32,768 bases of DNA from a virus. Below the pieces are notes generated by a model, which did no database searches, had not been told where the DNA came from, and was given only the letters and a program-made list of their open reading frames with translations. Numbering within the stretch: the first letter of the stretch is position 1; each line of letters begins with the position of its first letter. The stretch covers positions 1 through 32,768 of the IMG/VR virus record IMGVR_UViG_3300025138_000185. One strand, written 5' to 3'. Of this stretch, positions 1-32,768 are shown piece by piece. The translations under genes and the position numbers were made by a program.

Positions 1-2109
1 ACCAAGCAATTTATCTCTCGCTTCTTCGTAGGTTTCTTTGACTGCTTTCATTATAGAGTCATAAGCTTCTTTAAATCCCCCTGATCCGTTTTTAGCATCT
101 GCTGCAAAAGGAAAAGGATTTTCTTTGTTGCCAAACATATCATTATATACTTCCTGTGCCATTGATGCAAGATCAAACGGCAATCCTGTTAGAGATGGAG
201 CTCCGACTCCCACTGCCTCTGTAACTCCTCCTGCCCAATCACCTTGCCAAAGTTTATTTACTGCATAACCCGCGCCCATAATTGCACCTAAAATCGGTAT
301 TTGTTTCGTCATTAGTTTTCCAACAGATTTTGATGCGGATTTTTTCAGTAGTCCTTTGTTCAGTGCCTTTTTTACTTGGCCCAGTTTTGTATTTGCTGGA
401 TTCACCGGCGGTATTCCTATCGGTGCCTTTGGCATCGCGGACGGACTAGGAGCAATATTTGCATTTGCCGGTGCCGGTACAGGTGTCAATTTTTTGTTGA
501 CACCATCTTTTAGTTTTGCATTTTCGGAATCAATTAGTTTTTGGTTTTCTGCAATTTGGGCCTTTTCATCTGGGCCTATATCAATGGGTTTTGTTCCATC
601 TGCCATTGCTGTAGGCGACATTATTGCCGCGCCGGCCGCAACAGGCAGACTTGCTGCCAAACCACCCAACGCTAGACCCGATTTTACAAGACCGCCTATT
701 GGCACTTTACTTGCTAAACCAACACCCTTAGATGCGATATTTTTAGCACCGCTTAATATTCGCCCTATTCTGCCTGGTTTCTTCGCTGGACTCTTTGACT
801 GCGGCGCGCCGGATTTACTTCTTGCTAGATCCACAGCATCAGCATCTATCCCTAACATGCTGCCCAGCTTCCCCAATATTCCACCACCGGCTAACATCCC
901 AGCAAGCGCGGGTAAAAACTTTAGAATCATTCCACCGATCATCTTCAATCCGCCGCCAGTCATAAATCCCATTATTCCAGCAAACATTCCACTATTTTCT
1001 TCTTTTGCTGTTTCGTCCTTCTTTCCGCCCAAACCCGATAATAGTTTTAATAATTTTTTATTGTGGTTTTTCATTTCTCTGGCATCTTCAATTTCCAAAG
1101 AACTTTTGCTATCATCTTGCTGCTCTTCTACCAGATCCTCGACTCCATCTTGAACGTGTTTCAAGTATGGAGGATTGTCGATCAGTGCATATTCTAGGAC
1201 ACTTTTAATTTCATCGAGTTTATTTGTAATAGTATCCAAACTAGAAATGTTCATATTATCGTTATCAGAAGTTGACGATGTATCGGTACTTATGGGATTT
1301 TCGCTTGGAATAGAATTGTTATTGGCCGGTGGCGGAGCAGCTTTAACTTCTTCAATTCCAAATTTTTCTCTTAATTGTTTTTCTTCTTTTGCCCTAGCGG
1401 CCTCATTGTCTGCTCTAATTTTGTCATTTTTAGATGATCTTATGAGTAATTCTTTTTGTTCGTCTAAAAATGCTTCTCGGGCATTATCTGTTTCTAATTG
1501 ATCAAATATTGCCTGTTGTTCTGCTGTAGTGATTGCATCTTCATTACTGATTTTGGTTTTTAGAAAATCTACTTCTCTCTGTTCTTGTAATGCATCATCG
1601 GCTGCCTGTTTTGCCTTTGCATCCGACTCTGCTTTGTTTTGTTTTTTCTGTTGTCGAAATTCCATAATCTTACCGCCGACGAGGTTTACCCCCATCGCCA
1701 GTATAGGACTATTTGACAACGCGCCCGCGATTGCTCCACCGACCGAATCGATTCCTTTTTCCAATCCCACACTTGCAAGCTCTGTTGCTTTTTGTTTGAG
1801 TCCTAAATTTGCCTCTGTACTAGCCTTACTTTGTTTTATTAATTGCTGAAAATATTCTTTGTCTTGTGCATTAAGCTGGTCATTATTTTTGACCTGCCTT
1901 TCCATAAACTCCAATCTCTGTTTAGCAAGTTTGTTGGATTCTATGGAATTGTCATTTCTATCTGACATAATATCTTGTAATTGTTTTAGAGCAGCTTGCG
2001 TACCGGCGTCTGTAGAAACATTTTCTTCAGCGGCACGAAACTGTTCTAATAAATTTTCATTTATTGCACCGTTTTGTCTTCTTAAATTTTCAGCTATTGT
2101 AGCGACCAT
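1..2109 (-). CDS. Probable tail tape-measure protein (partial, C-terminus outside window)
   Basis: The frame is open from ATG at 2109 to the window edge: 703 codons with no stop, checked codon by codon. The N-terminal ~260 residues are charged and Gln/Glu/Lys-rich, as expected for long helices or coiled coil. Next come a Pro/Asn/Ser linker, another helical stretch, and Gly/Ala/Met/Leu-rich hydrophobic segments (residues ~375-420 and ~480-525). A Pro/Ala linker follows, then a small-residue hydrophobic segment with the motif LWQGDWAGG. Helices alternating with hydrophobic Gly/Ala segments are typical of tape-measure proteins, which fill the tail tube and may enter the host membrane. Context supports this, since the gene lies downstream of the gp26/gp51 chaperone-like pair. 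It starts one base after the upstream stop, so translation is probably coupled. I see no T4 gp29 signature motif, so the name rests on architecture and synteny. Another internal virion protein is the alternative. Confidence 0.65.
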   Translation of the reverse strand, partial: MVATIAENLRRQNGAINENLLEQFRAAEENVSTDAGTQAALKQLQDIMSDRNDNSIESNKLAKQRLEFMERQVKNNDQLNAQDKEYFQQLIKQSKASTEANLGLKQKATELASVGLEKGIDSVGGAIAGALSNSPILAMGVNLVGGKIMEFRQQKKQNKAESDAKAKQAADDALQEQREVDFLKTKISNEDAITTAEQQAIFDQLETDNAREAFLDEQKELLIRSSKNDKIRADNEAARAKEEKQLREKFGIEEVKAAPPPANNNSIPSENPISTDTSSTSDNDNMNISSLDTITNKLDEIKSVLEYALIDNPPYLKHVQDGVEDLVEEQQDDSKSSLEIEDAREMKNHNKKLLKLLSGLGGKKDETAKEENSGMFAGIMGFMTGGGLKMIGGMILKFLPALAGMLAGGGILGKLGSMLGIDADAVDLARSKSGAPQSKSPAKKPGRIGRILSGAKNIASKGVGLASKVPIGGLVKSGLALGGLAASLPVAAGAAIMSPTAMADGTKPIDIGPDEKAQIAENQKLIDSENAKLKDGVNKKLTPVPAPANANIAPSPSAMPKAPIGIPPVNPANTKLGQVKKALNKGLLKKSASKSVGKLMTKQIPILGAIMGAGYAVNKLWQGDWAGGVTEAVGVGAPSLTGLPFDLASMAQEVYNDMFGNKENPFPFAADAKNGSGGFKEAYDSIMKAVKETYEEARDKLLG

Positions 2110-2110
2110 T

Positions 2111-2455
2111 TTACTTCTTACCTAATACTTCTTTTGCATAGAATGCTGCGACTATCGCGGCAACTGATACAAAATATGTTGGGGCCATATCTCCAAGGAT
2201 TGCACTTGCCTTAACAAGTCCTACCCACTCTGCAAGTACAACTGCAAATGGATATAGTAACATCCCAAAGAGGGCAAACCATGCCATATGTCTTTGTGCG
2301 TCTTGTTTCTTATCATCGTTCTCCATATGAGAACGTAATTCTTCCATTTCTAGTATACTTCTTTCCATTGCCATTTCCTCATCATCTACTATGCCATCGC
2401 CATCTAGGTCGAGGTGTGCATATTTTGAATTTTCTTCTAATTTTTTAGGTGCCAT
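2111..2455 (-). CDS. Small EF-hand protein with two membrane segments
   Basis: A 114-residue protein. Residues 16-27 read DLDGDGIVDDEE, a canonical 12-residue EF-hand calcium loop with acidic residues at positions 1, 3, 5, 9 and 12 and Gly at 6. A charged helix (about 28-55) follows, then two hydrophobic segments at about 57-80 and 90-108, and a basic C-terminus (LGKK). This predicts a short membrane hairpin protein with a calcium-binding N-terminal arm. The start has a good ribosome binding site (AAAGG about 8 bases upstream), and the gene ends one base before the tape-measure start. Size and topology resemble small holins, but no family was identified by search. The position between tail chaperones and tape measure also allows a virion or envelope role. 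The function is unknown. Confidence 0.75.
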   Translation of the reverse strand: MAPKKLEENSKYAHLDLDGDGIVDDEEMAMERSILEMEELRSHMENDDKKQDAQRHMAWFALFGMLLYPFAVVLAEWVGLVKASAILGDMAPTYFVSVAAIVAAFYAKEVLGKK

Positions 2456-2473
2456 ATTATTTACCTTTATTGA

Positions 2474-2614
2474 TTATTGTCTTTTACTTTCTTCCTCTTT
2501 CACATAGTCCATTAACAAAGCAATATATATTTCTCTTTCCCACGGTATCATATTTTCTAATTCTGTTAAACTATATTTATGATGTTGCATTAATGCAAAA
2601 TTATTTCTATACAT
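2474..2614 (-). CDS. gp51-like downstream frame, probably made as a -1 frameshift extension of gp26
   Basis: If read from ATG at 2614 this frame gives 46 residues, with the core LENMIPWEREIYIALL and a charged tail ending KEEESKRQ. No convincing ribosome binding site precedes the ATG, which sits just below a stem-loop. The frame is open back through the T8 run at the end of gp26. A -1 slip there adds FIALSHESLVT and these 46 residues to gp26 residue 242, for a 299-residue fusion. The Pro-Trp-Glu-Arg/Tyr-hydrophobic core looks like the short C-terminal part of tail-assembly chaperones (the T part of GT) and the small gp51 proteins of marine T4-like phages. That family call is from memory. The likely role is tape-measure chaperone or hub assembly. 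Confidence 0.65.
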   Translation of the reverse strand: MYRNNFALMQHHKYSLTELENMIPWEREIYIALLMDYVKEEESKRQ

Positions 2615-2635
2615 AGTCACCAAAGATTCGTGACT
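2615..2635 (-). promoter_or_regulatory. Stem-loop just downstream of the gp26 slippery run
   Basis: On the minus strand AGTCAC (2635-2630) can pair with GTGACT (2620-2615), a perfect 6-bp stem with a 9-base loop. An alternative longer, bulged stem pairs CATAG (2645-2641) with CTATG (2616-2612) around TCAC/GTGA. The stem starts 10 bases after the T8 run, close to where frameshift-stimulating structures usually sit. It would also partly hide the ATG at 2614. Folding energy was not calculated. Confidence 0.55.
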
Positions 2636-2640
2636 AAGGG

Positions 2641-3372
2641 CTATGAAAAAAAATCGGTGATTCCTGTCACCCTCACTGTCTTAACGAAATCGCATTTATT
2701 ACACTTTACTTGACATTCTGCTGTGGTTTCCGGCATATCTTCAAAAAAACTATTTATTTTTGCGAACTGTTCTTGTGTCAAACTTTCTATGAAATCTGCA
2801 ACTTCAGATGCAGGGTGGTCGGATGTATTAAAAACTTCATCTCCTTGATAAATGATTTCGATGCAATTACTAACAACGGCTACAATATCTTCAAAACTTT
2901 CACTCTCCGACATTTGATTCATTATTTCAAAATTTGGATATTTCATTATCATACCAATATCATCTGTTATTTGAATTTTGTTAGAATGTGATTCCCCATT
3001 AGTATAAGAAATGCTAACAGTTTCCAGATCCAACTTAAAAGGTATTTCCTTAGTTATTGCAGCTTCGCCCTCTTCGCCGATACAACCTGTGTGAGTATAA
3101 CTCAAACTTAAAATATTTCCGATAGACTTTGCCCTGAGTCGAATAAAGATATATTCTATATCAAAAGTCGAGAGCGCGTCTACATCTATATCCTGTACTA
3201 TGCAGTTTCTAATAATTTGTTTTATAGCGTTTATTTTTTCTCTCATATCATCGCCCGTTTGGGCCATAAGTAAAATTTTCTCTTCCTTTATCAGAAATGG
3301 ACGAAACTTGTAAAGTTCTTGTGTTGATGGTAGTACTATATCATAAGTTGGTATATCTATTCGTGGTAACAT
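2641..3372 (-). CDS. 26: gp26-like baseplate hub protein / probable tail-assembly chaperone
   Basis: A 243-residue protein resembling the T4_baseplate (gp26) family; T4 gp26 is about 208 residues. In T4, gp26 is needed for hub assembly. In marine T4-like phages, gp26 and gp51 lie together upstream of tail genes. The N-terminus has IPTYDIVLPSTQELYKFRPF, which resembles gp26-type proteins, and the middle is a mixed alpha/beta domain. The end carries a C-x3-C-x2-C cluster (C220, C224, C227) that could bind zinc. The last codons before TAG are GAT TTT TTT TCA, so a T8 run sits directly before the stop. The start ATG at 3372 has an AAAAGG-like site upstream and a late-promoter-like box at 3401-3408. 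Confidence 0.8.
   Translation of the reverse strand: MLPRIDIPTYDIVLPSTQELYKFRPFLIKEEKILLMAQTGDDMREKINAIKQIIRNCIVQDIDVDALSTFDIEYIFIRLRAKSIGNILSLSYTHTGCIGEEGEAAITKEIPFKLDLETVSISYTNGESHSNKIQITDDIGMIMKYPNFEIMNQMSESESFEDIVAVVSNCIEIIYQGDEVFNTSDHPASEVADFIESLTQEQFAKINSFFEDMPETTAECQVKCNKCDFVKTVRVTGITDFFS
2646..2653 (-). promoter_or_regulatory. T8 slippery run, candidate programmed -1 frameshift site
   Basis: Minus strand reads GAT TTT TTT TCA TAG in the gp26 frame. The heptamer T TTT TTT fits the X XXY YYZ rule for -1 slippage, with both tRNAs able to re-pair fully. The stop codon lies two codons later. The -1 frame then runs open for 57 residues to TAA at 2474-2476. A stem-loop follows at 2615-2635. 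Confidence 0.65.
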
Positions 3373-3400
3373 AATTTTGCCTTTTCAATTCATTTTTAAT

Positions 3401-3408
3401 TATTTATG
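3401..3408 (-). promoter_or_regulatory. Possible T4-type late promoter (CATAAATA) upstream of gp26
   Basis: The minus-strand sequence CATAAATA differs from the T4 late consensus TATAAATA at the first base only. It ends 29 bases upstream of the gp26 start, a suitable distance for a transcript with a short leader. It overlaps the stop codon of the tube-fold gene, and AT-rich DNA gives chance matches. Confidence 0.4.
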
Positions 3409-4039
3409 TGATTCCATTTGAGACTTGCGCCATGAAATCTGGATTTTCGCTCACTCTTTTTTGCGATTTTCTTTCTAATGCGCTCAAATTTCTTGACTTG
3501 GAATCTGCTGTAATATATTTTCTGTAGGCCATTCCTATTTGGATTTGTGCTGGTTCTTCGTTTGCATATGCGTACTGAACTTCTCCGATGGAAATAGGAA
3601 ACGCGCCTTCAAAAATAAATTTTTGTGTCATGCGGCCATCTTCGCCAAAAGTCAATAACTGTAAATCGCTGGTTGAATAATCTGAAAAATATCTAATTCT
3701 ATTGGTATCATAATCAATTACATAGTGCATCCAATCTTCAAAAAATGATCTTTCTGATAAATTTTCACTCAGATATATACTAAAATTTAAATCTTCATAC
3801 GTGGTTGTGTATGGTGCCTTTCTAACGGGTCCATATATCTTTGTCTCTGTTGTTGCTAAAGATTTGCTGGGGAGACTTACAGATGCGACTCTATACCTTA
3901 ATGAATTTTGGATTGCACGATTATCGCCTTGAGTGACCAGATGTTTCATACTAGGGGCTGACATGACAATTTCATATCGGTTGGCCCTTGTTAGGCCATG
4001 TTTTGAAATTTCTGATACAAATTCTGATACATCTGACAT
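3404..4039 (-). CDS. Tail-tube-fold protein (gp19/gp54-like)
   Basis: A 211-residue protein. The N-terminal HGLTRANRYEIVMSAP, the region around IYGPVRKAPYTTTYEDLNFS, and the later GAFPISIGEVQYAYANEEPA match the general pattern of T4-type tail tube proteins: a tube beta-barrel with conserved strands and an interlocking loop. T4 gp19 is 163 residues and gp54, the tube initiator at the baseplate, is 320. This gene is away from any sheath gene and next to hub genes, so a baseplate tube initiator or a tube paralogue is more likely than the main tube protein. I infer this from position. It starts at ATG 4039, directly after the upstream stop codon (4042-4040). Confidence 0.7.
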   Translation of the reverse strand: MSDVSEFVSEISKHGLTRANRYEIVMSAPSMKHLVTQGDNRAIQNSLRYRVASVSLPSKSLATTETKIYGPVRKAPYTTTYEDLNFSIYLSENLSERSFFEDWMHYVIDYDTNRIRYFSDYSTSDLQLLTFGEDGRMTQKFIFEGAFPISIGEVQYAYANEEPAQIQIGMAYRKYITADSKSRNLSALERKSQKRVSENPDFMAQVSNGIT

Positions 4040-4618
4040 TTAACTATTCCTTGCACTTTCTGACCAAACTGTGCTTGCAGCGGCCTTTTTGAATTTTTGT
4101 ACGGGAAGAAACAATGCAATATCCCATTCGTTTGCGTCTATTTTTACAAAATTTGATTTCACTTGAGTATACAGATACCTTTTCAAACAAGGCTTAATCA
4201 TATTATATTTAGACAGACTTTTTAGGATATTGTAAGACATTGCCAATTTTGTTTTGGAATTATATTTTTTATCTGTAGTGATGAGTGTGAGGGCGTCCAT
4301 TATCATTACTCTATTTCTAGGAGAAACGTAATGCAAATTGATTCCTATGAATCCGCCCTTTGCAGGTTCTACCATGAATATTAATGGAAATTCATCATAA
4401 TATTCTAATTTCTTTTTGTGTTTTGGATCGTATGAATAACAATACATCATCCCAGCCGTGGGCATAGATGCTGCTCTATCAGACGCACCTATGAGTTTTT
4501 GTCTGTTGATCCTAGTGTCGCGTACCTTTTTGCGAAACCATTCTCTAGCTGCGGTCGTATTGGGTTTGACACCCTTTGCCGCTAATCTTTTTAATAGTGG
4601 TGTAAAATTTACTGACAT
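4040..4618 (-). CDS. Conserved phage protein of unknown role, gp2-like by position only
   Basis: A 192-residue basic protein. The N-terminus is Lys/Arg-rich (LLKRLAAKGVKPN, REWFRKKVRDTRINRQ). A central beta-rich section follows with YDPKHKKKLEYYDEFPLIF and GGFIGINLHYVSPRNR. The end is helical with Tyr/Lys-rich segments and EWDIALFLPVQKF. I recall similar small proteins in marine T4-like phages but cannot assign a function from motifs. In T4, gene 2 (DNA end protector) lies beside gene 4, and this gene adjoins the gp4-like gene with a TAATG stop-start overlap, so a gp2-like role is possible. The basic charge would suit DNA binding. Sequence evidence for gp2 is lacking. Confidence 0.7.
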   Translation of the reverse strand: MSVNFTPLLKRLAAKGVKPNTTAAREWFRKKVRDTRINRQKLIGASDRAASMPTAGMMYCYSYDPKHKKKLEYYDEFPLIFMVEPAKGGFIGINLHYVSPRNRVMIMDALTLITTDKKYNSKTKLAMSYNILKSLSKYNMIKPCLKRYLYTQVKSNFVKIDANEWDIALFLPVQKFKKAAASTVWSESARNS

Positions 4619-5061
4619 TATCTTCCTACATGATCCTCTGTTACAATTTTAAATTCCCATCCCCTATCTTTGCAAAATTCTTCTGCATGTTTCCATTTCG
4701 CTTCGTTGACGCTCCATGTTTTCATTTCTTGCAAATATCTGGGGGTAATTTTTGTTTTCTTTTTTGGCGCTTTACATTCTCTTTTTGGCTTTACTTCTAC
4801 AACTATTGTTTTTTGCGTTCCATCTTTTCCATTTATTGTCATTAAAAAATCAGGATAATATCGGTGCATTTTTCTATCAATTGGAGAGATATATGGTATA
4901 ACTAATTCTTCACTTGACCATTTCACTACGTTTAAATTTGTGTCGCAATATTTCATAAATCGACGTTCCCACATTGAACGATACTGAATGTTGTGTATTT
5001 TTCCTATGTATTTTTCCGGATGGATTGGATTATATTTTCCTTTATATGTAAATCTTTTCAT
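4618..5061 (-). CDS. 4: gp4-like head completion protein with PD-(D/E)xK nuclease motif
   Basis: A 147-residue protein, close to T4 gp4 in size (about 150). T4 gp4 joins the filled head near the portal and is needed before tail attachment. Visible nuclease-like residues are E32 in MWERRFMKY, P70-D71 in YYPDF, and E89-V-K91 in VVEVKPK, giving the PD...ExK core of restriction-type and TnsA-type nucleases. A Lys-rich stretch (about 97-107) follows and may contact DNA. It is the first gene of the minus-strand operon, next to the divergent promoter region. The ribosome binding site is weak (a T8 stretch lies just upstream of ATG). Confidence 0.75.
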   Translation of the reverse strand: MKRFTYKGKYNPIHPEKYIGKIHNIQYRSMWERRFMKYCDTNLNVVKWSSEELVIPYISPIDRKMHRYYPDFLMTINGKDGTQKTIVVEVKPKRECKAPKKKTKITPRYLQEMKTWSVNEAKWKHAEEFCKDRGWEFKIVTEDHVGR

Positions 5062-5114
5062 TTCGCAAAAAAAACCTTTATAAATATATTTAACTATTTA
5101 GGAGTCTTTGTAAG
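5062..5114. promoter_or_regulatory. Divergent intergenic region between the two operons
   Basis: These 53 bases separate the minus-strand gp4 gene from the plus-strand gp48-like gene. They are about 80% A+T and contain a perfect plus-strand late promoter box. On the minus strand only weak TAAATA-like sequences are present, so the promoter for the leftward operon is unresolved. Confidence 0.6.
5079..5086 (+). promoter_or_regulatory. T4-type late promoter, TATAAATA
   Basis: A perfect match to the T4 late promoter box read by the gp55-type sigma factor. It lies 28 bases upstream of the gp48-like ATG (5115), with an AGGAG ribosome binding site at 5100-5104. It would drive the rightward wedge/hub operon. 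Confidence 0.75.
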
Positions 5115-6065
5115 ATGGCGACAGCAAGAACAGATTTTATGTATCCCAATAGCCTACACTCAGTCGGCTCAAACGATTGGATAGAATTCAATGCATTTCG
5201 TGGTGGTGTTGCCGGATATACCAAGAGTTATACAAATACAAAAAACAGACAGACGATTGAGGCAGGCAATTCAACCTCCGCTGATAGTAGATCAAGTATG
5301 GGCAATGCTGGACAAACCGGAAACTTGGCTAATAGTAGTACAAGCCCAACGAACGGAACTGGCACCTCTGGAACCCAAACCCATGAAGGTTGTGCTCAAT
5401 TATATATACCGGAAAAGTTGGCAATGCAGTCCAAAAGTAATTATGAGGGCACCGCTGGTGGTACTATTACGAGTCTTGCATCAAATCGTGCAGACAATCT
5501 GAATTTTGGAGATAGTGGAATGGGGTTTGATGGGTTTGGTGATGTAGGAACTATAATTGGCCAAGTCACTGGTGGGATCAAAGATTTAGCTCAATCTGGT
5601 CTAGAACAATCGGAAGCATTTCAAGTCGGCGCACAGGCCACAGGCGCCGCGATAGGTTCTGCAAATCGTCATGTATTATTTAAGGGAATTGAATTTCGTA
5701 CATTTTCTTATGTATATCAATTTTTGCCGAAAAGTCAAGAAGAATCTACGATGATTCGAGATATGATAAGATGGTTTCGATCTCAAATGTTGCCTAGTTT
5801 GTCTCAAGGTGGTAATAAATTTCACGTTCCAAATTGGTTTACCATTGATTATAAAATTGATGGAGAATCTACTGAATATCTCAATAAGATAAAACCATGT
5901 GTTTGTACTGCATGTGATGTTGAATATGGTGGAGATGGACAATTTGCAATGCTTCAGGCAGACAATTTTCAGATAGGAAGTGCTGCGCCTGCGGTTATAG
6001 GATTAACTTTGGAATTTCAAGAAGTACAACTTGTAACTAGATCAGATGCATTGGCGGGGTACTAA
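5115..6065 (+). CDS. 48: gp48-like baseplate tail tube cap
   Basis: A 316-residue protein (T4 gp48: 364). The C-terminal half carries the tube-like domain: FKGIEFRTFSYVYQFLPKSQ, then a helix around MIRDMIRWFRSQMLPSL, then HVPNWFTIDYKI and a final strand region GLTLEFQEVQLVTR. This is the pattern of gp48/gp54 proteins, which cap the hub and start the tail tube. Residues ~50-100 are Gly/Ser/Thr/Asn-rich and look like a flexible insert. Cysteines at CVCTAC are of unknown importance. AGGAG precedes the start, and a late promoter lies upstream. The next gene starts one base after the stop. gp54 is the alternative name. Confidence 0.75.
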   Translation: MATARTDFMYPNSLHSVGSNDWIEFNAFRGGVAGYTKSYTNTKNRQTIEAGNSTSADSRSSMGNAGQTGNLANSSTSPTNGTGTSGTQTHEGCAQLYIPEKLAMQSKSNYEGTAGGTITSLASNRADNLNFGDSGMGFDGFGDVGTIIGQVTGGIKDLAQSGLEQSEAFQVGAQATGAAIGSANRHVLFKGIEFRTFSYVYQFLPKSQEESTMIRDMIRWFRSQMLPSLSQGGNKFHVPNWFTIDYKIDGESTEYLNKIKPCVCTACDVEYGGDGQFAMLQADNFQIGSAAPAVIGLTLEFQEVQLVTRSDALAGY

Positions 6066-6066
6066 A

Positions 6067-7332
6067 ATGTTTAATAAAATTCCAAATATATTATATGATG
6101 TGGACTTGACAAATAAACCCGTTCTTGTTAAGAATATTTTTAGATCTGCTCATACAATAGATTCTTATAGAAAAAATCCAAATTTTTATTATTATCACAC
6201 GTTGAAGCAGCATGAAACTATAGAAGATCTTGCAGAATACTATTATGAAAACGCCAGATTGTCGTGGGTAATTTTGTTGTATAATGAAATCAGAGATATT
6301 TATTCGGAATTGCCTAGAGATCATAATACTTTTTTAAGATATGTCGAAAGTAAATATTATCCAGAAAATGTATTGAATTTTGAAAGAATTCAATCGTTGC
6401 CGAGAGTGCCGTTAAATGGCCAATATGATGGTGAACTAATTTATGCAAAAGATACTAATAAATCTTTGCAGTGGAACAGCTCATCAATCGGCTGGGTTGA
6501 TGTTGGAATGGGTGTCCCTACGCCTGCCCCACAGACATATACGGTAGAACCAAATTCGCCGGATAATGCAACTGGTTGGATGGTTTCAGGCAAAAATTTG
6601 TTGAGAACTAAGAATCCACAATTAACACTGACCAAAGGGGTCACATATAAGTTTAATGTCTATGGTTCTTCCAATCAATCTTTTTATATTACAACAGACG
6701 CAGATGTAAATTCTGATGGTTCTCTAAAAAATTGGAAACCGGACTATAGTTATGGTAAATATAATGTAGGAGTTGTAAATGAACCCATTATAGATGTCAA
6801 TGGAAACGAAATAGGCCAGACATTAACTTTTACTGTTCCTAAAAATGTTCCAAATAGATTATATTATAACTCAACTTCCAGCCCGACAATGCGCGGAATA
6901 ATCTCACTGAAAGATATTAAAATAGATTCTTATGTCCAAACAAATGATATAAGTAGTTTGCAAAGATCGAATGGCCGGGTTATGGGCAAAATTGCAAAAG
7001 TTGAAGACGATTTTTATTGTTGGAATGGTAAGTATTTTGAAAATAATGTAGATAGTTTTATATCAGGATGGGATTTGTTGCCAAGAGGTATTAGAGAACT
7101 AACAATGAAAATTTCTAATATGACGCCGCATAAATTTACACATATCATAGATGAATATGAGATTTCTTCTCAAACATATTCTTTAATGACTCCAGACAAG
7201 CGCGATGCGTTCGTCATGCAATCTAAATATGAGTATGAAGAAGAATTGAATGAAAAAAATAGAAGAATTAAAATTATGAAACCAGCATTGCTGCAGGATT
7301 TTTTGAAGGATTGGGAAAAGGTCGTTAAATAA
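6067..7332 (+). CDS. 53: gp53-like baseplate wedge protein with an inserted beta-sandwich domain
   Basis: Starting at ATG 6067 (GGCGGGGT upstream) gives 421 residues. An in-frame ATG at 6046 lies inside gp48 and is less likely. The N-terminal ~90 residues match gp53: they start with a short IPNILYD segment and lead to YYYHTLKQHETIEDLAEYYY and LSWVILLYNEI, a LysM-like unit. T4 gp53 has 196 residues. The extra length is mainly residues ~157-286, a Thr/Asn-rich beta domain with the pattern of cupredoxin-like domains (TLTKGVTYKFNV, SFYITTDAD, TVPKNVPNRLYY). The C-terminal part (SGWDLLPRGIRELT onward) looks like the rest of gp53 and ends in a charged helix. gp53 strengthens contacts between neighbouring wedges. 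The stop overlaps the next start (TAATG). Confidence 0.75.
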   Translation: MFNKIPNILYDVDLTNKPVLVKNIFRSAHTIDSYRKNPNFYYYHTLKQHETIEDLAEYYYENARLSWVILLYNEIRDIYSELPRDHNTFLRYVESKYYPENVLNFERIQSLPRVPLNGQYDGELIYAKDTNKSLQWNSSSIGWVDVGMGVPTPAPQTYTVEPNSPDNATGWMVSGKNLLRTKNPQLTLTKGVTYKFNVYGSSNQSFYITTDADVNSDGSLKNWKPDYSYGKYNVGVVNEPIIDVNGNEIGQTLTFTVPKNVPNRLYYNSTSSPTMRGIISLKDIKIDSYVQTNDISSLQRSNGRVMGKIAKVEDDFYCWNGKYFENNVDSFISGWDLLPRGIRELTMKISNMTPHKFTHIIDEYEISSQTYSLMTPDKRDAFVMQSKYEYEEELNEKNRRIKIMKPALLQDFLKDWEKVVK

Positions 7333-8663
7333 TGGATATAACTTCAAAATCTGGTGATTATGAATTACTAGAATTAAAAATAACATCTCATAACGGATTC
7401 GAATTAGATATTAAAAATGGTAATACGTTCACATCATTGATGGTGTATGAAGATTTATTTTCTCCCACAATGACAGCTTCCCTAACTCTTTCGGATCCGG
7501 AAGGTATTTTAAATTTTATGCCAATAATCGGCCAAGAAAAAGTCGATTTATCTTTTGTCACTGCGGGATTAGAAGAACCTATTACCAAGAAATTCATAAT
7601 TAGTAAAATTACTGATTTGGAAAGTGATGCCGCTATCCAGAATTACACATTAGAGTTGGCATCTGTGGATCTGATTTCCAACTACGAAGAAAAAATTTCA
7701 GAATATTTTGAGGGAAGTGCTACTGATATCGCCCAGAAATGTTGGAAGAGATTATCTTCAGACAAAGATTTTGAATTTGAGCCTAGTAGTGATTTATATG
7801 AGAATGAAATAGGAATCATTATACCAAATATGACACCGATGCGAGCATGTTCTTACTTGACAGAGCGCGCTTTCCATGATACATATAAAAGTTCTTCGTA
7901 TGTATTTTTTGAAAGTTCCAAATCATATGTTATGAAACCTTTGGAAATGTTGACTCAATCTGAACCAAAAAATAAATTCAATCTTGGCAGATATAAAAAC
8001 GCAGGCCTCGGCGATGAAGGAAGTAGTCCGGTAGATTCTAATATGGAAAACAAAAAAGCAATAACATATAGTTTCTTATCCAATTTTAAAGTGCTTGACA
8101 ATATAGCTCATGGGTTGTATAATTCTCAGCTGACAACAATAGATTTTGTGACTAGAACGAAAAAAATTCATGATCATTCTTTTTGGGAAAATTCTAAAGA
8201 TTACAAATATTTGAATCAAGCAGAAGGTATGGATGAAAATAAAGATCCGGATGGACCTATATTTGATATCACAGGACAGGGAATACAATATAAACCAAAA
8301 ACTGAATACCTTTTACCAGAAATTGAAGTCAAGGCTGGACGGCCAATGTTTAATCAGGAAAAAATATATTTACAGAGAAAATTTTTCATGCAACTTATTA
8401 ACAATATAAAATGTTCATTGACGGTCTATGGCGACAGTGACTTGTCAGTCGGCGACACAGTGGAGCTTTCGCTGCCCATATTTACCCGATTAGATTTGAA
8501 AGAAGAATGGGAGGATAAATATTACAGTGGTAAATATTTAATATGTGCAATTCGACATAGGTTGAGTGGGTCGAGATATGTTTCTGATATGGAATTGGTG
8601 AAAGACAGTTTCAATGATGAATTGCCGGCACCTATTCCAGTTATTGAAGGCGTACAAAAATGA
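7332..8663 (+). CDS. 27: gp27-like baseplate hub protein
   Basis: A 443-residue protein (T4 gp27: 391). Position directly before the gp5-like spike matches the partner gene in hub assembly. The N-terminal barrel has SLMVYEDLFSPTMTASLTLS and LNFMPIIGQEKVDLSF. A middle helical section has GSATDIAQKCWKRL and MRACSYLTERAF. A C-terminal barrel has YGDSDLSVGDTVELSLP and YSGKYLICAIRHRL. These strand patterns fit the hub fold shared by gp27, Mu gp44 and the VgrG N-terminus. A trimer of gp27 would form the socket on the gp5 spike and the start of the tail tube. The gene overlaps its neighbours at both ends (TAATG, ATGA), which favours coupled translation. Confidence 0.75.
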   Translation: MDITSKSGDYELLELKITSHNGFELDIKNGNTFTSLMVYEDLFSPTMTASLTLSDPEGILNFMPIIGQEKVDLSFVTAGLEEPITKKFIISKITDLESDAAIQNYTLELASVDLISNYEEKISEYFEGSATDIAQKCWKRLSSDKDFEFEPSSDLYENEIGIIIPNMTPMRACSYLTERAFHDTYKSSSYVFFESSKSYVMKPLEMLTQSEPKNKFNLGRYKNAGLGDEGSSPVDSNMENKKAITYSFLSNFKVLDNIAHGLYNSQLTTIDFVTRTKKIHDHSFWENSKDYKYLNQAEGMDENKDPDGPIFDITGQGIQYKPKTEYLLPEIEVKAGRPMFNQEKIYLQRKFFMQLINNIKCSLTVYGDSDLSVGDTVELSLPIFTRLDLKEEWEDKYYSGKYLICAIRHRLSGSRYVSDMELVKDSFNDELPAPIPVIEGVQK

Positions 8664-10978
8664 ATATGTTTATGGGTAAAGATGGACTCACTTGGTGGCA
8701 AGGAATTATTGAAGATGTCAATGATCCAGAGGCTCTGGGCAGAGTCCGTGTTAGAATTTTTGGTTATCATACAGACGACCGTGATAAAATTCCCACAGAA
8801 AATTTGCCTTGGGCCTCCCCATTAATGCCAATCACCAGTGCTTCTATGGCGGGTATTGGGCAATCCCCTACTGGGGCATTAGCTGGGTCTTGGGTAATGG
8901 GATTTTTTCGAGATGGAGTTAATGCCCAAGACCCGATTATCTGGGGCACAATCAATGGCAAGCCTGGAAGCTCCGGCGTAGGAGCGCCCGATGGAAGTTA
9001 TCCTAGTAATCAAGAACTTTTGCCTGGCGCATCCGTAACAGGTGAATCGGACGTAAATAAACTTGCAACTGGCGCAGGCGTACCAGAACCATCAACGTCC
9101 CCTGCAAGTTCTGATAATTCTTCTGGAGATGGTGAGCGATCTGTCGATCAATCAGGTACTCCATCAGACGAGATAAACAAAACTCGACTTACTAAAATTA
9201 CAACGAAGAACGGTAAAAGTACATATGTCGCAACAATTTTTGCGAAAAATTTTCAAAACTTTATAACCGAATTTGAAAAAACCCCTGCTCCAAATCACCC
9301 CGATGGATATACCATTTACAGTCTTGGTGGATATGTGCATAGAAAATCTGCGGCTGGTAATGGCAAGTGGTCATACCACGCCTCTGGCGCATCTATAGAT
9401 ATTAATCCTGCTGAGAATCCATTTGGCAAAACTTTTATTACAGATATGCCAAAAAATACCTCTGCGATGGCAAAGAAATACGGTCTGGGGTGGGGTGGCA
9501 ATTGGACAAGTTCAAAAGACGCAATGCATTTTAGTATGGCCACTGGCGAGCTCGGAACCGTAAAATTAAAAAGAAACGGAATTGTACCAGACCCCGATAC
9601 GGGGAGTCAAGATAGTCCATCCACTGATGCAAATACTCCCAACCCATCTTCTAAAAGTGGGTCTGCTCCTGTCAGTCCACCATCACAAACCGATTCATCT
9701 ACATCTAATGGATATGACAACCCCACTCAAGCACCTGTGCCGAACCAATCAGCGAAACCAGAATTAAATGTTGAGGAATGGACGCTCGGAACTGACTATG
9801 CGATTTCTGATCTAGTGCGCGCCCCAAAATTAACCGGCAATCAAATTGGTAGTCAACCTCCATACACATATAGAACTGGTATCATCGCAGCAGCGGCTGC
9901 AATGGAATGTAGTGCGTTAGACTTCGGTACTGTCATGTCCTTTGAAATGGGTGGTAGATGGGACGCTCGTATAAAGGGCCCAACAACCGAAGCATGGGGC
10001 CAACATAGAGGAATTATCCAGTTTGGAGAAATACAGGCAAAAACATATGGTGTTGATTTTAGTACGGAACAAACAGCGATTGATACTCAACTTGGACCTA
10101 ACGGCGCGGTTGTAAAATTCTTACGGGCTCACGGTGTAAAAAATGGTATGGGTAGATTGCAAATTTATTCTGCGATTAATGCCGGTGGTGTTGGAGAAAA
10201 ATATTATAATAGGACAGATGCAAACAATGGTGGAGCTCCCGGCACAGTCAGAGAAAAAGTCGAAAGAATGGGCCCGTGGGAAAACAATGCCAGAAAATTG
10301 TTAAATAGTAAAGACGATGGTGCATATGTAGAACAAAAAGTTTATCGTGCGACAGAAGGTGGAAAATCTTCTGTAAATGGTGTGGGCCCCTCTAGCTCAA
10401 ATTTGAAAGACGGAACAGTAACGTGGGAGGTTGCTCCAGAAGAATTTCAAGAATCGTCTAAGAACACTCAAAACGCGGCACAGGAGGCTGCAGGGAAAAC
10501 GACTACAGATGGGTATTCTACTGCACCAACGCAATCTGGTGGTGCCTCAAAGGGTCCCAAACCCTATTCTGTAAAAGAAAAGATGAAAACACAAATAACA
10601 ACTGAATTATTCCAAGAGCCCGGCAACCCATATGCGGCAGAATATCCACACAACAAAGTATTGTTTACGGAGTCTGGTCATATTCAAGAATTTGATGACA
10701 CTCCTAATGCAGAAAGAATACATACTTATCATAGGACAGGCACTTTTGAAGAAATTCATCCAGATGGTACTAAAGTGATTAAAGTGGTAAGAAATAATTA
10801 TGAGTTAATTTTAGGCGATGATAGTATATACGTCAAAGGGACAATGAACTTAGTTGTTGATGCTGATGTAAATGTAAAAATTGCTGGCAAAGTTAACATA
10901 AATGTGGGCGGCACTATAGATTCAAATAGCGGTGGTACAACCACAATCAAGGCCCCAAAAATCGACTTAAATCCGTAG
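8660..10978 (+). CDS. 5: gp5-like spike protein with M15 peptidase and transglycosylase-like domains
   Basis: A 772-residue protein (T4 gp5: 575). Residues ~1-110 form a gp5/VgrG-type OB-fold (GIIEDVNDPEALGRVRVRIF, then DPIIWGTINGKPG). After a Ser/Pro/Asp linker, residues ~175-305 carry the M15 (VanY-like) peptidase set: S238, H240, G243, D247, D287 and H290 (SYHASGASID ... DAMHF), so zinc and catalytic residues appear intact. After another linker, residues ~385-560 look like a lysozyme-like/transglycosylase domain with candidate catalytic E429 (VMSFEMGGRWD) and AWGQHRGIIQFGE. The C-terminus (~655-772) is the spike: VKGTMNLVVDADVNVKI and following short Val/Gly repeats fit a gp5C beta-helix. 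The T4 lysozyme-type domain is absent. It starts in an ATGA overlap with gp27. Confidence 0.85.
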   Translation: MNMFMGKDGLTWWQGIIEDVNDPEALGRVRVRIFGYHTDDRDKIPTENLPWASPLMPITSASMAGIGQSPTGALAGSWVMGFFRDGVNAQDPIIWGTINGKPGSSGVGAPDGSYPSNQELLPGASVTGESDVNKLATGAGVPEPSTSPASSDNSSGDGERSVDQSGTPSDEINKTRLTKITTKNGKSTYVATIFAKNFQNFITEFEKTPAPNHPDGYTIYSLGGYVHRKSAAGNGKWSYHASGASIDINPAENPFGKTFITDMPKNTSAMAKKYGLGWGGNWTSSKDAMHFSMATGELGTVKLKRNGIVPDPDTGSQDSPSTDANTPNPSSKSGSAPVSPPSQTDSSTSNGYDNPTQAPVPNQSAKPELNVEEWTLGTDYAISDLVRAPKLTGNQIGSQPPYTYRTGIIAAAAAMECSALDFGTVMSFEMGGRWDARIKGPTTEAWGQHRGIIQFGEIQAKTYGVDFSTEQTAIDTQLGPNGAVVKFLRAHGVKNGMGRLQIYSAINAGGVGEKYYNRTDANNGGAPGTVREKVERMGPWENNARKLLNSKDDGAYVEQKVYRATEGGKSSVNGVGPSSSNLKDGTVTWEVAPEEFQESSKNTQNAAQEAAGKTTTDGYSTAPTQSGGASKGPKPYSVKEKMKTQITTELFQEPGNPYAAEYPHNKVLFTESGHIQEFDDTPNAERIHTYHRTGTFEEIHPDGTKVIKVVRNNYELILGDDSIYVKGTMNLVVDADVNVKIAGKVNINVGGTIDSNSGGTTTIKAPKIDLNP

Positions 10979-10987
10979 GAAAGAAAT

Positions 10988-11464
10988 ATGACAAAGCATA
11001 ACAATTTAATAACTAATAGAGATTTTGACCTTAAAATGACAAAAGTTCCTACAGGACTTTCGAATAGTGGTGATATTGTTATGAAATTTGACAGGCCGCA
11101 ACTCAATAGGTTTCCATCTATTGAGCAGAGTATCGCAAATATTTTATTGACTTCAAAAAAAGAACGAAGATTTGATCGACTCTTTGGAGGAAATTTGTAT
11201 GAGAGTTTATTTGAATTGAGTACGACTCTGGATGGTTCTCCAAAATTCAACTCTGCGCCTGCGATAAATATAAAACAAAGTATTATGTTAGCATTGAATA
11301 ATTATGAGCCAAGAATTGTGGTATTAAATGTCAGTCTGGGCGAAAGTGAAAAACTTAAAAATTCTGCTATAGATAGAAATGAAATTAATGTGACCATAGA
11401 ATATATGATACCTCCTGTTCAGGAAAAGATAACATACACTTTAGGAATCAAAAGAGTAAAATAA
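10988..11464 (+). CDS. 25: gp25-like baseplate wedge protein
   Basis: A 158-residue protein (T4 gp25: 132) of the GPW_gp25 family. It has the segment around FPSIEQSIANILLTSKKERR and the hallmark EPR motif in NYEPRIVVLNVSL, which belongs to the conserved wedge core also present in type VI secretion TssE. gp25 binds the gp6 dimer and helps trigger sheath contraction. It lies directly before gp6, with ATG of gp6 two bases after its stop. An AGGAAAG ribosome binding site overlaps the gp5 stop. Confidence 0.85.
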   Translation: MTKHNNLITNRDFDLKMTKVPTGLSNSGDIVMKFDRPQLNRFPSIEQSIANILLTSKKERRFDRLFGGNLYESLFELSTTLDGSPKFNSAPAINIKQSIMLALNNYEPRIVVLNVSLGESEKLKNSAIDRNEINVTIEYMIPPVQEKITYTLGIKRVK

Positions 11465-11465
11465 A

Positions 11466-13595
11466 ATGGCAAAAAACATTCAAATTTCGGAATTAGATTT
11501 CGCAAATATAAAATCAAATATTAAACAATATATGAAAAGTGATCCAACTTTTGCAGATTATGATTTTGAGGGTTCTGGCCTGTCAACTCTTACAGACATT
11601 TTAAGCTATAACACATACTATAATTCATTTTATTTGAATATGATATCAAATGAAATGTTTTTAGATACTGCGCGACTGCGCGATAATGTTGTTGCAAAGG
11701 CAAAAATGCTGGGATATACACCAACATCCAACAAATCTTCGACGTGTAACATTACTTGTACTTTTGAAATAATTTCCGATTCCCCAGACAATGCAAAATA
11801 TAACGACATAACCATTGATAGAAATTATGTTTTTTCAAAAAGAAATTCTCAGACAAACGACGAATATAAATTTACTCCGACTATTACACGAGTCGTAAAT
11901 CGTGCATATCCACCGGTCGCTCAAGCAAATAATAAATGGAAACATGTATATGAAATTTTTGACTTAGAACTTATTCAAGGGATAGCAGTGACAGAAAATT
12001 ATTATGTCGATCTTGCAGATCCAAATCAAAAATTTATATTATCAAATGTTAATGTGGATACATCAACCATTCGCGTATTTGTTATTCCAAATGTTGAGAG
12101 CTCGATAACAGCAGAATATAAGGTAAATACTGATACAATGTCTCTGAATAGTTTGTCCGAAACTTTCTTTTTGCAAGAATCTTATGATGGCCGATATGAA
12201 ATTATTTTTGGAGATGGTGTTTTGGGTAAGAGCGTCGATAGTGGAAACATTGTGACGATAGATTATCTTACAACATTTGGCGCCGAGGCAAATGGTATGA
12301 CCGGAGATATGAGATTGATCTCCACTAAAGATAATGTCCGGGCATCTTCCTTGCTACAAAATTTGTCTGTTATTGGAACGACTGGCGGTGGCGCGGATAA
12401 AGAATCTATAGATTCTATCAAATTCTATGCTCCCAGAACTTTTGAGGGTCAAAATCGTGCGGTTACTGCAAGAGATTACATGACTATAATTCCAAAAATT
12501 TATCCACAAGCATCATCAATCAATGTCTGGGGCGGAGAGGACAATGTTCCTGCTCAATATGGGACAGTGTTTCTTAGTATCAAACCAAACTCTGGATATT
12601 ATCTATCATTACAAGATAAAAATTTCATCCGTGCAAAATTGATTTCAGACTATTCGGTATTAACTCTGCGGCCGGAAATTGTAGATCCCGATTTTATCAA
12701 ATTAAAAATAAATACACAAGTTAAATTTGATAATGAGTCTACCTTATTGAGTTCTGCAAATTTACTATCATCAGTAAAAAACACTATCACTGATTATAAT
12801 GCAAAATTTTTACAAGATTTCAACAGTTATTTTAGATATTCACAATTTCTTGCAGCGATTGACCAGACAGACGAATCTATTACAAATAACATCACAACGA
12901 TTACTATGATAAATGAAAAAGACGTTATTTTAAATAATTCGGCAAACTACACTTTTAATTTTAGTAATGCAATCTTGCCCAACTCAATATCATCTTTAGG
13001 ATTTGATCTTACAGGATATGAAGGAACATATTATGCAGATGATGATGGTTTGGGTAAAATTAGATTTTACCAGTTTAATTCTGCATCTGTAAAAATATAC
13101 ACCTCTGTTTCTTCTGGTACTATTAATTACGGCACAGGAGAAATTGTAATTCCAAATCTCAATATATCTTCTATCATAGGTAATAATGTTTTCGGGATAA
13201 CTGCAACACCACAATCAATGGATATCTTCCCTGTAAGAAATCAAATAATTGATATAGATTTGTCGGAATTATCTATATCAATGTTAGAAGATACCGATGA
13301 GTTTAACGAAAATTATAATATTTCGACTCAAAGAGTTGTTGTGTCCAGAAACATTTCGACATCATATAATGACAGCGTTTCCAGAGTCACCAGCGGCACT
13401 AGAACAGCTTCAATAACCAGAGTTTATGCGGATGGTCCCTCTTCTGGATCTTCTAGTGGTGCAACATCATCTAGTAGTGGATCTTCTGGTGGTACAACAT
13501 CGTCTAGTAGCGGATATTCGGGAGGCAGTTCATCGAGTGGTAGTTCATCGAGTGGTAGTTCATCGAGTGGTAGTTCATCAGGTGGCGGATATTAA
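11466..13595 (+). CDS. 6: gp6-like baseplate wedge protein with Ser/Gly repeat tail
   Basis: A 709-residue protein (T4 gp6: 660). The N-terminus has ISELDFANIKSNIKQYM and DFEGSGLSTLTDILSYNTYY, then NEMFLDTARLRDNVVAKAK, the pattern of Baseplate_J/gp6 proteins. The middle keeps VTARDYMTIIPKIYP and a beta-rich section. In the baseplate, gp6 dimers form the inner ring that joins the wedges and binds gp25 and gp7. Residues from ~657 to the end are almost only Ser, Gly and Thr, encoded by tandem DNA repeats. This tail is not part of T4 gp6 and is probably disordered. Confidence 0.85.
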   Translation: MAKNIQISELDFANIKSNIKQYMKSDPTFADYDFEGSGLSTLTDILSYNTYYNSFYLNMISNEMFLDTARLRDNVVAKAKMLGYTPTSNKSSTCNITCTFEIISDSPDNAKYNDITIDRNYVFSKRNSQTNDEYKFTPTITRVVNRAYPPVAQANNKWKHVYEIFDLELIQGIAVTENYYVDLADPNQKFILSNVNVDTSTIRVFVIPNVESSITAEYKVNTDTMSLNSLSETFFLQESYDGRYEIIFGDGVLGKSVDSGNIVTIDYLTTFGAEANGMTGDMRLISTKDNVRASSLLQNLSVIGTTGGGADKESIDSIKFYAPRTFEGQNRAVTARDYMTIIPKIYPQASSINVWGGEDNVPAQYGTVFLSIKPNSGYYLSLQDKNFIRAKLISDYSVLTLRPEIVDPDFIKLKINTQVKFDNESTLLSSANLLSSVKNTITDYNAKFLQDFNSYFRYSQFLAAIDQTDESITNNITTITMINEKDVILNNSANYTFNFSNAILPNSISSLGFDLTGYEGTYYADDDGLGKIRFYQFNSASVKIYTSVSSGTINYGTGEIVIPNLNISSIIGNNVFGITATPQSMDIFPVRNQIIDIDLSELSISMLEDTDEFNENYNISTQRVVVSRNISTSYNDSVSRVTSGTRTASITRVYADGPSSGSSSGATSSSSGSSGGTTSSSSGYSGGSSSSGSSSSGSSSSGSSSGGGY
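13446..13511 (+). repeat. Two 33-bp imperfect tandem repeats in the gp6 3' end
   Basis: Two copies (13446-13478 and 13479-13511) of a 33-base unit beginning GGATCTTCT differ at four positions. Both encode GSSSG- or GSSGG-type Ser/Gly/Thr segments. They keep the reading frame. Confidence 0.8.
13527..13586 (+). repeat. 15-bp tandem repeat (AGTTCATCGAGTGGT) in the gp6 3' end
   Basis: Three identical 15-base units (13527-13541, 13542-13556, 13557-13571) are followed by one diverged copy (13572-13586). Each encodes SSSSG. The identical copies suggest recent slippage, and a 15-base unit changes length without shifting the frame. Confidence 0.9.
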
Positions 13596-13597
13596 TA

Positions 13598-16500
13598 ATG
13601 GAAAATAATATTAAAAATATTGCCTCACATATAAAGGCTCAACTTCCGAATTATATTTCTTCGGATAATGATTATAGTACGTTTGTAAAATTTTTAGAAT
13701 TATATTATGAGTGGTTATCAAAATCTGATGGCACATCTGGCGTGACGAATTCTATAACAGAATATGCAGATATAGACAATACTTTGGATATTTTTTCTAA
13801 TCTTTTCAAAAATGAACTTGCTGCAAGTTTTCCAAATGTAACAAAGTTGAAAAGTTTGCCTCGGCAATATTCCGATAATATACAGGCCGACCAAGCAGGA
13901 GAAAGTGCCGAGTCTGCTATACAAACTTTGTATGATCAGGAATTCTTGGGAGATGGCAACACAAGTATTTACAAACTAAATTATTTCAACCCATTTTATT
14001 ATTTCGGCGAAACAGACGCAACAAGCATTGTATCCGAAGTGATAGTTTATGAAAATCCAGACACGGTCGGTGATCGCGGTTCCGGCACCACATTGCAGTC
14101 ATTCGTTGATAGTTTGACTCCGCCTGGATATGATGCAACTACTGGATTGATATCTACTGGTGATTATTCTAAATTGAGTGAAGCTTCTGCATCTGTTGCT
14201 GGATATACTTTAACTGACAATGTAATATCATTCTTAGATTCTAATGGCAATCCTAGTAATATTACCCTCGATCATATTATAAAAGTTCGATTTGTAATAA
14301 AAACATATACAGATGCTGCCCTTTCGCCCGGCACCACTGATGAATATAATAATTTGGTCGATTCTGTTAAGATAGAAAAAACCTCATACGAAAATCAATC
14401 CCAGTTTATGAAGTTTATGAAAGAATTTTATCAGTCTAAAGGTTCTGAAAAGTCGTATGAATTTTTGTTTCATGCTCTTTTTAATGAAGATATTGAAATT
14501 TATTATCCTAAAAATCACATTTTCCGCGCAAGCAACAACGAATGGAACACGACAAAATCTGTAAGAGCAGAGCCATATGTCCCGACAAGCATTCAGCCTA
14601 AAGTTACTTCTCCATATGAAATAGTTGGAAATATTTCTGGTGCCACAGCGGTCATAGAATATTATAAAGATATTAAAATAGGGACTTATAGCGTTAGAGA
14701 ATATTTTCTGGGCAGTATAACTGGCACTTTCACAAGTAGAGAAATGGTTACTATATCTCAAACAGATAATACAAAATATGAAGAAAAGTTATATGATTGT
14801 ATCACCGGATTTGATATTGTCAATGGTGGCAGCAACTATTCTCAAAATCAACCAGTGGAATTATCTGATACATATGTCGGATCTGGCTCGGGATTTTCTG
14901 CAAATATATCTCATACTTCTTCGGGCGCCGTAGATACTATAAAATATGTCAATAGAGGCGATGGATATATCACCGGCGAAGAGCTGCGATTTAATGAGTA
15001 TGGAACTTTTGGTACTGGCGCCGCAGCAGATATTTTAGAAACAAGTTATGATACTGAAAATTATGATATAACATTTGTACAAAATCCAACTTCATTGGAT
15101 GCTACCGGAGAATGGAATTTAGGTTTAGGAACAGATAGTAATGGCAATCCGTACACATATGATCTAACAGCTAAAGATATCAATGTAAAAATAGAAAATA
15201 TTGATATTCTGTCTCACAATGTTTTCGGGTTATTTGACTTTGAAAACGTATCGGATGTAGGCCGTATGATAGATAAGGTTGATTTTGCAGGAGAATATCA
15301 AGATTTAAAAAATAATATGACCGCACTGACTAACAACACCACTTTAATTTCTAACATTGATCCTACCAAACAAATTATAAATTTAAATGAAGGCGAAGGG
15401 ACAGAGACAAGATATGTAGAAAATTTAGATTTTTCTGTTGCTAGTGTTGATGTAAATGGAAAGATTCTGTCGATAAGTTATGATACACCTAATGGAAACC
15501 CACAAGGAAGTCTCACAGCGGCCACAGTAAATTTGTCTGCTCAAGAACCCTATCTAAAAAATAACAGAGGATTTGGCGCAGCATTTGATCTTAATATTGC
15601 CGACAATTTATTGCAAACTATCTCAATCAATACAGTCTCAGGTGGTGGACAATTATATGGAATAGGTGATAAACTCATAATTAAGGGGGAACAACTTCCT
15701 TATGGAGTCACTGGAACTCACGATATAGAAATCACGGTCGATTCTGTTTCTGGTGGTGAAATTGTAAATGACATAGGACTCAATACAATTCTAGACGACA
15801 ATCCACTTGACGGATATCTTACAAACACTGTTAAGGGTACTGGCGCTATATGGGATGTAGATACTACACAAGGGACTTACAAAAATGCGGTAGCGATATT
15901 ATTAGATGGTAGTTCTGTTACGATAGATTATAAAGTAAATGAGTTCTTTATTATTCCCGGCAATTTGTTTAGTGGTGGAATATCACCTATCAATGATGTA
16001 GGAATTGTAATTACATCGGTGGATGATTTGGGAAGAATTGATGATTATCGGATAGTAGGAAACCCTATCGGTGGAGAAATATCGACATTTACCGTCACTG
16101 GTACTCTTGGACCCAGCGGTGATATTGCTATGCCTAATGCTTTCAATAGAATTGAAATATATTCAAGTGATATTAATATATCTGACATTACACCTCTAGC
16201 ACCAGAAACAGTAAAGGGAAGTAATGCACAGTTTACTATCTCTAAATCGGGCTCAGAATATCAAGTTTGGCCGTGTTCTGACAACAACAGGGGCAATAAT
16301 TACACTGTAGGAACTACACTATTGGTGAAAGGTTCTAAACTCGATGGGATTGATGGTACAAATGATCTCGTTCTTACCGTAGATAGGGTCACTTCAACTG
16401 GGGGAATATTATCACTTTCCATAACTGGTAGTCCTATCGCCGCAAATGGATTTATATCCACAAACTTTACAGAGACTAAAATTGGTTTTGGGGCAACTTT

Positions 16501-19500
16501 TGATATATCGGTTGTCAATGGTGTCTATACTAACTCTTTGACTATTGTTGATGGAGGTACAGATTACGCTGTCGGACAACCTTTATTTTTTGATGGATCA
16601 GATCTGGTGTTTCAATGGTTAAAAGACAATTTTAAAAATAAATCATTTCAGACTGGCAATAATTCTTTGGCTACAAATATTGGATATGTTAGAATTGATG
16701 ACATTGGAAAAATATTTGAAGAATCTGCAATTGATTCTTCTGGATATACTGTTGATTTTTGGTATTTTAGAAAATCTCAAAAATTAGGGACGGGTTCTTC
16801 CTCTGCAATATGGTCTATAGATGATTATATAACAGGTCAAAGTACAATTGGATTGTATCAAGAATCTGATGGATCTTTGACGCTAAAAAATGTCCGACCA
16901 GGCGCTACGACATCAGTATGTACTTCGTCAATATTACCTTTTGGTGAGTGGCATCATATTGCTGTACAAATTTATGATGCTGGCGTGGAATTGATTATAA
17001 ATGGAACTATGGTGTCATCTAGTACCGCATCCGATTGGTATGCACATGATGAATATGGATTGCAATCAGAGGATGTAACATCTTTTGTCGATACGGCAGA
17101 TAAGTGGACGAATGATAGTGGTACTGGCATGTCTACATGGAATCCGGGCACTTCAACTGAAGATACATTAGATCCCCATAAGGGCGTTGATATTACAATA
17201 ACTCGAACTATTACTAGACAGGCAGATGATGCCGGCGGGGTTCCACAAGATATCCCATCAATGACAGGTATAATCGTAACTCAAAAATTAAAGACAGATG
17301 AATATGAAATTTCATCGGACGGAACCTCCGTAATCTTTAAGACTTCATTATTGTCTAACGCGACTTCTATAAATTTTAAATATTATCCAAGAAAACAAAA
17401 TTTTTACATTGGGGCCCACCAAACATTAGCGGCCGAGTACACTATAGATGATTTTACATTGGGATTCTTTGGCACTTTTAGATTCACAAAAGGTGTGAGA
17501 TATAATGAACCTGCGGGCGGCGCTAGTGGAATTTATCAGGATAATGGAACAGTAAATTCTTTAAGTAGTTTGGGATTTAGCCCGATTTATGTCAATCCTA
17601 TTCCATCATCTACACAGATAGGTGAAACGTCCCCAATAAAAACTTCTTTTGTTGCTGATGGTTCTTCGGCAAGTTATAATCTTTATTATGATACTGCTAT
17701 AAATTCGGTTGATGTGGATGTAACCAAAACCAATACAGATTTGTTGGGCAGGACAACTACAACAACTACTCGACTAGAACATACTGACTTCACAGCAACT
17801 AATGGAACAACTATAATTTTCTCGCCGGTGTTAGAAGAAGGATCTGCTGTTACAATCACCACATATCCACCATTGGGAAATGATAATATTGGATTTCTTA
17901 TCTATGACAATCAATATCCTGTTGTTTCTGCTAGAAATAGAATCCTTTTAAGAAAATTGAACGATAGTGGCATATCTTCGACCTACACTTTGCCTAATAC
18001 GTTGTCTTTAAATGTTTCTTGGAATTCAAAACCGAAGTCTCCGATAAAAACAGTTAATTTAATAACTGGTGGGTATGGATATAAAAAATTCCCATCTGCA
18101 AACATAAGAAATAGATCTCGCTCTTATAATTCTACAGGGTCTTTGGGATTTATGATCGGAGAGGGTGAAAACATTGGTAGTATCAAAAAAATAGATATCA
18201 TGGAAAGTTCCTTTCAAACTGAAAAGAACGGCCACGGCATAAATTATATTTGGGACGAAGGAACGCCCGGCCCAACATTAAATCTTACCAATCAGGGCGA
18301 TGGTACTGCTGTGGTAAACGTCTTGACAGGGCCTTTGTGTATTAGTTCGGGCGAATTTTTAAATGACGAAGGATTTGTGTCGCATGACAATAGAATTCAT
18401 GATGGGTATTTGTGGCAAAATTATTCGTATGTAATTAAAGTTGGAATGTATGTTGATGAATGGAGGAAAATAGTCAAAAAAGTTATTCATCCATCGGGAC
18501 TAATGATGTTTGGAGAATATACCAGCACAAGTAAGGCAAATGTAAGAAGAGGTGCGGGTATTGCATGGACAGAATTATTATATGAAATCATAAAAAATGT
18601 TAATATGAAAGTCAAAAATATGGATGGCCTAGGACAATGGGTTTACACTCCAACTGACACATATTGGTATCCAACTGAAAATAGACAAGACACAAACTAT
18701 CTCAACTCTCAGGGACATAAACTGATATATGATAATAGACAAGGATTTATAGATTCTGGCGTTACCACCGATGGAGTTCTAGCATATGACGGGGTGGGTA
18801 CGGGCGAAATTTCTGATGATACTGTTGGAGCGGCCTCAGTAGATAATGGTTCTGGTAGATATGCTCTTCTCACAGAAACCGGCACCGGAGATTCGGTAGT
18901 GGATGCAACTGCATGGCATCAAGTCAGAAGAATTGCAATGAACTTCAAAGACGCATATGGTAAAAATTATTCTCATTTTTATAAAAAAGACACAATTCAT
19001 AATACGATAACGATTTATGATGTATCTGATCAAGAACTGCATAATAATGAATGGATAAAAACACGGCCTTGGGGAAAATATAAAATATTGTCTAGTGAGG
19101 TCTTTGAAAATTCAAACGATGAGTATGTTGTTTTTACTGTGTCGTTTGTTGCGGGATATAGAGAAATGCCCACACACACCGGATATCCAAACAACAAAGT
19201 GGAATTTAGATGGGATAATATCTTTCGTGGTAATGTTGACAGAAGTGCCAATCATTGGATAGGTTCTGTGGATAATGGTGCTAATCCTCGCGATGGAAAA
19301 ATGATTATAAATATTTCTGGAAGATTTAATAACAACATAGATGGGGATATTCCCACACTTCACACTACCTACAGATCATTAGAAAGGTTTAAATTTTATT
19401 TTAGAACTGTATATCCTTGGCAGAATTTGTCGACCCTATTCAGTCCGGCAGAAGAGATAAAAGATTCACCTTATACAACTATGAGAATACCAACAAAAAA

Positions 19501-19993
19501 TAATGTTACTATGGGATATCTCCCAACATTGGCACAAAATAATACTTGGTTTAATATGCCGGTAGAATTGGGAAATACAACTTGGACTGCAAATACAGAC
19601 GGCACAGACCATGAATGGCGAGATACTACCATTTCAGAAATTGTAACTAAATCTGATAGAAAGTATCGTGCTGTCTTAGATTCTGAAATAAAGATTAGAC
19701 CAATTTATTTAGTAATTAGTGAAGAGACACCAGATATCGGTCTCAGAAATAGAATGGGTCCAACAAATTTATCGGTTGAACGTGCAAAATTTAATGAAAA
19801 ACTACAGTCTGGGTCGGATTATAACGATGATGTGTTAGATAAAAACACTTTCGAAAAATTCATATCGCCAGGTACTATGAATGACAAGTCTAATTTCGCA
19901 TCCGAGGCGACTTTGGTACAATATACGACAACAAACATACCAACATCTTTAGATGATTTAACCGAAATCTTAGAAACCGCGACATTCGACTAA
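13598..19993 (+). CDS. 7: Giant gp7-like baseplate wedge protein with LamG-like and beta-repeat domains
   Basis: A 2131-residue protein, about twice T4 gp7 (1032). The N-terminus (FVKFLELYYEWLSKS, then LKSLPRQYSDN) and residues ~268-309 (FMKFMKEFYQSKGSEKSYEF, then EIYYPKNHIF) fit wedge proteins of gp7 type in marine T4-like phages. Residues ~370-1030 hold beta repeats with Gly-Gly/Gly-x-x-Tyr-x-Val-Gly units. Residues ~1047-1147 and ~1267-1308 form a LamG/concanavalin-like domain (VDFWYFRKS, FGEWHHIAVQIYD, FYIGAHQ), split by ~120 residues. Residues ~1604-1650 contain YSYVIKVGMYVDEWRKIVKK and HPSGLMMFGEY, common in large phage baseplate/fibre proteins. gp7 starts wedge assembly and links the inner and outer baseplate. 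The gp7 name rests on N-terminal pattern and gene order between gp6 and gp8. Confidence 0.7.
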   Translation: MENNIKNIASHIKAQLPNYISSDNDYSTFVKFLELYYEWLSKSDGTSGVTNSITEYADIDNTLDIFSNLFKNELAASFPNVTKLKSLPRQYSDNIQADQAGESAESAIQTLYDQEFLGDGNTSIYKLNYFNPFYYFGETDATSIVSEVIVYENPDTVGDRGSGTTLQSFVDSLTPPGYDATTGLISTGDYSKLSEASASVAGYTLTDNVISFLDSNGNPSNITLDHIIKVRFVIKTYTDAALSPGTTDEYNNLVDSVKIEKTSYENQSQFMKFMKEFYQSKGSEKSYEFLFHALFNEDIEIYYPKNHIFRASNNEWNTTKSVRAEPYVPTSIQPKVTSPYEIVGNISGATAVIEYYKDIKIGTYSVREYFLGSITGTFTSREMVTISQTDNTKYEEKLYDCITGFDIVNGGSNYSQNQPVELSDTYVGSGSGFSANISHTSSGAVDTIKYVNRGDGYITGEELRFNEYGTFGTGAAADILETSYDTENYDITFVQNPTSLDATGEWNLGLGTDSNGNPYTYDLTAKDINVKIENIDILSHNVFGLFDFENVSDVGRMIDKVDFAGEYQDLKNNMTALTNNTTLISNIDPTKQIINLNEGEGTETRYVENLDFSVASVDVNGKILSISYDTPNGNPQGSLTAATVNLSAQEPYLKNNRGFGAAFDLNIADNLLQTISINTVSGGGQLYGIGDKLIIKGEQLPYGVTGTHDIEITVDSVSGGEIVNDIGLNTILDDNPLDGYLTNTVKGTGAIWDVDTTQGTYKNAVAILLDGSSVTIDYKVNEFFIIPGNLFSGGISPINDVGIVITSVDDLGRIDDYRIVGNPIGGEISTFTVTGTLGPSGDIAMPNAFNRIEIYSSDINISDITPLAPETVKGSNAQFTISKSGSEYQVWPCSDNNRGNNYTVGTTLLVKGSKLDGIDGTNDLVLTVDRVTSTGGILSLSITGSPIAANGFISTNFTETKIGFGATFDISVVNGVYTNSLTIVDGGTDYAVGQPLFFDGSDLVFQWLKDNFKNKSFQTGNNSLATNIGYVRIDDIGKIFEESAIDSSGYTVDFWYFRKSQKLGTGSSSAIWSIDDYITGQSTIGLYQESDGSLTLKNVRPGATTSVCTSSILPFGEWHHIAVQIYDAGVELIINGTMVSSSTASDWYAHDEYGLQSEDVTSFVDTADKWTNDSGTGMSTWNPGTSTEDTLDPHKGVDITITRTITRQADDAGGVPQDIPSMTGIIVTQKLKTDEYEISSDGTSVIFKTSLLSNATSINFKYYPRKQNFYIGAHQTLAAEYTIDDFTLGFFGTFRFTKGVRYNEPAGGASGIYQDNGTVNSLSSLGFSPIYVNPIPSSTQIGETSPIKTSFVADGSSASYNLYYDTAINSVDVDVTKTNTDLLGRTTTTTTRLEHTDFTATNGTTIIFSPVLEEGSAVTITTYPPLGNDNIGFLIYDNQYPVVSARNRILLRKLNDSGISSTYTLPNTLSLNVSWNSKPKSPIKTVNLITGGYGYKKFPSANIRNRSRSYNSTGSLGFMIGEGENIGSIKKIDIMESSFQTEKNGHGINYIWDEGTPGPTLNLTNQGDGTAVVNVLTGPLCISSGEFLNDEGFVSHDNRIHDGYLWQNYSYVIKVGMYVDEWRKIVKKVIHPSGLMMFGEYTSTSKANVRRGAGIAWTELLYEIIKNVNMKVKNMDGLGQWVYTPTDTYWYPTENRQDTNYLNSQGHKLIYDNRQGFIDSGVTTDGVLAYDGVGTGEISDDTVGAASVDNGSGRYALLTETGTGDSVVDATAWHQVRRIAMNFKDAYGKNYSHFYKKDTIHNTITIYDVSDQELHNNEWIKTRPWGKYKILSSEVFENSNDEYVVFTVSFVAGYREMPTHTGYPNNKVEFRWDNIFRGNVDRSANHWIGSVDNGANPRDGKMIINISGRFNNNIDGDIPTLHTTYRSLERFKFYFRTVYPWQNLSTLFSPAEEIKDSPYTTMRIPTKNNVTMGYLPTLAQNNTWFNMPVELGNTTWTANTDGTDHEWRDTTISEIVTKSDRKYRAVLDSEIKIRPIYLVISEETPDIGLRNRMGPTNLSVERAKFNEKLQSGSDYNDDVLDKNTFEKFISPGTMNDKSNFASEATLVQYTTTNIPTSLDDLTEILETATFD

Positions 19994-20001
19994 AAAAAGA
20001 T

Positions 20002-20009
20002 TATAAATA
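20002..20009 (+). promoter_or_regulatory. T4-type late promoter, TATAAATA, upstream of gp8
   Basis: A perfect late promoter box in the 46-base gap between gp7 and gp8, ending 30 bases before the gp8 ATG at 20040. An AAAAGG-type ribosome binding site lies at about 20027-20032. It would give gp8 and the genes to its right a second transcript start. Confidence 0.75.
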
Positions 20010-20039
20010 TATAAAATTACATACGCAAAAGGTAAAACA

Positions 20040-21752
20040 ATGGCAGCTATTATCACAAATAAACTGAGAATATTTAATGCTCAGGAGTTTTTGCAATCTA
20101 TTAACAGATCTGCACCAAATTGGAAAACAGGAACATCTTATGTACTAGGAGATTCTGTTATAAACAATGGAAATCTTTTCATATGTATAGGTGCGGGTAC
20201 AAGTGTTGGTTCCGGCGATGGGCCTGCTCCAAACTCTGGAGCTATCGTGGATAATACCGCAAATTGGTCACATCAAGGGTTATCAGTATATAATAATCTT
20301 TATATGGCAGTCGGAAAAAATACACCTTGGATCAATGATGCGAATCCGCCCACGCCCGAAGATTCTATCGGTTATGGTTATGCTGTCAAGGCAGAACATA
20401 TTTCGATGAAAAAAGTCGGGGTAAATGATATGACCCTCGCAATCCCAAGAGTCAACTGGAAAACTGGCACTGTCTATACAATGTATGAACACGATGTCGC
20501 AGAAGAAATTATACCCAATTCGTATGTTATAGCTGAAGGCGTAAATCAATATAACGTGTATAAATGTATTAATAACATGACATACACTAATGATAGTGAA
20601 ACTATTATTGAAGTTCCTTCGACCGAAAAACCAAGTCATACAACTGCTGCTTTAGTAGAACAGTCCGATGGTTATATTTGGAAGTATATGTATTCAATTT
20701 CTCTAACAGATTCTTTGAAATTTTTGACTAAAGATTATATTCCAGTAAATAGAATCTCTACAGATCCAAACAACGATCTGTCAAATTTGACATCTGCCGA
20801 TGTTCAGTGGGATATTCAGACCGCAGCCTCTGTTACAGCTGGTGAAATAGACCATGTTAAAATTCTGGCAAATGAGTCAGGAGCGGTGGTTCGTGGTGGA
20901 TTGGGATATCATCCGCAAATCGCGGGTACTGATACAATCGGTACAACTAATCATACTCTTAATGGTTTTGCTGAAGGCAGTGCTGATTATACAGGTTATC
21001 ACCTTATAGCATACGATAGCTCGACTATAGAACAACGAAGAATCACATCTTGGACATTATCTGGTGGAACGGCATCGGTGGTAACAGATGGTGGGGTTTT
21101 CACTCTCGCAGGAACAGATGTTACATATATTATCGCTCCAGGCGTTGATGTGACAGCAACTGGTGGTTCGGGTTTTGCAGCATACGGTCAAGTCACTAAT
21201 GGAAAAGTTTCTAAAATCGTTATCACTAACAAAGGATCTGCATACACTCATATAGATTCTGCGGTTATCACTACAGGAAACATTATACATACAACAGGTG
21301 GTGTTGTCAATGTAAATTCGTGCAAAATAAAACCAATCATTTCGCCCGAACAAGGTCATGGTTTTAACGCAATTGAAGAACTTGGAGGCTATTATATGAT
21401 GATAGCTATGAAATTGGAATATGACGAACAGTCTACTAGATATGATACTTCATCCACGCCCGCTCTTGTAACAGAACCTATGTTTTCAACCAGTGGTTCT
21501 GATTCTGTATTCAGACAAATATCAATAGTCGCAGACCCAGTAGAACATGGCGGAACGATTCCTGCAACCGAAGAATCTATGCGTGGACCAAAACATTTAA
21601 GTTATAATAAATTAGTTGGCGGTGTATCGGGAACTCAAACCACATTCGATGTTGAAGCTGGTTCTGGAAAAATTCTTTATACAGAAAACCGTCAACCTGT
21701 ATCCCGCGCTATAGACCAAATTGAAGATATCAAAGTTGTCTTCGAATTTTAA
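20040..21752 (+). CDS. 8: gp8-like baseplate wedge protein with inserted carbohydrate-binding-like module
   Basis: A 570-residue protein (T4 gp8: 334). Core segments resemble gp8: ITNKLRIFNAQEFL at the start, then YMAVGKNTPW, MTLAIPRVNWKTG, SDGYIWKYMYSIS, FRQISIVADPVEHG, and the end ILYTENRQPVSRAIDQIEDI. gp8 forms a dimer that binds gp7 and gp10 in T4 wedges. Residues ~27-83 are an insert with the W-x-x-G-x-x-Y-x-x-G-D-x-V pattern (WKTGTSYVLGDSV, then LFICIG and ANWSHQG), typical of CBM5/12-like modules. Residues ~271-433 are a second, Gly/Thr-rich beta insert. It has its own late promoter. Confidence 0.85.
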   Translation: MAAIITNKLRIFNAQEFLQSINRSAPNWKTGTSYVLGDSVINNGNLFICIGAGTSVGSGDGPAPNSGAIVDNTANWSHQGLSVYNNLYMAVGKNTPWINDANPPTPEDSIGYGYAVKAEHISMKKVGVNDMTLAIPRVNWKTGTVYTMYEHDVAEEIIPNSYVIAEGVNQYNVYKCINNMTYTNDSETIIEVPSTEKPSHTTAALVEQSDGYIWKYMYSISLTDSLKFLTKDYIPVNRISTDPNNDLSNLTSADVQWDIQTAASVTAGEIDHVKILANESGAVVRGGLGYHPQIAGTDTIGTTNHTLNGFAEGSADYTGYHLIAYDSSTIEQRRITSWTLSGGTASVVTDGGVFTLAGTDVTYIIAPGVDVTATGGSGFAAYGQVTNGKVSKIVITNKGSAYTHIDSAVITTGNIIHTTGGVVNVNSCKIKPIISPEQGHGFNAIEELGGYYMMIAMKLEYDEQSTRYDTSSTPALVTEPMFSTSGSDSVFRQISIVADPVEHGGTIPATEESMRGPKHLSYNKLVGGVSGTQTTFDVEAGSGKILYTENRQPVSRAIDQIEDIKVVFEF

Positions 21753-21754
21753 TA

Positions 21755-21814
21755 ATGTTAAAAAACGAATATTTTGATACTAAAAATGCCTTAATGAGAG
21801 AAGAAAAAATATGA
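21755..21814 (+). CDS. Possible 19-residue mini-ORF between gp8 and the DUF4815 gene
   Basis: ATG three bases after the gp8 stop opens MLKNEYFDTKNALMREEKI, ending in a TGA that overlaps the next gene's ATG (ATGA). Such overlap at one end and near-overlap at the other suggests translational coupling. It could also be chance. It has no ribosome binding site of its own and no recognisable domain. Confidence 0.3.
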   Translation: MLKNEYFDTKNALMREEKI

Positions 21815-24800
21815 CTTTAAATCTTAATGTCGCACCTTATTTTGACGATTACGACATAAATAAGGGTTACTTACAAATATTATTTAAGCCAGGCAATTCT
21901 GTTCAGGCAAGAGAATTGACACAATTACAAAGTTTGTTGCAAAAACAGGTTTCACACTTATCTGACCACTTTTTTAAAGAAGGCTCTATGGTAATTCCTG
22001 GCCAGGTTGCATTAGACTTACAGGCAAACTATGTCAAAGTAGAACTTTCTGGTGACTTGTTGTCGGGGGCAAGTTTTGTCGGGAAAGTGTTGCAGGGTAA
22101 TAAAACAGGAGTTAGGGCTCTAGTTGTTCATTATGTAGATTCTATAGATCTAAACAACGACTCTGTTATAGATGACACAAATGATGAACCAAATACTTTG
22201 TATATAAAATATCTTGAAGGTGCTGCAGAATCTTCTACCACTATAGATGTCACAGGCGATGGAACTTCTCAAGTCATTGAAAACGTAGTGCCGGGCACTA
22301 CTCAATTTATGGTAAACGGCGAATCGGTAACAATCGTATCTGGAAAGACCACTACATTTGTAGAAGGCGAAACCTTATTTGTCAATACAGGTGATGAGAA
22401 TCTCCAATGTGTAGTAAAAACAAATGCCGCGGTTGCAGATCCTATCGGAAAAGGAAGCCTTGCATATATCGAAGAGGGTGTTTACTATATTCAAGGAAAA
22501 ATGATTAAAGTAGAAACTCAAAAAATTATTCTAAACAAATATCAATCTGATCCAACATTTAGAATTGGTTTAGAAATTCAAGAAGAAGTGATTTCTTCAA
22601 ATGATGATACATCTTTGTTAGATAACGCACTAGGAACTATAAATCAAAACGCGCCGGGCGCAGACAGATTGAAAATTTCTCTAAAATTAGTAAAAAGAGA
22701 GAAGGATCTTATTGATACAACAAATTTCATTGAATTGCTTGTTGTCGAAGAAGGAATTGTTACTCACTTAATAGAATCGGCAGAGTATGACGTAATCATG
22801 GAAACTCTTGCAAGGCGTACCCATGATGAATCAGGCAATTATACTGTCAGACCTTTCAATTTAGACATTAGACATTGGTTTGATGAGAATAATAATAGTG
22901 GCGTGTTCTTAATGTCTGACGTGTCTTTTAATACTGAAGTAGACGCTAAAAATTATGCTCTAACCAGATTTCCAGATGATGCTGGAATGGTAAATGAAGG
23001 CGAAGGACAGGCCCACCTAATCACAGCGGTAGACCGAGAGAGGTATCCAGAACAAAATTTAGATGATACTTCCACAAAATATTATCCTGGCCTTACCCAT
23101 GGCAATTTAGTAGATGCAATGCGAGATAAAATTGCAATTGGTGTAGAGTCTGGTAAGGCGTATGTGCGTGGATATGAAGTGGAAAGACGCCCTGCTACAA
23201 AAAACAACAAATATGTCATGTATGACAGATCCAGACAAAGTTACCAAGAAAATAACGAATATATTCCAGTAGATCTAGGAACTTTTTTATATGTCTCAGA
23301 CGCAAAAGGACTTCCGGATATTGACTCAAGTGTTCGTTTAGTAAACCAACATGTAGGAAGTCAGGTTGGTGATAAATTTGTTGCTGCGAATGCTACCCCA
23401 CACAGCCCGCCGATTGACATCACTTTTGATCATACGGCAATTGATGCGTTCCCGACAACAGGCACTTTAAATACTTATGGAATCGATGTTGTTGCTACTG
23501 CAAAAGTTAAAGCAGTAGAATTTTTTGATGGAACAAGAACAAATAATAATCTATCCTCTGATTTTTCGCCCCCACAATCTCCTGTGCCAAGTGCGATTTG
23601 GAAAATATATCTATATGATATTGAATACGAAGACAATCCAAGACTTTCCAATACAAAATATGACATAGCGTCTGCTAGGTCTATTGTTTCAGAAGATGTT
23701 TTCGGAAACAATTTTGATTTTGCTGCTAATATTCTTATGAAAATAGAAATTAATGACCGCGCTGGTGCCTTTGCGGCCAAAAGTTTAATTTTTGATAAGT
23801 ACAATCCCACAACACGCGCAATCAATTATACAACATCAAAAATTACTAACGGCCTTTTAGTGAAACCATTAAACTCTGGCAATACATTAACAACCGGCAT
23901 TAGTAGCCTGCCGTCCGATTCTTTCGATTTTAATGAACTTATAAATGAGGCTCTTTATAGTGCGCCCGGTTCTGGTGATTTTCCAACAACAGATGGCGGC
24001 GCGTTGCAAAGTTTGAATTCTGCTAGGATTTTTAGTAAAAATATTTTGCAAAATTCGACTCCAACTGGTGGTAGTATAATATCCACTGGCCATAATTGGT
24101 TACAAACTGTACGAAATATTGATGCGGTAAGTGGCAATTCTTCAGTAGATACTCAATATGGAGTGTTGAGAACTTTTTCTGCTACCACAACTGTCATTAG
24201 TGGAGTCACTACTCTGCAACTAAATTTAGCTGGCAATGAATCATTTATTTCTGGCGATGACTCTCTTTATATGGTATATGCTCAGGCGAGTGGTGAAGGT
24301 ATTACAGGAACAGTCTTAAATGTGACACACACTTCGACTAGAGATATTGTGTATATTTCTATTGATTCTGGTCTCCCAAGCAATGTCAGTGTTATTGCTC
24401 CGGTCCAAAAAAGAGAAGTAAAAGAAAAAGTGAAATCGCTGGTGTTAGACCAAATCGAAATGCCTTATACTTTGGTGGGATTGACTGGCGCGCCAGTGAC
24501 TCCGGTAGCATATGATAATTCTGATGTTTCTACAACTTCAAGATTGGATGCTGCTCCGTATTTATTGGATATACCTTTTACTAGAAAGACTGCAAATAAT
24601 AATTTTCTATCAGAATTTAATGTTGGCCAGACATCTACAGGTATTCGGGCAATGACAACAAAAGAATTTCAACTGAAAAATGCTGATATTTATCAACTGA
24701 AAAAAGTGTATGATACTTGCTCAGTATTGAATATTGCATATAGAACAGATCTTTCCGGTGGAACAAAGAAAAATATACATGAAATGACAGTGGAGGATTT

Positions 24801-27800
24801 TGAATTTGCTCAAAAGGCATATGATTTTTATGAACAGACTTCGGCAAGTCCATTTAATGTAAATCTCACTCCTGCATCTGCCGATCTTGCTGGGGTAACT
24901 TCGCAATTAACGATCAATGGCATAGTAAATCCTTTTAAAACTGAAATAGAGGCATTGTGGGTCAACGGCATAACGGCAATCAATGCTCCGGCAGAAATAC
25001 CAGTAAAAATAAATGACCTAACAGAAAGATTTGAATTATTTGATGGGCAGAAACAATCTATCATTCAATTGGGTAAAATAAATCTGAAAAATGGTAGCTT
25101 ATCTTGCTCGGGCCGCCCAATCATCATTTATGATTATTGGGCCCATTCCGGTAATGGTGATTATGCGTCGATTGATTCATATTCCGATTACAATCAAGTG
25201 CCATCCTTTGAAGAAATTCGATTGGGTGACGTTTTAGATTTTAGACCTGTAGCTACATACGAACAACTGCCGAATCTACCAATTGGTCGTGGTGTCGTGT
25301 CTAATGTTTCCGATTATCCGATTCATAATTCTGCGATAAGTGCAGACCTCCGGGCATACTTCGGTAGAAAAGATAAACTCTATATGGATATCAACGGAAC
25401 TGTAAGATTAAAATATGGCGCCTCTTCTGATATTCCACAACTACCAGATGATCCTGATGATGGCATGGTATTGTATCATTTAGAAACAGACCCATATACT
25501 CAGGGCCCAGAAAATATACGGGCTACGATGTTAGACAATAAAAGATATACAATGCGAGATATTGGCAATCTTGAAAAAAGAATAACAAATTTAGAATATT
25601 ACACAAGTTTAAATCTTTTAGAAAAAGATACTTTAGACCTAAATGTAACAGATGAAAATGGTAATAATAGATTTAAAAATGGATTTATTGTAGATCAATT
25701 CAAAGATCACAAAATGGGAGCAGTTCACGATCCTGATTATAGAGTGTCGATAGATGCTGCAAGATCTGAGTTAAGACCATTTTTCAGTGAAAAAAATATT
25801 AATATGAAAGTAAATCCGATATTTTCGACCGGATATACAATCAAAGATCAAAAGATTATGTTGCCATATACCAGTGAATATTTGATTCGTCAAGAAAAAT
25901 CCTCAAAAACTATTAACGTAAATCCTTTTGCGATATTCTCTTTCCGAGGTAGTATAAGTCTGTTTCCTTCTAGTGATGATTGGAGAGAAACCAATCAGCT
26001 ACCAGATATTGTTACCGATAATAGAGGCGATTTTGATAACTTGGTGTTGGGTGGAATTTTGCCTGAGGATGGAGTTATGGGAACCGAATGGGATTCGTGG
26101 GAAACTAATTGGTCCAGTTCTACATTCCAAAGCTCGGTCGTTACAGACCAGCGGGTAGTAGCAAGGCGACCAGAGGGGGGTGTAAAGGTCCAGACCACTT
26201 TCCAATCCACCTCCAAAGTACAGGGCGAAAAACAGCGTACGGGAATTCAAACTCTTGTTAGACCGAGGGATAGAACTCAAAACTTGGGTTCGCGAGTATT
26301 GAGTACAGAAATCATTCCATTTATTCGCTCTAGGGATGTATTTTTTAGTGCAGATGGAATGAAACCAAACACTAAATTATATCCTTATTTTGATGGTGTG
26401 AATGTTTCTACTCATTGTACAAAAACCTCCAGAATGACAACAACAAATACTCCCACAATTACAGCTTCTTTCGCTGCCGACCTAAGAAAAAATATAAGAG
26501 ATAATTTAGGCACGTCAGTTATTGTTGGAGCAAATAGTGGATTTTTTGTTTTAATATATGATTTGAATTTTGTTAATACCAATTCATTACAAATTGAAAT
26601 TAATACTTATGGATATACAGGAAACTTATTTGTGCATAGTAGCCCAAGAACTGTATATTCTTCGGGGTTTGAGCCTAATGAGCCGTTGTTGATTAGGTGG
26701 GACGATCCATCGAGCGAATTGGGGTATGGCGAAAAAAATATTGGTACTTATGCAACAGCAAATGTTTTGGCGGGAACGCCGAATATGATTACAGATTCAA
26801 TAGGCAAAATTAGAGGTTTGTTTAGTATTCCTAATACGGATGCATTAAAATTTCGTACAGGTGAGAGAATTTTCAGACTTACAGACCAAGTAAATAATTT
26901 ACAAGAGGCAGATACAGACGCAGAAGCAACATATGTCGCCTCTGGCGTTTTTGAATCTGTACAAGATCAAATCTTATTGACTAGGGTTCCGGAATTTTCT
27001 ACAGATGGTATGTTTGAAAAGGAAAAGTTTAGCTTCATGGAGACAACCACCACCTCCAGCACCACTGGTTGGATCGATCCGCTCGCGCAAACTATTCTAG
27101 TTGATAAGTCCGGCGGCGCATTTATTACTGCTATTGAATTGTTCTTTTCAACAAAGGATGACAATTTGCCAGTAACTTGTCAAATTAGAAATACTGATAA
27201 TGGATATCCAGGCAAATTAATTTTAGGATCTTCTATTGTATATCCAAATCAAGTACAAATTTCGGATAATGGAACACTGCCCACATCTTTTGAATTTCCA
27301 TCTCCAATCGCACTGATAGATCAGAAAGAATATGCTATTGTAGTTCTTGCAGATACACAGGGATATCGCGCACACATTGCAAGAATGGGAGAAGAAGCAC
27401 TGGATGGTTCTGGTGTAATTTCAAAACAACCATATGCGGGGGTTTTCTTTAAATCTCAAAATGCTTCAACGTGGACGGCAGATCAGATGGAAGATTTGAA
27501 ATTTAGAGTCTCTCGCGCAAAATTTGATATTAATTCGAACAGTACCATTTATTTGGAAAACTCCGAATGGGATGATAACAACAACGACCTTTGGTCCGAA
27601 TCTTTCAGACAAAATAGTATGAAATTGACCACGGCGTCTTCGTTAGTCACTTTTTATATTTCAGATTCTTCTGGATGTGTACCTACATCTTTATGGCCGA
27701 CAGAGGGATATAATTATGTAACTATTAGTAATATATTCGGCACATATGATATATTCCCTGCAGCTGCATTTAATGGTAGTCATAAGGTAGTTAACACAAC

Positions 27801-28728
27801 TTATAATAGTTTTACTATAGATTTGAGAAATCCGTTCTATCCAACAGGAATCAACAGCACGACAATCGCATACACCGGAAGCACATTGCCATCTGTAGAT
27901 GGTTTATATACTCCGAAAAGTAATACAACATTTAGACCACAATTCAAATCAAACTTTAAATATGATTTAATGAAACCGTTGATTCAAACTATAGAATTGC
28001 CAAGAACAGAAATCACATATCAATTTAGGGGATTGTCTGCTACATCGCAAGATAGTTCTTTATTAATTCCGGGCATAAAAGATTCTAGCTATGTTGGATT
28101 TAATGCAAATTCTAATATAGAATTTAGAAAACCTAAAATGATTGCAACTCGATTCAATGAAAAATTATCTAATGTCGCCTCTTCTGAAATAGACAGAAAA
28201 TCTTTGGTATATAGATTGGGCCTGTTTAGTGATTTGGACAATATATCCCCCATCATAGATACTCAACGATTGAGCACTGCTCTTATTTCCAATAAAGTTA
28301 ATAGTCCATTAGATGTATCTTCGGGAAGTGTTGGTCATGTTAATACTGGATTTGTTTCTGAAACTGATGCGTCTGGAGGTTCTGTTGCGACGAAATATAT
28401 AACCAGAGAAGTGCAATTAGATCAAACATCATCTTCTATGAGAATACTTGCAGCAGTCAATCGTCAAAATGATTGTGATGTTGATTTTTACTATAGATTA
28501 AAAACTACTTCTGAAGATATTTTTTCAGAACTGCCTTGGTCGGAGATTGCCCGCGCTGACGTATATGCGCCCGCAGCTTTAAATTCTGATAATTATGTAG
28601 AATATGATTTTGATTTGAGAGGATTGCCAGAATTTACTTCTTTGGCCATAAAAATTGTGCTTAAAACTAAAAATTCATCTGTAGTACCTAAAGTTCGCGA
28701 TTTACGCATTATCGCATTGGCGAGTTGA
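21811..28728 (+). CDS. Very large DUF4815-type baseplate/tail structural protein
   Basis: A 2305-residue protein, the largest in the window. The N-terminus (VAPYFDDYDINKGYLQILFK, then SVQARELTQLQSLLQKQ and HFFKEGSMVIPGQ) fits the DUF4815 type seen in large structural proteins of marine T4-like phages. A likely short coiled coil lies at ~1232-1277 (MRDIGNLEKRITNLEYYTSL). From ~1756, PLAQTILVDKSGGAFITAIE and following strands form a beta domain, and the C-terminus (~2200-2305) is another. Its position after gp8 corresponds to the T4 genes for gp9-gp12, but I see no sequence match to these. A role as a peripheral baseplate or tail-pin protein (gp10 position) is inference. A GAGAGAAG ribosome binding site precedes ATG 21811. 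Confidence 0.75.
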   Translation: MTLNLNVAPYFDDYDINKGYLQILFKPGNSVQARELTQLQSLLQKQVSHLSDHFFKEGSMVIPGQVALDLQANYVKVELSGDLLSGASFVGKVLQGNKTGVRALVVHYVDSIDLNNDSVIDDTNDEPNTLYIKYLEGAAESSTTIDVTGDGTSQVIENVVPGTTQFMVNGESVTIVSGKTTTFVEGETLFVNTGDENLQCVVKTNAAVADPIGKGSLAYIEEGVYYIQGKMIKVETQKIILNKYQSDPTFRIGLEIQEEVISSNDDTSLLDNALGTINQNAPGADRLKISLKLVKREKDLIDTTNFIELLVVEEGIVTHLIESAEYDVIMETLARRTHDESGNYTVRPFNLDIRHWFDENNNSGVFLMSDVSFNTEVDAKNYALTRFPDDAGMVNEGEGQAHLITAVDRERYPEQNLDDTSTKYYPGLTHGNLVDAMRDKIAIGVESGKAYVRGYEVERRPATKNNKYVMYDRSRQSYQENNEYIPVDLGTFLYVSDAKGLPDIDSSVRLVNQHVGSQVGDKFVAANATPHSPPIDITFDHTAIDAFPTTGTLNTYGIDVVATAKVKAVEFFDGTRTNNNLSSDFSPPQSPVPSAIWKIYLYDIEYEDNPRLSNTKYDIASARSIVSEDVFGNNFDFAANILMKIEINDRAGAFAAKSLIFDKYNPTTRAINYTTSKITNGLLVKPLNSGNTLTTGISSLPSDSFDFNELINEALYSAPGSGDFPTTDGGALQSLNSARIFSKNILQNSTPTGGSIISTGHNWLQTVRNIDAVSGNSSVDTQYGVLRTFSATTTVISGVTTLQLNLAGNESFISGDDSLYMVYAQASGEGITGTVLNVTHTSTRDIVYISIDSGLPSNVSVIAPVQKREVKEKVKSLVLDQIEMPYTLVGLTGAPVTPVAYDNSDVSTTSRLDAAPYLLDIPFTRKTANNNFLSEFNVGQTSTGIRAMTTKEFQLKNADIYQLKKVYDTCSVLNIAYRTDLSGGTKKNIHEMTVEDFEFAQKAYDFYEQTSASPFNVNLTPASADLAGVTSQLTINGIVNPFKTEIEALWVNGITAINAPAEIPVKINDLTERFELFDGQKQSIIQLGKINLKNGSLSCSGRPIIIYDYWAHSGNGDYASIDSYSDYNQVPSFEEIRLGDVLDFRPVATYEQLPNLPIGRGVVSNVSDYPIHNSAISADLRAYFGRKDKLYMDINGTVRLKYGASSDIPQLPDDPDDGMVLYHLETDPYTQGPENIRATMLDNKRYTMRDIGNLEKRITNLEYYTSLNLLEKDTLDLNVTDENGNNRFKNGFIVDQFKDHKMGAVHDPDYRVSIDAARSELRPFFSEKNINMKVNPIFSTGYTIKDQKIMLPYTSEYLIRQEKSSKTINVNPFAIFSFRGSISLFPSSDDWRETNQLPDIVTDNRGDFDNLVLGGILPEDGVMGTEWDSWETNWSSSTFQSSVVTDQRVVARRPEGGVKVQTTFQSTSKVQGEKQRTGIQTLVRPRDRTQNLGSRVLSTEIIPFIRSRDVFFSADGMKPNTKLYPYFDGVNVSTHCTKTSRMTTTNTPTITASFAADLRKNIRDNLGTSVIVGANSGFFVLIYDLNFVNTNSLQIEINTYGYTGNLFVHSSPRTVYSSGFEPNEPLLIRWDDPSSELGYGEKNIGTYATANVLAGTPNMITDSIGKIRGLFSIPNTDALKFRTGERIFRLTDQVNNLQEADTDAEATYVASGVFESVQDQILLTRVPEFSTDGMFEKEKFSFMETTTTSSTTGWIDPLAQTILVDKSGGAFITAIELFFSTKDDNLPVTCQIRNTDNGYPGKLILGSSIVYPNQVQISDNGTLPTSFEFPSPIALIDQKEYAIVVLADTQGYRAHIARMGEEALDGSGVISKQPYAGVFFKSQNASTWTADQMEDLKFRVSRAKFDINSNSTIYLENSEWDDNNNDLWSESFRQNSMKLTTASSLVTFYISDSSGCVPTSLWPTEGYNYVTISNIFGTYDIFPAAAFNGSHKVVNTTYNSFTIDLRNPFYPTGINSTTIAYTGSTLPSVDGLYTPKSNTTFRPQFKSNFKYDLMKPLIQTIELPRTEITYQFRGLSATSQDSSLLIPGIKDSSYVGFNANSNIEFRKPKMIATRFNEKLSNVASSEIDRKSLVYRLGLFSDLDNISPIIDTQRLSTALISNKVNSPLDVSSGSVGHVNTGFVSETDASGGSVATKYITREVQLDQTSSSMRILAAVNRQNDCDVDFYYRLKTTSEDIFSELPWSEIARADVYAPAALNSDNYVEYDFDLRGLPEFTSLAIKIVLKTKNSSVVPKVRDLRIIALAS

Positions 28729-28730
28729 TT

Positions 28731-28934
28731 ATGTCAGAAAGATTGAAAGTTGAGGGCGCATTAAATTTTGTCAGAGATCCTAAGTCAAATGCAATCATAA
28801 ATACTGATAACAAAGGTTATAGAGATTATATAGCTCGACATAATCAAGGTCTTAGACGAGATGAAGAAATAAAAGATTTAAAGTCTGAAATGGCTCAAAT
28901 AAAAGAACTGTTAAAAAAGATATTGGAGAAATAA
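28731..28934 (+). CDS. Small coiled-coil phage protein
   Basis: Starting at ATG 28731 gives 67 residues; TTG at 28725 would overlap the previous stop and add two residues. The N-terminal half has VEGALNFVRDPKSNAIIN, and the C-terminal half is a charged helix with heptad spacing (LKSEMAQIKELLKKILEK). I recall short proteins of this pattern between structural genes of marine T4-like phages, but know of no assigned function. A coiled-coil adaptor between neighbouring structural proteins is a guess. The ribosome binding site is weak (GGCGAG), so translation may be coupled to the upstream gene, whose stop is two bases away. Confidence 0.75.
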   Translation: MSERLKVEGALNFVRDPKSNAIINTDNKGYRDYIARHNQGLRRDEEIKDLKSEMAQIKELLKKILEK

Positions 28935-28937
28935 TAA

Positions 28938-29798
28938 ATGTCTGAAATATATCCAACACTGGTAAATGTCTTACCATCCGACACATTTGAACAGTGGCGG
29001 ATTAAAACAAATTCTTTGATGGCCCACTCAAATGCGAGTGCGATCAATCTAGGAAATATAAATTTTTTAAATACCGATGCAAAATCGAGTGCAGTGGATG
29101 CGATTAATGAGGTCAATACTCATGCAGATGCAAATTCTGCACTGATCGGTGATTTGGCCAATTTAAATGCGCTAATTAAAGAAGCGGATATAGTAACTAC
29201 AATTAATTCTCATTTTGATTATCAAATATCCAATACTGCGTCAAAAATACAAATAGAGACAGATGCAAGAACAGCGGAAGATCTGATTCTGACTCAATCA
29301 TTATCAGCATTATCCACACGAGTCGGAATAGATGAGGCAGAATTAGCAACAACTCAAAATGGTGCTGGACTGGCAGCAACTGGTACTTATGTGACAAATG
29401 CAGCTGCAAATTATATTTCTGGTTCTATCTCTCTAGCAGATGCAGATAATGATTTAGATTCAAAAATGAAATTATTGGATGATTTGACCATTTCTCATAC
29501 TGCAAGTTTGGGTTCTTTGAATACCGAAATATCATTAAAAGCAACCAAAACCGACATGGGCGAACTTGATGGGTTACATACAAATATTCAAAATAGGACA
29601 AATATTGTAGGTGCGATAAATGCATTATATGATATGTTGTATCCAATCTATGCAGGCACGGCGAATAAATATGTGAAGATAGGCGGAGATACAATGACCG
29701 GTTCATTGACTATTCAAAATGGCAATCTCGATGTATCTGGTACAACATCTTCGCGCATTTATTGTGACGGCGATATCGTGGCATACCGCAATTCCTAA
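28938..29798 (+). CDS. Fibre-like structural protein ending at a chaperone-domain junction
   Basis: A 286-residue protein with a good GGAGA ribosome binding site. The N-terminus has LPSDTFEQWRIKTNSLMAHS, a pattern common at the attachment end of fibre-like proteins in T4-like phages. The middle (~50-225) is Ala/Asn/Asp/Thr-rich with repeating helical segments likely to trimerise. The end has KYVKIGGDTMTGSLTIQNG, the phage fibre GGxMTG motif, then LDVSGTTSSRIYCDGDIVAY and the stop. The last residues look like the sequence that normally leads into a Peptidase_S74 intramolecular chaperone, which is absent. It may be a short adaptor fibre. Confidence 0.75.
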   Translation: MSEIYPTLVNVLPSDTFEQWRIKTNSLMAHSNASAINLGNINFLNTDAKSSAVDAINEVNTHADANSALIGDLANLNALIKEADIVTTINSHFDYQISNTASKIQIETDARTAEDLILTQSLSALSTRVGIDEAELATTQNGAGLAATGTYVTNAAANYISGSISLADADNDLDSKMKLLDDLTISHTASLGSLNTEISLKATKTDMGELDGLHTNIQNRTNIVGAINALYDMLYPIYAGTANKYVKIGGDTMTGSLTIQNGNLDVSGTTSSRIYCDGDIVAYRNS

Positions 29799-29815
29799 TA
29801 AAAAGAGTAAAATAA

Positions 29816-32768
29816 ATGACATTACCCAAATCTGGAAAAATCACTCTATCTGAAATTGTTGTAAATTTTAAGCCGTCTGATAATTCTGCTGAACATGCAA
29901 TATCAGAATATTATAGAGGCAGTAACAATGTAAGTGATACTATCAACAACAATAATATTCCAAAACAGGGCCGAGTAGCTTGGTCGGATTATTGGGGAGC
30001 GGGATTGCAAGATCAATATGATTTTCAAATTCCAGAATTATGTACTGACAGTTTTCATAGTTTTTGTCGCGGGGTTGATGGCTGGTATGACTTGCAAGAT
30101 TTACCAAAAGAATATGTCGGCCGAGATGATACATCAGGATCTATCGAAATTCCAATCTATCACCCACAGGCAAGTATTGAAATTCCTCCTATGGAATTTG
30201 AAATTGGTAGTGAGATGGGCAGAGACACACAATTTGAAAGAGTATATTTCAACCAAATCACAAACGAAAATGTGTTTGTGCCGGGCAACTGGACTCTAGA
30301 AATACCTAAAAAATTTAAAAGATTGCGTATTGTTGCCACAGGTGGTGGTGGCAGCGGTACTGTCCAAAAAAACCTTCTCAGTGGAGACCCAATAAAAAAT
30401 AAAATGATCAAAGGGACTGTTGAGTCTGGTAATGCCGGAGGTATGACTAAAGTTTGGTCTACAGATTTTAGTGTAAGTGTTCCCGGCGCATCTACTGATG
30501 ATATTTTGAATCGTGAAGTATCTGTTTTGGGTGGTATTGATACTTCTCTTTCGTATAAACTTGCAGATTCTCCTATAGACTTTAATTATACTGATGCCAA
30601 AGGCGAAAAAATATTTAAGTTTGAAAATATTTTTGAAAACAACAACTTTCCAGTTAATATGGTTTACAGAGATATAATAGGAATGGAGGGCAGTAAACAC
30701 AATACCCTGTCTCCAAATGGAGTCGGTGGAACATCGTTATATAGTGCAGGGGAAATTCCTTTTCCAGAAATGAAAATCTCGACTGATGGCGGACAACTTG
30801 CATCAGCAAGATCGCAATTAGAATTACTAACAAGTTGGGTTTCTGCTGTCAATAGCGAAGTTTTATCGCACAATAACAATAAAGTCCTAGACGGTACATT
30901 TTTTGCGAATTATTTATCTTCATATGGTGCTTACGGATTTTTGGGACTGTCCGCCAAGCAATTGGCGGGTGAAGACTCTTCGGGGAATGAAATATTTCAA
31001 ACACACCCCGAACTAATTTCCAAGATTAGAAACGTGCAGGCCGAAGTAAAATCTTTGGAAGCAACTCCAACTATTAACAGAGATGGTGTCAGTGTTGGGG
31101 TCGATGATAATATAAACCTTTGGGCGGGTGCGGGAGAATCTACAACGCTTCCATCGGCCGCTGGCACAGGGGCTGGTGGTAGAGCAGGACAACATGGTGG
31201 TCGTGGTAGTAATTCGGATTGGACAACCACTGAAGGTGGCAATGCGGCTATGACTGCATATCTAGGAGATTTTGAAACAACGCCCGGCGATATTATAAAC
31301 ATTAAAGTTGGCGCCGGTGGCGGAAGAGAATATAACCAATATAATGAATATTTTTCCGATATCGACAATGTAGCAAAAACTTGGTCGGTTAGTGGGCAGG
31401 GCGGAGATGGTTCTGTACAATTGTTTGGCTCCCACGGAAGATTGCATTCTTCATTGACACATGCTGGATGGATACTTGAAGATGCTGAGGGCAATGTCAT
31501 TGGACGTGGATATACAGCAGCAACTTCGCATAAAGGAAATACAAATTTTCAAAATGCAAAAACTGCTGCAAGATATTTTGAAGTCCTTGGTACTGTTAAT
31601 CCAGAAGAACCAAGAATGTATTATTTAAGATTTAGTGCTAGAATTAGTAAAAATGGAGATTTTTCTCTCAAAAACAGATTGTGTCATATCGGACAAAAAC
31701 ATGTTAAAGTTATTGGACTGGCTAAAACTATATTTGAAAATCCACCTAGCTTGGGTAGTTTATTCATTACGCCAGACACCGCATCCGACATCGAAGATGT
31801 TAAAGGCTCGGCAATAGATATAAATCAGACTGAGCCGGAGATTATTAATAACTGGTACATTCCGAAATGTAATGTCACATTTACGACTGCTAGAAATGGA
31901 GTAGCGACATCTGAGACTACTCTTTTAGAAACACTCACATGGTCTGCTGGTGACGCTACAGTAACATCAAGTCCTATAGTATATTCTGACTACACTACAT
32001 TAATTATCACATATACTGGTGTAGCGTCAAATGCAAGTGTTACTACTTTCGAAATGCGTAACCCTACTGGACTTATCACTCCGCGAAATTACCAATCTGG
32101 TGAGGGCGAGTTGCCTATGAATGGAACACAGATAATTACTACTTCGTCTGGCGCATCAAGTAGTGTTATAAATTTAAATGGAACAGAAGTGACTACTGAA
32201 CATTCAAATACAATAGGTGCAAATTATGATCCGATTACCTTTGGATGGACAGCTGGAGTATTCGCAGCTGGAGGATCTATAGAAATAAGAGGAACTTCTT
32301 TACAGACACAATCCAATTCTGCCGGATATACTAATACTGCAAAATTTACAAAAGTCCCATCAACCGATGAAGGAATTGGTCCAGATTCTATAACACTTGG
32401 TCCTAATGCAGGAAGTCAAAGTTTTATCCTTGCAAAATCAGAAGTTTATGTTTTGAATGTTTCTAATCTAAATGGTAGTGGAAGACCCAAAGGCCACAAC
32501 ATATATTCGTATGTTAGAAATAGAACACAAATGCAACTAGAAGATAGATCGGCAAGCCCCGATGCCTGGAGTAACGCAGATCTTGGGACAACTATTTCCG
32601 GTTTATGTGGTGGTGGTTGGTATGTCCAAGGTAAACTATCATATTTTAGTGGATCTTATACCGGAAGCACTTATGGCAAGGGCACCAGAAGAGCTCACAA
32701 TAAACCACCGCCCCCGCCGCCACCGCCGAGATATCCTCCAAAACCCATTTACAGACACCACGGCGGCG
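29816..32768 (+). CDS. Glycine-rich fibre-like protein (partial, C-terminus outside window)
   Basis: The frame is open from ATG 29816 to the edge: 984 codons plus one base, no stop. The N-terminus (LPKSGKITLSEIVVNF, then ISEYYRGSNNV) fits the start of many marine phage fibre proteins. A glycine-rich adhesin-like domain begins at ~155 (KRLRIVATGGGGSG) and resumes at ~425-530 with GAGAGG-type segments (GTGAGGRAGQHGGRG, DIINIKVGAGGG). Between them, ~321-420 is a helical insert. Later regions are beta-rich Thr/Ser/Asn sequence. Near the edge lies a run of eight prolines in KPPPPPPPPRYPPKP. Gly-rich tips bind receptors in some phage adhesins, so host recognition is a reasonable inference. An AAGAG ribosome binding site lies upstream. 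Confidence 0.75.
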   Translation, partial: MTLPKSGKITLSEIVVNFKPSDNSAEHAISEYYRGSNNVSDTINNNNIPKQGRVAWSDYWGAGLQDQYDFQIPELCTDSFHSFCRGVDGWYDLQDLPKEYVGRDDTSGSIEIPIYHPQASIEIPPMEFEIGSEMGRDTQFERVYFNQITNENVFVPGNWTLEIPKKFKRLRIVATGGGGSGTVQKNLLSGDPIKNKMIKGTVESGNAGGMTKVWSTDFSVSVPGASTDDILNREVSVLGGIDTSLSYKLADSPIDFNYTDAKGEKIFKFENIFENNNFPVNMVYRDIIGMEGSKHNTLSPNGVGGTSLYSAGEIPFPEMKISTDGGQLASARSQLELLTSWVSAVNSEVLSHNNNKVLDGTFFANYLSSYGAYGFLGLSAKQLAGEDSSGNEIFQTHPELISKIRNVQAEVKSLEATPTINRDGVSVGVDDNINLWAGAGESTTLPSAAGTGAGGRAGQHGGRGSNSDWTTTEGGNAAMTAYLGDFETTPGDIINIKVGAGGGREYNQYNEYFSDIDNVAKTWSVSGQGGDGSVQLFGSHGRLHSSLTHAGWILEDAEGNVIGRGYTAATSHKGNTNFQNAKTAARYFEVLGTVNPEEPRMYYLRFSARISKNGDFSLKNRLCHIGQKHVKVIGLAKTIFENPPSLGSLFITPDTASDIEDVKGSAIDINQTEPEIINNWYIPKCNVTFTTARNGVATSETTLLETLTWSAGDATVTSSPIVYSDYTTLIITYTGVASNASVTTFEMRNPTGLITPRNYQSGEGELPMNGTQIITTSSGASSSVINLNGTEVTTEHSNTIGANYDPITFGWTAGVFAAGGSIEIRGTSLQTQSNSAGYTNTAKFTKVPSTDEGIGPDSITLGPNAGSQSFILAKSEVYVLNVSNLNGSGRPKGHNIYSYVRNRTQMQLEDRSASPDAWSNADLGTTISGLCGGGWYVQGKLSYFSGSYTGSTYGKGTRRAHNKPPPPPPPPRYPPKPIYRHHGG

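Follow-up and report, generated by a model that had tools for sequence, protein, structure and literature searches.

Spike gene and baseplate neighborhood

The window analyzed here is a 32,768-nucleotide stretch of viral DNA (IMG/VR record IMGVR_UViG_3300025138_000185, positions 1 to 32,768). On its plus strand, an open reading frame at 8660–10978 begins with ATG and encodes a 772-aa T4 gp5-type baseplate central spike with two predicted peptidoglycan-hydrolase domains. Upstream lies a gene for a tail/hub protein (7332–8663, plus strand; phrog_350), and downstream are two plus-strand baseplate wedge genes, one gp25-like (10988–11464; GPW_gp25, E 3e-10) and one gp6-like (11466–13595; phrog_219, E 8e-160), so that the spike gene occupies a baseplate neighborhood between a hub-like gene and gp25/gp6. 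By tblastn, the nearest relatives of the gp6-like protein were in Methylophilales phage Melnitz, Pelagibacter phages Mosig and HTVC008M, and cyanophages. The region at 13598–21752 encodes a baseplate wedge protein of 2131 aa, in which a Laminin_G_3 lectin-like domain was recognized (E 8e-7), and a gp8-like protein that matched CBM_5_12 weakly (E 1e-4). On the minus strand, a protein with a TnsA-like endonuclease N-terminal domain (4618–5061, E 2e-25) is possibly a head-completion nuclease.

The spike ORF matched phrog_430, "baseplate hub subunit and tail lysozyme", at E 1e-90, and T4 gp5 by phmmer at E ~1e-36, with residues 6–116 and the C-terminal spike at ~647–731 aligned. Four parts follow one another along the plus strand: an N-terminal Gp5 OB domain (8660–9073, residues 1–138; PF06714, Gp5_OB, E 9e-20, aligning with T4 gp5 4–123), an M15_4 peptidase domain, a second domain described below, and a C-terminal trimerization/beta-helix region (10595–10975, residues 646–772) recognized by phmmer, in which residues 647–731 matched residues 373–457 of a T4-type gp5 spike chain (i-E 2e-17). 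Pfam gave no Gp5_C or Gp5_trimer_C match in the 772-aa spike itself. Nor did the spike match a T4L-like lysozyme domain, which is also absent from many gp5 relatives; the peptidase and the second domain, which is lytic-transglycosylase-like, stand in its place. A Ser/Pro/Gly-rich linker (9596–9829, residues 313–390) joins these two and is poorly conserved in its middle, with per-block conservation of ~0.2 at residues 321–350 in the alignment of relatives. A preliminary description had called this ORF a tail spike with enzyme domains at residues 170–310 and 380–570; the gp5-type ends bear out that identity, and the limits, nearly right, are now refined to ~176–312 and ~398–548. Its gp5 identity suggests that the protein would take the place of the central spike in the virion.

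M15 peptidase domain

The first enzyme domain (9185–9595, residues 176–312) has the fold of L-Ala-D-Glu and D-Ala-D-Ala peptidases. Peptidase_M15_4 (PF13539) matched residues 233–293 at E 3e-14 in the full protein and E 4e-15 when the domain was excised, and a profile built from a 15-member alignment retrieved Ply500 (2vo9, E 9e-6) from the PDB, along with LysB4 and another L-Ala-D-Glu peptidase. The first zinc-ligand motif, SYHASGASID (H240 to D247, 9377–9400), aligned to SNHNYGVAVD of Ply500, and KDAMHF, which holds the catalytic acid and third zinc ligand (D287 to H290, 9518–9529), aligned to KDYPHF, placing H240, D247, D287, and H290 on the SNHxxGxAxD and KDxxHF zinc/catalytic motifs of that enzyme. 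All four residues were unvarying in the 15-member alignment and in every nonredundant relative covering those sites. The AlphaFold model of the domain (mean pLDDT 83) had as its best solved neighbors in Foldseek Ply500 (2vo9, probability 0.99, E 8e-3), LysB4, and VanX, so that the HxxGxAxD...DxxH motif is present within an M15 fold. Pfam, profile, and fold searches thus all place a hydrolase fold after the OB domain, as the preliminary description had proposed, with the active-site residues that it had named complete. The domain probably performs zinc-dependent cleavage of the stem peptide, by analogy with Ply500 putatively at the L-Ala-D-Glu bond.

Lytic-transglycosylase-like second domain

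Taken alone, the second domain (9851–10303, residues 398–548) had no match in Pfam, PHROG, or NCBIfam, only chance matches in the PDB by phmmer, and within its family SLT_2 was weakly matched by a single member of 71. A profile made from the 71-member homologue alignment identified the solved phage "lytic transglycosidase" 9udh in the PDB (E 9e-8), with the Glu of the 9udh ETG motif aligned over E429. The AlphaFold model has a core with pLDDT mostly 95–98, and Foldseek gave 9udh as its best match (probability 1.00, with a modest E of 9e-3), followed by Slt and MltD; a viral SLT-domain protein was also matched (E 1e-8). Three GH23-like motifs were invariant across all 71 divergent homologues: the predicted catalytic acid E429 in an ES-like motif (9944–9946), the G and Q of the GLMQ-type motif G451-I-I-Q454 (10010–10021), and the N and G of the AYN-type motif N507-A-G509 (10178–10186). 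The earlier proposal of a transglycosylase-like domain with E429 is therefore borne out for residues 380–570 by both profile search and structure prediction, and as judged by alignment the named residues of both enzymes fall on catalytic motifs rather than being displaced. Profile and model support a lysozyme-superfamily lytic transglycosylase fold, and the conserved motifs predict cleavage of the MurNAc-GlcNAc bond through E429.

A tblastn search of the second domain against phage records returned 12 records. Its homologues lie in tape-measure proteins of Rhodobacter and Loktanella phages, in Ruegeria phage 45A6, in two Microcystis phages, and in Rhizobium phage Pasto and Mesorhizobium phage Lo5R7ANS, where the homologue forms the N-terminus of a T7 gp16-like internal virion protein. 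T7 gp16, an internal ejection protein of a podovirus, has an N-terminal lytic transglycosylase, and it resembles the second domain in its E / GxxQF / N-G motif order as well as in the position of the homologues in the T7-like rhizobial phages. It differs in being an internal ejection protein of a podovirus and in its very weak direct similarity: hhalign of the second-domain family to the T7 gp16 family was co-linear with a score of 28.6 and a probability of 23 (reversed control 14.5), weak enough that this link is only suggestive, and hhalign to single T7 gp16 and T4 gp5 sequences gave nothing. A pattern derived from the second-domain family itself found 46 loci in 84,980 species genomes, 44 of them alphaproteobacterial as judged by record title. 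The second domain thus belongs to an unnamed family that also occurs in tape-measure proteins and internal virion proteins of phages of alphaproteobacteria, a distribution suggesting that unrelated tail types with the same hosts have exchanged domains. The two Microcystis phages (L087 and L094) carry this transglycosylase family though the genome loci are nearly all alphaproteobacterial, and their true host, or transfer, may be at issue.

We considered whether catalysis is confined to the M15 domain, the other domain being a module of lysozyme fold with a peptidoglycan-binding or structural role. The lack of a curated family match in the window protein and the modest E-value of the fold match would fit such a module, whereas the invariance of E429, GxxQ, and NxG in 71 of 71 divergent homologues would be unexpected in a binding-only domain, and homologues are placed where T7 gp16 has its transglycosylase; we regard this reading as unlikely. 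Somewhat less probable still is that both domains are active with one of them aimed at another barrier, such as a capsule or surface glycan, or at processing of the spike. The M15_4 family does include carboxypeptidases of varied specificity, and T4 gp5 itself is proteolytically processed, but peptidoglycan is the substrate of the best solved relatives of each domain. Taken together, the evidence from sequence, profile, and fold supports two different lytic domains in one spike protein.

Two-enzyme architecture across relatives

Relatives were gathered by IMG/VR scans and counted as distinct ORFs, the window included and some truncated at their ends. The OB domain, M15 domain, second domain, and C-terminus occurred together, in the same four-part order, in 34 distinct ORFs, and two further ORFs of the dual form were cut at the C-end. 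Another 34 gp5 relatives had the OB domain and C-terminus but neither enzyme domain. In a backbone tree of the OB and C-terminal regions, the dual form was monophyletic: a single branch, supported at 100/99, set it apart, and it required one change. The preliminary description had suggested looking in marine gp5 proteins for either domain alone; two apparent OB+M15-only gp5 proteins (L247 and L254) were rejected as single-domain intermediates because locus ends cut both. On these sequences, the two-enzyme pairing is fixed in one lineage of uncultured marine viruses.

The same relatives bear on the idea that the fusion arose by misassembly or by a recent accident confined to a single contig. 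The GC of the spike gene, ~0.41–0.48 over most of its length versus ~0.30–0.35 in the flanks, would be in keeping with that idea, and may reflect Gly/Ala/Pro-rich coding or transfer. Against it stand the 34 ORFs of one order and one clade and a reading frame free of internal stop codons, and because full-length relatives of 56–86% identity lie on many independent contigs, an assembly chimera is ruled out; misassembly or accident is scarcely credible as an explanation. An endolysin role for the spike protein is also less likely because of its gp5 ends and because two related long records (G002 and G003) carry another M15 ORF of ~160 aa, which is consistent with a distinct endolysin.

When the spike was searched by tblastn against 50,697 phage records, no record covered 80% of the query, and among the phage records listed with either domain, the carrier was in each case a protein other than gp5. 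We found no lysin domain in the gp5 of HTVC008M (350 aa) or Mosig (361 aa). The gp5 of Melnitz resembles the window spike in that its OB domain is joined to an M15-superfamily (VanY-like) peptidase; it differs in that the VanY match is weak, below the Pfam cut-off, the C-terminal spike is encoded by a second ORF overlapping the first, and no transglycosylase was matched. This split into overlapping ORFs, with OB plus a weak VanY-like peptidase followed by the C-terminal spike, was seen in L062, L069, and L073 as well as in Melnitz (L259). In one further gp5 relative (L067:4992–6611), the OB domain is followed by a LysM domain (E 5e-10).

Proposed role and probable host

We are confident, from sequence and model, that the protein is a virion-associated bifunctional peptidoglycan hydrolase, by predicted activity, in the form of a gp5-type spike of a T4-like marine contractile-tailed phage. 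By homology with T4 gp5, the OB domain would seat the spike on the hub and the C-terminal region would trimerize it into a piercing needle. Each chain would bear the M15 peptidase and the transglycosylase-like domain on flexible linkers, and therefore the trimer would deliver three copies of each to a single spot. Sheath contraction would push the spike through the outer membrane, as in T4 (PMC7650644), so that both domains would arrive at the wall together, the zinc peptidase cutting the stem peptide and the transglycosylase-like domain cutting the MurNAc-GlcNAc bond via E429, and would make a local opening through which the tube could pass. Stem-peptide removal and glycan cutting at one place should make that opening faster than either alone. 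We infer the catalysis, the bond specificities, the trimer, and the joint action.

The T4-like marine kin of the window and the alphaproteobacterial kin of the second domain point to a Gram-negative host, probably an alphaproteobacterium. We infer rather than assign this host, because no tRNA genes were found in the window and no isolate carries a two-enzyme gp5. With somewhat less assurance than for the role of the protein itself, we favor the view that a marine T4-like lineage on Gram-negative, probably alphaproteobacterial, hosts turned gp5 into a bifunctional spike able to cut glycan as well as peptide bonds, with an unnamed lytic transglycosylase family supplying its second domain.

Comparison with known systems

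T4 gp5 is a tail-associated lysozyme (PMC7650644; PDB 1k28), and the window spike resembles it in its N-terminal OB domain, enzyme in the middle, C-terminal trimer/beta-helix, and baseplate position; T4 has a single T4L-like lysozyme, whereas the window spike has an M15 peptidase and a transglycosylase-like domain. The two-enzyme idea itself is already known from Gram-positive systems such as diffocin and HydH5. In the diffocin hub-hydrolase CD1368, a transglycosylase stands in tandem with an NlpC/P60 endopeptidase, a "pair of scissors" in its authors' words (PMC11329794). Like the spike, it is a contractile-tail tip protein with a lytic transglycosylase and an endopeptidase, but its enzymes are on a gp27-like hub rather than a gp5-like spike, its peptidase is NlpC/P60, and its target is Gram-positive. 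In phi29, the virion protein gp13 also has two different wall-cutting domains, one of them lysozyme-like. The other is an M23 domain (PMC9662197). HydH5, phi11 Gp49, and CwlP (PMC5380687, PMC3150257) likewise place two different wall-cutting domains in one virion protein, and all four differ from the window spike in folds and tail positions. Bifunctional hydrolases that include a transglycosylase are also spike-delivered by type VI secretion systems as the cargo effectors Tae17 and Tse4 (PMC11796386), though Tae17 is a non-covalent cargo of VgrG and has that of an amidase as its second activity. That domains are shuffled in tail spikes and endolysins is well established (PMC10684548). Our literature search, with most subscription papers outside its reach, found no gp5 spike with two lysins, and what is new here is probably the gp5-spike carrier together with the probable Gram-negative host.

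By the count of a 2017 review, no more than five virion lysins combined two different lytic domains; all came from phages of Gram-positive bacteria, and the review tied such proteins to the thick walls of those hosts (PMC5380687). From a conserved two-enzyme spike in marine T4-like phages, it would follow that the pairing is favored by selection in thin-walled hosts as well. Because no lysin was seen in gp5 of the related Pelagibacter phages, one can also ask by experiment what makes wall-cutting spikes necessary in some T4-like phages and dispensable in others. The spike supplies compact, testable bifunctional lysins, and an unannotated transglycosylase family becomes nameable in many phage virion proteins. 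Other contigs (L064, L251, L252, and L253) encode large proteins in which a close relative of the M15 domain is joined to further endolysin-like segments, including, by eye, a glucosaminidase-like stretch in L253, and reports to date may understate how common two-enzyme proteins are in such phages.
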